A stretch of 64,000 bases of DNA from Haliea sp. E1-2-M8 (GTDB taxonomy: Bacteria > Pseudomonadota > Gammaproteobacteria > Pseudomonadales > Halieaceae). The DNA is taken from positions 1-64,000 of the forward strand of contig NZ_JAUTDR010000006.1 of assembly GCF_030649675.1 (NCBI RefSeq). The letters run 5' to 3'. The notes under the pieces were generated by a model. That model had not been told where the DNA came from. It worked only from the letters and a program-made list of their open reading frames with translations, and did not search any database. The position numbers and the translations under genes were made by a program. Within the stretch, counting starts at the first letter, position 1; every line of letters starts with the position of its first letter. Positions 1 through 64,000 of this stretch are shown piece after piece.

Positions 1-306
1 CTTGGCGGCCTTCAGCTGTATCCGGCCGGAATCCGTCAATGATTACCCACCATGATTGGGGAAGAGCCAAACAAATAAATGTTGGTCGGCGCTGCGTGAC
101 CGGACTCGCTAAAGCTTGCTGCACTAGGTGGCACCATATGTCCGCTCCTGGCCGAGTTTGGAACTTATCAGGGTTGGAAGGCTGGTATAGCTTGATGAAA
201 TGTCACTTTTCGCCTAGAGACAACGGACGCTTTGTAGATTTAGAATTCTGTCCATGGATCAATTGAAAATCTAGAACTGGCTGCAAATCATTACTTGGCA
301 CTGCTG
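1..306. other. Intergenic stretch with no supported gene
   Basis: No convincing coding region is seen here. A 75-codon open frame at 39-266 has no recognisable domain or ribosome binding site. The stretch holds the first copy of a short direct repeat at 138-154 and is visibly richer in A and T than the core genes to the right. Confidence 0.5.
138..154 (+). repeat. Short direct repeat, copy 1
   Basis: The 17-base sequence ATGTCCGCTCCTGGCCG occurs here and is repeated exactly at 2745-2761. Two degenerate copies lie at 737-753 and 1242-1258. All four are in the same orientation and precede or separate the plus-strand genes of the accessory stretch. Confidence 0.7.
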
Positions 307-654
307 ATGAAAATACCCATAGCAAGCTTTGCGCTAATCGTTGGCACCATGTGTGTGGGTGAGGTGGTTGCAGGCGAGTGCTCGGATCGGATCGAAATAG
401 AAGGTAAGCCATATTTCCCCAGAACTTTGTGTGGTGGAAGAACTATGGAAGATTTCTCGTCTTGTACAGTTGTTCGGCTCTCCTTTGATTTGTCTGCCGA
501 TGGTTCACCACATAATATCAAAGCTCTCAACGAGAAAGGTATCTGTGGTTCGTTTGTCAGATCTGCCCGACAAGCACTGGAGAAGACAGAATTTAGTGAA
601 GGGGCAATTGTATCGTCTTGTACTACTGAGTATATCTTTGCGTTACAACCCTAA
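307..654 (+). CDS. Small secreted protein with TonB C-terminal-like domain
   Basis: A 115-residue protein. The ATG at 307 is chosen over the upstream TTG at 295 because it gives a clean signal peptide (MKIPIASFALIVGTMCVGEVVAG). After cleavage, residues of about 50-115 resemble the TonB C-terminal fold: a strand with V-R-L-S-F-D-L, then A-D-G-S-P-H-N, a helix rich in A and L (S-A-R-Q-A-L-E-K) and a final strand. Four or more cysteines in the mature part could form disulfides in the periplasm. There is no transmembrane anchor or proline-rich linker, so it is not a full TonB. The role is unknown. Base composition is AT-richer than the core genes (25 of 60 bases are G or C in 481-540), which fits recent acquisition. 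Confidence 0.6.
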   Translation: MKIPIASFALIVGTMCVGEVVAGECSDRIEIEGKPYFPRTLCGGRTMEDFSSCTVVRLSFDLSADGSPHNIKALNEKGICGSFVRSARQALEKTEFSEGAIVSSCTTEYIFALQP

Positions 655-736
655 AGCAGCGGCCAAGTCCGGGGCCATAATAAAACGTTTCGCTTGACCC
701 GTTGCAATGAATTCAGCTCGCTTGTCTTGGCAGCGT

Positions 737-753
737 AAGTCCGCCCCTGGCCC
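737..753 (+). repeat. Short direct repeat, copy 2 (degenerate)
   Basis: AAGTCCGCCCCTGGCCC matches the 17-base repeat of 138-154 at most positions. It lies between the TonB-C-like gene and the small membrane protein gene. Confidence 0.5.
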
Positions 754-857
754 ATTGTGTAATGGGCGTTGGATTGAGTGGGATCAAGCCTGCATGCTAC
801 TCTCCTTCAGGCACCGGAGCATTCCGACCCAACACACGCGGCGACAAGCTTGAACTC

Positions 858-1232
858 ATGAAGCAGTTTTCCCCGACAATCTGGGCGACACTTGGATGGA
901 TTAGTCTTTGTCTGTCAGCGTGGTCCTTTGTGTTGGCAACAATCGATGGCGTTATGGCATATTCTGTTACTATCCTGGCAATAATAGTGGGTGGATTCTC
1001 CAGTATTGGGTTAACTGTTACAGCGAGATTTGCGTACGTGTCTGCTGTACTAGGTGCAGTCTTGGTGTTTGTGATGACACATCACGTTGCCTCCACCGGT
1101 TTTCAGCTGCCGAATAGAGATTCAATAGCCGCTGCACTCGGCATGATCCTCATTCCAGTCGTAGTATCTGGCTGCCTGGTGGTGTGGGGCATTCGTCGTC
1201 GCAGAGAGTCGCTGAAATCTTCCATGCGGTAG
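858..1232 (+). CDS. Small integral membrane protein, unknown function
   Basis: A 124-residue protein starting at the ATG at 858. It has four hydrophobic segments, at about residues 8-28, 32-52, 56-76 and 93-115, separated by short loops. It ends in a basic tail (RRRRESLK), which suggests a cytoplasmic C terminus. I do not recognise a family. It stands alone between two copies of the short direct repeat, in the same orientation as its neighbours, with no gene close enough to suggest an operon. The reading frame is the only long one here and its hydrophobic pattern is regular, so it is probably real. Confidence 0.55.
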   Translation: MKQFSPTIWATLGWISLCLSAWSFVLATIDGVMAYSVTILAIIVGGFSSIGLTVTARFAYVSAVLGAVLVFVMTHHVASTGFQLPNRDSIAAALGMILIPVVVSGCLVVWGIRRRRESLKSSMR

Positions 1233-1241
1233 GTTGGGGTT

Positions 1242-1258
1242 AGGTCCGCTCTTGGCGG
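1242..1258 (+). repeat. Short direct repeat, copy 3 (degenerate)
   Basis: AGGTCCGCTCTTGGCGG matches the 17-base repeat of 138-154 at most positions. It lies between the membrane protein gene and the amidohydrolase gene, ten bases after the stop of the former. Confidence 0.5.
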
Positions 1259-1292
1259 GTGGGAACTAAATTAGAATAGCGTACACCGGGAG

Positions 1293-2699
1293 ATGACCGT
1301 GCCTTCGAGAATTCGAGCTCTGGAAAACGGCGTTCGCGCGACTGCATTCGCAGTACTTGCATTGGGATGCGCAGCCTGCGTGAACACTGCGGCGACAGCC
1401 CCCGCAGCGCAAATGCCAAAACGTTCACAGGCCGCGTTTCTTCCTGGCAAACTGTTTCAGGATGTCAGCCCATCCACAGACCATCACAAGCACTTGATGG
1501 GGCCAGCCATTGCCAGGGCCGCTAGCGGAGCACCGCTCGCGGACGCGATTAATGTGCCAGCTGAAATCAAGGGGCTTCTGGCGCGGCGCGAGAGATCCTG
1601 GAATGATCCACGCGAGCTTTCGAGCCTTTACTTCGCAGATAGCGCATTACTTTCGGAATCGCGACGAGGGTGGCTATTCGGCAAAGAGGATATTGCCGCT
1701 TACCTGGTGCAGAGATTCGGCAGTGCCTACTCGATGACGCCGGTACATTTTTTGAGGCAGGGCGATGCTGCGCATTTGTCCGGCTACTACACTCGTGGAG
1801 CCCCTCCTGCACAGCAGCACCTTGGCTACTTTCAGCTATCACTGCTGCGGAACGATAACGGATGGATTATTGCAACCGAGATCCCGAGGTTTCCGATCGC
1901 TCCAGGTGAGCGTGTCCGGACGGCAGAGGAGCTGGTCGCCGAGATGGATCGTGCAGACATCAGGCGCTCGGTCGTCCTTTCGGAAGCATTCTGGGCGGAT
2001 GGACCAATGATCCTCCTCGAAGATCCGTATCCGGTGGTGATGGAGGAGAATGATTGGACCGCGGCCCAGGTCGAGTCTTTTCCTGATCGACTGGTTGCGT
2101 TTTGCAGCTTCAACCCGGTTGCCGACCATGCACTTGATGAACTAGACCGTTGCGCGGCAAATCCGACATTCCGCGGCCTCAAGTTCAGCTTCGGCATGTC
2201 CGGAGTGGATCTGAACTACGAAGACCATGTGCTACGCCTCCGCGGAGTCTTTGCAGCAGCCAACCAGCACCGCTTCCCGCTCGTAGTGCATCTTCGGGGT
2301 GGACAGGACTACGGTGCCGAGCAAGTACGGGTCTTTCTGAATCAGATTGTGAGCGTGGCGCCTGACATTGTCATTCAAGTGCCGCATCTCTGGGGCGGCG
2401 AAGCCTATTCCAGGGCGGCCCTTGAAGAGTTCGCCAATGCTATCGAGGCCGGTGAACACTCCACGAACAATCTTTATTTCGACCTCTCCGAAATCTCCGC
2501 GGAAGTTTCGCAAACTTCCTCGACTGAAACCCAACAGGAGGTCGCCGCGCTCATCAGGAGGATTGGCATTCCGCGGATGCTCTTCGGTTCAGACGGGCAG
2601 GATGCGTATCACTCGTGGCGCTCATTGGTGGGCTTCATTCCACTCAACGAACAGGAATTTCGCACCATCACCGGGAATGTGGCACCTTATCTGCGTTGA
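1293..2699 (+). CDS. Amidohydrolase-family lipoprotein with inserted NTF2-like domain
   Basis: A 468-residue protein. The N terminus has a hydrophobic segment ending in A-L-G-C-A-A-C, a likely lipoprotein signal. The D-H-H-K-H at residues 63-67 looks like the first metal-binding strand of the amidohydrolase superfamily (PF04909 type). It is followed not by the rest of the barrel but by a block at about residues 90-190 that resembles a SnoaL/NTF2-like fold. The barrel seems to resume at about residue 205, with a V-V-H-L-R-G motif, P-H-L-W-G-G, and a C-terminal F-G-S-D-G (D434) that matches the catalytic aspartate region. It is therefore probably an envelope-bound metal-dependent hydrolase of unknown substrate. 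A GGGAG ribosome binding site lies directly before the ATG at 1293. Confidence 0.65.
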   Translation: MTVPSRIRALENGVRATAFAVLALGCAACVNTAATAPAAQMPKRSQAAFLPGKLFQDVSPSTDHHKHLMGPAIARAASGAPLADAINVPAEIKGLLARRERSWNDPRELSSLYFADSALLSESRRGWLFGKEDIAAYLVQRFGSAYSMTPVHFLRQGDAAHLSGYYTRGAPPAQQHLGYFQLSLLRNDNGWIIATEIPRFPIAPGERVRTAEELVAEMDRADIRRSVVLSEAFWADGPMILLEDPYPVVMEENDWTAAQVESFPDRLVAFCSFNPVADHALDELDRCAANPTFRGLKFSFGMSGVDLNYEDHVLRLRGVFAAANQHRFPLVVHLRGGQDYGAEQVRVFLNQIVSVAPDIVIQVPHLWGGEAYSRAALEEFANAIEAGEHSTNNLYFDLSEISAEVSQTSSTETQQEVAALIRRIGIPRMLFGSDGQDAYHSWRSLVGFIPLNEQEFRTITGNVAPYLR

Positions 2700-3086
2700 T
2701 CTGTACCTCCTGGCTGTTGGAGCGCCTAAAGGTATAGCGCTGTAATGTCCGCTCCTGGCCGTGAGTGAATACGTCCGGCATCGCTCTGCAACGTGTTGCT
2801 GATGTAGAATCCGCGGAGAGCGCTTCCGACCTGAAACCGAAGTTCCGTAGTGGAGGTTCTTTGAAATCGTTCGAAGCCTTCGAGAGAGGGGTACTATCCA
2901 GAGGTAAGTGGTCAAGGCTTCTTAACCAAATGCAGCAGTTCTCACTTATCGGCGTCGGGTGGCAGATTCGCTGCCAGCACTGCGCACGGCGATAAAGGTG
3001 GAGAAGTCCGTGCTAATCGAGCAACTGGAGAGAGAATCTCAAGGCGGTTTGAGGTTTCGTAAGTCGCTGTTTTTAAATAGGAAATA
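2700..3086. other. Intergenic stretch next to tRNA-Met
   Basis: No gene can be supported. The stretch holds the fourth copy of the short repeat at 2745-2761 and an open frame from a GTG at 2959 that runs to a TGA at 3106-3108 inside the tRNA gene (49 codons). That frame may be the tail of a decayed gene. No integrase or transposase is visible. Confidence 0.45.
2745..2761 (+). repeat. Short direct repeat, copy 4 (exact)
   Basis: This copy is identical over 17 bases to copy 1 at 138-154. It lies 45 bases after the amidohydrolase stop codon and is the last copy before the tRNA gene. Confidence 0.7.
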
Positions 3087-3163
3087 TGGTAGCTACGGGT
3101 GGACTTGAACCACCGACCCCAGCATTATGAATGCTGTGCTCTAACCAACTGAGCTACGTAGCC
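3087..3163 (-). tRNA. tRNA-Met (CAT anticodon)
   Basis: The minus strand folds as a full 77-base cloverleaf with an encoded CCA (TGG at 3087-3089 on the plus strand). The acceptor stem is GGCTACG against CGTAGCT, with a G-U closing pair. The anticodon stem is CAGCA/TGCTG with loop TTCATAA, giving CAT, and the T loop is TTCAAGT. The body closely resembles the elongator methionine tRNA of enterobacteria. Its 3' end faces the accessory stretch at 1-3086. Confidence 0.95.
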
Positions 3164-3641
3164 ACAATCTTGTGCTGGGGCCAGAGCCCCGGAAAGGCGC
3201 GCATTTTCCCCATTTTGATTTCCCAAGTCAAGCGAAGACCGGCCAGCAAAGTCTGTTGCTTCAGCGGCCACGAATGGTGCAGCGCTGTCAGTTTTCTTTA
3301 CACCGTAACCAGCCGAATCCAGGTGCTGCCCGGGTGAACCAGGTCACAGAATTGTAACCACATCGTAAATAGTTGCTTATGTGCACTGTAATACATATAG
3401 CGAGGCCTTGTATTTCCGAATGGATTATGTTTGCCGATGGAATCTGCGATGTCTTTTTCCACTGGTTCTCTGCATTTTTTTACAGTTCCAGCAGATACAC
3501 CCTGCAAAACCAACGCTTGTGCTTTCAAAACATAGAGTTACAAGTCATGGCACAAAATGTGCTTCGTTAGCCTTAGCCAAGCTGGGGTGAAATCCGGGAC
3601 TTGGCACCATAAAGTCAAAAAAGCAGTCAAGGGGAAGAGCG
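3164..3641. other. Intergenic stretch upstream of the PEP-CTERM gene
   Basis: No gene is supported. Several 60-75 codon frames overlap on both strands with no domain or ribosome binding site. The middle part (about 3340-3560) is AT-rich and probably holds the promoter region of the PEP-CTERM gene and of the divergent tRNA. I could not pick a single convincing promoter pair. Confidence 0.45.
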
Positions 3642-4217
3642 ATGAAGCAACTACGTAACTTGGGGGTGGGTTTGATGTTGGCAGGGTGTGTAGGTTCTGC
3701 TCAGGCTGGTCTAATTCAATTCAGCGAGACGCTGACAAAAGTAGGAAACCTGTCGGGAAATCCCGCCTCGCGCTCCTATATCCATGATCTGGCTGGAGTG
3801 TCTCCCACTCCCTTCGATTCCGAGCTGCATGACTTCGTAAGCGGAACGCTTGAGCTGACTTTATCCGTGCCCTCTAACGATGGAGTTGCAATATCCGACA
3901 TGATCTCGGTCAGCCTGGAAGGCGACTTCGCGGATGCAGGCAAAGCATCAGAGCTGAATGATACTGTGCTCGATATCTCCGGATTCTTCATTCCAGATTT
4001 GGGAAGCCTTTCCGTCGACTTGACGCGTGTTCTCCATCAGGGAAATATCGTCCTCGAGAAGTCCATCCTGACCGTCTATGCGAGGGAGCGCATAGTGAAT
4101 GGTGAAGACGACAGTGTCATTGCTGTACCCGCCCCCGGCACTCTGGCCCTGCTGGGCGTCGGTCTGCTCGGCAGTCAGCTGCTCGTTCGCCGCCGCGGTG
4201 CAGCGGTCAAGGGCTAG
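3642..4217 (+). CDS. PEP-CTERM sorting domain protein
   Basis: A 191-residue exported protein. It has a signal peptide ending near residue 22 (GSAQA) and a beta-rich middle with no recognised domain. The C-terminal sorting signal has the form [16 protein letters not shown], a short hydrophobic helix, and R-R-R. Such proteins are processed by exosortase and linked to exopolysaccharide export. No exosortase or polysaccharide genes are in this window, so the gene is a satellite substrate. A GGGGAAG ribosome binding site precedes the ATG. The last 11 bases overlap the convergent aguA gene. Confidence 0.8.
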
Positions 4218-5304
4218 GCTGCTGCTGGGTAACGCAGTGGATATTGCCGCCGCCCAGCAGGATCTCCCGCCCGGGCACCATCACTACTTCATGCTCGGGA
4301 AACAGCGTCGCCAGTAGTTCTCGGGCGCTGCGATCCTGTGGGTCATCGAACCCCGGGACAATGATCCCCCCATTCACGATCAGGAAGTTGACGTAGGAAG
4401 CAGCCAGTCGTTCGGGCTGCCCGTTCTCGTCCGGGACCTGGCCAAGTGCACCGCCGTCGCGCTCGAGGATGGCATACTGTGGGGCCGGGATCGGCATTCT
4501 GTGGACTACCAGTTCCCGGCCCCGGGCATCGCGGCTTCTTTCCAGTACCTCCAGCGCTGACCGACAGCGGCTGTAGTTGGGGTCAGTTTCGTCGTCGGTC
4601 CAGCACAGGAGCACCTCCCCGGGGCGGACAAAGCAGCAGAAGTTGTCGATGTGGCCGTTGGTCTCGTCGTTGTACATGCCCTCCGGCAGCCAGATGATGG
4701 TGTCGACTGCGAGGTAGTCGCGCAGATAGTGTTCAATCTCCGCCTGAGACAAATGCGGGTTGCGGTTTGGGTGCAGCAGGCACTCGGCGGTAGTTAGCAG
4801 GGTACCTTCGCCATCCACATGAATGGAGCCGCCTTCGAGCACAAATCCAGGTGTCGTGTAACGCCGGACCCGTTCCAGTTGCGCCACTTTCTGCGCCACC
4901 TGGTTGTCCAGATCCCAGCTAGGATAGAGCCCACCTTCGTGCCCGCCCCAGGCGTTGAACTCCCAGTCCACTGCTGCCAGCTGGCCCTTGCCGTCAATCA
5001 CAAAGGTTGGCCCGCAGTCGCGCATCCAGACATCGTCATTGGAAAGTTCAATGACCCGGATGTTGGCGTCCCCGGCGAGTTGCTGGCTGGCATTCTGGAA
5101 TTGAGTTTGGGATGCGCCGACCGTTACCGGCCCGAAGCGGGCGATGGCGCGAATTACCGCGACAAAAGCGGCCTGGGCGGGCAGGGCGCCGTCGCGCCAG
5201 CTGTCCGGGCGTTCGGGCCACAGGGTCCAGATCTGGGTCTGGGGGGCCCATTCCGGCGGCATGAAGAAGCCATCCGCCCGAGGTTTGCTGGCGCGAACGC
5301 TCAC
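4207..5304 (-). CDS. aguA: Agmatine deiminase
   Basis: A 365-residue protein of the agmatine deiminase/peptidylarginine deiminase-like family. It hydrolyses agmatine to N-carbamoylputrescine and ammonia in the cytoplasm. Visible family motifs are [12 protein letters not shown] near residue 90, G-H-I-D-N-F in the middle, and the C-terminal [11 protein letters not shown], whose cysteine (C357) is the nucleophile. The length is typical. The start overlaps the stop of aguB by 4 bases, so the two are translationally coupled and together convert agmatine to putrescine. No arginine decarboxylase gene is in the window. Confidence 0.93.
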
Positions 5305-6182
5305 GCGTGTTCACCGTCCAGGGTGTTGATGGGCTGGTACAGGGGTGGGCGCCGGTCCCGGAACACGCCCCAGGCGGTACGCATTTTCTCTATCTCGTCC
5401 AGATCGAAACTGTGTACCAGCACGGTCTCGCTGTCGCCGTCCGCCGCTTCGACCATGGCGCCGGTGTGGTCGGCGATAAAGGAGCCGCCGTAGAAGGTGA
5501 TGTCACTGTCGTCCTGCAGTTCCTGGCCGATGCGGTTGCTGGCGATCAGCGGCATCAGGTTGGCGCCGGCATGGCCCTGTTGCACCCGCTGCCAGTGGTC
5601 GCGGCTGTGGATGGTGGGGTCGTGGGGTTCACTGCCGATGGCGGTGGGGTAGAGCAGCAGCTCGGCCCCCAGCAAGGCCATGCAGCGGGCACTCTCCGGG
5701 AACCACTGGTCCCAGCAAATGCCGACGCCGATTTTGCCATAGCGGGTGCCCCAGACCCGGAAGCCGGTATCCCCGGGGTTGAAGTAGAACTTCTCGTGGT
5801 AGCCGGGTCCGTCCGGGATATGGCTCTTGCGGTAGTTGCCGAGCACGCTGCCGTCGGCGTCGATGATTGCCACCGAGTTGAAGCGGGCGCGCCCCGCCAG
5901 CTCAAAGTAGCTGACAGGCAGCACCACCTGCAGTTCTCGGGCCAGCGCGCGGAAGTGTTGAACCGCCGGGTTCTCTGCCAGCGGGGTCGCCAGCAGCATG
6001 TAGTCTTCATTCGGTTGCTGACAGAAGTAGGGGGTTTCGAACAGCTCCTGCAGCAGGATGACCTGCGCACCCTCGCCATGGGCAGCGCGCACCAGGCGCT
6101 CTCCGTTGGCGATGTTGGCCTCCCGATCCCAGCTACAGGCCATCTGGGTGGCGGCGACGGTAACGTTACGTGCCATGGTCAT
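5301..6182 (-). CDS. aguB: N-carbamoylputrescine amidase
   Basis: A 293-residue carbon-nitrogen hydrolase of the nitrilase superfamily. It converts N-carbamoylputrescine to putrescine, carbon dioxide and ammonia. The catalytic triad is visible: glutamate in [11 protein letters not shown] (E46), lysine in Y-R-K-S-H-I-P-D, and cysteine in [18 protein letters not shown] sequence lies just before the ATG at 6182; a second ATG two codons later is equally possible. It is the first gene of the aguBA pair and diverges from the sulfatase gene. Confidence 0.93.
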
Positions 6183-6414
6183 CTACTCTCCCGCACTGTG
6201 ATTGAAAGGCCCATTGTATGGCCAGGACGTGGATCTTGGGACCCCTTTCATTGCGTCATGGTTACTCTGGGCTTGCCGGCAAACTGTGTTAAAGTCAGAG
6301 GCGCTTGAATCACTGAGATACACTGTTCCGGCATAAAAATATTCCTCAGCGGGCGCTCGCCTTTCCGGTCGGGCCGCCATCGATGCCAGCCAAACAACCA
6401 AGGTGAATGGACTC

Positions 6415-8625
6415 ATGCCCCGATTTATTATCCAGCGTCCGCGCGGACCACTGCTGTTGGCAGCTCTCCTTGTGGGCGCGCTCACAGCCTGCTCTGACGG
6501 CTCCGATTCGACGCCAGTGGTGACGGTGCCGCCGCCGGAGGCGCCCACAGAGCCCGAGCCTCAGCCCGTCAGCACGCCGAATATCCTGTTTATCGTAATG
6601 GACGACCTCGGGATTGATCAGTTGTCGGCATTTGGCTACGGCGGCCACACCCCAGCCCATACTCCCAATATCGATAGTATCGCGGAAGCGGGGGTAAGGT
6701 TCCGCAACGCCTGGTCAATGCCAACCTGTTCGCCTTCCCGGGCCGCATTTTTTGAGGGGCGCTTCCCGTTCCGCACCGATGTGCGTACCGCCATTGTCTC
6801 TACTGACCTGGCAAATTCACAGGTGTCACCCTTTGAAATCACCATTCCCAAGGTCTTGAAACAGCAAGGTTACGTCAACGCTGTGGTGGGCAAGATGCAC
6901 ATCTCCGGGTCGGACCTGAATCCCGCGAACCACCCCCTTGGTGACAGTGTCATGAGGGAATTGGGCTGGGACTATTTCGAGGGCTACCTCGATGGCGGTC
7001 CGTTCCCCATTGATTCAACTGCCGGCGGTGTCGCCGAACCGGGCGTCCACAGCTGCGGATTTGTCCCCAGTATCCAGGACGATCCTCTGCACGGTGCTGA
7101 TGCGGGAGCCTGCTATCAGCCCGACGGTAGCTGTTCGTCGTTGGATCTCGGTGACCACCACACCCCGGGGCGCCTCTGCCTTGAGCGCGGCGGCATCCTC
7201 GATCCCGGCGCGAGTTGCCAGTCCTCGGTCCCTGCGCATATCGACTTCAGCAAGCAGAACGGCTACTACACCGCGGAGTGGGTGATCAACAGTGAAGATG
7301 GCTCGGATACGGTGATTCCCGCCTCGGATGCCAGCAGCCGCGGCTACCGCACAATCATGGAAACCGACCGCGCTGTTGGCTGGATCAATCGTCAGCCCTC
7401 GGGGCAGCCCTGGATGCTCAGCGTCGGCTACTCCGCGATTCACACTCCCATCCAGCCTCCGCCTGAGTCACTGTTGCCGGAAGGCTCCGAGGCGGCAGGC
7501 GGTTTCGATTGCGAGGACGTGCCGCAGCAACGCGTGCTGTCCAACCAGATGCTGGAAGCCATGGACCGTGAGATCGGGCGCTTGTTGGTGGAGTCCGGCC
7601 TGGCACAGCAGGATGACGATGGAACCCTGCGCTATCGCCCCGAGGAAACCAACACCGCGATCGTCATGGTCGGTGACAATGGCACCTATGGACCCAGTGT
7701 AAAGGCGCCGTTCAACCCGACCCTGGCCAAGGGCTTTCCCTACCAGACGGGCATCTGGGTACCCATGCTGGTCGCCGGCCCCATGGTGGTGGAGCCGAAC
7801 CGCGATGTTCCCCACATGGTCAATGTGACCGACCTGTTCAGCCTGTTTGCCGAGTTGGGGGAGGCGAATGTTCGCGAAGCCGTGCCGGCGTTCAGGCAAC
7901 TCGACGCGGAGTCGATGGTTTCATACCTGACTGAACCCGGCCGTGATTCGATTCGGGAGGTCAATTACTCTGCACTGGGCACTAATTTAAGCTCGACCGA
8001 AGCCGCTCTGCCGTCGCCCTGCGTTATCGCCTCCTACAATATTTGTGTGCAGTTGTTCCCACAGCAAGGGGTGTGCGCCGACCAGGGGGGTACCTGGTAC
8101 GGTGCGGACGGGGCTGCAGGGCCAGAGGGGCTGTCATCCTGCTGTGCGGTCAATGACTTTCTGGCCGAGCAGGGGGAAGCACCGGCGGATGTGCTGCCAG
8201 AATCCCAGGCAGCGATTCGCGATGCGGATTACAAACTGCTGAGGATAGCGCGCCGCGACTGCGAGACCGGGGAGCTCCACTCCACCGATGAGTTCTATCA
8301 AATTGATCAGGATGTACCCATCCCCAGGCTGGACAATCCGCAGCTCAACCTGCTGCTCAATGCCCAGCTTTCCGAGCGGCAGATGGAGGCCTACGAGTCT
8401 CTGGACACTGCACTGCAACAGCTGGAGGCCAGCGAGACCGAGTGTGCTGGCGATGGCAATAATGATGGCGTGGTCGATCAGGAAGACGTGAGCAACTGGG
8501 AGCACTTCAGCCAGCGGAACGAGGGTCGCTCCAGTTGGTATGACTTCAACCTGGATGGTCGCACCGACGAGGAGGACCTGGCGGTCATAGAGGCCAATAT
8601 GGGCCTGGACTGCCGGAGCTCCTGA
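6415..8625 (+). CDS. Sulfatase lipoprotein with C-terminal dockerin-like repeats
   Basis: A 736-residue protein. ATG at 6415 is preferred over the GTG at 6403 because AAGGTG at 6400-6405 is well placed and a compact lipoprotein signal results (G-A-L-T-A-C, C26). After a proline-rich linker the sulfatase domain begins with N-I-L-F-I-V-M-D-D. It has the formylglycine signature C-S-P-S-R-A at C105, needed for activity after conversion by a sulfatase-maturing enzyme, and a later V-G-D-N-G-T-Y-G metal-site strand. Residues from about 680 form two EF-hand-like loops (D-G-N-N-D-G-V-V-D and D-F-N-L-D-G-R-T-D), typical of dockerin type I repeats. It probably removes sulfate esters from algal polysaccharides at the cell surface. 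No maturase is nearby. Confidence 0.85.
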   Translation: MPRFIIQRPRGPLLLAALLVGALTACSDGSDSTPVVTVPPPEAPTEPEPQPVSTPNILFIVMDDLGIDQLSAFGYGGHTPAHTPNIDSIAEAGVRFRNAWSMPTCSPSRAAFFEGRFPFRTDVRTAIVSTDLANSQVSPFEITIPKVLKQQGYVNAVVGKMHISGSDLNPANHPLGDSVMRELGWDYFEGYLDGGPFPIDSTAGGVAEPGVHSCGFVPSIQDDPLHGADAGACYQPDGSCSSLDLGDHHTPGRLCLERGGILDPGASCQSSVPAHIDFSKQNGYYTAEWVINSEDGSDTVIPASDASSRGYRTIMETDRAVGWINRQPSGQPWMLSVGYSAIHTPIQPPPESLLPEGSEAAGGFDCEDVPQQRVLSNQMLEAMDREIGRLLVESGLAQQDDDGTLRYRPEETNTAIVMVGDNGTYGPSVKAPFNPTLAKGFPYQTGIWVPMLVAGPMVVEPNRDVPHMVNVTDLFSLFAELGEANVREAVPAFRQLDAESMVSYLTEPGRDSIREVNYSALGTNLSSTEAALPSPCVIASYNICVQLFPQQGVCADQGGTWYGADGAAGPEGLSSCCAVNDFLAEQGEAPADVLPESQAAIRDADYKLLRIARRDCETGELHSTDEFYQIDQDVPIPRLDNPQLNLLLNAQLSERQMEAYESLDTALQQLEASETECAGDGNNDGVVDQEDVSNWEHFSQRNEGRSSWYDFNLDGRTDEEDLAVIEANMGLDCRSS

Positions 8626-8702
8626 CCAGCATCAGTTGCCAGGAAAGGCCGCCCCCCGCGCTCTGTGGCGGGGCCGGACCCTGCATAAAATTTCCACCAC
8701 TA

Positions 8703-8722
8703 ATATATGCTTATACGTATAT
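8703..8722. promoter_or_regulatory. Candidate ArsR operator
   Basis: An AT-rich imperfect inverted repeat, ATATATG then six bases then CGTATAT, lies 50 bases before arsR. ArsR-family repressors usually bind such AT-rich dyads over the promoter of their own operon. The link is inferred from position and form only. Confidence 0.4.
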
Positions 8723-8771
8723 CAGGAGCTATCATGGGATATGCTCGATAATCTGGAGGCGGCACCGCGTC

Positions 8772-9119
8772 ATGAGGGGCGAAAACTTCTTCAAGTGCCT
8801 CGGCAACGAGACCCGCTTGCGCTGTCTGCTGCTGCTGTGGGCGAGGGAGGAGATCTGCGTGTGTGATCTGGCCGATTCCCTGGAGGTTTCCCAGCCGATG
8901 ATTTCCAGGCATCTGGCCCAGCTGCGCGCCTGCAACCTGGTCAGTGACCACCGCGAAGGGCAGTGGGTGTACTACCGGCTCCACGCCGGGCTGGAGCCCT
9001 GGCAGCGCAAGGTACTCGCTGCAACTCGGGAAGGGCTTGGAGCTGGTACCCCTTGTGCAGGGGACCTGCTGCGCCTGCAGGCAATTGAACAACTCAAACG
9101 CGCTGGAGATTGTCGTTAA
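8772..9119 (+). CDS. arsR: ArsR-family arsenite-responsive repressor
   Basis: A 115-residue winged-helix repressor. The N-terminal F-F-K-C-L-G-N-E-T-R-L-R matches the ArsR family, and the metal-sensing motif I-C-V-C-D-L places the two cysteines (C29 and C31) in the recognition-helix region. That is the classical arsenite/antimonite site. It should release DNA on binding trivalent arsenic and derepress the genes that follow. The ATG at 8772 is the only start, since a stop codon lies in frame just upstream; its ribosome binding site (GGAG) is rather far away. It is the first gene of the operon that continues to at least 16142. Confidence 0.9.
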   Translation: MRGENFFKCLGNETRLRCLLLLWAREEICVCDLADSLEVSQPMISRHLAQLRACNLVSDHREGQWVYYRLHAGLEPWQRKVLAATREGLGAGTPCAGDLLRLQAIEQLKRAGDCR

Positions 9120-9200
9120 CGGTTCCTGAGCGCTTGTAGAGAAACCTCTCAGCTGCGCGGGAATGCAATCCAACCCTCGTCATCTGTTACGGAGTTTTGC

Positions 9201-10217
9201 ATGAGCATCAAAATTGGGATAAACGGTTTTGGCCGCATCGGCCGTCTGGCGTTACGCGCTGCATGGGATTGGCCCGAGGTCGAGTTCGTTCATATCAACG
9301 ATCCCGCAGGGGATGCTGCAACCCTGGCGCATTTGCTGACATTCGACTCGGTACACGGCCGCTGGGATTACGAAGCCACCGCCGAAGACAGCGGGATTGT
9401 GGTGGATGGACAGCGCATAGGCATCAGCTGCAACACCCGTATCGAGGAGACCGACTGGTCGGGCTGCGACCTGGTCATCGAGGCCAGCGGCAAGATGAAG
9501 ACGGTCGAAGTGCTCAATGCCTACCTGGCCCAGGGCGTCAAGCGGGTGGTAGTCACCGCGCCGGTAAAGGAGCCGGAAGCACTGAACGTGGTCATGGGTG
9601 TCAATGATCACCTCTATGACCCGCAGACTCACAAGATTGTCACCGCAGCTTCCTGCACCACCAATTGCCTGGCGCCGGTGGTCAAGGTGATCCATGAGAG
9701 CCTGGGCATCCGCCACGGCAGCATGACCACCATCCACAGTGTGACCAACACCCAGACCATTCTCGACGCCCCGCACAAGGATCTGCGCCGCGCCCGCGCC
9801 TGCGGCATGAGCCTGATTCCCACCACTACCGGCTCCGCAACCGCGATCACCGAGATTTTCCCCGAGCTCAAGGGGCGGCTGAACGGCCACGCGGTGCGGG
9901 TGCCGCTGGCCAATGCCTCGCTGACCGACTGTGTGTTCGAAGTGGAGACGGCGACCACTGCTGAAGCCGTCAATCAGCTGCTCAAAACGGCCGCGGAATC
10001 GGGCCCACTGCAGGATATTCTCGGATACGAGGAGCGGCCGCTGGTGTCTATCGATTACAAGACCGACCCGCGCTCGAGCATTATTGATGCCCTGTCGACC
10101 ATGGTGGTCCACGACACCCAGGTAAAAATCTACGCCTGGTACGACAACGAGTGGGGCTACGCCAACCGCACGGCCGAACTGGCGCTGAAAGTCGGGCGCT
10201 CGCACCTGGGCGCCTGA
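9201..10217 (+). CDS. ArsJ-associated glyceraldehyde-3-phosphate dehydrogenase
   Basis: A 338-residue type I GAPDH. It has the NAD-binding [10 protein letters not shown] start, the catalytic A-S-C-T-T-N (C152) and the W-Y-D-N-E-W-G-Y motif near the C terminus. Known ars-operon GAPDH enzymes use arsenate in place of phosphate and make 1-arseno-3-phosphoglycerate, which ArsJ exports. The position, 2 bases ahead of arsJ and 81 bases after arsR, supports that role rather than central glycolysis. GGAG precedes the ATG by seven bases. Confidence 0.92.
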
Positions 10218-10219
10218 CC

Positions 10220-11452
10220 ATGCTGGGCCACCTCTCTCCCGAAATCCGTCAGTACCTGGTGGTCACCGGCAACTACTGGGCTTTCACCCTGACTGATGGC
10301 GCCCTGCGCATGCTGGTAGTGCTGCACTTCCATGGGCTGGGTTATTCGCCGTTGGAAATTGCACTGCTGTTTCTGTTCTACGAAATCTTCGGGGTGATCA
10401 CCAACCTGGTGGGGGGCTGGCTCGGCGCGCATGTGGGCCTCAACCGCACCATGAATGTCGGGCTGGCGCTGCAGGTTATCGCCCTGGCCATGCTGCTGGT
10501 GCCCGCGGCCCTTTTGACCGTGCCCTGGGTCATGGCGGCCCAGGCGCTGTCCGGCATCGCCAAGGACCTGAACAAAATGAGTGCCAAGAGTTCGATCAAG
10601 CTGCTGGTGCCAGCCGATTCGCAGGGCACGCTGTACAAGTGGGTGGCCATTCTCACTGGGTCGAAGAACGCCCTCAAGGGGGCGGGCTTTTTCCTCGGCG
10701 GGGTGCTGCTGATGTGGCTGGGCTTTGCCGGCGCCGTGGGGGCGATGGCGGTCGCCCTGGCGCTGGTCTGGTTGGCAAGCCTGGTATTCCTGAAAAAGGA
10801 TCTGGGCAAGGCGAAGAACAAGCCGAGATTCCGCGAAATCCTGTCCAAGAGCCGCGCCATCAACATTCTTTCGGCGGCTCGGATGCTGCTGTTCGGCGCC
10901 CGGGATGTCTGGTTCGTGGTGGCCCTGCCAGTATTCCTGTCGCAAACCCTGGGCTGGAACCATAGCCAGACGGGTGGCTTTCTCGCTGTCTGGGTCATCG
11001 GCTACGGAGCGGTGCAAGCGATCGCCCCGCGGATTACGGGAAGCGTTAAAGGGTCGGTTCCGGATGGGCGATCAGCTACCCTGTGGGCAGCCAGCCTGGC
11101 ACTGTTGCCCGCAGTGATCGCGTTGGGCCTGGGAGCAGGAATCAATCCCACCATGGTCCTGATTGGCGGCCTGCTCCTGTTCGGCGTGCTGTTCGCGATC
11201 AACTCCTCGCTGCACAGCTATCTTATAGTGAGTTATGCGGGCAGAGACGGCGTGTCGCTGGATGTCGGTTTCTACTACATGGCCAACGCCATGGGGCGGC
11301 TGATCGGTACGGTGCTGTCGGGCTGGGTGTTCCAATTGGCTGGTCAGGGAACGGCCGGGTTGGCTGCCTGCCTGTGGATTTCCGCAGCGATGCTGGTAGC
11401 AACGGTCATTATTTCCCTCTGGCTGCCCGGAGCAAGAAGGAGTGCACCATGA
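10220..11452 (+). CDS. arsJ: Organoarsenical efflux permease ArsJ
   Basis: A 410-residue major facilitator superfamily transporter with about eleven or twelve hydrophobic segments. It begins [12 protein letters not shown] and carries the [10 protein letters not shown] loop typical of ArsJ. ArsJ exports 1-arseno-3-phosphoglycerate, which then breaks down outside the cell. The start at 10220 lies 2 bases after the GAPDH stop, and the last bases overlap the acr3 start as ATGA. This tight coupling gives the arsenate-detoxifying pair directly. Confidence 0.92.
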
Positions 11453-12534
11453 GTCTGTTTGAGCGCTATCTTTCCTTGTGGGTGTTGCTCTGTATTGTCG
11501 CGGGCATCACCTTGGGCACCCTGCTACCGGATGCCTTTCAGATGCTTGCCGGGCTGGAGTATGGCTCGGTCAACTTTGTTGTTGCGGTACTGATCTGGTT
11601 CATGGTGTACCCCATGATGGTGTCGGTGGATTTCACCAGCCTGAGGCACATTCACAAGCGTCCCAAAGGCCTGGTGATCACTCTGGTGGTCAACTGGCTG
11701 ATCAAGCCGTTCACCATGGCGGCGCTGGGCGTGTTGTTCTTTGAGGTGGTATTCGCCGATCTGGTCGACCCGGCCAACGCGAGCCAATATATCGCCGGCA
11801 TGATTCTCCTGGGAGCGGCTCCCTGTACCGCGATGGTATTTATCTGGTCACAGCTGACGCGGGGGGACGCCAATTACACCCTGGTTCAGGTTGCTCTCAA
11901 CGACGTCATCATGATTTTCGCGTTTGCGCCGATTGTTGCTCTGCTGCTGGGTGTAACCGACATCAACGTGCCCTGGACAACCCTGCTGTTGTCGGTGGTG
12001 CTGTATGTGGTCATTCCGCTGGTGGCTGGCGCCCTTACCCGGATGCGTCTGGTCCGCAATGCCGGCCCCGGGGCGCAGGGTGAAGCTCAGGTATCGCGCT
12101 TTACCTCGAGCATCAAGCCGCTGTCGGTATTGGGGCTGCTGGCGACGGTGGTACTGCTGTTCGGCTTTCAGGGACAGATTATTCTCGATCAGCCAGTGTT
12201 GATTGCGTTGATTGCTGTGCCTCTGCTGATTCAGTCCTACGGGATCTTTGCCATTGCTTACGCGGCAGCCTACTTGTGGCGGGTGCCGTTCAACGTTGCG
12301 GCTCCCTGTGCCCTGATTGGCACCTCCAATTTTTTCGAGCTGGCGGTGGCCGTGGCCATTGGGCTGTTCGGTCTCAATTCCGGCGCTGCTTTGGTGACCG
12401 TCGTCGGTGTGCTGGTAGAGGTGCCGGTGATGCTTTCTTTGGTAGCCTTCGCCAATCGCACCAGTCACTGGTTCCCCGCTGCGGAAAAGAGTCGCGCAGC
12501 CGGCGCTGCTTCACCTGCTAAGGAGAAAGTCTGA
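11449..12534 (+). CDS. acr3: ACR3-family arsenite efflux transporter
   Basis: A 361-residue integral membrane protein with ten predicted hydrophobic segments. The conserved [13 protein letters not shown] segment carries the ACR3 cysteine (C126) needed for arsenite transport, followed by the family sequence [12 protein letters not shown]. It expels arsenite using the proton motive force. AAGGAG at 11437-11442 is six bases from the ATG, and the start overlaps the arsJ stop. Together with GAPDH/ArsJ the operon handles both arsenite and arsenate. No arsC arsenate reductase is seen in the window. Confidence 0.93.
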
Positions 12535-13400
12535 TGTTCACGTCCGCACTGGTTGCCCTGGATTTATCTCCAGCCGAAGAACCGATTCTCGACTGCCTGC
12601 CCGACCTCCTCGAGTGGGGAGTCAGCAAGGTCACTCTCGGCCATGTGATTCCGGTGGGTTATAACCAGTTTGCCGGCTACGGTCATGAAGATGACTACCG
12701 GGCCTGGCTGGAAAAGTGTGCTGTGCCACTGCGCGAATCGGGTTTGGATGTCGCGATTGTTGTACGTAGCGCGGGTGCAGTGGCTGATGAATTACTGGCC
12801 GTCGCTGCGGATGTCGAGGCCGACCTTGTCGTTATCGGCTCGCGCGGACAAAGCCGGGTTCGCAGCCTGTTCATTGGCAGTGTCGCCCGCGACGTGCTGC
12901 GCAAGACGACGCGGCCGGTTCTCATGGAGTGGGTGGAACCCAGCGCCGACAAGACCCGGGAGCACTGTGAGGCCGTTTGCAAGAAAGCTCTTGCGCATGT
13001 GCTGCTGGCCACGGACCTGTCCAAGCATGCCGCGAGAGCGGAAAGCGCTTTCATCGAACTGGCGGGCAGGGCGGGGCAAAGTGATCTGCTCACTGTTTTA
13101 ACCCCGGATGTCCTGGACGGGACGCCCGCCTTGCCCGTTATGGTCGCCGCGGCACTTGACGACATTCGCAAGCGGCTGCCGCCGCAGGCGACACAGGGCA
13201 AGCCACTGATCGAAGAGGGCAAGCCCTGTGACACCATCGCTCATGTCGCTGAGGAACGTGAGTGCACCCTGATTATTATCGGCAAACACGGTCAGGGCTG
13301 GCTGGAAAGCACAGTCATCGGTTCCACCGCTGCAAGACTCTGCGAAACCGCTCGTCGCCCGGTACTGATGGTGCCCATCAAGGAGCAGGAGCGCATATGA
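12534..13400 (+). CDS. Tandem universal stress protein
   Basis: A 288-residue cytoplasmic protein with two UspA domains. The first (about 1-140) ends with V-V-I-G-S-R-G-Q-S-R-V and F-I-G-S-V-A, and the second (about 155-285) with I-I-G-K-H-G-Q-G-W and V-I-G-S-T-A. Both match the G-2x-G-9x-G-S/T ATP-binding pattern. The start overlaps the acr3 stop (TGATG) and the stop overlaps the next small frame (ATGA). The gene is therefore an integral part of the arsenic operon. Its task there is unknown. Confidence 0.88.
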   Translation: MFTSALVALDLSPAEEPILDCLPDLLEWGVSKVTLGHVIPVGYNQFAGYGHEDDYRAWLEKCAVPLRESGLDVAIVVRSAGAVADELLAVAADVEADLVVIGSRGQSRVRSLFIGSVARDVLRKTTRPVLMEWVEPSADKTREHCEAVCKKALAHVLLATDLSKHAARAESAFIELAGRAGQSDLLTVLTPDVLDGTPALPVMVAAALDDIRKRLPPQATQGKPLIEEGKPCDTIAHVAEERECTLIIIGKHGQGWLESTVIGSTAARLCETARRPVLMVPIKEQERI

Positions 13401-13429
13401 CAGCCACCATGGGTGCGCAGGAGGCCATC

Positions 13430-13516
13430 ATGACAACTGATTTAAAGGAAATCGATGACACGATACTGGTGAGCTCTGACTCGCTTACCGATCACTGCTT
13501 GAGGGAGTCGCCGTGA
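13430..13516 (+). CDS. Putative 28-residue microprotein in the ars operon
   Basis: A very short frame between the stress protein and ATP-grasp genes. AGGAGG at 13419-13424 is a near-perfect Shine-Dalgarno five bases before the ATG at 13430. The product has 28 residues, is acidic and begins M-T-T-D-L-K-E-I-D-D. An alternative start at 13397 in the same frame overlaps the usp stop (ATGA) and would give 39 residues. The stop overlaps the GTG start of the next gene (GTGA). This placement suggests either a real small protein or a translational coupling device. No family is recognised. Confidence 0.5.
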   Translation: MTTDLKEIDDTILVSSDSLTDHCLRESP

Positions 13517-14823
13517 GTGGACTGGCAGGTCTCAATCAACAGTGCTTTTGCTTGAGCCTTGATGAGGGCGCACTAAGCCGGGCGCTGGAAACGGAGCTGG
13601 GCGAGCAGGGCCTCTACCAATTGACCCGTGAACGCTGCCCCTATCTCTTTTCAGCGCAGCCGGTGTTTGTCGCAGATGACCACATCCGGCGCATGAACGC
13701 CGTTATTGGCGCAGTCGAAACCGTGGTCAAATCCAGTCAATGGCGGGATAGGGTGCTTGACTCCGCACCAGCCATTGCCCGTCACCACCCCGGTGGTGCC
13801 AGGGGCGTCTTCATGGGGTACGACTTTCATATCGGCCCCGATTCGGTCGGGCTGATAGAAATCAATACCAACGCCGGCGGAGCCCTGCTCAATGCGGTGC
13901 TGGCCCGCGCCCAGCGCGCCTGCTGCCCGGAAGTGGCCGACCTGGTTCCGAACGCGGCGACCGCCCTGCAACTGGAGCAGTCCATTGTTGCCATGTTTCG
14001 GCGGGAGTGGGAGCTTTCGGGTCATGACCGGCCATTGCGGTCCATCGCGATTGTCGATGAAAACCCGATGGAGCAATATCTGTATCCGGAATTCGTTCTG
14101 TTCCGGCAACTGTTCCAGCGCTGCGGAATCGACGCGGTGATCGTGACGCCGGAGCAACTGCGCTTCGGGAATGGCGCACTCTGGGCTGGGTCCAGGCCCA
14201 TCGATCTGGTCTACAACCGGCTGACAGATTTTCTGCTTGAGCAGAACGGCGTAGCAGCCATTCGCGAAGCCTACCTGGCAAACGCAGTGGTACTGACGCC
14301 TCATCCACAGACCCATGCTCTCTATGCCGACAAGCGCAATCTGGCACTGCTTACTGACCCGCTGGAACTGGACGCCATGCAGGTTCCTGACAGCCTGCAA
14401 CAGATACTCTTGCAAGGTATTCCCCACACGGAGATCGTCGACCCCGCCCACGCCGATCGCCTGTGGGCTGAACGCAAACGACTGTTTTTCAAGCCCGCAA
14501 GCGGTTATGGAAGCAAGGCCGCCTGGCGCGGCGACAAGATCACCAAACGAGTATGGAGTGAAGTGCTGGCGGGCGAATACGTCGCCCAGGCCTTGGTCGC
14601 CCCGGGAGAGCGCTTCGCCCTGGGAGAAACCACTCCGCTGGTGTTCAAGTACGATCTGCGCAACTATGTTTACGATGGCGCGGTGCAGTGGGTGGCAGCG
14701 CGATTGTACCAGGGTCAGACTACCAACTTCCGCACCCCGGGTGGCGGTTTCGCTCCGGTGTACCAAGGGCAATCCGATTGCACGGAATCCGCTAGCACTA
14801 CTTGTCAATGGAGCACAGAATGA
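13513..14823 (+). CDS. ATP-grasp-like ligase of unknown substrate
   Basis: A 436-residue protein. The F-F-K-P-A-S-G-Y-G-S-K-A-A block near residue 325, followed by E-Y-V-A-Q, resembles the ATP-binding K-P-x-x-G-Y-G-G-K of circularly permuted ATP-grasp enzymes. An L-I-E-I-N-T-N-A-G-G block near residue 115 resembles the metal-binding end of the fold. The C-terminal Q-T-T-N-F-R-T-P-G-G-G-F-A is strongly patterned. Such enzymes usually join an acid to an amine or thiol, so a peptide or thiol ligase is possible, but the substrate cannot be read from the sequence. The start is a GTG overlapping the previous stop, and its own stop overlaps the next ATG. Its presence in an arsenic operon suggests a role in thiol or stress chemistry. 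Confidence 0.6.
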   Translation: MSGLAGLNQQCFCLSLDEGALSRALETELGEQGLYQLTRERCPYLFSAQPVFVADDHIRRMNAVIGAVETVVKSSQWRDRVLDSAPAIARHHPGGARGVFMGYDFHIGPDSVGLIEINTNAGGALLNAVLARAQRACCPEVADLVPNAATALQLEQSIVAMFRREWELSGHDRPLRSIAIVDENPMEQYLYPEFVLFRQLFQRCGIDAVIVTPEQLRFGNGALWAGSRPIDLVYNRLTDFLLEQNGVAAIREAYLANAVVLTPHPQTHALYADKRNLALLTDPLELDAMQVPDSLQQILLQGIPHTEIVDPAHADRLWAERKRLFFKPASGYGSKAAWRGDKITKRVWSEVLAGEYVAQALVAPGERFALGETTPLVFKYDLRNYVYDGAVQWVAARLYQGQTTNFRTPGGGFAPVYQGQSDCTESASTTCQWSTE

Positions 14824-15278
14824 GAATCGAATCTATCGAAACACTGATCGATTGGACCAGGGAGGTCCATTTTCATTTGGCCAAAGCCCTTGCGGCAGGT
14901 CAGCAAATCCAGCAGGAGGAACGAGCGAGAGAGCTGCTGGAATATCTTCAGCAACAGGAAACCGAGCTGGGAAAAATGGTTGCCGGTTTTGAAGAGCAGG
15001 CAGATCCCAAAGCCTTGCACACCATGGTCTACGACTATGAAGTGCACTCGCCGCTTGAAATCGACCGCCTCTCCGACAAGCCCTATGGAACCATGACCTA
15101 CGATGCCATTGCCGCGGATGTCTTTGCCAGCCACCAGCAGATCCAGGAGCTCTACCGCTATCTGCTCGGTCGCTCCGCCATTCCCGAGGAACAGGAGTTG
15201 CTGGAAGCGCTGTTGGGCGTTGAGGAGCACGAAACCATGCAGCTGTCCCAGCAGATCAATCGCGGCCGGGATATCTGA
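14820..15278 (+). CDS. Helical ferritin-like protein, unknown function
   Basis: A 152-residue, almost wholly helical protein. ATG at 14820 is chosen because it overlaps the previous stop as ATGA and has GGAG six bases upstream; an ATG at 14808 has no such site. Helices carry E and H residues in spacing that recalls ferritin-like or rubrerythrin-like four-helix bundles, for example T-R-E-V-H-F-H-L near the N terminus, Q-Q-Q-E-T-E-L, and E-E-H-E-T-M near the C terminus. A di-iron site is possible but not demonstrated. It is coupled to the ATP-grasp-like gene and is followed after 24 bases by the monooxygenase gene. Confidence 0.5.
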   Translation: MRIESIETLIDWTREVHFHLAKALAAGQQIQQEERARELLEYLQQQETELGKMVAGFEEQADPKALHTMVYDYEVHSPLEIDRLSDKPYGTMTYDAIAADVFASHQQIQELYRYLLGRSAIPEEQELLEALLGVEEHETMQLSQQINRGRDI

Positions 15279-15302
15279 ATCCGGGTTCGGGAGTATTGTG
15301 CA

Positions 15303-16142
15303 ATGGGGACCAAGCTCTTCGACGTGATCATTATTGGCGGTGGCCAGGCGGCGCTCGCGGTAGGATATCTTCTCACGAAGGCGTCACTGGACTTTATACT
15401 CCTTGACGATCAGCACGAGCCCGGTGGTGCATGGCTCCACGCCTGGGAGTCCCTGCGGCTGTTTTCGCCCGCCACCCTCAGCTCGCTGCCGGGAATCATG
15501 CTGCAGCAACGCGACGATGCGGGGTTTCCCCATCGAGACGATGTGCTCCCCTATTTGCGTCGCTATGAAGAGCGCTACCAACTGCCGGTTTATCGCCCCC
15601 ACCATGTCGACAAGGTCATGCGGGATGCGGAGAACAACTGTTTTTTGGTGTCCGACGGCACGTACCAGTGGCGAACTCGCGCCGTGGTCAGCGCTACCGG
15701 CACCTGGAGCCACGCCTTTACCCCCAGTTATCCCGGGCAGGAACACTTCCGGGGGAAACAGCTGCACTCGGCACAGTATCGAGAGCCCAATCAATTCAAG
15801 GGCCAGCGTGTGCTGGTCGTTGGTGGCGGCAACTCCGGAGCGCAGATCCTGGCAGAAGTCGCCGAGGTGGCGAACGCCTCGTGGGTAACCCTGTCGGATC
15901 CCGTGTTCCTGCCCGACGATGTGGATGGCCGTGTGTTGTTCGAGCGGGCGACCGCCAGGCTCAAGGGGGATGCAGAGGGTGCTACTGTGGGCGGCATCGG
16001 CGACATTGTCATGGTGCCACCGGTCAAGGCCGCACGGGACAAGGGCATTCTTGCCAGCACGAGGCCGTTTACCGCGTTCACCGAATCGGGTGTTGTGTGG
16101 CCGGATGGATCAGCGGAAGACATTGACGCTGTCATCAGCTGA
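15303..16142 (+). CDS. Flavin monooxygenase, ArsO-like, C-terminally truncated
   Basis: A 279-residue NAD(P)/FAD-dependent oxidoreductase. The FAD site I-I-I-G-G-G-Q-A-A-L-A-V-G-Y is at residues 9-22, a middle V-S-A-T-G-T-W motif follows, and the NADPH site V-V-G-G-G-N-S-G-A is near residue 180. It resembles the ArsO flavoproteins found in ars operons. Family members usually run to about 350 residues with a conserved W-C-T-G-F-R block after D-A-V-I. Here the frame stops right after D-A-V-I-S, so about 70 residues are missing and no remnant is seen downstream. It may be inactive. The position directly after the coupled ars genes supports a former arsenic role. Confidence 0.7.
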   Translation: MGTKLFDVIIIGGGQAALAVGYLLTKASLDFILLDDQHEPGGAWLHAWESLRLFSPATLSSLPGIMLQQRDDAGFPHRDDVLPYLRRYEERYQLPVYRPHHVDKVMRDAENNCFLVSDGTYQWRTRAVVSATGTWSHAFTPSYPGQEHFRGKQLHSAQYREPNQFKGQRVLVVGGGNSGAQILAEVAEVANASWVTLSDPVFLPDDVDGRVLFERATARLKGDAEGATVGGIGDIVMVPPVKAARDKGILASTRPFTAFTESGVVWPDGSAEDIDAVIS

Positions 16143-16230
16143 TTACATATTTGGATGACGTGGGGCAGAAATAAACGCGTAACAATGGGCGGTGCCTGTC
16201 ACACAGGTGTCGTGAATCGTGAGGTTGGCC

Positions 16231-16566
16231 ATGGAAAAAATACAGCTTGATAAGTTTTACGAGCAGCTGTGTCAGATGCGCGCAGAGATGCTGTCAAGGC
16301 GTGAAGTCTCCCGGGAGGCAGCCGGTACGGTGACACTAGACCAGACTTCCGTCGGTCGCCTGTCGCGCATGGATGCGCTGCAGTCCCAGCAAATGGCCAT
16401 CGAGGTGCAGCGTCGCAAGGAACAGATGCTGACCCGTATCGAGGGTGCAATCAGGCGCATCGACAAGGGCGAATTCGGGGAATGTTTTGAGTGTGGAGAG
16501 GATATCAGTCTGGCCCGCTTGCGTGTCGACCCTACGGTGACACGCTGCATTAGCTGCCAGAAATAG
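16231..16566 (+). CDS. DksA/TraR-family zinc-finger protein
   Basis: A 111-residue protein. ATG at 16231 has GAGG six bases upstream. An N-terminal helical part is followed by the C4 zinc finger C-F-E-C-G-E-D-I then C-I-S-C-Q-K at the C terminus, and the R-I-D-K-G-E-F-G motif before it is typical. DksA relatives bind in the secondary channel of RNA polymerase and modulate initiation; short stand-alone members are common near mobile or stress genes. It lacks the length of housekeeping DksA (about 150 residues). It sits between a truncated monooxygenase and a broken symporter, so the local junctions look rearranged. Confidence 0.8.
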   Translation: MEKIQLDKFYEQLCQMRAEMLSRREVSREAAGTVTLDQTSVGRLSRMDALQSQQMAIEVQRRKEQMLTRIEGAIRRIDKGEFGECFECGEDISLARLRVDPTVTRCISCQK

Positions 16567-16579
16567 CGGGGCTCCCGGT

Positions 16580-17573
16580 GTGACCCCAACAGTCATCGCA
16601 TTCCTGCTCTGTCTTGCCGGTTTTGTGCTGATCGGCGTATTGTCCCACCGTTACGCGCAAAGCAGCTGCCGGTGGCATTCGCGCCGCAATCTGGACCGAT
16701 GCCGCACAGGCGATAGTGATGATCGTGGCCATGTTCCTGATGCTGTGGGTGGCTGTAGACCATCTGGGCGGATTGAGTGCCACCTGGCAGCAGCTCAACC
16801 AGGTGTCTCCCGACTACATGGATGTGTGGCCTGGCGCCGTGGTGGGGCTGGCCAGTCCCTGGGGTCCGACGCTCTTTATCGTGGGTTGGCTGTTCGCCGG
16901 TTTCAGCGTCATCGGCCAGCCTCACATCATGATACGTTTCATGTCGCTGGATTCGGCGGCCAGCACCAATCGCGCACGACTCTACTACTACGCCTGGTAT
17001 GTGGCCTTCTATCTGGCGGCCAATAGCGTGGGCCTCCTCTCGCGCCTGCTGATTCCGGAGTCGGATTCCTTTGACCCTGAGCTGGCGTTGCCGACCATGG
17101 CGCTGGATCTGTTGCCACCGGTGCTGGTTGGCCTGGTGCTGGCCGGGGTGTTTGCCGCCACTATCTCCACGGGCGACTCCCTGGTGCTGACCTGCTCGGC
17201 CGCGTTGACCGAGGACGCGATGGGCAAGACCCAGAAGTTGTGGCGGGTGAAGACGGCGACGGTGACGGTGGTGGCACTGGCGTTGGGGATCGCCCTGTCC
17301 GGGCCGCAGAACGTGTTTGATCTGGTGGTGGTTTCCTGGGGCGTGCTGGGCGCCACCTTCGCGCCATTGCTGCTGGTCTACATATTCGGCTATCGCCCTG
17401 GCGAGGGGCTCGCTTTCGTGATGGTGCTCGCCGCCCTGGTGGCGGTCTATGGCTGGACGCGGATTCCTTTGCTGACTGAATACTACGAGGGCATGTTCGG
17501 CATCATCGTCGGGCTGGCGGTATTTGCCCTGGGACGCATGCTCGGGTTCTGTGGGCCGCGCAAGCGGGTGTAA
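16580..17573 (+). pseudogene. Sodium/solute symporter (PutP-like) pseudogene with internal deletion
   Basis: The first 26 codons from a GTG at 16580 encode the first membrane helix of a sodium/proline symporter-like protein, ending near S-H-R-Y-A-Q. At about 16655-16665 the homology jumps, in another frame, to a later helix (A-A-G-G-I-R-A-A-I-W-T-D-A-A-Q), which then stays open to 17573. Between the two, roughly 140 residues (the next helices and the sodium-site loop) are absent. A normal relative has about 490-500 residues. An internal ATG at 16716 could still make a 285-residue fragment, but it would lack the N-terminal helices and is unlikely to transport. This is a deletion plus frameshift. 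Confidence 0.75.
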
Positions 17574-17603
17574 CTGCCGCTTGCGCCACTTCCGCTGTCC
17601 TCC

Positions 17604-18698
17604 TCAGACGTTGAATCGGAAGTGAATCACATCGCCGTCCTGCACGATGTAGTCCTTGCCTTCCAGCCGCCAGCGGCCCGCATCCTTGGCACCCTGTTCC
17701 CCTTTGTAGGCGATGAAGTCTTCGTAGCTGATGACCTCGGCGCGAATAAAGCCCTTCTGGAAATCCGTGTGGATGACGCCCGCGGCTTCCGGCGCAGTGG
17801 CGCCGACTTTCACGGTCCAGGCGCGCACTTCTTTTTCCCCGGCGGTGAAATAGGTCTGCAGGTTGAGTAGCTGATAGCCGGCGCGGATCACCCGGTCCAG
17901 CCCCGGCTCTTCCATGCCCAGGTCCTGCAGGAATTCCAGACGCTCGGAGTCCTCCAGTTCGACGATTTCCGACTCCAGCTTGTTGCAGATGGCCACGACA
18001 ATCGCCCCTTCGCTGACGGCGATGTCGCGCACGGTGTCCAGGTAGGGGTTTTCGTCGAAGCCGTCTTCATCGACATTGGCGATATACATGGTTGGTTTGA
18101 CGGTGAGCAGATGCAGGGTTTTGACCAGGGCTCGCTCCGCGTCGTCCAGCGTCAGGGAGCGCACCGGCAATGCCTCGTTCAGGTGTGGCAGCAGCTTGTT
18201 TTCCAGCAGCGCCTTGAGTGCGATGGCCTCCTTGTCGCCGCCCTTGGCATTACGGGTGACCCGCTGCAGCTGTTTTTCGCAGCTCTCCAGATCCGCCAGC
18301 GCCAGCTCGGTGTTGATCACGTCGATATCCGAGCGCGGGTCTACCCGGTTGGCAACGTGGATCACGTTGTCGTCATTGAAGCAGCGCACCACGTGGGCGA
18401 TGGCGTCGGTCTCGCGGATATTGGCCAGGAACTGGTTGCCCAGGCCTTCACCCTTGGAGGCGCCTGCCACCAGTCCTGCAATGTCGACAAACTCCATGGT
18501 GGTGGAGACTTCCCGCTGCGGCTTGACGATTTCGGCGATGCGCTGCTGGCGCGGGTCCGGTACCGGCACGACGCCGGCATTGGGCTCGATGGTGCAGAAG
18601 GGGAAATTCTCCGCATCAATGCCGGCCCGGGTCAGGGCGTTGAACAGGGTGGACTTGCCGACGTTGGGCAGCCCGACGATTCCGCATTTGAAACCCAT
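17604..18698 (-). CDS. ychF: Ribosome-binding ATPase YchF
   Basis: A 364-residue Obg-family P-loop ATPase of standard length. It has G-L-P-N-V-G-K-S-T (Walker A, residues 9-17), D-I-A-G-L-V[14 protein letters not shown] (switch II) and the N-V-D-E-D base-recognition region in place of the usual GTPase N-K-x-D, followed by a C-terminal TGS domain. It binds ribosomes and hydrolyses ATP. It follows pth on the minus strand, the usual order in this group, and is convergent with the symporter pseudogene. Confidence 0.97.
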
Positions 18699-18745
18699 TT
18701 GTGAATCCTGTGGTTGTAGACTGTAGTTGCAGACTTTTGTGTGGG

Positions 18746-18778
18746 AGCTTTTAGCGCCGCTCAGGCGGCGCTGAAGCT
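18746..18778. repeat. Hairpin over the pth stop codon
   Basis: A perfect 8-bp stem (AGCGCCGC/GCGGCGCT at 18753-18760 and 18765-18772) with a four-base loop holds the pth stop codon. AGCTT/AAGCT extends the stem outward after a small bulge. No T tract follows on either strand, so it is not a typical terminator. It could stabilise the transcript end or be a REP-like unit. Confidence 0.45.
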
Positions 18779-19351
18779 GTGTAGTTGGGTCATGGCCCGG
18801 GTATCCTCGCCGGCCAGCAGGAAGGGCAGGGCGGCGATGGCGGCCTCGATACTGGCGTCCATCTTTTCCCGTTCGTCCGCGGTCGGCTTGCCCAGCACAT
18901 AGCCGGTCACCCGCGAGGCGTGGCCCGGATGGCCAATGCCAACGCGCAGGCGCGCAAAACTGTTGTTGTTGCCGAGGCAGGACACGATATCACGCAGGCC
19001 ATTGTGGCCACCGTGGCCCCCGCCGCGCTTGAACCGTGCTGTACCGGGGGGGATGTCCAGCTCGTCATGGGCCACCAGAATGGCCTCTGGAGCCACTTTA
19101 TAGAAGCTGGCCATGGCGGCAACGGCCTGGCCAGATCGATTCATGAAGGTCGTGGGAATAAGCAGGCGCAGGTCGTGACCTGCGCAGTGAATGCGGGCTG
19201 TAAACCCGAAAAAACGGGATTCGGCTTGCAGGGTGGCGCCATGCTGGCGCGCCAGTGCTTCAACGAAATCGGCACCGGCGTTGTGACGGGTTCCCCGGTA
19301 GTCGCTGCCCGGGTTGCCCAGTCCGGCAATCATGGAAATTGAAGTTGCCAA
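18761..19351 (-). CDS. pth: Peptidyl-tRNA hydrolase
   Basis: A 196-residue enzyme that frees tRNA from stalled peptidyl-tRNA. Family motifs are [17 protein letters not shown] (catalytic histidine), F-M-N-R-S-G and H-D-E-L-D-I-P-P, then G-G-H-G-G-H-N-G-L. The TTG at 19351 gives the usual few residues before the first strand. The only ATG in that region (19333) would remove them, so the start is uncertain. It sits between rplY and ychF, as in pseudomonads. Confidence 0.95.
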
Positions 19352-19375
19352 CGCCAGTGTCGCAGCTGCGAGGGT

Positions 19376-20032
19376 TCAGTCCTCGCTGCTGTCTGAGCTC
19401 TCGTCAGAAGATGAAGAGGAGTCGTCTTCGCTTTCGTCATCGCTGCCGCCTCGCGGTGCAACTACGGAAGCTACCGCCAGGTCGTGGTCTTCACCCAGGG
19501 AAAGAGCTACCGAGACGACACCCTCTGGCAGGGCGATGTCGGACAGGTGAATAATGTCACCGATCTCCACCCCGGCCATATCCACCTCAAGGTACTCGGG
19601 AATGTCGCTGGGCAGACAAAGGACTTCGATGTCGGTCGCCTGATGCTGGATCATGCCGCCCTGCACCTTGACGCCGTGGCAGGTCGTCTCGTTCAGGAAG
19701 TGGACCGGCACATTGACCTTGATCGCTACCTTCTCGTTCACACGGAGGAAGTCAGCATGGGTGACGCTGTTCCGGGCCGGGTGACGCTGCAGGTCCTTGA
19801 GGATGGCTTTCTGCTTCTTGCCGCCGATGTTGATGACCAGCACGTGGGAGAAAAAGGCCTCATGTTCCAGGGCTTTTTCCAGGTCCTTGCGGATGATGGA
19901 CAGGGGCTGGGGATCCTTGTCGGCACCATAAATGATGGCCGGGACCTGGTCAGCGAGACGACGCAGGCGGCGGCTCGCACCTTTCCCCAGGTCCTCACGC
20001 ACCTCTGCGTACAGTTCAAATTGGTCAGACAT
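19376..20032 (-). CDS. rplY: 50S ribosomal protein L25 (Ctc form)
   Basis: A 218-residue 5S rRNA-binding protein of the long Ctc type. The N-terminal L25 domain covers about residues 1-95 and the beta-rich TL5 C-terminal domain about 100-185. The last 30 residues are an acidic serine/aspartate/glutamate tail. AAGGAG precedes the ATG by eight bases. It lies between prs and pth, the conserved order. Confidence 0.96.
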   Translation of the reverse strand: MSDQFELYAEVREDLGKGASRRLRRLADQVPAIIYGADKDPQPLSIIRKDLEKALEHEAFFSHVLVINIGGKKQKAILKDLQRHPARNSVTHADFLRVNEKVAIKVNVPVHFLNETTCHGVKVQGGMIQHQATDIEVLCLPSDIPEYLEVDMAGVEIGDIIHLSDIALPEGVVSVALSLGEDHDLAVASVVAPRGGSDDESEDDSSSSSDESSDSSED

Positions 20033-20103
20033 TGTCTGGACTCCTTTGATGACACTGTCTTGCCTGCGACCGGCGCAACAGTGAGCTTGGTTTAGCGCTG
20101 CCC

Positions 20104-21051
20104 CTACTGGAACAGCGCGCTGATGGATTCCTCATTGGACACCCGGCGTATCGATTCTGCCAGCAGGTCCGAAATGGTCAGCTGGCGGATCTTCGTTACT
20201 GCCCGGGCTTCCGCACTCAGGGGAATCGTGTCTGTGACTACCAGCTCGTCGAGCTGGGAGCCGTGTATATTTTCCAGGGCGCGGCCGGACAGTACCGCGT
20301 GGGTACAGTAGGCCACAACCTTGTCGGCGCCGCGCTCCTTGAGGGCGTCAGCTGCCTTGCACAGGGTGCCGGCGGTGTCGACCATGTCGTCGACCAGCAA
20401 GCAGATACGGCCCTCAACCTCGCCGATCAGGTTCATCACCTGGGCCTCATTGGCTTGCGGCCGGCGCTTGTCGATAATCGCCAGGTCGGCATCGTCAAGC
20501 TGCTTGGCGATTGCCCGGGCCCTGACCACCCCGCCGATGTCCGGCGAGACCACCATCAGGTTCTCATAGTTGCAGGCCAGAATATCCTCGTTCAGGATCG
20601 GCGAGCCGTAGACGTTGTCCACCGGGCAGCCAAAGAAACCCTGAATCTGTTCCGCGTGCAGGTCTACCGTCAGCACCCGGTCTACCCCTACCGTGACCAT
20701 CATGTCTGCCACCACCTTGGCAGTGATCGGCACCCGGGCGGAGCGCACCCGGCGATCCTGGCGGGCGTAGCCGAAGTAGGGCACCACCGCCGTGATCCGC
20801 GCCGCCGACGCCCGCCGCAGGGCGTCGATCATGACCAGCAACTCCATCAGGTTGTCGTTGGTCGGCGCACAGGTGGGCTGCACCACGAAGACGTCCTTGC
20901 CGCGAACGTTTTCGTTCAGCTCTACCGCAATCTCGCCGTCACTGAATTTGCCGACACTGGCTTTGCCCAGGGACAGGTACAGTCGGTTGGCAATTTTCTG
21001 CGCCAGTTCCGGATTGGCATTGCCGGTAAAGACCATCAGCTTGGAGGACAC
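20104..21051 (-). CDS. prs: Ribose-phosphate pyrophosphokinase
   Basis: A 315-residue class I enzyme that makes PRPP from ribose 5-phosphate and ATP, the precursor for nucleotides and for the HisG reaction. Motifs are F-S-D-G-E-I near residue 38, [10 protein letters not shown] and the PRPP loop [10 protein letters not shown]. The start is a GTG at 21051 with AGGAGA upstream. It sits downstream of tRNA-Gln and ispE on the same strand. Confidence 0.97.
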
Positions 21052-21070
21052 GGCTTCTCTCCTGGGGATT

Positions 21071-21309
21071 TATGGCTGGGGTGGGCCTGTCGGCTTCCCG
21101 CTCCGCTGCTACATTCCGCAACGAAGCTCATTTGTATGGCTTGGATGGCAGGAATGACTCGGGCCTTTGGCCCTCGGGCTGCGCCCGGCGTCGCGTTGCT
21201 CCTCCGCCCCACTGCCTGCGGCAGTGGTCGAACCTGGTTCGAACCCTACCGGTCGGCTTTCCCACTTCGTTGCAACCGCATACCGCGGTCCTGCCACGAA
21301 GCTCTTCTA
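21071..21309 (-). repeat. tRNA-tail repeats downstream of tRNA-Gln (rtT-like)
   Basis: The 14-base 3' end of tRNA-Gln with its flank, TATGGCTGGGGTGG on the plus strand at 21310-21323, recurs exactly at 21071-21084 and with two changes at 21135-21148. The sequence before each tail is also related (GTCGGCTT...CCC...ACGAAGCTC). A T-arm-like GGTTCGAACC lies near 21235-21245. The layout recalls the rtT repeats found after tyrT in Escherichia coli. Confidence 0.65.
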
Positions 21310-21311
21310 TA

Positions 21312-21386
21312 TGGCTGGGGTGGTAGGATTCGAACCTACGAATGCCGGGATCAAAACCCGGTGCCTTGCCACTTGGCGACACCCCA
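21312..21386 (-). tRNA. tRNA-Gln (TTG anticodon)
   Basis: A 75-base cloverleaf on the minus strand with an encoded CCA. The acceptor stem is TGGGGTG against CACCCCA, and the anticodon stem encloses TTTTGAT, giving TTG. The T loop is TTCGAAT. It lies between ispE and prs, its usual place in pseudomonad-like genomes. Confidence 0.95.
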
Positions 21387-21404
21387 ATAATTCTGTTGTT
21401 AACT

Positions 21405-22235
21405 TCAGGCCAGTGCCGTCAGCACCGGTGACACGTCAACACCTCTTGCGGTGAAACTCGTCCACCGCGCCGGGACCTGTTCCTGCACCGCGACAGCCTC
21501 ATGCTGGCTGGCGAAGGCGGCAAAAATGCAGGCGCCGGTGCCGGTCAGCCTCGCCTCGGCGAAGCCCTGGAGCCACTGCAGCGCGTCCCCGACCTCAGGG
21601 TATCTGGCCACCACCACTGGTTCGCAGTCGTTGCGGTGGACCCCCTGAAAAAAGGCGGCCATTGTGATTGGCGGGGTGTCCCGTGTCAATTCTTGGCTGG
21701 AAAAAATTTCCCCTGTCGGCACTGAGCAGGCAGGCTTGATGACAAGGTACCACGCTTCCGGCAAGGTGATGCGAGTAAGTTGCTCGCCAACCCCTTCCGC
21801 CCAGGCACTGTGGCCGGCGACGAATACCGGTACGTCTGCGCCCAGCTGGGCGCCCAGGGCCTGCAGCTCGGCCTGCTCCAGCCCCAGTTGCCAGAGGTGA
21901 TTGAGGGCCAGCAGGGTGGTGGCGGCATTGGAGGAGCCGCCACCCAGCCCGCCGCCCATGGGGATGCGTTTGTCACAGGCTATGCTGGCGCCGAGGTCGT
22001 CCCGCTGTAACAGGCGGGCGGCGCGCAGAATCAGGTTGTCCTCGGCGGGCAGGGCAACACCCGGCATGTCCAGCCGCAGCTGGCCGCTGCGGTCGGGAGT
22101 AAAGTGCATGCTGTCGCCCCAGTTCAGCAGCTGAAAAACGGTCTGCAGGGTATGGTAGCCGTCTTCGCGGCGCCCGGTTACGTGCAGAAACAGGTTCAGC
22201 TTGGCGGGCGACAGCAGGCCCAGGGTGGATGCCAT
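21405..22235 (-). CDS. ispE: 4-diphosphocytidyl-2-C-methyl-D-erythritol kinase
   Basis: A 276-residue GHMP kinase of the non-mevalonate isoprenoid pathway. It has P-A-K-L-N-L-F-L-H near the start, the phosphate loop P-M-G-G-G-L-G-G-G-S-S-N-A-A near residue 93, and L-T-G-T-G-A-C near the end. Its ATG overlaps the lolB stop (TAATG), so the two are translationally coupled. Confidence 0.96.
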   Translation of the reverse strand: MASTLGLLSPAKLNLFLHVTGRREDGYHTLQTVFQLLNWGDSMHFTPDRSGQLRLDMPGVALPAEDNLILRAARLLQRDDLGASIACDKRIPMGGGLGGGSSNAATTLLALNHLWQLGLEQAELQALGAQLGADVPVFVAGHSAWAEGVGEQLTRITLPEAWYLVIKPACSVPTGEIFSSQELTRDTPPITMAAFFQGVHRNDCEPVVVARYPEVGDALQWLQGFAEARLTGTGACIFAAFASQHEAVAVQEQVPARWTSFTARGVDVSPVLTALA

Positions 22236-22843
22236 TACGCGGCCCCCGGCTGCCAGTCCTGGATGATCACCCGCGCCCGTGTGTCCCCGCGCTCGATGCT
22301 GAGCCGGGTGGGGAGAAGGTAACTACCGAATTGCTGATAGCGCTCGTAGCGAACTGTCCAGCCGTCCTGATCCAGTTGCTGCAGCAACTCGTCGACGACG
22401 TCTACTGCCGTGGCGCGGGGTTCCGGCGCGGGCAGCCCCTTCAACCAGAAGGGCAGGGCCCGCAGCGGCAGGTCCCAGCCGGTGTGCAGGCGCACCGCGT
22501 CGGGGGTCGAAATGTCCAGGCGGGTCAGCTCGTCACCGCGCTGGACCAGCAACTCCTCGCCGTCACTGTGGATTTCTGTTGCCTGCAGGCCCATCGGGCC
22601 GGCCAGCTGCAGCCGGGTGTCGCTGCCACGCTGTTGCCAGTCAAGGCTGGCGGATTCCGACTGTTGGCCGCTGCGCACGGCGATTTTGCCGCGTGCCGTC
22701 CAGTTCTCCAGGGCCGCAAGTTGCTGGCTCCGCTGCTGCCACGGTTGCCCGGCTACCGGCACCGGGCCGGTGGCACAGGCAGCCAGCAACAACAGCAGGC
22801 AAAACGGCAGCAGGCGCAAGACTGCCAGGCTGGGGCTGCTCAC
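22235..22843 (-). CDS. lolB: Outer-membrane lipoprotein insertion protein LolB
   Basis: A 202-residue lipoprotein. The signal ends L-L-L-A-A-C (C23). The mature part shows the LolB pattern W-T-A-R-G-K-I-A-V then S-A-S-L-D-W-Q-Q. It accepts lipoproteins from LolA and inserts them in the outer membrane. Its ATG overlaps the stop of the upstream TPR gene by 4 bases, and its stop overlaps the ispE start. Confidence 0.93.
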   Translation of the reverse strand: MSSPSLAVLRLLPFCLLLLLAACATGPVPVAGQPWQQRSQQLAALENWTARGKIAVRSGQQSESASLDWQQRGSDTRLQLAGPMGLQATEIHSDGEELLVQRGDELTRLDISTPDAVRLHTGWDLPLRALPFWLKGLPAPEPRATAVDVVDELLQQLDQDGWTVRYERYQQFGSYLLPTRLSIERGDTRARVIIQDWQPGAA

Positions 22844-24594
22844 TGCGGGCGCAGATCAGAGATGGAAATGTTCAGACGCTCGAGGGTTTCCAGCAATATC
22901 TCATGCTGTGGGTCCTGTTGCAGGCCGTCGCTCCAGACGCTGTAGGCCTTTTGTTCCTCGCCCAGGGACCACAGGGCTTCACCCAGGTGCGCCGCCACTT
23001 CGGGGTCGGGCATGCTTTCCCAGGCCCGCTGCAGGTAGCTGACGGCCTCCTCGGTCCTGCCCAGCTGGAACAGCACCCAGCCCATGCTGTCGAGGATGGC
23101 GGGTTCGTCGGGTGCAAGCACCAGCGCGCGCGCAATCAGGGTGTAGGCTTCGTCGTAGCGGGTGGTCCGGTTGCTGAGGGTGTAACCGAGGGCGTTGAGC
23201 GCGGTGGCATTGTCCGGATTCAGCGCCAGAATGTGGCGGAGGTCGGATTCCATCAGCGTCAGGTCGCCCCGGCGCTCTGCCAGCATGGCTCGGCTATAGC
23301 GCAGGGACGTGGCTTCAGGCAGCTCGGCGACGGCCTGGTTGAGCAGCGCCATGCCAGCGTCGAGCAAACTGGCCTGGCTCAGTAGCTCCGCCTCCAGGGC
23401 GTATAACTGCTCGCGCAATTCCGGGTAGGCCTGCCGCTGCAGGTCAAAGAATTCTGCGCTGCTACTGATATCGCCGCGCTGGATCAGCAGTCTGCCTACT
23501 CGCCCGCGGGCGCTGAAGAATTCGCGTCCTTCCGGGTCCTCCACCCGGCTGTAGGCGGCGATGGCCTCGTCCTGCCTGCCTTCGTCCTCGGCGATGCGGC
23601 CGAGATAGTAGTTCGCCTCATCGACGCGTTGCTCCAGCGCCAGGACCTGGCGCAGGTAGGCCTTCGCCGCAAGGGTGTCGCCATGATCCTGGTTGAGCAA
23701 TGCCAGCGACAGCAGCAGGTCGCCATCCCGTGGCGACTGGGCGGACAGGATTTCGAACTGGCGGCGCGCGGCATCGATGTCCGAGCGCGTCAGCAGGCGC
23801 GCGAACTGCAAGCGCAGGGCCTTGTTGTCGGGTTCAGTCGCCAGCGCCCCCTCAATGCGCTCGAAGGGTGCCGCATGTTCCGCCTCCAGGCGCAACTTGG
23901 CGTCCAGCAACAGGGCCTGTGTTTGCCCCGGTTCCAGGGCAAACAATTGTTCCAGCACCGCGCTGGCGGCGTCGGCCTGCTCCAGTTCGTCGAGGATCAG
24001 CGCCCGGGTGAGCAGCAGGCGGGTGTCGTCGGGGAAGTCTTCCTCCAGCGCTGCCACGGCGTCGGCCAGCATCTGTTTCTCCGTGCCGGGCAGATCGCGG
24101 AAGCCACCCAGAAGAATCGGAAAGTTGGGCTGCAGGCCCTGGCGGGCGATCACCGCCAGGTGCGGCACCGCAGCCGCTGGCCGGCCCTGGCGTATCAACA
24201 GGGTGGCCAGGGTGTTGTTGGCCTCGGGGTGCTCGGGCTCCAGCTCCACCCACAATTGCACTGCCTCCAGTGCCTGGGGCTCGCGCTTCATGAACTGGGC
24301 GAGATGGGTGGCGTGGGCACTGACCCCCGGGTCGCGCAGCCGGTCGGCCTGTTCCAGGTAGTTACCCAGCGCCATATCGTAGGCGCTGCGGCGCAGGGCA
24401 AATTCCGCGACCAGCAGCGGATAGATACTGTCCTCGGGGAAGGCCCGCTCCGGTGGCTCCGGCTTTGCCGCAGCCGCGGTGACCTGCTCCTCCGTGTCCG
24501 GCTCGGCGGGCGCCCCGGGCGTGGTGGCACAGCCGGACGCCGCCAGCAGTAGCGCAGATGTCAGCAACAGTCGGAACATGATCAGGGCAGGCAT
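22840..24594 (-). CDS. TPR-repeat outer-membrane lipoprotein
   Basis: A 584-residue protein from the ATG at 24594 (an in-frame ATG at 24627 is less likely, because the shorter form has a compact lipoprotein signal ending A-A-S-G-C at C22). The rest consists of tetratricopeptide-like helix pairs, clear around the D-N-A-T-A-L-N-A-L-G-Y and D-E-P-A-I-L-D-S-M-G-W units. It is the first gene of the TPR-lolB-ispE set and is divergent from hemA. A periplasmic scaffold role is likely, but the partner is unknown. Confidence 0.85.
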   Translation of the reverse strand: MPALIMFRLLLTSALLLAASGCATTPGAPAEPDTEEQVTAAAAKPEPPERAFPEDSIYPLLVAEFALRRSAYDMALGNYLEQADRLRDPGVSAHATHLAQFMKREPQALEAVQLWVELEPEHPEANNTLATLLIRQGRPAAAVPHLAVIARQGLQPNFPILLGGFRDLPGTEKQMLADAVAALEEDFPDDTRLLLTRALILDELEQADAASAVLEQLFALEPGQTQALLLDAKLRLEAEHAAPFERIEGALATEPDNKALRLQFARLLTRSDIDAARRQFEILSAQSPRDGDLLLSLALLNQDHGDTLAAKAYLRQVLALEQRVDEANYYLGRIAEDEGRQDEAIAAYSRVEDPEGREFFSARGRVGRLLIQRGDISSSAEFFDLQRQAYPELREQLYALEAELLSQASLLDAGMALLNQAVAELPEATSLRYSRAMLAERRGDLTLMESDLRHILALNPDNATALNALGYTLSNRTTRYDEAYTLIARALVLAPDEPAILDSMGWVLFQLGRTEEAVSYLQRAWESMPDPEVAAHLGEALWSLGEEQKAYSVWSDGLQQDPQHEILLETLERLNISISDLRPQ

Positions 24595-24808
24595 GATTAT
24601 CCAGCGAATACAGGGTAATAGTGACATAGTCGGGGTACTAATCCCAACTCCTCTGGACTCCGGAGAAGCCCATAGGTTCCAGTGTTGAGCTACCTAAACA
24701 CCTGTCTTTTGGGCTGTAACTTGTTAGAATCTGCGATTATTTTCACCGAATGTGGTTTGGTCCGCGGCCTTTTGTGGCCCGCCGCCACTGGAGCTGACCA
24801 CAAACGCC

Positions 24809-26197
24809 ATGAACCTCATCGCCCTGGGTATCAACCACAACTCCGCCGGTGTCGAAGTGCGTGAGCGGGTGGCCTTTGCCCCGGAACAGGTTGCCGAGGC
24901 GCTGGAAGACGCTTGCGAGCAGGCGGGGCTGGATGAGGTTGTCATTCTCTCCACCTGCAATCGCACCGAGCTTTACGCCATGGTCTCCGACAACAGCAAG
25001 CTGGCGGACAAGTCCACCCGGCTGATCGAATGGGTGGCCAACTACCATCACCTGTCCAGCCAGGAGCTGCGCCAGGCCGCTTACTACCATGAAGCCGGCG
25101 CCGCCCTGCAGCACATGGTCAAGGTGGCCTGCGGTCTTGATTCCATGGTGCTGGGGGAGCCGCAGATTCTCGGCCAGTTGAAGTCCGCGTATGCGGTGGC
25201 GCTGGAGGCCGGCACTATCGGTGGTGACCTGGGCCGCCTGTTCCAGAGGGTTTTTGCGATTGCCAAGAAGGTGCGCACCGACACCGCCATTGGCGAGAAC
25301 CCGGTGTCAGTGGCCTACGCCGCGGTGGATCTGGCCGGTCACATTTTTTCCGACCTCAGCCGCTGTGACGCGCTGCTGGTGGGGGCCGGCGAAACGGTGG
25401 AGCTGGTCGCCCGGCACCTGGTCGAGGCGGGCGTGCGCCGTATCGTCATTGCCAACCGCACCCTGGGCCGCGCCCGGGAGCTGGCGCAGAAGTTCGGTGC
25501 CGAAGCGGTGCTGCTGGCGGACATTCCCGAGCATCTGCTGCACTCGGATATCGTGATCACCTCCACCGCCAGCCAGTTGCCTATCCTCGGCAAGGGCGCT
25601 GTGGAACAGGCCATCAAGGCGCGCAAGCACCGGCCCATACTTATGGTCGACATCGCCGTGCCGCGGGACATTGAGCCCCAGGTCGCCGAGCTTCCGGATA
25701 TCTATCTCTACACTGTGGATGACCTGCGGGAGATCGTCGAACAGAACCTGCGCAGTCGCCAGAGCGAGGCCCGCAAGGCGGACCTGCTGATTGAAGAAGG
25801 CGTGGCGCAGGTGTTGGAGGAAGTCCGTAGCCTGGCCGCCGTGGACACGGTGCGCCAGTACCGGGACATGGCGGAGAACATCCGCGAGCAGGAGGTGCAG
25901 CGCGCATTGCGCGGCCTGGCGCGCGGGGACGACCCGCAGCAGATTGTGGCGCAGCTCGCGCGCGGCATCACCAACAAGTTGATCCACGCCCCCACCGCCG
26001 GTCTCAAGCGCGCCAGTGCCGACGGCCGACAGGACCTGGTGGCAGGGGCCCGCAAACTCCTCGGGTTGGAATCCGTTGGGGGCGCCGCAGCCGGGAGCGC
26101 CCCAGCCGACGGCCCGCAGCCGCTGCCGGAACTGAACCCGGAAGACCCCGCCATGGATATCCCCAGCCCACGACCCGGCCAACGCATACTGCAATGA
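24809..26197 (+). CDS. hemA: Glutamyl-tRNA reductase
   Basis: A 462-residue NADPH-dependent enzyme that reduces glutamyl-tRNA to glutamate 1-semialdehyde, the first step of heme synthesis by the C5 route. The ATG at 24809 begins the conserved [10 protein letters not shown]; the open frame extends further upstream but without homology. S-T-C-N-R-T-E holds the catalytic cysteine C50. The NADPH-binding G-A-G-E-T and the C-terminal dimerisation helix are present. Its stop overlaps the prfA start as ATGA. Confidence 0.96.
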
Positions 26198-27279
26198 AAG
26201 CCTCGCTACTTACCAAACTCGATGCCCTCGCGGATCGCCACGAGGAAGTGTCCGCCCTGCTTGGGGATGCAGACACCATCGCCGACCAGAACCGCTTCCG
26301 CGACCTGTCGCGTGAATATTCCGAGCTGGAGTCTCTGGTGCAGTGTTACGCCGAGTACCACCGCGTCCGGGAAGACCTGGAGGAGGCCCGGCAAATGCTG
26401 GCGGAGTCGGATCCAGAGATCGTGGCCATGGCCGAGGAGGAGATCGAAAGCGCCAGCGAGCGGCTGGCGGCGCTGGAGCTGGAGTTGCAGACCTTGCTCC
26501 TGCCCCGGGATCCACAGGACTCCGCCAACGTGTTCCTGGAGATTCGCGCCGGCACCGGCGGCGACGAAGCCGCAATATTTGCCGGCGATCTGTTTCGCAT
26601 GTACGTTCGCTATGCCGAGCAGATGGGCTGGCGCATCGAGGTGCTGTCAGAGCGCGAGGGCGAACATGGCGGCTACAAGGAGGTCATCAGCCTGGTGGAG
26701 GGGCGCGATGTCTACGCCCACCTCAAGTTTGAGTCTGGCGCCCACCGTGTGCAGCGTGTACCGGCGACCGAATCCCAGGGCCGCATCCATACCTCCGCCT
26801 GCACCGTGGCGATAATGCCGGAACCGGACGCAGTGGAGGTCGGGGAGATCAACAAGGCCGACATCCGCGTCGACACCTTCCGCGCCTCGGGCGCCGGTGG
26901 CCAGCACGTCAACAAGACCGATTCCGCGGTCCGCATCACCCATCTGCCCAGCGGCGTCGTGGTGGAGTGCCAGGACGAGCGCTCCCAGCACAAGAACCGG
27001 GCCCGGGCCCTGTCCCTGTTGCAGGCCCGGCTGATGTCCTCGGCGGTGGACAAACAGGCCGCGGAGACGGCCGAGCAACGCCGCAACCTGGTTGGCAGCG
27101 GCGATCGCTCCGAGCGCATCCGCACCTATAATTTTCCCCAGGGTCGGGTCACCGATCACCGCATCAATCTCACCCTGTACAGCCTGGACGAGGTCATGCA
27201 GGGCAACCTCGCCGCTATTGTCGGCCCCCTGCGGCAGGAGTATCAGGCCGACCAGCTGGCGGCTCTGGCCGGGCACTGA
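26194..27279 (+). CDS. prfA: Peptide chain release factor 1
   Basis: A 361-residue class I release factor for UAA and UAG. It has the catalytic [11 protein letters not shown] motif near residue 230. The anticodon-mimicking tripeptide region lies before it (R-V-P-A-T-E, a variant of the P-x-T type). The start overlaps hemA (ATGA) and the stop overlaps prmC (TGATG), so the factor and its methylase are made together. Confidence 0.97.
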
Positions 27280-28112
27280 TGACCACGGTCGCAGCCTGCC
27301 TGCGGGCTGGGGACGACCTGCCCGGCGACAGTGCGCGCCGCGACGCCGAAGTCCTGCTGGGCCACCTGCTCGGCAAATCCCGCAGCTGGCTGTACGCCTG
27401 GCCAGAACAATCACTGACCGCAGCGCAGGCAGCGGACTACGCCGCATTGCTGGAGCAGCGCCGTGCCGGCGTCCCGGTCGCCTACCTCACCGGCGAACGG
27501 GAATTCTGGTCCCTGTCCCTCTGTGTCACTGAAGCCACGTTGATTCCCCGTCCCGAGACCGAGACCCTGGTTGAATGGGCCCTGGACCTGGCTCTGCCGC
27601 CAACAGCAGCAGTGCTGGATCTGGGCACCGGCAGCGGCGCCATTGCCCTGGCGCTCGCTTGCGGCCGCCCGGGTTGGCGGGTGACCGCGGTCGATGTCTC
27701 TGCCGCGGCGCTGGCGGTAGCCGACCAGAACGTCAGGCGCCTGTGCCCGGGCCGCGTTCGCTGCCTGCAATCGGACTGGTTTGGTGCCCTGCAGGGCGAG
27801 CGCTTCGACCTTGTGGTCAGCAATCCCCCCTACGTGGAAAGCGACAGCCCCTGGCTGGGCAGCGGTGACGTTCGCTTTGAACCGCGCAGTGCGCTGGTGG
27901 CGGGGAGCGCCGGCCTGGATGACCTGCGCCAGCTTGCAATCGCGGCGCCCGCCCATCTGCGACCCGGCGGCTGGCTGTTGCTGGAGCACGGTTTCCAGCA
28001 GGCCGGGGCGGTGCGACAGCTGCTGACCGACGCCGGTTTCGGGGCGGTGGCGACCCGCCGCGATCTTGCCGGGCTGGAGCGCATTACCGGGGGGCATTGG
28101 AGTGCTGGGTGA
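27279..28112 (+). CDS. prmC: Release factor glutamine methyltransferase
   Basis: A 277-residue AdoMet-dependent methyltransferase that methylates the glutamine of the GGQ motif of release factors. It has an N-terminal helical domain, D-L-G-T-G-S-G-A-I-A-L for AdoMet binding near residue 110, and the catalytic S-N-P-P-Y-V. It is coupled to prfA and its end overlaps the moeB start. Confidence 0.96.
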   Translation: MTTVAACLRAGDDLPGDSARRDAEVLLGHLLGKSRSWLYAWPEQSLTAAQAADYAALLEQRRAGVPVAYLTGEREFWSLSLCVTEATLIPRPETETLVEWALDLALPPTAAVLDLGTGSGAIALALACGRPGWRVTAVDVSAAALAVADQNVRRLCPGRVRCLQSDWFGALQGERFDLVVSNPPYVESDSPWLGSGDVRFEPRSALVAGSAGLDDLRQLAIAAPAHLRPGGWLLLEHGFQQAGAVRQLLTDAGFGAVATRRDLAGLERITGGHWSAG

Positions 28113-28854
28113 TGCGGATCTGGAACGCTATAGCCGCCAGCTGCTGGTGCCGGAGGTCGATGTTGCAGGCCAGGAAGCACTGGCGGCGGCCACGGTGCTG
28201 GTGGTGGGGCTGGGCGGCCTCGGTTGCCCCGCTACGCTCTACCTGGCCGCCGCCGGCATCGGCACTCTGCGCCTGGCGGACGGTGATCGGGTGGAGCTCA
28301 GCAACCTGCAGCGTCAGGTAGCCCATACCGAGGCCGGGCTGGGCGACAACAAGGCGGTCTCTGCCGCCCGCGCCGTGCGCGCGATCAACCGCGGGGTTCG
28401 GGTCGAAGTGATCGACCGCCACCTCGATGCCCGGAGCATGCTCGCAGCGGTAGAGGGCGTGGGTCTGGTGCTCGACGCCAGTGACCGCTTTGCCACCCGT
28501 TACGCGCTCAACCGCGTCTGCGTTGCGGCGGGTGTGCCGCTGCTGTCCGCTGCCGCGATTCGGATGGAAGGGCAACTGGCGCTGTTTGACACTGCCCGCG
28601 GCGGGCCGTGCTATCGCTGCCTGTACCCGGATGCGGCGGCGGATGACAGCAGCCTGGCCTGCGCCGAGAATGGTGTCCTGGGTCCGGTGGTGGGGGTTCT
28701 CGGTTCCCTGCAGGCCCTGGAGGCAATCAAGTATCTGGTTGGCATGGAGCAAAACCTGCGCGACGCGGTGCTGATGCTGGACCTGCGCAGCCTGTCCCTG
28801 CAGCGGCTGGCGCTGGATCGGCGCCGTGGCTGTCCGGATTGTCGGCCGCAGTGA
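28102..28854 (+). CDS. moeB: ThiF/MoeB-family adenylyltransferase
   Basis: A 250-residue E1-like enzyme that adenylates the C terminus of a small sulfur carrier such as MoaD. The nucleotide loop V-V-G-L-G-G-L-G-C-P is near residue 35. C-Y-R-C-L-Y-P and the closing C-P-D-C bind zinc. The GTG at 28102 is chosen because the homologous N terminus (D-L-E-R-Y-S-R-Q) follows within ten codons; a longer upstream frame has no support. It overlaps prmC by 11 bases. ThiF is an alternative role, as no carrier gene is nearby. Confidence 0.88.
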   Translation: MLGDADLERYSRQLLVPEVDVAGQEALAAATVLVVGLGGLGCPATLYLAAAGIGTLRLADGDRVELSNLQRQVAHTEAGLGDNKAVSAARAVRAINRGVRVEVIDRHLDARSMLAAVEGVGLVLDASDRFATRYALNRVCVAAGVPLLSAAAIRMEGQLALFDTARGGPCYRCLYPDAAADDSSLACAENGVLGPVVGVLGSLQALEAIKYLVGMEQNLRDAVLMLDLRSLSLQRLALDRRRGCPDCRPQ

Positions 28855-28863
28855 CATGGCGCT

Positions 28864-28908
28864 GGTACCCTGCCCCAGAATCTGTCGATATTCAGGAGGC
28901 AGGGTGCC
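28864..28908 (+). terminator. Possible terminator hairpin after moeB
   Basis: GGTACCCTGCC at 28864-28874 pairs with GGCAGGGTGCC at 28898-28908 (one G-T pair). Short inner complementarity exists in the loop, and a run of five T follows at about 28917-28921. The T run is several bases away, so termination is plausible but not certain. Confidence 0.4.
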
Positions 28909-28965
28909 AGGCAAACTTTTTCCCGCGACCACTGTCACATTCTGTGAATTCCACGAGGCTTGTAG

Positions 28966-29580
28966 ATGAATCGCCTGGCATCCCTGTATTACTCGCTGCA
29001 CGACGGACTGTTCGGTGTCCTGCGCCACCTGGATTGGCTGGCACCGCTTGCCCTGCGGCTGTATTTGGTACCTGTCTTCTGGCTGGCGGGGATCCAGAAG
29101 ATCAGGGGCATGGAAAATACCATCGAGTGGTTCGGCAACCCCGACTGGGGCCTGGGTTTACCGTTTCCGGCGCTATTGGCTCACCTTGCTGCCTACACCG
29201 AGGCGATTGGTGCCCTCCTGCTGTTGCTGGGCCTGGCCACTCGCTGGGTCGCGCTGCCGCTGTTGGTGACCATGGCGGTAGCAGCCTTTGCTGTACACTG
29301 GCAGAACGGTTGGGCGGCGATTGCCGATTCCGGTGCCGAAGAGATTGCCGTGCGCCTGGGCGCGGCGCAGGAACTGCTGCGCGAGCACGGCAATTATACG
29401 TGGCTGACGGAGCACGGTAACCTGGTAATTCTCAACAACGGAGTCGAGTTTGCCGCCACCTACTTCATCATGCTGCTGGCCCTGCTGTACATGGGGGGAG
29501 GGCGTTTTGTCAGCGCCGACTACTACCTCTCGCGCCTGTATCCCCGGCGCATCTTTTTACGGCCAAAAATGCTAGACTAG
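28966..29580 (+). CDS. DoxX-family membrane protein
   Basis: A 204-residue protein with four or five hydrophobic segments. The pattern [16 protein letters not shown] and the [10 protein letters not shown] segment match the DoxX/DoxD family. An insert of about 45 residues between the third and last segments is a variant feature. The family is associated with redox stress at the membrane. It lies alone between moeB and rhlB. Confidence 0.8.
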
Positions 29581-29627
29581 CGCACCAGAAACTAGCGGTA
29601 TTTATTGAACCCGGACAGGAAATTACC

Positions 29628-31010
29628 TTGATCAAGAGTCTACTCGGTCGCGGCAGCAACGGCGCCAGCAGCGCAGCTTCCCCCGCCCCAACACCGGAAT
29701 CCCCCAGCAGCGACTCCACCCACGGCAAGCCATCGCGCAGTCCCGGCCACAGCGACCGCGGCCAGGGCAAGGCCGGCCGGTCCCGCCCGCGGCGGGCGGC
29801 ACAGACACAGGGCGCGTGGTCGCTGGACGATTTCCAGGTGCCGCCAGAGGAAGGGCAGACCCGCTTCCACGACCTGGGACTGCGGGACGAAATCATGCAC
29901 GGGATTGCCGACCTGGGCTTCCAGTACTGCTCCCCGATCCAGGCCGCCATTCTGCCCCAGACCCTGCAGGGCCACGACGCCATCGGCAAGGCCCAGACCG
30001 GTACCGGCAAGACGGCCGCCTTTCTCATTACGGTTTTTAACGACCTGCTCTGCAACCCCGATGAGGGTGAACGCTTTCTGGGCGAGCCGCGGGCGCTGGT
30101 CATCGCGCCGACCCGGGAGCTGGTGATGCAGATAGCTGCCGACGCCGAGGATCTGGCGAAACACACCGGGCTCAAGGTGGCGACCCTGATCGGTGGGATG
30201 GATTACCAGAAGCAGCTGAACCGCCTTGGTTCGGTGGTTGTTGATCTGGTGGTCGCGACCCCCGGGCGCCTGATTGACTTCATGCAGCGCCGGGACGTGT
30301 TCCTCGACCGGGTGGAGATCCTGGTGCTGGACGAGGCGGACCGGATGCTGGACATGGGCTTCATCCCCCAGGTCAAGCGCATCGTCCGCGCCACGCCGCG
30401 CAAGGAAGACCGCCAGACCCTGCTGTTCTCGGCCACGTTTACCCAGGACATTATCAAGCTGTCGGAGCAGTGGACCTTTGAACCGATCACGGTGGAAATC
30501 GAGCCCGACCACGTGGCCACCGATTCCGTCGACCAGAAGGTCTACCTGGTGAGCAGCGAGCAGCGTTACAAGCTGCTGGTGAACCTGGTGCGCAGCCCCG
30601 AGGCCAGCAGCGTAATCGTGTTTGCCAACCGCCGCGACCAGGTCCGGCGCCTGCACGAGCGCCTGCGCAAGGCCGGCGTGTCCTGCGGCATTCTCTCCGG
30701 GGAGATTCCCCAGGCCAAGCGCAGCAGCACCCTGGCCCAGTTCAAGCAGGGGGAGATCAAGGTGCTGGTAGCGACCGATGTCGCCGGCCGGGGCATTCAC
30801 GTCGAGGGCGTCAGCCACGTGGTGAACTACAACCTGCCGGAGGACCCCGATGACTATGTGCACCGCATCGGCCGCACCGGCCGCGCCGGCGCCACCGGAA
30901 CTTCCATCAGTTTTGCCAGCGAGGACGATGCCTTCCTGCTGCCCGACATCGAGGCCCTGCTGGGCACGCGGCTGGAGTGCACCCATCCCCCGGCGGAGCT
31001 GCTGGAGTGA
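29628..31010 (+). CDS. rhlB: DEAD-box ATP-dependent RNA helicase RhlB
   Basis: A 460-residue helicase, from a TTG start at 29628 with AGGA seven bases upstream. A low-complexity basic N-terminal stretch (about residues 10-65) precedes the core. Motifs: Q motif near [16 protein letters not shown] (I), P-T-R-E-L (Ia), [10 protein letters not shown] (II), S-A-T (III) and H-R-I-G-R-T-G-R (VI). The pattern C-S-P-I-Q and [15 protein letters not shown] fits the pseudomonad RhlB type. It unwinds RNA in the degradosome; RNase E itself is not in the window. Confidence 0.9.
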
Positions 31011-31032
31011 AGCGCCCAGGTCCGACAGCCTC

Positions 31033-31761
31033 CTAGCGCAGTTCCTCGCACCAGAGCAGGGTAGCGCCCACCACCGCGGCGGGCACCACGAAAAAATTGA
31101 CCACCGGAATCCCCGCGCACAGGGCCACGATGCCGCCGAAACCGAGGCTGCTCAGCCGGCGCCTGCCGACCGCCACTTTCACTTCCCCGAACCCCAGCTG
31201 GTGGTTATCCACCGGGTAGTCGACGAACTGAATGCTCATCATCCAGGCCCCCAGCAGGAACCAGAGCAGGGGCGCCGCCAGGTTGATGCCCGGCACAAAG
31301 CTCAGGATCAGCGCCAGCAGGGCCATCGGCACGTAGTACAGCAGTTTGGCGAGCTCCCGCAGGATGGCCCGGGGTACGGAAAGCAGTGCCGCCAGTGGTC
31401 CCTCGAGGGCGTCAACAGGTTTGCCGGTGACGAGCTCCTCGGTCTTTTCCGCCAGCAGGTTGTTGAAGGGCGAGGCGATCAGCAGGGCGACGGCAGTGAA
31501 GACGTAGCCCGTCAGCAGGCCGAACACGACCACCAGCAGCGGCCAGATGATCCACTCGAGGAACGCCAGCCAGTCTGGCAAGCTGTTCATCCAGCTGCTG
31601 ATACTGCGGTCGAGGAAGCTGAACGTCACGCCCAGCAGGGAGCCGAAGATCAGGATATTGACCAGCAGAGGCACGATCACAAACAGCCGCAGGGCCGGAT
31701 GCGTCAGCAGACGGGCACCGCGGAACAGGTAATCCGCGCCGCGAATAAGGTTGCCTTCCAT
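31033..31761 (-). CDS. cysZ: Sulfate transporter CysZ
   Basis: A 242-residue membrane protein that imports sulfate for cysteine synthesis. The ATG at 31761 is chosen because AGGA lies eight bases before it and it matches the family start. The conserved motif N-I-L-I-F-G comes early, and the later P-L-L-W-F-L-L-G-A-W, Q-F-V-D-Y-P and N-H motifs are typical. It is divergent from smrA by 61 bases and convergent with rhlB. Confidence 0.93.
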   Translation of the reverse strand: MEGNLIRGADYLFRGARLLTHPALRLFVIVPLLVNILIFGSLLGVTFSFLDRSISSWMNSLPDWLAFLEWIIWPLLVVVFGLLTGYVFTAVALLIASPFNNLLAEKTEELVTGKPVDALEGPLAALLSVPRAILRELAKLLYYVPMALLALILSFVPGINLAAPLLWFLLGAWMMSIQFVDYPVDNHQLGFGEVKVAVGRRRLSSLGFGGIVALCAGIPVVNFFVVPAAVVGATLLWCEELR

Positions 31762-31822
31762 AATCAGGTCCTGCTTTTCGGGGTGTCGGTTATAATGATG
31801 CATCGCATGGGAGCGGGAAGCC

Positions 31823-32431
31823 ATGGCTGACGACGACAGAACGCTTTTTCATCGGGAAATGGGCGACGTGGTGCCGCTGAAGCGGGAGCGTCGGGTGGCT
31901 CGGGGTGCCGGGTCCTTCGATGACCGCGACAGTTCCCTGGCAGAGCGGCGGCAGGCGGCGGTGGCCGCGCCGGAAGCAGATCGCAATATCCTCAACGACC
32001 GCGAAGCCGAGCCGCTGGATCCCTGGTATGTGCTGGCTTTCAAGCGCCCGGGGGTGCAGAACGGTGTTTATCGCAAGCTGCGCCAGGGCCGCTATGAGCA
32101 GGAAGCGCGGCTGGACCTGCACCGGATGACCGTGCGGGTGGCCCGCAGGGAGCTGTTCGACTTTGTCGAGCAGTGCTTCGAGCTGGGCTTGCGCAGTGTT
32201 CTGCTGGTCCACGGCAAGGGCGAGCGCAAGGCTGAACGCGAGCGCAGCGCGGTACTCAAGGGCCATGTCGATGTCTGGCTGCGGGAAATGCCTGTGGTGC
32301 AGGCTTTCCACAGCGCCCAGCCCCGCCACGGCGGCACCGGTGCTGCCTATGTACTGCTGCGCAAGAGCGAAGAACAGAAGCGCAAGAACCGCGAGCGTTT
32401 TACCAAAGGCAGGGTGCCGATCGACAGATAG
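31823..32431 (+). CDS. smrA: Smr-domain endonuclease SmrA
   Basis: A 202-residue protein whose start L-F-H-R-E-M-G-D-V-V-P-L-K-R matches SmrA (YdaL) and whose C-terminal Smr domain includes L-D-L-H-R, L-L-V-H-G-K-G and H-G-G-T-G-A. Smr domains nick or bind branched DNA or RNA. The start at 31823 overlaps nothing and is divergent from cysZ. It is convergent with the PA4642-family gene. Confidence 0.88.
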   Translation: MADDDRTLFHREMGDVVPLKRERRVARGAGSFDDRDSSLAERRQAAVAAPEADRNILNDREAEPLDPWYVLAFKRPGVQNGVYRKLRQGRYEQEARLDLHRMTVRVARRELFDFVEQCFELGLRSVLLVHGKGERKAERERSAVLKGHVDVWLREMPVVQAFHSAQPRHGGTGAAYVLLRKSEEQKRKNRERFTKGRVPIDR

Positions 32432-32438
32432 ATCGAGC

Positions 32439-32732
32439 TCAGGCGCTGGCGCCGGCGCTGCGGAGGATTTCCGCGTATTCGGCCCCGTGGCGATGCTGGT
32501 CGACGATTTGCAGCACGCTGCGCCCGTCCCTGCCGGTGGCATTGAGGTTGCGTCCGTCGCCCAGAAAAAATTGCACGAACAGTTCGAAGTCCGAGGCGCG
32601 CATGCTCTGGTAGGCTTTCAGCAGCATGTGGAAGTCGGTGTCGCTGCCGTCGTGGGCGCGGACCTGCAGGAAGCTGCGCACGTGGTCTTCGGTCCAGACC
32701 TCGTCGATGACCTTTTCCTTGTCTTTTTTCAT
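32439..32732 (-). CDS. PA4642-family conserved protein
   Basis: A 97-residue cytoplasmic protein resembling the PA4642 family of pseudomonads and relatives. It begins M-K-K-D-K-E-K-V-I and has an ankyrin-like helix pair with D-F-E-L-F-V and L-N-A-T-G-R-D-G. Its ATG overlaps the gatB stop by 4 bases, so it is the last gene of gatCAB. The role is unknown. A longer in-frame extension upstream (to 33008) lies inside gatB and is not used. Confidence 0.75.
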
Positions 32733-34195
32733 GATTCCCCGTCGCTGCCGGCCGCTGCCAGCTTTTTGTTGAGCAGTTCGTTGACCATCTGCGGGTTGGC
32801 CTGACCCTTGGACAGCTTCATGATCTGGCCGACGAAGAAGCCGACCAGTTTCTTGCGCTTGCCCTCGTCCGCCGCCAGGTACTGGGCAACCTGGGCCGGA
32901 TTGCCGCCGACGACCTCGTCCACCAGCGCTTCCAGGGCGCCGCTGTCGCTCACCTGCTGCAGCCCGCGGGCGGCGATAATCGTATCGGCATCGCCTTCGC
33001 CGGCCCACATGGCCTCGAACACCTGTTTGGCTATTTTGCCGGAGATACTGCCGTCGAGAATACGCTGGATCAGACCGGCCAGGGCGGCGGCGCCTACCGG
33101 GCTTTGGCCCAGCTCCAGCTCCCCGCGGTTGAGTTGGCCCAGCAGTTCCACCTGCACCCAGTTGGCGGCGATCTTGGCGTCAGTGCAGCCCTCGACCACG
33201 GCCTCGTAGTAGTCGGCGAGGGCGCGGTTGGCGGCCAGCACGCCGGCATCGTAGCTGGATAGCCCGTAGTCGCTGACAAAGCGCTGGCGCTTTGCCGGCG
33301 GCAGCTCCGGCAGGGTGGCGCGGATGCTTTCCACCCAGGCTTGATCAATGACCACGGGCAGCAGGTCGGGTTCCGGAAAGTAGCGGTAGTCGTTGGCGAC
33401 TTCCTTGCTGCGCATGGAGCGGGTCTCATCGCGGTCTGCGTCATAGAGCCGGGTTTCCTGCACCACCTGGCCACCGGCTTCGAGAATTTCGGCCTGGCGC
33501 TCGATTTCGTGGTGGATGGCCTTTTCCACGAAACGGAAGGAGTTGACGTTCTTGATCTCGGCGCGGGTGCCCAGGGTGGTACTGCCGGCGCGACGCAGGG
33601 ACAGGTTGATGTCGCAGCGCATGGAGCCCTCCGCCATGTTGCCGTCGGAGATGCCGAGGTAGGTCACCAGGCTGTGCAGGGTCTTGAGGTAGGCCACCGC
33701 TTCCTCGGCGTTGCGCAGGTCGGGTTCACTGACGATCTCCAGCAGGGGGGTGCCGGCGCGGTTGAGGTCGATGCCGGTCATGCCGTGGAAGTCCTCGTGC
33801 AGGGACTTGCCGGCGTCCTCCTCCAGGTGGGCGCGGGTGATGCCAATGCTGCGGGTGCTGCCATCCTCGAGCTGGATCTCGAATTCACCGCGTCCGACGA
33901 TGGGCTCCTGGAACTGGCTGATCTGGTAGCCTTTGGGCAGATCGGGGTAGAAGTAGTTCTTGCGGTCGAATACCGAGCGCAGGCCGATCTCGGCGCCGAT
34001 GCCGAGGCCGAACATGACCGCATAGCGCACTGCCTGTTCGTTGAGCACGGGCAGCATGCCCGGCATGGCGAGGTCCACCGCGCAGGCCTGGGTGTTGGGT
34101 TCGGCGCCGAACGCAGTTGCGGCGCCGGAAAATATCTTCGAGCGGGTGGCCAGCTGCAGGTGCACTTCCAGCCCGATCACGACTTCCCAGCTCAT
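32729..34195 (-). CDS. gatB: Asp/Glu-tRNA amidotransferase subunit B
   Basis: A 488-residue subunit of the amidotransferase that makes Gln-tRNA and Asn-tRNA from mischarged forms. The true start is the ATG at 34195 ([12 protein letters not shown]), although the frame is open 38 codons further through the repeat array. Family motifs include [12 protein letters not shown] and [10 protein letters not shown]. It overlaps the gatA stop by 4 bases. Confidence 0.96.
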
Positions 34196-35781
34196 GGCGC
34201 ACCTCCTGTAGGTGCCCGCTCTGTAGGAGCCCGCTCTGCCGGAGCCCGCTCTGTGGGAGCCCACTCTGTGGGAGCCCGCTCTGCGGGCGATAATCCCGGC
34301 GACGACCAAACACCCTCGCCCGCGGAGCGGGCTCCTACGGGGGGCACCTGCCGATGCCAGTCCGAAGCCTGCTGCAGCTGGTGGCCGACGTTGAGCAAGC
34401 GCGCTTCCCGGAAGTGTTGGCCAATGAGCTGCAGACCCACGGGCATGCCGTCGACCAGTCCGGCGGGCACCGACATGCCGGGCAGCCCGGCGAGGTTGAC
34501 CGCCAGGGTGTAGACATCCTCAAGATACATGGCCAGCGGGTCACTGCCCTTGGCCCCAAGGGTGAATGCGGGCCCCGGCGTTGTCGGCCCGGCGATCATG
34601 TCGACCTGCTCGAAAGCCTTGAGAAAATCCTCCTGGATGAGGCGTCGGACCTGCTGCGCCTTCCTGTAGTAGGCGTCGTAGTAGCCGGCGGAGAGGGCGT
34701 AGGTCCCCACCAGGATGCGGCGCTTGACCTCGTCGCCGAAGCCCTCCTGGCGGCTGCGGGTATAGAGATCGTGCAGGTCCCGTGGCTGCTGGCAGCGATA
34801 CCCGTAGCGGACGCCGTCAAAGCGCGACAGGTTGGTCGAGGCCTCTGCCGGGGCGATGATGTAGTAGGTCGGGATACTGAGCCCGGTATGGGGCAGGGAG
34901 ATGTCCACCAGGATGGCCCCCAGCTGTTCCAGCAGCGCCAGCGCGGCATGGATCCGCTCACCGGTGGCCGCATCCAGGCCGGCGCCGAAATATTCCCGCG
35001 GCAGGCCGATGCGCAGCCCTGCCAGAGGCTGCTGCAAACCCACGCTGTAATCCTCCACCGGCAGCTCCGAGGAGGTTGAATCCAGCGGGTCAAAGCCGGC
35101 CATGGCGTTCAGCAGCAGGGCGCAGTCCTCGGCGCTGCGGGCCATGGGGCCACCCTGGTCGAGGCTGGAGGCGAAGGCCACCATCCCCAGGCGGGAGACC
35201 CGCCCATAGGTAGGCTTGAGGCCGGTGATGCCGCAGAAAGCCGCCGGCTGGCGGATGGAGCCGCCGGTATCGGTACCCGTTGCCAGCGGCGCAAGGCGCG
35301 CCGCGACCGCCGCGGCGGACCCGCCAGAGGACCCGCCTGGCACACAGTCGCTGTGCCAGGGGTTGCGCACCGGGCCGTAGAAGCTGGACTCGCTGGAGGA
35401 GCCCATGGCGAACTCGTCCATGTTGGTCTTGCCCAGCATGACTGTGCCCGCGTCCCGCAGGCGGGTGGCCACCGTGGCGTCATAGGGCGGGACGAAATTG
35501 TCCAGCATCTTCGAGCCGCAGCTGGTGCGGACGCCACGGCTGCAGAAAATGTCCTTGTGCGCCAGAGGGATGCCCAACAGGGGGCCGGTTTCCCCGGCCG
35601 CCAGGCGCGTGTCCGCCGCCGCCGCCGCCGCCAGCGCGCCATTTTCGTCGACCGTAACGAAGCTGTTGTAGTGGCCGTCGAGAGCGCGGATGCGGTCGAG
35701 GTAGCTGCGCGTAAGCTCGACGCTGGAAAATTGTTTTTCGCGCAGCCCGAGGCTCAGCTGGGCGACTGAAAGTTCATGCAT
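34192..35781 (-). CDS. gatA: Asp/Glu-tRNA amidotransferase subunit A, with repeat-derived tail
   Basis: A 529-residue amidase-signature enzyme that releases ammonia from glutamine for transfer to the tRNA. The Ser-cisSer-Lys triad is visible in A-H-K-D-I (Lys), G-S-S-G-G-S-A-A (Ser) and T-D-T-G-G-S-I-R (Ser). The normal protein ends near [11 protein letters not shown] at about residue 480. Here some 47 residues follow that are encoded by a REP-like array and read largely as E-R-A-P-T/A repeats. Its stop overlaps the gatB start. It follows gatC by 26 bases. Confidence 0.95.
34208..34338. repeat. REP-like tandem array inside the gatA 3' end
   Basis: Five tandem 15-base units of the form GTaGGaGCCCGCTCT at 34208-34282 are followed by GCGGGCGATAA and, at 34316-34338, an inverted 23-base arm (TCGCCCGCGGAGCGGGCTCC..). 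The last unit with its extension (34268-34290) and this arm can form a long hairpin. The unit length is five codons, so the gatA frame stays open. Confidence 0.8.
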
Positions 35782-35807
35782 GTGACATCCTGGAGGCGGC
35801 GGAGCCG

Positions 35808-36095
35808 CTATTCGATGACTTTGGGGACCAGATACAAACCGTTTTCCACCGCCGGGGCGATCGCCTGGAAGACGTCGCGCTGGTTGGCCTCGGTGACGGT
35901 GTCCGCACGCAGGCGCTGGACGGCATCCAGGGGGTTGGCCATGGGCTCCACCCCGGCGGTATCAATGGCCTGCAGCTGGTCTACCAAGGTCAGGATATTG
36001 GCGATGCGGGAGGTGAGCTCGGCGGCTTCTTCCGGAGCGATCCGGATACGCGCCAGCTCCGCAATTTTCTCTATCTCGTCCTGCTGTATTGTCAT
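35808..36095 (-). CDS. gatC: Asp/Glu-tRNA amidotransferase subunit C
   Basis: A 95-residue subunit that stabilises GatA and GatB. The ATG at 36095 begins [21 protein letters not shown] and the closing L-V-P-K-V-I-E are typical. It is the first gene of gatCAB and diverges from mreB. A longer frame upstream has no homology. Confidence 0.94.
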
Positions 36096-36189
36096 TGACT
36101 CTGCTACCGTTCGTGGCCTGCCGCCTGCACGGCGGGGGCGTAAACTTATCACATTTGCGCCTTGCTCAAAATCCCCGCGATTGATACAG

Positions 36190-36217
36190 TTGTGAGCTAT
36201 GTCACACACCGTAGAAT
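36190..36217 (+). promoter_or_regulatory. Candidate sigma-70 promoter for mreBCD
   Basis: TTGTGA at 36190-36195 and TAGAAT at 36212-36217 are separated by 16 bases, about 145 bases before mreB. The match is fair only. Confidence 0.4.
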
Positions 36218-36355
36218 AACGATATTGCCGCCCCTGACGAGAGGACAGGAGTGGCCGACGAGACATGGTCGGCCATCCGGCCCGGAAGGGCGGTAGCAAG
36301 GGGTGCTTGCAGAGCTCCGCGACCGGAGTTCCCCGATCTATTCACAAGGTAGTAA

Positions 36356-37399
<1,044 letters not shown>

Positions 37400-37419
37400 C
37401 CCCTTTCGCGGGCGCTGCT

Positions 37420-38274
37420 ATCAAGCCGCTATTTCTCAAGGAATCCCACCTCGGCCTGCGCATTCTGCTGGCTACCCTTGGGGTGGTGTGCCTGATCGCC
37501 GCCGACCTGCGCTTTAACAGCCTCGGTCAGACCCGCGCCCTGCTGGATACCCTGACAGCGCCAGTGATCTGGGTGGCCGACATTCCATCCAGTCTCCGCG
37601 TCTGGCAGGACACCCATATCCGTGCCCGACGCCAACTGCTGGAAGACAATGAGCGCCTGCACCAGGAAAACCTGCTGTTGCAGGGGCGCTCGCTGCAGAT
37701 GGCTTCAGTGCAGGCCGAGAATACGCGCCTGCGCGGGCTGCTCAATTCCACCGCCCTGCTGCGCAATGATGTACTGGTTGCCGAGCTGATCGGGGTGTCG
37801 CCCGATCCGGTCAGGCATCAATTGGTCCTCAACAAGGGTGCCCGGGACGGCGTCTACGAGGGCCAGCCGCTGATTGATGCGGATGGGCTGATGGGCCAGG
37901 TGATCGATGTCGGCGAGTTCACCTCGCGGGTGCTGCTGTTGACGGACCTCACGCACTCGATCCCGGTGCAGCTCAACCGCAACGGAATTCGCGCCATCGC
38001 CGAAGGCACAGGTTCCCTGGATGCGCTTGAGATCCAGCATATCTCCGCAACAACCGATATCCAGGAGGGGGATCTGTTGGTCAGTTCCGGTCTGGGCGGC
38101 CGGTTCCCCGTGGGCTACCCGGTGGGCGAGGTGGTGCTGGTACAGCGCGACCCCGGCCAACCCTTTGCCCGGGTCATCGCCCGGCCCAGTGCGGCGCTGA
38201 ACCGCAGCCGCCACGTCCTGCTGGTCTTTGTCGGGGTGCCGGAGGAACCGGCACCCGCGGCAGCGGAGTTCTGA
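37420..38274 (+). CDS. mreC: Rod-shape protein MreC, apparent ATC start
   Basis: A 284-residue inner-membrane protein with one N-terminal helix, a coiled coil (about residues 65-105) and the paired beta-barrel domain (V-L-N-K-G-A-R-D-G-V-Y-E-G-Q). The conserved N terminus I-K-P-L-F-L-K-E-S-H-L-G-L-R-I-L-L matches MreC proteins that begin M-K-P or M-I-K-P, yet the codon at 37420 is ATC, and no ATG, GTG or TTG lies in frame between the mreB stop and that point. The first standard start is a GTG at 37480, which would cut the membrane helix. An ATC start, or a base error, is therefore proposed. The mreB stop is 20 bases upstream. Confidence 0.88.
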   Translation: MKPLFLKESHLGLRILLATLGVVCLIAADLRFNSLGQTRALLDTLTAPVIWVADIPSSLRVWQDTHIRARRQLLEDNERLHQENLLLQGRSLQMASVQAENTRLRGLLNSTALLRNDVLVAELIGVSPDPVRHQLVLNKGARDGVYEGQPLIDADGLMGQVIDVGEFTSRVLLLTDLTHSIPVQLNRNGIRAIAEGTGSLDALEIQHISATTDIQEGDLLVSSGLGGRFPVGYPVGEVVLVQRDPGQPFARVIARPSAALNRSRHVLLVFVGVPEEPAPAAAEF

Positions 38275-38277
38275 GCA

Positions 38278-38766
38278 GTGACCGCGGGCAACCTGCTGGT
38301 GTTCACCGTGGTGGCGGCCAGTTTTCTGCTGGCGGCTGTGCTCGCGGTACTCCCGCTGCCCCAGTGGTTGTTGTGGGCCCGTCCCGAGTGGATTGCTCTG
38401 GTGCTCATCTACTGGTGTATCGCCCTCCCGCACCGGGTCGGTATCTTCACCGCGCTGTTGCTGGGGGTGCTGGTGGACGCCCTGGAAGGTGCGCTGCTTG
38501 GCCAGAATGCATTCTCCCTTTCGGTGCTGGCCCTGTGTTCGCTGCTGGTTTATCAACGCCTGCGAGTGTTCAGCCTGTGGCAGCAATGTGGCGTGGTCTT
38601 CCTGTTGATCGGCCTGCACCAGCTTATCGGGCAATGGGTGCAGAACCTGGAGGGCGCCGGTGCGCGTAGCCTCCTGTTCCTCTTGCCCGCGGTGTCCAGC
38701 GCCCTGCTGTGGCCTGGTGTTCTCCATCTGCTGCGCGGCATTCGCCGCCATTACCGGATCAGCTGA
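38278..38766 (+). CDS. mreD: Rod-shape protein MreD
   Basis: A 162-residue membrane protein with five or six hydrophobic segments. The R-P-E-W-I-A-L-V-L-I-Y-W and G-V-L-V-D-A-L-E-G-A-L-L-G motifs are typical of MreD. The start is a GTG at 38278, 3 bases after the mreC stop. It works with MreB, MreC, RodA and PBP2 in elongation. Confidence 0.93.
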   Translation: MTAGNLLVFTVVAASFLLAAVLAVLPLPQWLLWARPEWIALVLIYWCIALPHRVGIFTALLLGVLVDALEGALLGQNAFSLSVLALCSLLVYQRLRVFSLWQQCGVVFLLIGLHQLIGQWVQNLEGAGARSLLFLLPAVSSALLWPGVLHLLRGIRRHYRIS

Positions 38767-38767
38767 C

Positions 38768-39358
38768 ATGCAAGCGCTTATCCTGGCCTCTGCCTCCCCA
38801 CGCCGGCATGAACTGCTGGGCCGGCTCGGTGTCCACTTCGTCGTCGACGCAGCAGACATTGATGAGAGCGTACGCCCAGGTGAAGCTGCGCGGGACTATG
38901 TTGTTCGTATGGCCCGGGAAAAGGCTGAAGCTGTCAGCAGCCGACGCGGTGACGGTGGCCCCGTGCTGGCTGCCGACACCACCGTGGTGGTGGATGGTGA
39001 CATCCTGGGCAAGCCCGCCGACCATTTTGCGGGCCTTGCCATGCTGGCCCGTCTCGGCGGCCGCACCCACTCGGTCATTACCGCGGTCTGCCTGCAGACA
39101 GAGCATTGTGTGGCTGCGCTGGAGGTCGAGACCCTGGTGACTTTCCTGACCCTGAACCGCGAGGTCTGCGAGCAGTACCTGGCGACGCCCGAGCCCTGGG
39201 ACAAGGCCGGGGGCTATGCCATCCAGGGACTGGGCGGCGCTCTGGTCAGCGGAATTGAAGGCAGCTACAGCAATGTGGTCGGGCTGCCGCTGGCGGAGAC
39301 CTGGCAATTGCTGGCCCGGCACGGTATTGCAACTGCCCTGGGGCCTGCGGATGGATGA
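38768..39358 (+). CDS. Maf-family nucleoside triphosphate pyrophosphatase
   Basis: A 196-residue enzyme of the YhdE type, hydrolysing dTTP and UTP. It has A-S-A-S-P-R-R-H-E-L-L at residues 7-17, A-A-D-T-T-V-V in the middle and W-D-K-A-G-G-Y-A-I-Q-G. The ATG at 38768 directly follows the mreD stop by one base. It overlaps the rng start by 8 bases. The mreBCD-maf-rng order is the usual one. Confidence 0.93.
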   Translation: MQALILASASPRRHELLGRLGVHFVVDAADIDESVRPGEAARDYVVRMAREKAEAVSSRRGDGGPVLAADTTVVVDGDILGKPADHFAGLAMLARLGGRTHSVITAVCLQTEHCVAALEVETLVTFLTLNREVCEQYLATPEPWDKAGGYAIQGLGGALVSGIEGSYSNVVGLPLAETWQLLARHGIATALGPADG

Positions 39359-40589
39359 AGAAATCCTGGTCAGTGTCAGCGCCGGGCTTACCCGGGTCGC
39401 GCTGCTTGCCGGGGGGCTGGTCCAGGAGCTGCACATGGAACGCGCGGATTCCCCCAGTCTGGTGGGCAACCTCTACCTGGGCAGGGTGCAGCGGATAGTT
39501 TCCGGTATGGACAGCGCATTCATCGACATCGGTATCGGGGTCAACGGCCTTCTGGCGGCAGCCGACCTGCCGGCCCGGGACACGATAGGGGGCCAGCTAT
39601 GCGCCGGGCAGGAGCTGCTGGTTCAGGTCACCCGCGATGCCCTGGGCGACAAGGGGCCGCGGCTGACGACCGCCGTTACCCTCGCCTCGCGCCATCTGGT
39701 GCTGGCTACCTGCGGCGCCCGGGGCAGTGTATCCCGCCGTATTCGCTCGGACACAGAGCGGCAGCGGCTGCGAGATCTGTTGCCGGAGCTTGTGACCGAG
39801 CTGGGTTTGGATGGCTCCGGTCTCATTGCACGCACCGCTGCGGAGAACGTGAGCGCCGAGGTACTGCGTGCCGATGCCCGGAGACTCGCTGCCCGTTGGC
39901 TGCAGCTTCGAACCGGCGCCGCGAAGAAAGCCGGTCCGCATCTGGTCCTGGCCGAGCCGCCGCTGCCGGTGCGGGTGCTGCGCGATTGCACCGGTGCGGG
40001 CGTGCCACGCATTACCGTGGACGATTCCCGCTGCGCAACCGACATCAGGTCCTGGTGTAGGCAGCACCCGGAGGCTGCGGCGCCAGTGGCAGAAGACTGC
40101 GCTGATCCCGGTTCCCTGTTCCGGCGGCGCAATGTTGAGGCCCAGATCAGCGCGGCGCTGGCTGCGCTGGTGCCCCTGCCCTCGGGTGGCAACCTGGTCA
40201 TAGAGCGGACCGAGGCAATGACCACTGTCGACGTCAACACCGGCACCTACACCGGCCACAGGGATCTGGAGCAGACACTGCTGCAGACCAACCTTGAAGC
40301 AGCGGCGGCGCTCCCTCGGCAGTTGCGCTTGCGCGCCCTCGGGGGCATTGTCGCTGTCGACTTTATCGACCTGCGGGAGCCCGGCCACCGGCGCGCGGTG
40401 CGGCTGGCGCTGGAGCAGGCACTTGCTGCCGACCCCGATGCCGGCGCGGTCAGCAGCGTGGGCAAGCTGGGTTTGGTGATCCTGAGCCGCAGGCAGAGCC
40501 GGCCGCCGCTGACCGAGGTGCTGACCTTGCCCTGTGCACAATGCGGCGGCAGCGGGCGAGTCCCCCGGTCAGCTGCGACGGGCCTCTGA
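39351..40589 (+). CDS. rng: Ribonuclease G, short C terminus
   Basis: A 412-residue endoribonuclease for 16S rRNA 5' maturation. The N-terminal S1-like part (G-N-L-Y-L-G-R-V-Q) is followed by the DNase I-like catalytic domain with both magnesium-binding aspartates, in T-T-V-D-V-N-T-G (D294) and V-D-F-I-D-L (D337). The zinc-link C-A-Q-C (C395 and C398) is present, but the protein ends 14 residues later. Escherichia coli RNase G has 489 residues, with about 80 more after this motif. The start overlaps maf. Confidence 0.92.
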   Translation: MDEEILVSVSAGLTRVALLAGGLVQELHMERADSPSLVGNLYLGRVQRIVSGMDSAFIDIGIGVNGLLAAADLPARDTIGGQLCAGQELLVQVTRDALGDKGPRLTTAVTLASRHLVLATCGARGSVSRRIRSDTERQRLRDLLPELVTELGLDGSGLIARTAAENVSAEVLRADARRLAARWLQLRTGAAKKAGPHLVLAEPPLPVRVLRDCTGAGVPRITVDDSRCATDIRSWCRQHPEAAAPVAEDCADPGSLFRRRNVEAQISAALAALVPLPSGGNLVIERTEAMTTVDVNTGTYTGHRDLEQTLLQTNLEAAAALPRQLRLRALGGIVAVDFIDLREPGHRRAVRLALEQALAADPDAGAVSSVGKLGLVILSRRQSRPPLTEVLTLPCAQCGGSGRVPRSAATGL

Positions 40590-40604
40590 GGTGTCGACGG
40601 TCCT

Positions 40605-43600
40605 GTGAAAGCATCGGTCTACCATCGTTTGAGCAACGTTCTCTGGGGCGGCATAGTCGGCTTCGTGGTGCTGTTGGCGGTGTTTGTCAGCAGCGGCCGT
40701 CTGCTGGTCTCCATGGCAGGGGACAACCAGCCTTGGCTCGTGGAGCAGGTGAATGCCCGCGCTCCTTTTCTGGTTGAAGATGGACAATTGTCTGCCGAGT
40801 GGCAGGGTTTCAGCCCTGTGCTCGTGTTCTCCGACTTGCGCCTCGGTTTTCCCGATGGCGAGCCGCTGCGGCTGGGCGGCGGCCGGGTGACCCTGGACAT
40901 CTGGCACAGCCTGGTCAGCCGCTCGCTGCGGTTCAGTCGCCTGCGCCTGGAGGATCTGCTGCTGACGGGTGAACTGGCGGCGGATGGTCGCTTCCGGCTG
41001 CAAGGTATGGGCGGCGGGGCTGGCGCTGCCGCCGCCTGGCTGCAAGCGGTCCTGCTGGATATCGAGCGGGTTACGCTGGTGGCCAATACCCTGCAGCTGC
41101 AGCTGCCGGCCGGGGAGGAGGAGCAGCTGGCACTGGACCTGACGTTGTTGCGGGATGGCGCCCGGCGCCAGCTCCGGGGGCAGCTGACCTCGGTGGATGG
41201 TTCCCAGGTGCTGATCCTGGCCGATGGACTGGGCAATCCGCTGGTGGCGGATGACTACAGTGGCAATGTCTACCTCCGCGCCAGCCTTACAGATCTGGCG
41301 CGCTTGACCCGTTGGCAGCCGCTATTGGGAGAGGCGTTGCCGCTCAAGGCGACCGGCAATGCGGTGGTGGAGACCTGGCTGGCCTGGTCGGGCGGTATCT
41401 CCGGCCTGCAGCTGCGTCTGGCGGGGGAGGACTTGTTGCTGGAGGGCAACAATGCTGCCTGGTCGCTGCCCCTGGCGTCGCTGCAGCTGGAGTCCAGCCT
41501 GCTGCAACGCGGCCAGCGTCTGACCCTGTTTACCTCGGATGTGGAGATAGGTTTCGACGGGGATACCTTCACTCTGCCGCGCCTGCAACTCGATCTCTGG
41601 GGCGACTCGCTGCGTCTGCGCGGCAGTGGACTGCCCCTGGCAGACAGCAGCGGGGTGCTGCGCGCAGCGAAGCTGCTGCCGCCAGCCCTGTCGGCGGCCA
41701 TGACGGAGCTGGCCCCGAAGGGCAGGCTCGGCGCCCTGCAGCTGTATCTGGAGGATGTGGCAACCGGCGGCAGGGGGTGGACGCTGGACCTGGGCTTCGA
41801 GGATCTGGCGCTGAGTTCCTGGCGCGGCGCGCCGGGTGTGAACGGAGCCAGCGGTTTTTTGCGCCTGGCACCCGGTCGCGGCGAGTTGATCCTCGACAGT
41901 GATGATGTGATGTTGGATTTTCCTTCGGTGTACCGGGAGCCCTTGGTCTACCGGGAACTGTTCGGCAGTCTGGACATGTTTTGGAACGACGACCGCCTGC
42001 GCCTGCACAGCGGATTGCTGACCGCGGTTGGCGATGAGGGCACGGCGCGGGGACTGCTGGGCCTGTCAATACCGTTTGCTGCCAGCGCCGCGGGTGTTGA
42101 GATGGACCTGCTGGTGGGGTTGCGCGACGCGGATGCCGGCTACCGCACTCGCTACCTGCCCTACATGCTGAATGAAAACCTGCTGGAGTGGCTGCAGACC
42201 AGCCTGGAACACGGGGTAATGGATGCCGGTGCGTTTTTGTGGCGCGGCAGCCTGCGGCCCGGTTCCGGCCCGCTGCGCACCGTGCAACTGTTCTTCGATG
42301 TGCGTGATGCGCAGCTGGCCTATCACCCGGACTGGCCGGTGCTGGCGGACGTTCAGGGCACTGTGCTGATAGACGATACCAACGTCAGCGTCTGGGCTGA
42401 TCGCGCGCGTCTCTATGACACGGATATTGAGACATTGTCCGCGGAAGCCTGGCGCGATAGCGGGGGCGACATGCGCCTGGCAATCGCCGCGAGCCTGGCG
42501 GGCGCCGCCAGCGACGGCCTGCAGGTGCTGAACCAGTCTCCCGCGGGCGCCGGGCTGCGGGGTGCCCTGGAAGACTGGCAAGCGCAGGGGACCATGGCGG
42601 CGGATATCCGCCTGGAGCTGCTGCTGGCAAAGGTGCCGCCCCCGCCTGTTGTAGAACTGAAAGTCGCGGTGACAGAAGCGGAGCTGGATATCATCCCGGG
42701 CAACCTGCAGCTCAAGGATATCAGCGGCACACTCCTCTACGACTCGACCAGCGGCTTTAGCGCCGAGCAGATGACCGCCAGCCTCTGGCAACGACCACTC
42801 ACGCTGGCGCTGCGGCAGTTGCCCGCCGTGCCTGGATCGGGTGACGGCACGGCACCAGTACAGCTGGCCTTTGCCACGGGTGTCGAGGTGGACTCCCTGC
42901 GGGAGTGGCTCGGACCGGGACTGCCGCCCCTGGTCAGCGGTGCCACAGCGGTCAGCGGAACCCTGGATTTTGCGCCGGGAAGTCTGCCGCAGTTACAGCT
43001 CAACTCCGACCTGCAGGGCCTGGCGCTGGACCTGCCGGCGACCTGGGCCAAGCCTGCTGACGCGAGATTGCCCTTCGAGTTGCGGGTCGCGCTCGGTGCC
43101 AGGCCGCTGCAGCTGGAGCTGAGTGGCGGGCGCCGCTGGCATGCACAGCTAAGTATCGGAGAGGACGGGCTCAGGGGCGCCGCACTGGGTTTGCAGGACC
43201 GTTCCCTGCCGCTTGAGCCCGGCCGACTGCGGGTGTCCGGCCACGCGGCGTTGATCGATGTCGATGCCTGGCGGGCACTGTTTGCAGGTCTGCCCGGGCA
43301 GCCTCTCGCAGGAAAGGCGCCCGCGGGCCTGCGCCTGGCGGTGGAGGAGCTGTTGATTGACAGTCTCCAGTTTCAGGGCCGGGACTGGCATCGCGTCCTG
43401 CTGGATCTGGAGCAGGAGCCTGACCACTGGCGCGTGGGGCTTGAAACCGAATGGGCCCAGGGTGAGGCCACCGTCGCCGCAGATCTCGCCAGCGCGCGCC
43501 TCGACCTGGCGTATCTGGACCTTTCGGGCTGGGGGGCTGGCGGCGAGGGTGAATCTGACCCGGCGCAATTCCGGGACTGGCCGGTAATCGAGGTTGAGGT

Positions 43601-44519
43601 TGCGGACTTGCAGCGCGGCTCGCGACCGCTCGGGCATGTGGCCTTTGCCCTGCGACCGGGTGAGGGGCGCCTGGAGGCGCAGCACATCAGCGGTGCACTG
43701 CTCGGGTTCACGTTGCCTGCAGAAACTCCAGGTAGTCTGGTATGGACCGCGGACGGCTCCCGCTTGCAGGCGGAATTGCTGGTTGCTGACCTCGGTGACA
43801 GCCTGGCAGCGCTCGGCTATGAACGGATCCTGGAGACCAGCAGCGGACGCTTTGGACTGGATCTTCTCTGGCCGGGCGCGCCGCAGCAGTTTGCGCTGGC
43901 GGCCAGTACCGGCACGCTGTCGGTGGCGGTGGAGGACGGGCGTTTCCTGACCGCATCCGCGGGCGCTTCGGGCACGCTGCGGGTGGTCAGCATTCTCAAT
44001 CTTGCGGACATTATCCAACGCCTGAGCCTGACCCAACTGTTTGAGTCGGGGATCCCGTTTGACAGTATGGAGGGTGATGTGAGCTTCGCCGACGGGCTGC
44101 TAGAGGTGCCCCGGCTGGACGTCGCCAGCGCCGCCACCGGCTTCCGGTTCAGCGGCAGCTCGAACATTTTGTCACGCAGTCTCAAGGGCGAGATGGTGGC
44201 CACCCTGCCTGTGGCCAACAACCTGCCCTGGGTGGCGGCCCTGACCGCGGGCCTGCCCATTGCGGCGGGCGTCTTCCTGGTCAGCAAGCTGTTCGAAAAG
44301 CAGGTGTCGCAACTGTCCAGCGCGGTCTACGGCATCAGCGGCACCTGGGATGACCCGCAGATCCGTCTCGACCGCATTTTTGATACTGGCAATGAACGGG
44401 TTCAGCGCAATGAAGCCCGCGACGGAGGAACTGCACCGGAGGCGGAGCCTGCGGCTCAATCTTCCGGGGCCGAACCTCCGTCCGGCTCTGCCGCGGACTC
44501 CTCCAGCTCCCGCAGGTAG
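40605..44519 (+). CDS. yhdP: AsmA-like envelope protein YhdP
   Basis: A 1304-residue protein with one N-terminal membrane helix (about residues 13-35) and a very long periplasmic beta-rich region typical of bridge-like AsmA/TamB lipid carriers. It ends with the YhdP pattern G-S-S-N-I-L-S-R-S-L-K-G-E and G-T-W-D-D-P-Q-I. YhdP, TamB and YdbH are thought to move phospholipids to the outer membrane. The start is a GTG at 40605. Its last 64 bases overlap the convergent darP gene. It follows rng in the same run. Confidence 0.92.
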   Translation: MKASVYHRLSNVLWGGIVGFVVLLAVFVSSGRLLVSMAGDNQPWLVEQVNARAPFLVEDGQLSAEWQGFSPVLVFSDLRLGFPDGEPLRLGGGRVTLDIWHSLVSRSLRFSRLRLEDLLLTGELAADGRFRLQGMGGGAGAAAAWLQAVLLDIERVTLVANTLQLQLPAGEEEQLALDLTLLRDGARRQLRGQLTSVDGSQVLILADGLGNPLVADDYSGNVYLRASLTDLARLTRWQPLLGEALPLKATGNAVVETWLAWSGGISGLQLRLAGEDLLLEGNNAAWSLPLASLQLESSLLQRGQRLTLFTSDVEIGFDGDTFTLPRLQLDLWGDSLRLRGSGLPLADSSGVLRAAKLLPPALSAAMTELAPKGRLGALQLYLEDVATGGRGWTLDLGFEDLALSSWRGAPGVNGASGFLRLAPGRGELILDSDDVMLDFPSVYREPLVYRELFGSLDMFWNDDRLRLHSGLLTAVGDEGTARGLLGLSIPFAASAAGVEMDLLVGLRDADAGYRTRYLPYMLNENLLEWLQTSLEHGVMDAGAFLWRGSLRPGSGPLRTVQLFFDVRDAQLAYHPDWPVLADVQGTVLIDDTNVSVWADRARLYDTDIETLSAEAWRDSGGDMRLAIAASLAGAASDGLQVLNQSPAGAGLRGALEDWQAQGTMAADIRLELLLAKVPPPPVVELKVAVTEAELDIIPGNLQLKDISGTLLYDSTSGFSAEQMTASLWQRPLTLALRQLPAVPGSGDGTAPVQLAFATGVEVDSLREWLGPGLPPLVSGATAVSGTLDFAPGSLPQLQLNSDLQGLALDLPATWAKPADARLPFELRVALGARPLQLELSGGRRWHAQLSIGEDGLRGAALGLQDRSLPLEPGRLRVSGHAALIDVDAWRALFAGLPGQPLAGKAPAGLRLAVEELLIDSLQFQGRDWHRVLLDLEQEPDHWRVGLETEWAQGEATVAADLASARLDLAYLDLSGWGAGGEGESDPAQFRDWPVIEVEVADLQRGSRPLGHVAFALRPGEGRLEAQHISGALLGFTLPAETPGSLVWTADGSRLQAELLVADLGDSLAALGYERILETSSGRFGLDLLWPGAPQQFALAASTGTLSVAVEDGRFLTASAGASGTLRVVSILNLADIIQRLSLTQLFESGIPFDSMEGDVSFADGLLEVPRLDVASAATGFRFSGSSNILSRSLKGEMVATLPVANNLPWVAALTAGLPIAAGVFLVSKLFEKQVSQLSSAVYGISGTWDDPQIRLDRIFDTGNERVQRNEARDGGTAPEAEPAAQSSGAEPPSGSAADSSSSRR

Positions 44520-45013
44520 CGGAACAGTTTGCGCGCGGCGGCGGGTGCCTTTTCGCGCTGGCGCTCGCGCTGGTCCTGCAGCAGCAACTGCCGCAGATGC
44601 TGGCGGTCGGCGTTGGGCCAGCGGTCGATGATGTCCTCGATACCCGGCAGCCCCGCCGCCAGCAGGCGGTCGCGCACTTGCTCCAGGCCCTGGAACTGCG
44701 CGGCAGCCTGGTGGCGCTCCCGGTCCAGGGCAGCCAGAGCTTCGGCTATCGGTTCGGCGTCAATATCGCGCATCAACTTGCCGATGAATTGCAGATGGCG
44801 CCGACGGGCGCTGTTGGAGCTGATGTTGCGGACTTCCTGGATGGCGTCGACCAACCGCTGATCGTCGATCGGGATCTGGCGCAGCTGCTTGTCGCTGAGG
44901 CCGGTCAGGGTTTCCCCCAGCGCCTGCAGGGCCGTCATGCGCCGCTTCAGCTCGCTTTTGCTGGGCCCTTCCGGCAGGTGTTCGTAGTCTTCAGTGGAGT
45001 CGTAGTCAGGCAT
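44456..45013 (-). CDS. darP: Ribosome assembly factor DarP (YjgA)
   Basis: A 185-residue helical protein that binds late 50S precursors. It begins with an acidic stretch followed by P-S-K-S-E-L-K-R-R-M-T-A-L-Q-A-L-G, and contains R-R-R-H-L-Q-F-I-G-K-L-M-R in the middle, both typical. It overlaps the mgtE stop by 8 bases and the convergent yhdP gene by 64 bases. Confidence 0.92.
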   Translation of the reverse strand: MPDYDSTEDYEHLPEGPSKSELKRRMTALQALGETLTGLSDKQLRQIPIDDQRLVDAIQEVRNISSNSARRRHLQFIGKLMRDIDAEPIAEALAALDRERHQAAAQFQGLEQVRDRLLAAGLPGIEDIIDRWPNADRQHLRQLLLQDQRERQREKAPAAARKLFRYLRELEESAAEPDGGSAPED

Positions 45014-46358
45014 AGAACCAGGTCGCCAGGCCGAGGAAAGAGAAAAATCCTACCACATCCGTTACCGTGGTCAGGACAACACCGCCGGCCAGCGCCGGAT
45101 CGATTTTCATCCGCTTCAGCAACAGCGGCAGGGCGGCGCCGGTGAAGGCGGCGGTCACCAGGTTGATGACCATTGCCAGTGCGATAATCAGGCCCAGGCT
45201 CCAGTCCCTGAACCAGAGGGAGGCGGCGATCGCCACAACGGAGGCCCACAGCATGCCGTTGAGCACTCCGACGGCGACCTCGCGGTTGATCAGCCAGGCC
45301 TCGTTGTTCTTGCTGACCTGGCCCAGGGCAATACCGCGAACCATTACGGTCAGGGTCTGGGTGCCGGCTATGCCGCCCATCGACGCAACTATGGGCATCA
45401 GCACAGCAAGAGCCACCACCTTTTCGATGGTGTCCTGGAACAGGTTGATCACCGAGGAGGCAAGAAAAGCGGTGGCCAGGTTGATACCCAGCCATATGGC
45501 CCGGCGGCCCGCGGTAGGCATTACCGGTGCAAAGGTATCCGTATCATCGGAGAGGCCGGCCATGGAGGTCAGGGAGTGGTCGGCATCCTCGCGGATCACG
45601 TCCACCACATCGTCAATGGTGATGCGGCCTACCAGCCGCCCGCTGTCGTCCACCACCGGCGCTGATACCCAGTCATTGCGCTCGAACTGGCGCGCCACTT
45701 CATCGTCCGGCATCCAGGCCGGTATCGGGGCGATATCGGTGACCATCATCTCGCGCACAGTAGAGGAGGGGTCTGATACCAGTAGCGTGTTCAACGGCAG
45801 CAGGCCGATGAACTGATCGTTGCGGTTGACCACTATCAGGTTGTCGGTCATCGCCGGAATTTCGGTGTGCCGGCGCAGGTAGCGCAGCACCACATCCAGG
45901 GTCAGCGGTGGACGGATCGTGATGGTGTCCGTGCTCATCAGGCCGCCGGCGGTATCGTCCGGATAGGTCATCACCTGTTCCAGGCGCGCCCGGTCCCGGT
46001 GGTCCATGGAATCGAGAACTTCCCGGGTTACCCTGTCCGGCAGCTGCTGCAGAATGTCGGCGAGGTCGTCGTCCTGCAGGTGTTCGGTGATCTGCGCGAC
46101 TTCCGCCGCGTCCATGTCATTGAGAAAGTGGCCACGCAGCTCTTCGCCGAGCTCGTTGATCACGTCGCCTTCGTTCTCCAGCTCGACCATTTGCCAGAGT
46201 ATGTGGCGAAACTTGGGCGGCGAGGACTCAAGCAGATGGGCAACGTCTGCGGCGGGCAGGCCGTTAAGCATGCGCTTGACGTCAGCGAACGTGCCGCTGC
46301 CAAGGGCTTCTGCCAGACGCTGGAGCCTGGCTTCTGATGTTGTGGAACGCTGGGCCAT
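45006..46358 (-). CDS. mgtE: Magnesium transporter MgtE
   Basis: A 450-residue channel. The N-terminal helical domain (about 1-130) and two CBS repeats (about 135-260) sense magnesium in the cytoplasm. The membrane part has five helices, with P-I-V-A-S-M-G-G-I-A-G-T-Q-T for the pore. It is 20 bases downstream of the HPr gene, so it is probably co-transcribed with the rpoN-HPr set. Confidence 0.95.
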   Translation of the reverse strand: MAQRSTTSEARLQRLAEALGSGTFADVKRMLNGLPAADVAHLLESSPPKFRHILWQMVELENEGDVINELGEELRGHFLNDMDAAEVAQITEHLQDDDLADILQQLPDRVTREVLDSMDHRDRARLEQVMTYPDDTAGGLMSTDTITIRPPLTLDVVLRYLRRHTEIPAMTDNLIVVNRNDQFIGLLPLNTLLVSDPSSTVREMMVTDIAPIPAWMPDDEVARQFERNDWVSAPVVDDSGRLVGRITIDDVVDVIREDADHSLTSMAGLSDDTDTFAPVMPTAGRRAIWLGINLATAFLASSVINLFQDTIEKVVALAVLMPIVASMGGIAGTQTLTVMVRGIALGQVSKNNEAWLINREVAVGVLNGMLWASVVAIAASLWFRDWSLGLIIALAMVINLVTAAFTGAALPLLLKRMKIDPALAGGVVLTTVTDVVGFFSFLGLATWFYA

Positions 46359-46378
46359 GGGAATCGGGATCCGGTGTG

Positions 46379-46648
46379 TTATTCGCCCTCGTCGAAGCGA
46401 TTGCCGATCAGGGTCTGCAGCGCCGCGAGCGCCGCTTCCTCGTCTTCACCATCGATCTCAAGGTCGAGCACGGTGCCCTGGCCCGCGGCCAGCATCATGA
46501 CGGCCATGATGCTCTTGCCATCCACCATCTGGCCGTCGCGGCCGGCCCTGACAGCGCTGGTATAGGTCGTGGTGCAGCCGACAAACTTGGCGGCGGCGCG
46601 GGCATGCAGGCCCAGCTTGTTGATGATTGTGAGTTGTGTCTGGATCAC
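46379..46648 (-). CDS. ptsO: HPr phosphocarrier of the nitrogen PTS
   Basis: An 89-residue HPr-like protein. The GTG at 46648 gives V-I-Q-T-Q-L-T-I-I-N-K-L-G-L-H-A-R; H15 in G-L-H-A-R is the phosphorylated histidine, and the D-G-K-S-I-M-A-V-M block holds the regulatory serine. The longer frame upstream lies in rapZ and is not used. The start is 11 bases after the rapZ stop. It passes phosphate from PtsP to PtsN. Confidence 0.92.
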   Translation of the reverse strand: MIQTQLTIINKLGLHARAAAKFVGCTTTYTSAVRAGRDGQMVDGKSIMAVMMLAAGQGTVLDLEIDGEDEEAALAALQTLIGNRFDEGE

Positions 46649-46659
46649 ATTGCCCGCTG

Positions 46660-47514
46660 CTACTGCAGCTCCCGATGTCGAATGTGGACTTGCGGAAACT
46701 GCTGCTGATAGTGCCGGAAAAGTCTGGCCGCAAGATATACTGAACGATGTTGGCCACCGGTACAACCAATCGCCACGGTCATGTAGCTGCGGTTGCTGTC
46801 CTGGTAGTGGGGCAGCCAGCGGTCAAGGTATTGGCAGATGCTGTCGAACAGTTCGCCGGTCAGCGGCTGCGCCTCGAGAAATTCACGCACATCCTCATCC
46901 AGGCCATTTTTCAGTCGCAGCTCCTTGACCCAGTGCGGGTTCGGCAACATGCGTACATCGAAGACCAGGTCGGCGTCGGTAGGCACCCCGCGCTTGAAGC
47001 CAAAGGACTGGATCAGGATGGACATGCTGCCGGACAGGTCACCCACCAGACGCTGGCGGATGGCGTCCCGCAGTTCGTAGATAGTCATCTGGCTGGTATC
47101 CAGGACCAGGGCAGCGGCGCTGGCGATGGGCTCCAGTAGCTGCCGTTCGCGCTCGATCGCTTCGGCCAGGGGCATCCGTTCGCTGCTCAACGGATGTTTG
47201 CGCCGGGTTTCGCTGAAGCGCTTGATCAGCTCGCTGTCCTGGGCGTCGAGAAACAGGATTTCGCTGGTTACCGTGTCCGGCAGCGCTTCAATAATGCTGC
47301 TGAAGTCTTCCAGGTTGCGCCAGGCATTGCGCGCGTCGATACAGACTGCCGCGCCGCGGAAGTGCTCGAACTCTGGCCTGCTGGCTTCCTGGACCAATGC
47401 CGGCAGCAGCGCCACGGGCAGGTTGTCGATGCAGTAGTATCCCTCATCCTCGAGTTGGTGCAGGGCAGTACTCTTCCCCGAGCCGGAGCGTCCGGAAATA
47501 ATTACCAGGTGCAT
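46660..47514 (-). CDS. rapZ: RNase adapter protein RapZ
   Basis: A 284-residue P-loop protein. The ATG at 47514 begins M-H-L-V-I-I-S-G-R-S-G-S-G-K-S-T (Walker A). The C-terminal half has G-C-T-G-G-Q-H-R-S-V, the conserved RapZ signature. In enterobacteria it guides RNase E to a small RNA that controls glucosamine-6-phosphate synthase. It lies between ptsN and HPr, the conserved place. Confidence 0.95.
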   Translation of the reverse strand: MHLVIISGRSGSGKSTALHQLEDEGYYCIDNLPVALLPALVQEASRPEFEHFRGAAVCIDARNAWRNLEDFSSIIEALPDTVTSEILFLDAQDSELIKRFSETRRKHPLSSERMPLAEAIERERQLLEPIASAAALVLDTSQMTIYELRDAIRQRLVGDLSGSMSILIQSFGFKRGVPTDADLVFDVRMLPNPHWVKELRLKNGLDEDVREFLEAQPLTGELFDSICQYLDRWLPHYQDSNRSYMTVAIGCTGGQHRSVYLAARLFRHYQQQFPQVHIRHRELQ

Positions 47515-47524
47515 TGGCGACAAC

Positions 47525-47983
47525 TCATCCCGTCCACCCGGTAGCCCGCTGGTACAGAGCTTCCGCGTCGGGGGCGCTGCGCAACTGTGCACAAAAATCT
47601 GACTGGCTGAACAGCCGGGCGATACGCGCGAGAATGTCGAGGTGGGCCTGGTGCGCCTGCTCCGGGACCAGCAGGACGAAGAGTATGTCTACCGGTATGT
47701 CATCAGGGGCATCGAAATCGATGGCCTCTTCCAGGGTGGCGAGGCAGCCAATCGGCTCGCTGCAATTGGCGATGCGACAGTGGGGGATGGCAATGCCGGC
47801 GCCGAGACCGGTACTGCCCAGACGCTCGCGCGCAATCAACTGGGCGAAAATATCGCTGTCAGCGAGACCGGGGTTATCCTCGCTGATGACCCGGGACAGG
47901 GTCTCAAACAGTCTTTTTTTGCTGCTGCCGGGCGCACGGCAGACCGTGCGCCCGGGAGACAGTAGTTCGGAGAGAACTTGCAT
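47525..47983 (-). CDS. ptsN: Nitrogen PTS enzyme IIA
   Basis: A 152-residue EIIA-Ntr protein. The phosphorylated histidine is in G-A-G-I-A-I-P-H-C-R near residue 68. It regulates potassium and other transport by direct protein binding. It is 9 bases after the hpf stop and 10 bases before rapZ. Confidence 0.95.
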   Translation of the reverse strand: MQVLSELLSPGRTVCRAPGSSKKRLFETLSRVISEDNPGLADSDIFAQLIARERLGSTGLGAGIAIPHCRIANCSEPIGCLATLEEAIDFDAPDDIPVDILFVLLVPEQAHQAHLDILARIARLFSQSDFCAQLRSAPDAEALYQRATGWTG

Positions 47984-47992
47984 GATGGGATC

Positions 47993-48280
47993 CTAGCGGG
48001 CTCGGGACTTTTCCTTGTGCTTGATCAGCTGGCGGTCCAGCTTGTCGGCAAGGGCGTCAATGGCGGCGTACATGTCTTCTGACTCGGCCGCGGCGAAAAT
48101 GTCCGCCCCGGAGATGTGAATCGTGGCCTCGGCTTTTTGCACCAGTTTCTCGACAATGAGGGTCACCTCGGTATTGGTGATCTGGTCAAAGTGGCGCTGC
48201 AGCCGCTCGAATTTGCTGGCCACGTAGTCGCGCAGCGGGTTGGTGACCTCTACATGGTGACCACTGACATTCAATTGCAT
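47993..48280 (-). CDS. hpf: Ribosome hibernation promoting factor
   Basis: A 95-residue short-form HPF that helps form 100S ribosomes in slow growth. The ATG at 48280 is set by AAGGAG six bases upstream; the annotated frame six codons longer would run through that site. It begins M-Q-L-N-V-S-G-H-H-V-E-V-T and ends with a basic tail. It follows rpoN. Confidence 0.95.
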   Translation of the reverse strand: MQLNVSGHHVEVTNPLRDYVASKFERLQRHFDQITNTEVTLIVEKLVQKAEATIHISGADIFAAAESEDMYAAIDALADKLDRQLIKHKEKSRAR

Positions 48281-48384
48281 ACTTGACTCCTTCTTCATCG
48301 GAAACCGGGGCGTTGTCCCCGGAACTGGCGAGCCGGTTTGGCAGCGGCCGCCCGTAACGTACTGCTGTGCAGTACTCTGGAATT

Positions 48385-49890
48385 CTAGACCAATCTCTTG
48401 CGCTCGTTGGACGGAGGGATCAACAGCATCTCCCGGTACTTGGCCACTGTTCTGCGCGCCACCTGCATGCCCTGTGCCTCGAGCAGACTGGCGATCTTGT
48501 TGTCGCTGAGGGGTTTACGCGGGTTCTCCGCGGCAACCAGCTTGCGGATCATGGCCTTGATGGCGGTGGATGACGCCTCGCCGCCGGTGGTGGTGCCAAC
48601 ATGGCTGGAAAAGAAATACTTGAGCTCGAAAATGCCGCGCGGGGTGTGCATGTATTTGCGGGTGGTTACCCGAGAAATGGTGGACTCATGCATTTCGACG
48701 GCCTCGGCGATATCGTGCAGCACCAGGGGCTTCATCGCCTCGTCACCCTGTTCCAGAAAGTTGCGCTGGTGTTCGACAATTTTGCTGGCTACCTTCATCA
48801 GGGTTTCGTTGCGGCTGTACAGGCTCTTCAGAAACCAGCGTGCCTCCTGCAGATTGTCCTTCAGGTAGGTGTTGTCGGCGCTGCTGTCGGCCCGTTTGAT
48901 GAGGCTGGCATAGCTGTCATTGATGCGCAAGCGTGGGGCGATGTCGGGGTTCAGCTCGACGACCCAGCGGCCGTGCCTTTTGCTGACAAACACATCCGGA
49001 ACCACATATTCCGTAGTGTCATCGCCAAGGTTTTCGCCCGGATTGGGGTCCAGTGAACGGATCAGGTCAAGCACCGCCTTGAGCTGGCCTTCGTCCAGAC
49101 GCATGCGCCGCATGATCTGTTTGTAATCGCCGCTGCCGAGCTGCGCCATGTGCCGGCTGACCATCAGGCGGGCCTGTTCCAGCCAGGGCGTATGCGCCGG
49201 TTTCTGTTGCAACTGCACCAGCAGGCACTCCTGCAGGTCGCGGGTGCAGACCCCTGGGGGCTCGAATTGCTGCAGGCAGTGCAGTACCGCGACCACCTCA
49301 TCGAGATCGATATCCAGCTCCGGCGTCAGCGCCTGATGTATGTCCTCGACGCTGCTCTGCAGCCTGCCGTTGCTGTCCGTGGCGTCAATCAGGGCCAGCG
49401 CAATCACCCGGTCCGTGTCCGACAGGCGGGTCAGGTTGAGCTGCCAGCGCAGCAGGTCCTGCAGGCTTTCGCTGGCGTTGTTGCGGCTGTCGTAGTCACC
49501 GTCGAAACTGTCCTCGGTGCCGCCTGCAGGGGCGGCGGAGGAGGAGGGCATCAGGTCCTCCCACTGAGTGTCTACCGGCAGGTCCTCGGGCAGGCTGCCC
49601 GGCTGCCAGTCATCGGGCAGGTTCTGGCTTTCGGTGCTGTTGCCCTCCAGGCTCTCCAGCAGGCTGGCGCCTACCTGTTCGCTGATGCGTTCCAGACGGG
49701 TGGTGTTGTCCACTTCAGCGTCGCTGTCAAAGTCGTCTTCCGCCAGTTCCAGCAGCGGATTGCTATCCAGTGCCTGCTGGATTTCCTGCTGCAGATCCAG
49801 GGTGCTCAGCTGCAGCAGGCGGATAGCCTGCTGCAGCTGCGGTGTCATCGTCAGCTGTTGGCCAAGCTTGAGCTGTAGCGACTGTTTCAT
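48385..49890 (-). CDS. rpoN: RNA polymerase sigma-54 factor
   Basis: A 501-residue sigma factor. The glutamine/leucine-rich N-terminal activator region ([15 protein letters not shown]) is followed by an acidic linker, the core-binding domain and the C-terminal RpoN box [10 protein letters not shown]. It sits between lptB and hpf, the usual order. An expected bacterial enhancer-binding activator is not in the window. Confidence 0.97.
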
Positions 49891-50018
49891 CGGCGTGTTG
49901 CTGTCATCCCGGGTACCATCTTGGATGGGGCTGTCGAGCGAGTGTAGCGCCGGCGGATGGCGCGGCGCAACAGGATGGCGTGAATTTTGCTAGGGCACCG
50001 CAGGCCCGGCGCTGGGGG

Positions 50019-50744
50019 TTAAAGCCGGAAGTGTTCGCCCAGGTACACCTTGCGCACCCGTGGGCTGTCCAGGACCTCCTGGGCGGTGCCTGCGGCGATG
50101 ATGTGGCCCTCGCCAACAATGAACGCCCGCTCGCAAATGTCCAGGGTGTCGCGCACGTTGTGATCGGTGATCAAAACCCCGATACCGCGCTTGCGCAAGT
50201 GGGTGATGATGTCCTTGATGTCGCTGACGGAGATCGGGTCAACGCCGGCAAAGGGCTCGTCCAGCAGGATAAAGTCCGGCTCAGTGGCCAGCGCTCTGGC
50301 GATTTCCACGCGGCGGCGTTCACCGCCAGACAGGGACTGCCCGAGATTGTTGCGCAAGTGGGCGAGGTGAAACTCCTCCAGCAGGCGGTCACAGTGGCTG
50401 TGGCGTTCCTGCTTGTTCAGGTCGGGACGCGTTTCCAGTATCGCGAGGAGATTGTCCTGTACCGACAGCTTGCGAAAAATCGACGCTTCCTGGGGCAGGT
50501 AGCCCAATCCCCGGCGCGCCCGCTCGTGCATTGACAGGGCAGTGATGTCCTCGCCATTGAGCTCGATCCTGCCCTCGTCGGCGGCGATGATGCCGACAAT
50601 CATGTAGAAACAGGTGGTCTTGCCGGCGCCGTTGGGACCCAGCAGTCCCACCACTTCGCCGCTGCCGATTTCCAGGGAAACGTCCACCACCACCTTGCGC
50701 CCGCGGTAGGCCTTGGCCAGGTTAATCGCTTTGAGCTGCGCCAT
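50019..50744 (-). CDS. lptB: LPS export ABC transporter ATPase LptB
   Basis: A 241-residue ATPase of the LptBFGC exporter. Motifs are G-P-N-G-A-G-K-T-T (Walker A), S-L-S-G-G-E-R-R-R (signature) and [10 protein letters not shown] (Walker B). It overlaps lptA by 23 bases. LptF and LptG are not in the window. Confidence 0.96.
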
Positions 50745-51297
50745 TGGTAGCTCCGTCTTCGTCCACGTCCTGAAGGACTTGCGCCGGAATCACCACTTCG
50801 ACTCTGCCGCCATCCTCGCGCCGGCCCGCGTCCGCGCGCACGCGCTGCTCCGCCATGTAGTAGTCGATGCTGTCACCGGTAACGATTGACCCCTCCTGTT
50901 CTATTCGGGCCTGCCGCTGCAAGTGCACCCGCTCTTCTGCCTTGAAATACTCGATGCGTTGCGCGGCAGCGTGGATGATACTCTTGTCGACATCGGGTTG
51001 CTGCTGCATGCGGGCGGGGTTGCCCTCCGCCAGGATACGGTCTGCGGCCACCTGCTGATGGAATACGGTGATTTTCTCTGCCTCGATTTGCAGGCTGCCC
51101 TGCTGCATGCGCACGTTGCCGGTGTACTCGGTATAGCCCTGCCGCTCATCTCGCAGCGCCTGATCGGCGCTGATGCGGATAGGTTGTTGCCGGTCGTCAG
51201 GCAGGGCAGTGGCGCCGGGCGCCAGCAACAGCCAGGCTGCCGTCACCAGCGCTGCCCGCCATAGAGCTCGTCCGGGATCAGGAGCCAGTCGGAACAT
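50722..51297 (-). CDS. lptA: LPS transport periplasmic protein LptA
   Basis: A 191-residue protein with a signal peptide ending P-G-A-T-A, then the OstA-like beta-jellyroll ([20 protein letters not shown]). The ATG at 51297 is chosen because it yields that signal. LptA bridges the periplasm between LptC and LptD. Its start overlaps lptC by 20 bases. Confidence 0.93.
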
Positions 51298-51838
51298 AGG
51301 TGCCCTCCACATTGGGCTGCAGCAGTATGGTTTCATTGGCCAGGTCGGCGAACATGCCGTCCGCGCGCAGGATGTTGCCATCCAGCTGTGCGGTCACGGG
51401 AACTTGTGACCTGGCGGTACGCAGTCTGAGATTCAGCGCCATTGCCCGTGTTTGCAGGGTAGCCCCTGACTGGTCGTTGCTGAGGACGACGTTTCTGCGC
51501 AGGATCAGCACACTGTTGCGGTGCTTGAGCGTGCCCCGGTCGGCCCTGGCCGACCAGGTGCGGTTGTTGCCGTCGTGCGAGTAAAAACGCGGCTGTCGTA
51601 GCTCAGAGACATCGTCCCGGCCGAAATGTTCAATTCGCGACGCCTCCATGACCTCTGCCAGAGCACCGTCTTCGGCGAAGGCCATGCTGCGGGTATTGAC
51701 CAGGTAGGTCTGCACCAGCTCTGCATCCCCCTGCGGAGGGGAGCGTTCGATGGTCCCTTCCCCCACCAGCGACCAGTACCACGCCGCCAGCGACGCCAGC
51801 ACCACAGCCAGCAGCCAGGTTCGCTTGATCCCGCCCAT
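51278..51838 (-). CDS. lptC: LPS export protein LptC
   Basis: A 186-residue bitopic protein with one N-terminal membrane helix and a periplasmic LptC domain (Y-S-H-D-G-N-N-R-T-W then A-R-A-D-R-G). The ATG at 51838 overlaps the kdsC stop (TGATG). It hands LPS from the inner-membrane complex to LptA. Confidence 0.92.
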   Translation of the reverse strand: MGGIKRTWLLAVVLASLAAWYWSLVGEGTIERSPPQGDAELVQTYLVNTRSMAFAEDGALAEVMEASRIEHFGRDDVSELRQPRFYSHDGNNRTWSARADRGTLKHRNSVLILRRNVVLSNDQSGATLQTRAMALNLRLRTARSQVPVTAQLDGNILRADGMFADLANETILLQPNVEGTYVPTGS

Positions 51839-52374
51839 CAGTCGAACTCCGCGATGATGCCAGGCCACTCACCCCGCTGCTGCAACAGCCAGTCGCAGGC
51901 CTCCCGCACCGCCCCGGCACCGCCCTCGGCTGTACTGCACCAGTCGGCAACCGTCCGTACTTCGGGCACGGCATCGGCTACCGTCAATCCCAGCCCGGCG
52001 GCTCTGATCGCGCTGAGGTCGGGCAGGTCATCTCCCATATAGGCGCATTCTGCCAGGCTCAGACCGAGGCGCTCGCACAACTCCCGCAGGGCGGTCAGCT
52101 TGTCCTCCCGGCCCTCAAGGAGGTGCGTGATGCCCAGCTCTGCGGCGCGGCGCCCGACAACGTCGGATCGGCGCCCGGTGATGATGGCGACGGTGACTCC
52201 GGCGCGCTGCAGCAGTTTGATGCCGAGGCCATCCTTGATATTGAAGGCCTTGAGCTCACTGCCATCACTGGCGTAGATGACCCGGCCATCGCTCAGCACC
52301 CCGTCCACATCCAGGGCCAGGAGCCTGATGTCCTGTGCCACGACTCCGGGCTCTGTGCCGCCGACCGTGGCCAT
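51838..52374 (-). CDS. kdsC: KDO 8-phosphate phosphatase
   Basis: A 178-residue HAD-family phosphatase. D-V-D-G-V-L-S-D-G holds the catalytic aspartates, and M-G-D-D-L-P-D-L the metal site. It makes KDO for lipid A. It follows kdsD by one base and is coupled to lptC. Confidence 0.95.
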   Translation of the reverse strand: MATVGGTEPGVVAQDIRLLALDVDGVLSDGRVIYASDGSELKAFNIKDGLGIKLLQRAGVTVAIITGRRSDVVGRRAAELGITHLLEGREDKLTALRELCERLGLSLAECAYMGDDLPDLSAIRAAGLGLTVADAVPEVRTVADWCSTAEGGAGAVREACDWLLQQRGEWPGIIAEFD

Positions 52375-52375
52375 G

Positions 52376-53353
52376 TCAGGCGATACCCGCCTGCAGCAGA
52401 CTCATCAAGTGAAGTACGCCGACCATCCTCTCCTGGTCCTTGACCACAAGTGAGGTGATCTTGTTCTCCTCCATGATGCGCAGAGCCTCCGCGGCAAGCA
52501 TGTTGGGGGCAATGGTCTTGGCGTCGCGGGTCATCAGGGCGCTGATCAGGGTGCTGCGGACATCGACATCTTCGTCCAGCGCGCGGCGCAGGTCGCCATC
52601 GGTGAAAATGCCGAGCAGCTGGTCGTCGGCGCCGGTGACGGTGGTCATCCCCAGGCCCTTGCGGCTGATCTCCAGCAGGGCGGCGGCCAGCACGGTGTCG
52701 GTCTGCACCCGGGGGATGGCGGAGCCTGTGTGCATGACGTCCTCGACCTTGAGCAGCAGTTTCTTGCCGAGGGTGCCGCCCGGATGGGAAAAGGCAAAGT
52801 CTTCGGCAGTGAAACCGCGGGCTTCCAGCAGTGCTATGGCGAGCGCATCGCCCATCACCAGCGCGGTGGTAGTACTCGATGTTGGCGCCAGGTTGAGCGG
52901 GCAGGCCTCGGTGGCCACCCCCGTGTCCAGGTGCGCATCGGCGGCCTCCGCCAGCGGCGAGCCCGGGTCACCGGTCATGCTGACCAGGGGAATTCCCAGT
53001 CGTTTCAGCAGCGGCAGCAGGGTGATGACTTCCGGTGAGCGGCCGCTGTTGGACAGGGCGACAACGGCATCATCGGCGGTAATCATACCAATATCGCCGT
53101 GGCTGGCTTCCGCTGGATGGACATAGAAGGCGGGCGTGCCGGTGCTGGCCAGGGTGGCTGCGATCTTGCTGGCGATGTGGCCGGACTTGCCCATGCCGGT
53201 CACGATCACCCTGCCGCGGATGTCCAGCAGCAGCTCACAGGCTTTAACGAAGCCGCCGTTGATACGATGCTCCAGCGCAGCCACCGCATCGCATTCCATG
53301 CGGATGGTGCGCCGCGCGGAGGCAACGTAGCTGTCGTGATCGTGTGCGTGCAT
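52376..53353 (-). CDS. kdsD: Arabinose-5-phosphate isomerase
   Basis: A 325-residue enzyme with an N-terminal SIS domain (T-G-M-G-K-S-G-H-I-A-S-K) and two C-terminal CBS repeats. It converts ribulose 5-phosphate to arabinose 5-phosphate, the first step to KDO. It lies between yrbG and kdsC. Confidence 0.96.
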   Translation of the reverse strand: MHAHDHDSYVASARRTIRMECDAVAALEHRINGGFVKACELLLDIRGRVIVTGMGKSGHIASKIAATLASTGTPAFYVHPAEASHGDIGMITADDAVVALSNSGRSPEVITLLPLLKRLGIPLVSMTGDPGSPLAEAADAHLDTGVATEACPLNLAPTSSTTTALVMGDALAIALLEARGFTAEDFAFSHPGGTLGKKLLLKVEDVMHTGSAIPRVQTDTVLAAALLEISRKGLGMTTVTGADDQLLGIFTDGDLRRALDEDVDVRSTLISALMTRDAKTIAPNMLAAEALRIMEENKITSLVVKDQERMVGVLHLMSLLQAGIA

Positions 53354-53367
53354 GGCGGCCAGGCGGC

Positions 53368-54345
53368 TCAGCGGGTCCGGTACAGCCAGTAATAGTACAG
53401 GGCGTACACCGAGAGTAACAGCATGCCCACCGAACGCCCCAGGTAGGCTTGCCCGCAGGTGCCCGATTTGCGCCGACCTCGGCTGAGGAAGATCGCGGCG
53501 GCGAGCAGCACCGTCATGGCAGTCATTGTCAGGTAGTCCCGGTACAGTACCAGGGGTTCCAGGATCTCGGGTGTGACCAGGCCGGGTATCGCCATTACCG
53601 CCAGCAGGTTGAACATGTTGGAGCCGATGACATTGCCCACGGCGATGTCGGTTTGTCCGCGCATGGCGCTGGCAATGGTTGCCGCCAGTTCCGGCAGGCT
53701 GGTGCCAATGGCGACCACGGTCAGCCCGATTATCAGCTGCGACACCCCCAGATATTCCGCCACCTCAGTGGCGCCCCACACCAGCAGCCGTGAACTGCCT
53801 ACCAGCAGCGCCAGCCCGAGGAAGAAGGTCAACCAGGCTTTGCCCAGGCCCAGCGGTGCCGCAGTGATGCTGGAGACTTCCTGCAGCAGTTCGGGGTCGG
53901 CTTCCTCGCCGCGTATCATCTGGATCATGATGATGGTGAGCGTCGCCAGCATGATCAGGCCATCCACCCGCGACAGGACACCGTCGAGAATCAACAGGGC
54001 AGTGCCGAGGGTGACCATCAGCAGCATCGGCAGTTCCCGCCGCATGCAGCTCGGCTGTACGGTCATAGGGGCAACCAACAGGGTCGCACCCAGGACCAGG
54101 CCAATATTGGCAATATTGGAGCCAATGGCGTTGCCGATGGCCAGTTCACCGGCGTCCGTCAACGCAGCGGTGACTGATACCAGTATTTCGGGTGCCGAGG
54201 TACCTATGGATACGATGGTAAGGCCAATCACGATGGGCGAGAGGCCCATGTTGGAGGCAATTGCCGCGGCTCCTGTGATAAACAGATCGGCGCTCCAGAT
54301 CAGTATCACGAATCCGACCAGGATGGCGGCTGTGGCTAACAGCAT
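53368..54345 (-). CDS. yrbG: Calcium/sodium antiporter YrbG
   Basis: A 325-residue CaCA-family exchanger with ten hydrophobic segments. The two repeats carry G-T-S-A-P-E and G-N-x-x-G-S-N (alpha-1), then G-T-S-L-P-E and G-N-V-I-G-S-N (alpha-2). The ATG at 54345 begins the first helix. It starts the minus-strand yrbG-kds-lpt-rpoN set and is divergent from mlaC. Confidence 0.92.
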   Translation of the reverse strand: MLLATAAILVGFVILIWSADLFITGAAAIASNMGLSPIVIGLTIVSIGTSAPEILVSVTAALTDAGELAIGNAIGSNIANIGLVLGATLLVAPMTVQPSCMRRELPMLLMVTLGTALLILDGVLSRVDGLIMLATLTIIMIQMIRGEEADPELLQEVSSITAAPLGLGKAWLTFFLGLALLVGSSRLLVWGATEVAEYLGVSQLIIGLTVVAIGTSLPELAATIASAMRGQTDIAVGNVIGSNMFNLLAVMAIPGLVTPEILEPLVLYRDYLTMTAMTVLLAAAIFLSRGRRKSGTCGQAYLGRSVGMLLLSVYALYYYWLYRTR

Positions 54346-54505
54346 AAGTCTGGAAATCCTGTTAAAGTAGGGGGCTGCTGGACTGTTGAACTGTACCCCT
54401 ATGGGGTTGTCAAAACCGGTGCCAGGTGGACTTGCCGGGTGCTTGCGCAGCGCCTCCAGTATACAGAGCGCCAGCAAACTTGTAATTCAATTCAAGGATC
54501 ACGTT

Positions 54506-55183
54506 ATGAAGCGATTGCTGCAATTTGCCGCATCCCTGGTACTGGCCGGTGCCGCGACCATGGCCAACGCCGTTGACACCAGCGTGGACACCAATCCACC
54601 CGAGGGCGTCCATGAAGTGGTGCGCGAGGCAACGGAAGAGGTCATGTCGGTGGTGGATGAGGCGCAGACTTACGTTGCTGACGACCCGGATCGATTCTAC
54701 GATCAGCTGCAGGAAATTCTCGACACCGTGGTCGATTTCCGCGGCTTTGCCCGCGGCGTGATGGGGCCCTATGCCAGCAACCAGCGCTACCGCTCGCTGG
54801 ACGCTGAGGGCCGCGAGGAGTTGCGCGACCAGTTGGAGCGGTTTACCGAGGTGATGCGAGTCGGTCTGGTGCGCACCTACGGCAAGGGCCTGCTGGCTTT
54901 CGGGGGTTCCCGCATCGAGCTGCCCGAACTCAGCGAGGAAGAGGCCGCCGGTTCCCGTGCGGCTGTGCGGCAGTTGATTTTCAACGACGGCAGCGAGCCC
55001 TATGTGCTGGTCTACCACATGGGCCGCGACAAGGACGGCTCCTGGAAGTTGCGCAACATGGTTATTGAGAACGTCAATCTCGGAGAGATCTACCGCAGCC
55101 AGTTCGAATCCGCTGCGCGCAAGCATGACGGTGATCTGGATCAGGTGATCGAGGGCTGGACGGCGGTCGAGATCGAAACCTGA
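54506..55183 (+). CDS. mlaC: Phospholipid-transport periplasmic protein MlaC
   Basis: A 225-residue protein. AAGGA lies seven bases before the ATG at 54506, and a signal peptide ends near T-M-A-N-A. The mature part shows the MlaC pattern V-D-F-R-G-F-A-R-G-V-M-G and L-R-N-M-V-I-E-N-V-N-L-G. MlaC carries phospholipid between MlaA and the MlaFEDB transporter. In many genomes mlaFED lies directly upstream, but here the neighbour is the divergent yrbG. It is followed by ibaG and murA. Confidence 0.92.
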   Translation: MKRLLQFAASLVLAGAATMANAVDTSVDTNPPEGVHEVVREATEEVMSVVDEAQTYVADDPDRFYDQLQEILDTVVDFRGFARGVMGPYASNQRYRSLDAEGREELRDQLERFTEVMRVGLVRTYGKGLLAFGGSRIELPELSEEEAAGSRAAVRQLIFNDGSEPYVLVYHMGRDKDGSWKLRNMVIENVNLGEIYRSQFESAARKHDGDLDQVIEGWTAVEIET

Positions 55184-55248
55184 GACTACCAGCCCTACCT
55201 CCCGCCCTACACGGGCCGCTTCCGCGGCCCGGCCTACTGACCCACCTT

Positions 55249-55301
55249 CGCGGCCCGACCTGCGCGGCCCGACCTGCGCGGCCCGACCTACGCGGCCCGC
55301 T
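55249..55301. repeat. GC-rich tandem repeat between mlaC and ibaG
   Basis: Three full 14-base units CGCGGCCCGACCTG/A (55249-55290) and a partial fourth lie in the gap before ibaG. Related fragments (CGCGGCCCGGCCTA) occur just upstream. No gene is supported in this gap. Confidence 0.75.
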
Positions 55302-55374
55302 CGCCATATCGGTCGAATTCTCCTAGAATGCGACTCTTTTGTCCCGGAAGGGGCAAATGGCCAGAGGAATAGAC

Positions 55375-56905
<1,531 letters not shown>

Positions 56906-56912
56906 GACTGTC

Positions 56913-57548
56913 ATGAACAAGCCGTTGACCATGGCCCTGACCAAGGGCCGCATCCTCGAGGAGACTCTGCCGCTGCTGGCCCGGGCAGGTATAGAGCCGC
57001 TGGAGGACATCCACAGCAGCCGCAAGCTGATCTTTGCCACTACCCGCGCCGACCTGCAGCTGGTGGTGATCCGCGGCACCGATGTCCCCACCTATGTGCG
57101 TCACGGCGCCGCTGACCTGGGCGTGGTGGGCAAGGATATTCTGCTGGAACACGGCGCCGAGGGCCTGTACGAGCCCCTGGACCTGGGCATAGCCCGCTGC
57201 CGTCTGATGACCGCCGGGCCTGTGGGGTGGCAGGGTAGTGGCGCCCGGGTACGGGTTGCCACCAAGTTCGCCAACATCGCCCGGCGCTTTTTTGCTGCCC
57301 AGGGTATTCACGCCGACGTTATCAAGCTCTACGGAGCCATGGAATTGGCGCCGATGATGGACCTGGCCGACCTCATCGTCGACATCGTCGATACCGGCAA
57401 CACGCTGCGTGCCAACGGCATGGAACCGCTGGACGAGATTGCCCGTATCAGTTCCCGCCTGATCGTCAACAAGGCCGCCATGCGTTCTCACTACCGCGCT
57501 ATCCAGGGTCTGGTTGATCAGCTCGCGGCGGCGACGGGAGGAAGCTGA
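56913..57548 (+). CDS. hisG: ATP phosphoribosyltransferase, short form
   Basis: A 211-residue short-form HisG. It condenses ATP with PRPP to begin histidine synthesis. Family motifs are [19 protein letters not shown] and D-I-V-D-T-G-N-T-L. The short form lacks the regulatory domain and needs HisZ, which is not in the window. It overlaps hisD by one base. Confidence 0.95.
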
Positions 57549-58837
57549 TGCAGCGGTTGTCGACAACAGACGCGGATTTCGCGGCGCGGCTGGCGGCATT
57601 GACGGCCTGGGAGGCGGGGCTGGATGCCGCCGTGGAGCAGACCGTCGCCGGCATCCTGGCGGATGTCCGGGCCCGGGGCGATGCGGCCCTGCTTGAGTAC
57701 ACGGCCCGTTTGGACCGCTTGCAGGTGGCCAGCGCCACCGAGCTGGAAATTCCCCGCGAGCGAATCGACGCGGCATTGGCAGCGATTCCGGCTGCGCAGC
57801 GCGAGGCGCTGGAGCAGGCCGCCACCCGGGTGCGCAGCTATCACGAGTACCAGCGCCAGGACAGCTGGCAGTATCGCGACGCCGAGGGCAACCTGCTGGG
57901 CCAGCAGATCACCGCGCTGGACCGGGTGGGTATTTATGTGCCGGGCGGCAAGGCCAGCTATCCCTCATCGGTGCTGATGAATGCGCTGCCAGCCCATGTT
58001 GCCGGCGTCGCTGAAATCATCATGGTGGTGCCGGCGCCCGACGGCGTGCTCAACGACCTGGTACTGGCGGCGGCAGCCATCGCCGGGGTCGACCGAGTTT
58101 TCACCCTGGGCGGTGCCCAGGCTGTGGCGGCGTTGACCTACGGCACTGCCACGGTGCCTGCGGTGGACAAGATTGTCGGCCCCGGCAATATTTACGTCGC
58201 CACCGCCAAGCGCCAGGTCTTCGGCCGGGTCGGCATCGACATGGTGGCGGGACCGTCCGAGATTCTGGTGATCTGCGACGGCTCCACGGACCCCGACTGG
58301 GTGGCGATGGATCTGTTTTCCCAGGCCGAGCATGACGAAAATGCCCAGGCGATCCTGCTGTGCCCCGAAGCCGGCTATCTGGATCAGGTGCAGGAGAGCA
58401 TTGAGCGCCTGTTGCCCACCATGGAGCGGGCGGACATCATTCGCGCCTCACTGGGGGCACGCGGTGCCATGGTGCTGACCCGTGACCTGGACGAAGCGGT
58501 GGCGGTCAGCAACCGGTTGGCGCCGGAACATCTCGAGCTGTCAGTGGCGGACCCGGAGACGTTGTTGCCAGCGGTGCGCCACGCCGGCGCCATCTTCATG
58601 GGCCGCTTCACTTCGGAAAGCCTGGGCGACTACTGCGCCGGTCCCAATCACGTGCTGCCGACCTCACGCACGGCGCGTTTCTTCTCCCCATTGGGGGTGT
58701 ACGACTTCCAGAAGCGCAGTTCGCTGATCATGTGCAGCGAGCAGGGGGTGCAGGCGCTCGGGCGGATCGCTTCCGTGCTGGCCCGGGGCGAGCAGCTGAC
58801 TGCCCACGCTCGCAGCGCCGAGTACCGCCTGAAGTAA
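57548..58837 (+). CDS. hisD: Histidinol dehydrogenase
   Basis: A 429-residue zinc enzyme for the last two oxidations of histidine synthesis. It has [22 protein letters not shown] and the C-terminal G-P-N-H-V-L-P-T. Its ATG overlaps the hisG stop (TGATG). The rest of the his genes are not present. Confidence 0.97.
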
Positions 58838-58871
58838 CTCTTTGTGTTTCCCCGGGCGCCGGTGCTGTTCC

Positions 58872-59984
58872 TCACAGCGTTGGTGACTGCCTCAGGGTGC
58901 CGACGATGGCCTGCAGGTCCAGTGACTGATTGTTGCGCACCACCGTGATGTCGATCTTGTCGCCCGGCCGCAGCTGGGCGATGCGGTGCATGGTCAGGCG
59001 GCCGTCCTGCACCGGTTCCCCGTCGATGTGGGTGATGATGTCCCTGACCTGAATCCCGGCCCGCTGGGCGGGGCTGTCGGCGGCGACGGCGGTAACCTCC
59101 AGCAGTTGCAGTCCCGGCCTCTGTTCGTTCAGGCCCCGCACCGGTGCCACGCTCACCCCCAGCCAGCCGCGGATAACCTCGCCGTAGCGAATCAGGTCTG
59201 CCATCACAAACTGCGCCAGGTTGGCCGGAATCGCCAGACTGATGCCGATACCGGTTGAGACGCCGCGGGATTGGTCCGCGCCGGTGTAAATCAGCGTATT
59301 GATGCCCAACAGCTCGCCCCTGGTGTTGATCAGCGCGCCACCGGAATTGCCCAGGTGAATGATGGCGTCGGTCTGGATGTAATCCTCGTAGACCGACAGC
59401 TGCAGGCCATAGCGGCCCAGGGCCGAGACAATCCCCTGGGTGACCGAGTGGCCAAAACCCAGAGGGTTGCCGATCGCCAGCACCACATCCCCCGCCCGGG
59501 CGCTGTCGGAATCGGCGATGGCGATAGGCTGCAGGTCGGGTAGCTGCACCTGCAGCACCGCCAGGTCGGTGGCAGGGTCGGTGCCAATGACCACGGCGGT
59601 GGCTGAGCGGCCGTCATGCAGCAGAACCTGAATTAATTCAGCTTCGTGGATAACGTGGTTGTTGGTGAGGATGTGGCCCTCCGCGGTCATGATCACGCCG
59701 GAGCCCAGGGACCGTTCGATGCGCTGTCGCTGGCCGGGGGGCGGGTCAAAGCGGCGGTTGAGCATCTCGTCCCGCAGCGGGTTGCTGCGGGTGGGAATCA
59801 GTTTTGCCGTGTAGATGTTCACGACCGCCGGCGTGGCGCTGCCCACCGCGGTGGCATAGCTTGCCGTGGCGCCGTTGTCGCTCACTGCTGCAGGCCGCGG
59901 CAATACCCAGCGGTCCAGGATCAGCAGCGCCGCCAGCAGGCCGGCAATGGCTGGCCAGATCATGAAACGGAGGCTGTTGGTCAT
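58872..59984 (-). CDS. DegS/AlgW-type periplasmic serine protease
   Basis: A 370-residue inner-membrane-anchored protease. The ATG at 59984 gives a short N-terminal anchor. The catalytic triad is visible: T-N-N-H-V-I (His), P-A-T-D-L-A-V-L (Asp), G-N-S-G-G-A-L (Ser). One PDZ domain follows (about 275-360). DegS/AlgW cleaves an anti-sigma factor after outer-membrane stress. It is convergent with hisD and divergent from the Nif3 gene. Confidence 0.92.
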   Translation of the reverse strand: MTNSLRFMIWPAIAGLLAALLILDRWVLPRPAAVSDNGATASYATAVGSATPAVVNIYTAKLIPTRSNPLRDEMLNRRFDPPPGQRQRIERSLGSGVIMTAEGHILTNNHVIHEAELIQVLLHDGRSATAVVIGTDPATDLAVLQVQLPDLQPIAIADSDSARAGDVVLAIGNPLGFGHSVTQGIVSALGRYGLQLSVYEDYIQTDAIIHLGNSGGALINTRGELLGINTLIYTGADQSRGVSTGIGISLAIPANLAQFVMADLIRYGEVIRGWLGVSVAPVRGLNEQRPGLQLLEVTAVAADSPAQRAGIQVRDIITHIDGEPVQDGRLTMHRIAQLRPGDKIDITVVRNNQSLDLQAIVGTLRQSPTL

Positions 59985-60079
59985 AGGGCAGGGCCGTGTG
60001 TCGGTACGCGCCTGCATTGTATATGATGAGGAGCGCTACAGCAGCCGTGAACCCGTCATCATCTGGCCCGGACTACATT

Positions 60080-60841
60080 ATGCCTGTCGATCTCCAGCAA
60101 CTGGTTGCGTATACCGACAACCTGCTGCAAGCCGAACGCTTCGCCGACTACTGCCCCAACGGCCTGCAGGTGCAGGGTCGCTCACAGGTAGAGCGCATCG
60201 TCAGTGGGGTAACGGCCTGTCAGCCGCTGTTGGACGCCGCCGCGGAGCTCGGCGCGGACCTGGTGCTGGTGCACCACGGCTTTTTCTGGCGGGGTGAGGC
60301 GCAGCCGGTGGTGGGCATGAAGCGACGCCGGCTGGGCAGGCTGTTACTGCACGATATCAGCCTGCTGGCTTACCATCTGCCGCTGGATGCCCACCCGGAG
60401 CTGGGCAACAACGCGCAGCTGGGGGAGTTGCTGGGAATTCTCGATCAGCAACCTCTGGACGCGGGCAACCCTGAGGGCGTTGGTTGTATCGGCAGCCTGC
60501 CGGCACCGCTGCCGGCTGCTGCCCTGGTGGCGCAACTGGCGACCCTGACCGGGCGCGCGCCGCTGCATATTGGCGACTCCGCCGCACCAGTGCAGCGCAT
60601 TGCCTGGTGTACCGGTGCAGCCCAGTCCTACATTGGCGCTGCAGTTGCTGCCGGCGCGGACCTGTTCCTCACAGGCGAGGTATCGGAGCAGACAGTGCAC
60701 ATCGCCAGGGAGGAGGGGCTGCAGTTCATCGCCGCGGGCCATCATGCGACGGAGCGCTACGGGGTGCAGGCGCTGGGCGCGCACCTGGCGGCGCGCTTCG
60801 GCCTGGAACACCGGTTTGTGGACATCGACAACCCGGCCTGA
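60080..60841 (+). CDS. Nif3-like dinuclear metal protein
   Basis: A 253-residue YbgI/Nif3-family protein. The ATG at 60080 begins the conserved domain; the upstream frame is not used. Metal ligands are in L-V-H-H-G-F-F-W and the late H-H-A-T-E. The family is a GTP cyclohydrolase I type 2-like fold of uncertain activity. It lies between the DegS-like protease and zapG. Confidence 0.9.
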   Translation: MPVDLQQLVAYTDNLLQAERFADYCPNGLQVQGRSQVERIVSGVTACQPLLDAAAELGADLVLVHHGFFWRGEAQPVVGMKRRRLGRLLLHDISLLAYHLPLDAHPELGNNAQLGELLGILDQQPLDAGNPEGVGCIGSLPAPLPAAALVAQLATLTGRAPLHIGDSAAPVQRIAWCTGAAQSYIGAAVAAGADLFLTGEVSEQTVHIAREEGLQFIAAGHHATERYGVQALGAHLAARFGLEHRFVDIDNPA

Positions 60842-60859
60842 GCAGAGCCCCTGGTGGCG

Positions 60860-61330
60860 CTATGTTCGGGCTTGGACGTCTCTGGTCTCGCGGTTGCGGG
60901 CGCGGTCAATGCCGAACTCTTCATTGAGCATGCCCGTTTCTTCCGGAGATGACTTGGGGGCATAGTCCAGTGGCGGTTGAATGCGGGCCAGGTGGGCGGG
61001 AATCTCGGCGTCATCAGCCCGCCCCTGGAGCCGTCCCAGGGACACCGGGCCACCCTCCTGACACAGGGTCTCGGCGCCGCTGGCCAGATGGTTGTGCACA
61101 TTGCGGTAGCTGTCGGTCAGGGTATTGAGCAGAGCGGCGGTCTGGGTGAAGTGCTCGACCACGTCTTCTTCATAGGCGCGCTTGTCCTGGGTCAGCTGGT
61201 CCAGCTTGCGCTCGGTGTCGCGCAGCCGCTGTCCGTCAGTGGATGTGCTTCGCCCCAGAAGCAAGCCAATGCCGAGGCCGACCAGGAGAGAAATGGCGCC
61301 GGTGGCGACCAGGATCGTCAAACTATACAC
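60860..61330 (-). CDS. zapG: YhcB/ZapG-family division-associated protein
   Basis: A 156-residue protein with one N-terminal membrane helix (about residues 5-25) followed by a coiled coil. G-L-L-L-G-R and Y-E-E-D-V-V-E-H-F-T-Q-T-A-A-L-L match the YhcB (DUF1043) family. YhcB links division and envelope growth. The start is a GTG at 61330. It is divergent from zapE. Confidence 0.88.
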   Translation of the reverse strand: MYSLTILVATGAISLLVGLGIGLLLGRSTSTDGQRLRDTERKLDQLTQDKRAYEEDVVEHFTQTAALLNTLTDSYRNVHNHLASGAETLCQEGGPVSLGRLQGRADDAEIPAHLARIQPPLDYAPKSSPEETGMLNEEFGIDRARNRETRDVQART

Positions 61331-61496
61331 AGGAGTTCCTCTTTCCAGCGTTACGGACCAGACAAGTATACCGAGACCAGGGGGGGCAGGTCTCGCTTTG
61401 TCTCAGTTTGCCTTGGTCGCCCCTGTGTTGCCAAGGCCGCGGGGCGCCGTTAGAGTGAGCCGCCCAAACCATCACCGAACTCTACCGGACATTCGC

Positions 61497-62597
61497 TTGA
61501 GCCAGTCATCAATCAGCCCCTGGCAGCGCTACCAGGCCGACCTGCAGCGGGAGGGTTTTTCCCACGACCCCGCCCAGGAGAAGGCTGTGCGCCTGCTGCA
61601 GGACTTGTACGAACGTTTGCTGGCGCGTGAGTCGCAGCACCGGCCCTGGTGGCGGCGCTGGCGGCGGCAGCGGCCGGAACCCGAGCGGGGGCTCTACCTC
61701 TGGGGCGGTGTCGGTCGCGGCAAGACCTACCTGGTGGACACGTTTTTCGAATGCCTGCCCATCGACGCCAAGCTGCGGGTGCACTTTCACCGCTTCATGC
61801 AGCGGGTGCATACCGAGCTCAAGCAGTTGGCGGGGGAGAAGAATCCCCTGCTGCTGGTCGCGGACCGGCTCGCCGGCGAAGCCCGGGTGATCTGCTTCGA
61901 TGAGTTTTTCGTCACCGATATTGCCGATGCAATGATCCTCGGTGGCCTGATGGAGGCCCTGTTTGCCCGGGGGGTGACCCTGGTGGCAACGTCCAACATC
62001 AAGCCCGCCCACCTGTATGAAAACGGCCTGCAGCGGCAGCGCTTCCTGCCGGCCATCGCCCTGCTGGAGCGCTATACGCGGGTGGTGAACGTGGACGCCG
62101 GTATCGACTACCGCCTGCGCACCCTGGAGCAGGCCGAACTCTACCATTACCCGCTGGATGAAGACGCAGACCGCAGCCTGCAACAGAGCTTTGAGCGGTT
62201 GGCGCCGCACCCGGGGCGGCCCGGCGAGAATCTTTTGATCAATGGTCGCGAGATTCGCTGCCGCAGCCTGGCGGACGATGTCGTCTGGTTCGATTTCGCC
62301 GAGCTTTGCGGCGGGCCGCGCTCCCAGAATGACTATATTGAACTGGCCCGGGTTTTCCACGCGGTGGTGCTGTCGGGAGTGCCGGCTCTGGGGGCCGCCA
62401 ATGACGATGCAGCCCGCCGCTTCGTCAATCTGGTGGACGAGTTCTACGATCGCAACGTAAAACTGGTGATGGCTGCAGACAGGCCCCTGTCCTCCCTGTA
62501 TGATGGCCGCCGTTTGCAGTTCGAATTCCAGCGCACTGTATCCCGCTTGCAGGAAATGCAGTCCCACGAATATCTGGCCAGGGAGCACCGCCCCTGA
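61497..62597 (+). CDS. zapE: Cell division ATPase ZapE
   Basis: A 366-residue AFG1-like AAA ATPase. The TTG at 61497 is chosen because it gives the family length before the conserved Y-Q-A-D-L-Q; a GTG at 61455 is possible. Walker A is G-G-V-G-R-G-K-T and Walker B C-F-D-E-F-F. ZapE destabilises FtsZ rings under stress. It precedes the rplM promoter. Confidence 0.93.
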   Translation: MSQSSISPWQRYQADLQREGFSHDPAQEKAVRLLQDLYERLLARESQHRPWWRRWRRQRPEPERGLYLWGGVGRGKTYLVDTFFECLPIDAKLRVHFHRFMQRVHTELKQLAGEKNPLLLVADRLAGEARVICFDEFFVTDIADAMILGGLMEALFARGVTLVATSNIKPAHLYENGLQRQRFLPAIALLERYTRVVNVDAGIDYRLRTLEQAELYHYPLDEDADRSLQQSFERLAPHPGRPGENLLINGREIRCRSLADDVVWFDFAELCGGPRSQNDYIELARVFHAVVLSGVPALGAANDDAARRFVNLVDEFYDRNVKLVMAADRPLSSLYDGRRLQFEFQRTVSRLQEMQSHEYLAREHRP

Positions 62598-62667
62598 GTG
62601 CCGCGTTCCGGCGCCGGGTGCCACAGCAGCCCCGAAACCGGGGCGTTGGCGATGATTATTTTTGAGC

Positions 62668-62696
62668 TTGAAAAGCCGGGTGCGAAGCAGTAGTAT
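62668..62696 (+). promoter_or_regulatory. Sigma-70 promoter of rplM-rpsI
   Basis: TTGAAA at 62668-62673 and TAGTAT at 62691-62696 are spaced by 17 bases, about 42 bases before rplM. The match and spacing are good. Confidence 0.65.
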
Positions 62697-62737
62697 TCGC
62701 GCTCTCGAAATTGGAGCCCTCCAAGAGGCGTTTATTA

Positions 62738-63166
62738 ATGAAAACTTTTAGTGCCAAAGCCGAAGAAGTGACCCACGACTGGTTCGTGGTGGACGCTTCT
62801 GACAAGACCCTGGGGCGCCTGGCCAGCGAAATTGCTCTCCGCCTGCGCGGCAAGCACAAGGCGGAATACACCCCGCACGTCGACACCGGCGATTACATTG
62901 TGGTCATCAACGCCGAGAAAGTTCGGGTTACCGGTGCCAAGGCCACAGACAAGCTGTATTACCACCACACTGGCTTCATAGGCGGTATCAAATCGATTTC
63001 CTTCGAGAAATTGATCGACAAGGCGCCTGAGCGGGTGCTCCAGACCGCGGTCAAGGGCATGCTGCCCCGCAATCCGCTGGGCCGCGCCATGTTCAAAAAG
63101 TTGAAGGTGTATGCGGGTGCCGAGCATCCGCATACTGCGCAGCAGCCGCAAGCACTGAACATCTAA
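62738..63166 (+). CDS. rplM: 50S ribosomal protein L13
   Basis: A 142-residue L13. The ATG at 62738 begins [21 protein letters not shown] and M-L-P-R-N-P-L-G-R are typical. It forms an operon with rpsI 13 bases downstream. Confidence 0.98.
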
Positions 63167-63179
63167 CGGAAACTTCTCT

Positions 63180-63572
63180 ATGTCAGCAACCCAATACTAC
63201 GGTACCGGCCGCCGCAAGACCTCCACGGCGCGCGTGTTCATCCAGAACGGTGGTGGCAACATCACGGTCAACAAGCGCCCTCTCGACCAGTACTTCGGTC
63301 GTGAAGTCGCGCGTATGATCGTGCGTCAGCCCCTGGAACTGGTGGAGCTGGTCGACAAGTTCGACGTCAATGTCACGGTGGAAGGCGGTGGCAGCTTTGG
63401 CCAGGCCGGCGCTATCCGCCACGGTATTACCCGTGCGCTGATGGACTTCGATGAGTCGCTTCGCGGCACTCTGCGTCGCGCTGGCTACGTGACTCGTGAT
63501 GCCCGGGAAGTCGAGCGCAAGAAAGTGGGTCTGCGCAAGGCGCGCAAGCGTCCCCAGTACTCCAAGCGCTGA
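63180..63572 (+). CDS. rpsI: 30S ribosomal protein S9
   Basis: A 130-residue S9. It begins with [14 protein letters not shown] and ends with the basic tail K-R-P-Q-Y-S-K-R that reaches the P site. Its stop is followed by a terminator. Confidence 0.98.
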
Positions 63573-63613
63573 TTGTCCGGTTGGCCCTCCGGGCCAGCTG
63601 CTGCGTCTCGAAA

Positions 63614-63648
63614 ACGTCCGGTTTGGATTTCAGGCCGGGCGTTTTTTT
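63614..63648 (+). terminator. Rho-independent terminator of rplM-rpsI
   Basis: ACGTCCGG at 63614-63621 pairs with CCGGGCGT at 63635-63642 (one G-T pair), followed directly by seven T. The position after rpsI is as expected. Confidence 0.85.
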
Positions 63649-63808
63649 GTTTTTAGAAACAGGCACTTGCGCACGCTTCCCGGGTTCTCGGCAGGGCTTT
63701 ACCTTGTCATGGGCGGGCAAAGTCATTACTATTTGCGGCATTTTTCGCGAAGTGGTACCTACGGTTTGTCAGCCCTGTGCGACCGGCCGGTAATCAGGAG
63801 AAAGAAGC

Positions 63809-64000
63809 ATGAGTAGCGATGGCGTGAATACCGGCAGGAGACGCTTCCTGACGGCCGCGACGAGCGTAGTTGGCGTCGCTGGCGCTGTAGGGATAGCGGT
63901 ACCCTTTGTCGGGTCATGGAACCCGTCGGCCAAGGCCAAGGCAGCCGGGGCGCCGGTGAAGGCGGACATCAGCAAACTGGAGCCCGGCCAGATGGTGGTG
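63809..64000 (+). CDS. petA: Ubiquinol-cytochrome c reductase iron-sulfur subunit, N-terminal part
   Basis: Only the first 64 codons are inside the window. AGGAG precedes the ATG at 63809. The N terminus has a twin-arginine signal anchor (R-R-R-F-L-T-A-A-T) followed by a membrane helix and A-D-I-S-K-L-E-P-G-Q, the usual Rieske subunit start. The protein belongs to the cytochrome bc1 complex. The iron-sulfur cluster motifs lie beyond the right edge. Confidence 0.93.
   Translation, partial: MSSDGVNTGRRRFLTAATSVVGVAGAVGIAVPFVGSWNPSAKAKAAGAPVKADISKLEPGQMVV

Follow-up and report, generated by a model that had tools for sequence, protein, structure and literature searches.

What are an ATP-grasp enzyme and a ferritin-like helical protein doing in an arsenic-resistance operon? 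The question is raised by one locus in the window, a 64,000-nucleotide stretch of Haliea sp. E1-2-M8 DNA. With confidence somewhat short of even, we read this locus as an ars operon to which a metal-island ATP-grasp amide ligase has been added, yielding a thiol or other chelator, with the four-helix protein and a Usp protein as accessories. As read from the sequence, the gene order is arsR, GAPDH, arsJ, acr3, usp, a 39-codon ORF, the ATP-grasp gene, the four-helix gene and an arsO fragment:

6188..17599, no strand: segment of ~11.4 kb marking the island boundary; flanks adjacent in four congeneric genomes
8772..9119, forward strand: arsR-type metalloregulator (NF033788, 94 bits, cut-off 55)
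9201..10217, forward strand: ArsJ-associated GAPDH (NF033735, 579 bits, cut-off 450)
10220..11452, forward strand: arsJ, organoarsenical efflux MFS transporter (NF033734, 613 bits, cut-off 400)
11449..12534, forward strand: acr3, arsenite efflux transporter (TIGR00832, 402 bits, cut-off 282.8); ATGA overlap with arsJ
12534..13400, forward strand: usp, two Usp domains (PF00582, 120.4 bits, cut-off 24, in two stretches)
13397..13516, forward strand: putative micro-ORF, 39 codons long or 28 if started at the ATG of 13430, with ATGA and GTGA overlaps
13513..14823, forward strand: predicted ATP-grasp ligase of glutathione-synthetase fold, GTG start (AF2 model, fold matches, conserved residues)
14820..15278, forward strand: candidate four-helix (ferritin-like) protein of 152 residues with a His/Glu pattern (alignment A2; weak model, fold and profile matches)
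15303..16142, forward strand: arsO-like flavin monooxygenase gene without ~75 C-terminal residues (NF040505, 401 bits, below the cut-off of 425)

The sequence-only reading had described successive TGATG, ATGA, GTGA and ATGA overlaps from acr3 to the ferritin-like gene, with an ArsO-like gene 24 bases downstream, and both statements hold in coordinates and order. The stop-start overlaps are TGATG at 12532-12536 (acr3/usp), ATGA at 13397-13400 (usp/micro-ORF), GTGA at 13513-13516 (micro-ORF/ATP-grasp) and ATGA at 14820-14823 (ATP-grasp/four-helix), while the four-helix stop and the arsO-like ATG are separated by 24 bases, with no overlap. The chain begins upstream of the point from which it had been described, and includes the arsJ/acr3 and GAPDH/arsJ junctions. 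Given that arsJ and acr3 share an ATGA (11449-11452) and that the gap between GAPDH and arsJ is 2 bases, the genes from GAPDH through the four-helix gene form a single packed unit. Neither the ATP-grasp nor the four-helix ORF is a chance reading frame, since both have relatives elsewhere. Rfam gave no match across 8000-18000, and promoter- and terminator-like sites did not rise above the level of shuffled sequence. The first part of the unit resembles the ArsJ/GAPDH arsenate pathway combined with Acr3, as GAPDH, arsJ and acr3 are all present and above cut-off; it differs by the added usp, ATP-grasp and four-helix genes.

With E values up to 1 allowed, neither Pfam nor NCBIfam has a family that matches the ATP-grasp protein, and no PHROG or PDB sequence matches it either; a PDB sequence search with its profile returned two chance-level matches (E 0.71 and 1). 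Its AlphaFold (AF2) model has a pLDDT of 87.8. In VIA-align, where rows within 1 Z count as tied, the model aligns over about residues 2-421 with YgiC (Z 27.8 and 27.5), YjfC (27.4) and human glutathione synthetase (26.4), and GspS and homoglutathione synthetase both score 26.2. The first 26 entries (Z 22.7-27.8) all belong to the glutathione synthetase/GspS class, and the next rows drop to 13.6 and 9.5; Foldseek gives an E of 7e-14. The predicted structure is thus a three-domain fold of the glutathione synthetase/GspS class across the whole chain. Fold kinship by itself does not show function, and no assayed enzyme of the family was found in the literature. The protein is probably soluble.

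Among known ligases, the eukaryotic-type glutathione and homoglutathione synthetases (2hgs, 3kal and 1m0w; Z 26.4, 26.2 and 24.2) resemble the model over the whole chain and share its Asp/Glu/Asn triad. Nevertheless, identity in the structural alignments is only 13-14%, and, in addition to having no Pfam or NCBIfam match, the window protein has four extra conserved cysteines and sits in bacterial metal islands. E. coli Gss, YgiC/YjfC and trypanothione synthetase are likewise structural neighbours of the model (Z 23-28), although the window protein has no amidase domain. A sequence kinship to GspS or YgiC was rejected because the profile comparison was non-significant (hhalign probability under 1% against GspS and YgiC, and 0.2-0.3% to Gss).

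At the level of single residues, D104, E116 and N118 are invariant in 31/31 and 67/67 rows, with the same spacing as in GspS. They pair, in an alignment that is otherwise non-significant, with GspS D318, E330 and N332, the Asp/Glu/Asn ligands of that enzyme. The class has a characteristic Arg two residues before the Asp (R316 in GspS, R139 in Cp1B), but in 31/31 and 67/67 rows position 102 is Gly or Ser; hence, the chemistry of the family may differ. Four cysteines are also conserved, as a CxC near the N-terminus (C11 in 30/31 rows, C13 in 31/31) and a CC at 137-138 (31/31 each), and the CxC is fixed within an N-terminal tail that otherwise varies. We know of no cysteine signature in Cp1B. Cp1B (PDB 9cjn), the ATP-grasp amide ligase of the fungal E-64 pathway, makes a protease inhibitor and keeps Arg139, and Ala changes in the set R139/D141/E163/N165 weaken or abolish its activity (PMC12568646).

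That YgiC and YjfC rank at the top of the fold matches, ties included, and that the RefSeq name of E. coli YgiC is peptide--spermidine ligase would suit an enzyme that joins an amine or an amino acid to the carboxylate of a peptide or protein; it would make no free thiol, and its benefit would be to shield thiol proteins from metals. The variable tail with its fixed CxC could be substrate-like in such a scheme. We regard this as rather unlikely, as no conserved partner peptide was seen. The adjacent micro-ORF, reported before as an ORF of 28-39 residues, does have the coordinates and overlaps ascribed to it, but searches of plasmids (E up to 10) and of 46 loci besides the window's own (E up to 0.001) gave no homologue; the micro-ORF is not evidently a conserved part of any module. 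Furthermore, acr3 abuts the ligase gene in the nearest relative (G006), leaving no space for the micro-ORF. For these two reasons, its reading as the precursor of an ATP-grasp RiPP (graspetide-like) was also set aside. It is possibly only a translational spacer.

To place the ATP-grasp family in its genomic surroundings, 84,980 species genomes were searched, which gave at least 585 relatives. The best 80 of these gave 66 non-redundant loci, after 4 (L056, L060, L068 and L073) were dropped without a clean gene call and 10 as ≥90% identical; L060 has acr3-like matches just upstream. Neighbours were counted with a tblastn panel, since cross-hits and uneven gene calls diluted the NCBIfam/Pfam tallies on 128 flanking proteins. 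The controls were 40 random regions on 12 contigs of 12 genomes that carry the ATP-grasp gene, none of which is a genome that contributed one of the 66 loci. With thresholds chosen in the counting script after the hits were known, and a panel drawn in part from the family's neighbours on plasmids, the 66 loci (from the best 80 of at least 585, hence the relatives nearest the window) have ars genes within 2 kb in 14 cases (0/40 controls, Fisher p 7e-4), copper/heavy-metal genes in 15 (0/40, p 4e-4) and any metal gene in 32 (1/40, p 1e-7), P-type ATPases and RND pumps in the panel not being copper-specific. Six of the 14 ars cases have an arsC-like match only, at 52-130 bits against arsenate-reductase cut-offs of 157.6-215. 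Strict counts are given too for this reason; again for the best 80 of at least 585, they are 8/66 for ars (acr3, arsJ, ArsJ-type GAPDH or arsO; 0/40, p 0.02), 9/66 for copper/heavy metal without P-type ATPases (0/40, p 0.01) and 26/66 for any metal (1/40, p 6e-6). Within 5 kb, copper/heavy-metal genes are found at 24 of these 66 loci (best 80 of at least 585) and ars genes at 14; no panel metal gene is present at 34 within 2 kb and at 25 within 5 kb.

The recurrence of the ars linkage was also followed on a quick tree, supported by SH-aLRT only. Alignment A1 has 30 rows besides the window's own, of which 17 were labelled by hand and 13 were not used. The label 'neither' went to CDF, RND or chromate neighbours, and 'ars' to L078, which has both kinds; L014 and L121 are probably one and the same locus. 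The tree forces the ars label to change at least 4 times, with either label set. A co-occurrence with ars genes, proposed earlier as a check, is found (14/66, or 8/66 strictly, among the best 80 of at least 585, against 0/40), and the linkage does not look accidental. It had been held that the linkage would be accidental if the genes occurred mostly away from ars genes. The ATP-grasp gene does occur mostly away from them, yet accident does not follow, since many of the other sites are metal-resistance islands. The earlier suggestion of a module that handles thiols or metals alongside arsenic export is in keeping with the glutathione-synthetase fold of the ATP-grasp protein, but the family is not arsenic-specific, given that copper/heavy-metal genes outnumber ars genes within 5 kb (24/66 versus 14/66, best 80 of at least 585) and that annotated ars genes are absent from the plasmid neighbourhoods (0/23, covering 23 of 32 records). 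In open-licence papers, searched by titles and abstract openings, the family was not found described in ars or copper operons.

Some neighbours point elsewhere. Usp, polyphosphate kinase, acetate kinase, phosphoketolase and sugar enzymes are among the neighbours at L025, L043, L044 and L045; acetate kinase (2), CBS (3) and glucoamylase (3) families occur among the 128 flanking proteins; and six copies, among the 66 loci from the best 80 of at least 585, adjoin mobB, with MoeA-type and helicase genes as well at L115. A general stress or energy-metabolism enzyme riding metal islands would account for them, its link with metals arising from mobile islands shared under harsh conditions. We give this reading a real but minor share of the probability. 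It is opposed by the metal genes within 2 kb at 32 of the 66 loci (26 strictly; best 80 of at least 585) against 1/40 controls, and by several ars loci in which the ligase gene abuts acr3 or sits between an arsR-type gene and acr3. Because relatives of the ATP-grasp enzyme are often neighbours of copper, mercury and arsenic resistance genes, the enzyme probably aids in the handling of toxic metals.

The four-helix protein has no Pfam match above cut-off and none in NCBIfam. Its single-sequence model (pLDDT 56) reaches Z 8 to bacterioferritin, a value common among helical bundles, and its profile weakly matches CopM and designed diiron bundles. The kinship to DUF305 suggested by the CopM match gave no signal and was rejected. 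Across the 25 rows of alignment A2, conservation is high at H17 (25/25), H46 (23/25), E47 (24/25), H105 (24/25), E135 (24/25), H137 (22/25) and E138 (23/25), the window protein having Q46 instead of H46. The conserved Glu and His residues fall in predicted helices, and we infer that they bind metal.

The four-helix gene was found in 8/8 relatives with the ATP-grasp gene versus 6/50 without it (58 searched, own genome included). In near relatives' copper islands it adjoins the ATP-grasp gene, and in five genomes it is convergent with a second ATP-grasp gene, the match ends lying 68-108 bases apart; copper genes surround this convergent pair in 4/4 genomes read over a wider stretch. Within the class sample (16 four-helix and 7 ATP-grasp cases), the two genes rarely share a genome, doing so in G000 and, as a weak case, in G095. 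It should also be noted that the C-terminal extensions of longer ATP-grasp relatives were considered as a fused four-helix domain; this was rejected, as the query matched none of L025, L026, L031 and L034, and the extensions of L025 and L034 belong to no Pfam family.

The preferred reading, of a chelator-making ligase joined to an ars operon, would work as follows. The operon is an arsenic-resistance cassette; it was probably acquired, and accessory genes of metal islands have been joined to it. ArsR would control it, with GAPDH and ArsJ dealing with arsenate and Acr3 with arsenite. The ATP-grasp ligase would most likely use ATP to activate a carboxylate for coupling with an amine, and its product would be a small thiol, another chelator or a modified glutathione. 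This product may buffer thiol-seeking metals before export: As(III) here and, in islands elsewhere, Cu(I) or Hg(II). The four conserved cysteines would probably bind such a metal, either tuning the enzyme or keeping the metal close to what the enzyme makes. In the same step, the four-helix protein would likely act as a partner that binds metal or has a diiron site, with Usp serving as a stress-level accessory. It is a bolder and doubtful proposal that the family is a mobile bacterial counterpart of the phytochelatin/trypanothione defence, in which a CxC and CC metal site switches on the synthesis of a dedicated chelating thiol upon binding As(III), Cu(I) or Hg(II), and which has been repeatedly recruited into arsenic, copper and mercury islands.

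A family of at least 585 relatives without a Pfam, NCBIfam, PHROGs or PDB sequence match, often placed beside resistance genes for thiol-seeking metals, makes the ATP-grasp protein a concrete experimental target. If a metal-binding thiol is made, bacteria would gain an inducible and transferable chelation step; arsenic operons would then have a biosynthetic arm besides reduction, methylation and export.

The island itself bears on a further alternative. The insertion site was compared in the seven other genomes of the genus except G005 and G002 (contig too short); 6188..17599 is missing at the corresponding site in G001, G003, G004 and G007, where the flanks are adjacent, and at the same site G006 has no usp, four-helix or arsO match. 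The arsO-like ORF ends at residue 279 and covers profile positions 2-275 of 346. Complete ArsO homologues (two in the class sample and that of L083, at 569 bits) extend to position 345, and the L083 protein is 58.7% identical to the window protein over 1-279 of 354. The gene is therefore a 3'-truncated copy; it is not evidently a conserved part of the module. Downstream of it lies a sodium:solute symporter remnant, matching profile positions 153-395 of 406 only. Such features would be expected if usp, the ATP-grasp and four-helix genes and the truncated arsO had been gathered by recombination as passengers, some of them at least decaying. We consider this the least probable account: the ATP-grasp and four-helix ORFs are intact, overlap start to stop and keep nearly all conserved residues (Q46 for H46 excepted), and the ATP-grasp linkage is repeated at other ars loci.

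As for usp, each of its two domains has a G2xG9xG(S/T) motif (at residues 102 and 250), which is presumably nucleotide-binding. A usp near acr3 at another locus (L238 in G076) is accompanied by no ATP-grasp match. As here, Alkalilimnicola ehrlichii and Thioalkalivibrio jannaschii have usp in their ars clusters, and the T. jannaschii usp is upregulated by arsenite, at 5 mM alongside ACR3 and two hypothetical genes (PMC6620896).

The sequence-only reading had described an arsenic operon extended by a usp, micro-ORF, ATP-grasp, ferritin-like and arsO-like block, and this observation stands in both gene order and junctions. The ORF list and junction reading bear out the claimed overlaps of acr3 with usp (TGATG) and of usp with a 39-codon ORF (ATGA); junction reading likewise gives GTGA between that ORF and the ATP-grasp gene, ATGA between the latter and a 152-codon gene, and an arsO-like start 24 bases further on. 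The packed run in fact begins further upstream, with a 2-base gap between GAPDH and arsJ and a common ATGA for arsJ and acr3.

13513-14823 (+): ATP-grasp protein, called the ligase here together with its relatives
14820-15278 (+): four-helix protein, the 152-codon gene
16231-16566: C4 zinc-finger protein of DksA/TraR type, encoded immediately 3' of the truncated arsO; over the cut-off of Pfam PF01258
16580-17573: remnant of a sodium:solute symporter, whose open frame covers only profile positions 153-395 of 406

In profile searches, ArsJ, ArsJ-type GAPDH and Acr3 exceed their NCBIfam cut-offs, and ArsR exceeds that of a general metalloregulator model. Usp is over its Pfam cut-off, and each of its two Usp domains carries a G2xG9xGS motif, which we take to be the nucleotide-binding motif. 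The arsO-like protein scores 401 bits against an NCBIfam cut-off of 425 and ends at profile position 275 of 346, while in the class sample (369 genomes) a pair of complete homologues, both above that cut-off, reach position 345, and the full-length ArsO of L083 (354 residues), a locus with another ATP-grasp gene nearby, scores 569 bits and aligns with the window protein at 58.7% over residues 1-279. Hence, the window gene is truncated at its 3' end. Searches with the micro-ORF gave no match among 72,556 plasmid records (E up to 10) or among 46 loci other than the window's own (E up to 0.001). The DksA/TraR-type protein falls under the NCBIfam DksA equivalog cut-off, and the likely start of the symporter remnant, as read from the sequence and the ORF list, lies upstream in a different reading frame.

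The ligase has no match in Pfam, NCBIfam or PHROGs, nor in the PDB by sequence. Its AlphaFold2 model, built from 27 sequences of the window and genome contigs, has a pLDDT of 87.8 and a pTM of 0.88. The best PDB matches by Foldseek are eukaryotic-type glutathione synthetase, homoglutathione synthetase, a putative glutathionylspermidine synthase and Cp1B. VIA-align gives Z scores of 27.8 (rmsd 3.7, 355 aligned) and 27.5 for YgiC, 27.4 for YjfC, 26.4 for human glutathione synthetase, 26.2 for GspS and 22.7 for Cp1B; these matches span approximately residues 2-421, and other enzymes fall to 13.6, then to 9.5 and lower. On these fold matches, the earlier label "ATP-grasp-like" is right and can be sharpened to the glutathione synthetase/GspS/YgiC class. 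Profile alignment with E. coli Gss falls short of significance (probability 0.2-0.3%); the same alignment pairs D104, E116 and N118 with D318, E330 and N332, and these three residues are invariant in two ligase alignments (31/31 and 67/67 rows). According to the Cp1B report (PMC12568646), the nucleotide is ringed by R139, D141, E163 and N165, whose replacement by Ala abolishes or weakens activity. In contrast to Cp1B, the ligase family lacks a counterpart of the Arg (R139), position 102 being Gly or Ser throughout. Two cysteine pairs are also kept: C11 in 30 of 31 rows and C13, C137 and C138 each in 31/31; in the wider set, C13 is found in 61/61 and C11 in 60/61 of the rows reaching C13, C137 in 67/67 and C138 in 66/67. 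The model lists short strands at 14-16 and 134-136, which may pair and so bring the two cysteine pairs together. Some relatives carry C-terminal extensions of about 105-130 additional residues that are mutually alike:

L025: 8279-8599
L026: 8252-8623
L031: 8240-8620
L034: 9285-9677

The four-helix query does not match any of these four extensions, and the two searched against Pfam (L025, L034) match no family there.

A ligase match was found in 32 plasmid records, and the annotation of 23 was taken in. In 19 of these stretches the annotation names a copper, mercury, heavy-metal ATPase or CDF gene, in two only an RND efflux gene (L026, L035), and in one just DUF305, a possible lead (L040), while one has uninformative names (L047); none of the 23 has an annotated ars gene. 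Among genome contigs, at least 585 stretches hold relatives; the best 80 were kept, and the 66 non-redundant loci among them were compared, using a panel of metal-gene queries, with 40 random 18-kb stretches drawn from other ligase-carrying genomes.

Panel genes near the ligase: loci out of 66 (control stretches out of 40), Fisher p
Within 2 kb: ars 14 (0), 7e-4; copper/heavy metal 15 (0), 4e-4; any metal 32 (1), 1e-7
Within 5 kb: ars 14 (0); copper/heavy metal 24 (0); any metal 41 (2)
Within 9 kb: ars 15 (0); copper/heavy metal 26 (2); any metal 43 (3); mercury 2 (0)
Strict ars (acr3, arsJ, ArsJ-type GAPDH, arsO only): 8 (0) within 2 kb, 0.02; 9 (0) within 5 kb, 0.01
Copper markers, P-type ATPases excluded: 9 (0) within 2 kb, 0.01; 16 (0) within 5 kb, 2e-4
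Any metal without arsC: 26 (1) within 2 kb, 6e-6; 36 (2) within 5 kb, 5e-8

The arsC-like genes of the panel reach only 52-130 bits against arsenate-reductase cut-offs of 157.6-215, and may instead encode low-molecular-weight phosphatases of another kind. Within 2 kb, six out of the 14 ars cases depend on such genes. Of these six, L057 also carries acr3, 3.3 kb away, and a gene of ArsR type that exceeds its model cut-off; L074 and L120 have ArsR-type matches; L102, L114 and L119 have pstS matches, with pstS over its cut-off and phoR over the Pfam cut-off in L102. In the latter three loci a PhoR-type kinase precedes the ligase (Pfam PhoR, three flanking proteins), a neighbourhood of arsenate-phosphate type.

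The linkage to metals in general is firm, and that to arsenic alone is real, though on fewer loci. The suggested arsenic module was partly right, given ars genes within 2 kb at 14 loci and no control, but too narrow, as copper and heavy-metal genes are linked too. What deserves attention is not an arsenic-only pathway but the ATP-grasp family itself, which is undescribed and spans several metals. Nevertheless, 25 of the 66 loci (30 without arsC) have no panel gene within 5 kb, which counts against a purely metal-related role. In six loci (L115, L117, L124-L127), four of them presumably Rhodocyclales by record title or genus placement, the ligase lies beside mobB with no panel metal gene within 5 kb; mobB occurs in one of the 40 controls. 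L115 has a helicase gene in front and a MoeA-type gene behind. The mobB context possibly reflects another role.

The firm ars neighbourhoods differ in arrangement:

L048, L081, L109: ligase abutting acr3
L049, L050, L051: ligase convergent with arsJ; acr3 just upstream in L050
L083: ligase-acr3-arsO, with an ArsR-like match in front
L078: ligase near arsJ and GAPDH on the opposite strand
L167 (outside the 66): arsR-ligase-acr3
L166 (outside the 66): ligase-GAPDH-arsJ-acr3

On a tree of 84 rows, where gains and losses count alike as changes, the ars label (18 rows) requires 11 changes, at least four of these being forced by well-supported branches; with the soft ars cases removed (13 rows), nine changes remain, still with at least four forced. 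The copper label (37 rows) requires 14, with at least eight forced. Given these forced changes and the differing arrangements, we favour repeated recruitment of the ligase.

In the established pathway, GAPDH and ArsJ dispose of arsenate in the form of 1-arseno-3-phosphoglycerate, and Acr3 is the exporter of arsenite. For this pathway, both PMC6620896 and PMC7826186 cite Chen 2016. Beyond the ligase fold and the metal linkage, we infer the following steps as the most likely. Arsenic entry would relieve ArsR repression; arsenate would leave as 1-arseno-3-phosphoglycerate through GAPDH and ArsJ, and arsenite through Acr3; and the ligase, translated from the shared transcript, would form an amide on a carboxylate such as glutathione, gamma-glutamylcysteine or some other metabolite, giving a chelator to hold As(III). 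Where the ligase belongs to a copper or mercury island, this product would serve for Cu(I) or Hg(II) instead, and the cysteine set of the ligase would bind metal. The glutathione-spermidine thiols of trypanosomatids bind trivalent arsenic.

The four-helix protein has relatives in 14 of 58 near genomes, seven of 369 class genomes and nine plasmid records, own genome included. Five of the nine records call it an "ATPase"; the sequences inspected (L155, L156, L158 and L159, each at 6001-6459) give no support for this name. Among near genomes, the gene is present in 8/8 with the ATP-grasp gene versus 6/50 without (p = 2e-6), and by genus in 4/4 versus 5/45 (p = 6e-4), p values that are loose because the genomes are related; in the class sample, the two co-occur only in the window's own genome and, weakly, in G095. 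In G001, G004, G006, G007 and G024, it is convergent with a second ATP-grasp gene, the match ends lying 68-108 bases apart, and the wider stretches inspected (G001, G004, G006, G024) all contain copper-resistance genes; it shares 8 bases with a heavy-metal P-type ATPase gene in Halomonas HAL1. The conserved H17, H46-E47, H105, E135, H137 and E138 (Gln at 46 in the window) look like metal ligands on four helices, in agreement with weak profile matches to CopM (E 0.0015) and designed diiron bundles (E ~0.01-0.02). "Ferritin-like" is plausible from the His/Glu pattern and these matches; the model, predicted from one sequence, is of poor quality (pLDDT 56), and its match to bacterioferritin (Z 8) is equalled by other folds and not decisive.

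Positions ~6,177-6,188 and ~17,599 of the window adjoin each other in four of the seven congeneric genomes, G001, G003, G004 and G007; hence ~11.4 kb is missing there. The comparison took in five congeners (these four and G006), G002 and G005 being the other two. The missing segment (6188-17599) comprises a sulfatase gene (over its Pfam cut-off), the operon, the dksA/traR-like gene and the symporter remnant, and lies in an intergenic place beside ychF. At the identical site, G006 has a shorter segment, arsR-GAPDH-arsJ-acr3-ATP-grasp, in which acr3 abuts the ATP-grasp gene; usp, the four-helix gene and arsO have no match there. Compared with G006, in the window usp and the micro-ORF separate acr3 from the ligase, which the four-helix and arsO genes follow. 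As acr3 also lies directly 5' of the ligase in L081, L109 and L110, the comparison favours gain here rather than loss in G006.

The tblastn panel finds no Usp match in the 66 ATP-grasp loci; usp is annotated near the ligase in two plasmid loci, at 0.3 kb (L044) and 5.7 kb (L045). In G076, a Usp homologue (37% over 278 residues, over the Pfam cut-off) follows acr3, with a 98-codon ORF between. PMC6620896 reports uspA in two ars clusters and its upregulation by arsenite in Thioalkalivibrio jannaschii, along with ACR3 and two hypothetical genes at 5 mM. From these cases and the ligase loci, usp, like the ATP-grasp gene, turns up repeatedly near acr3; the window unites the two.
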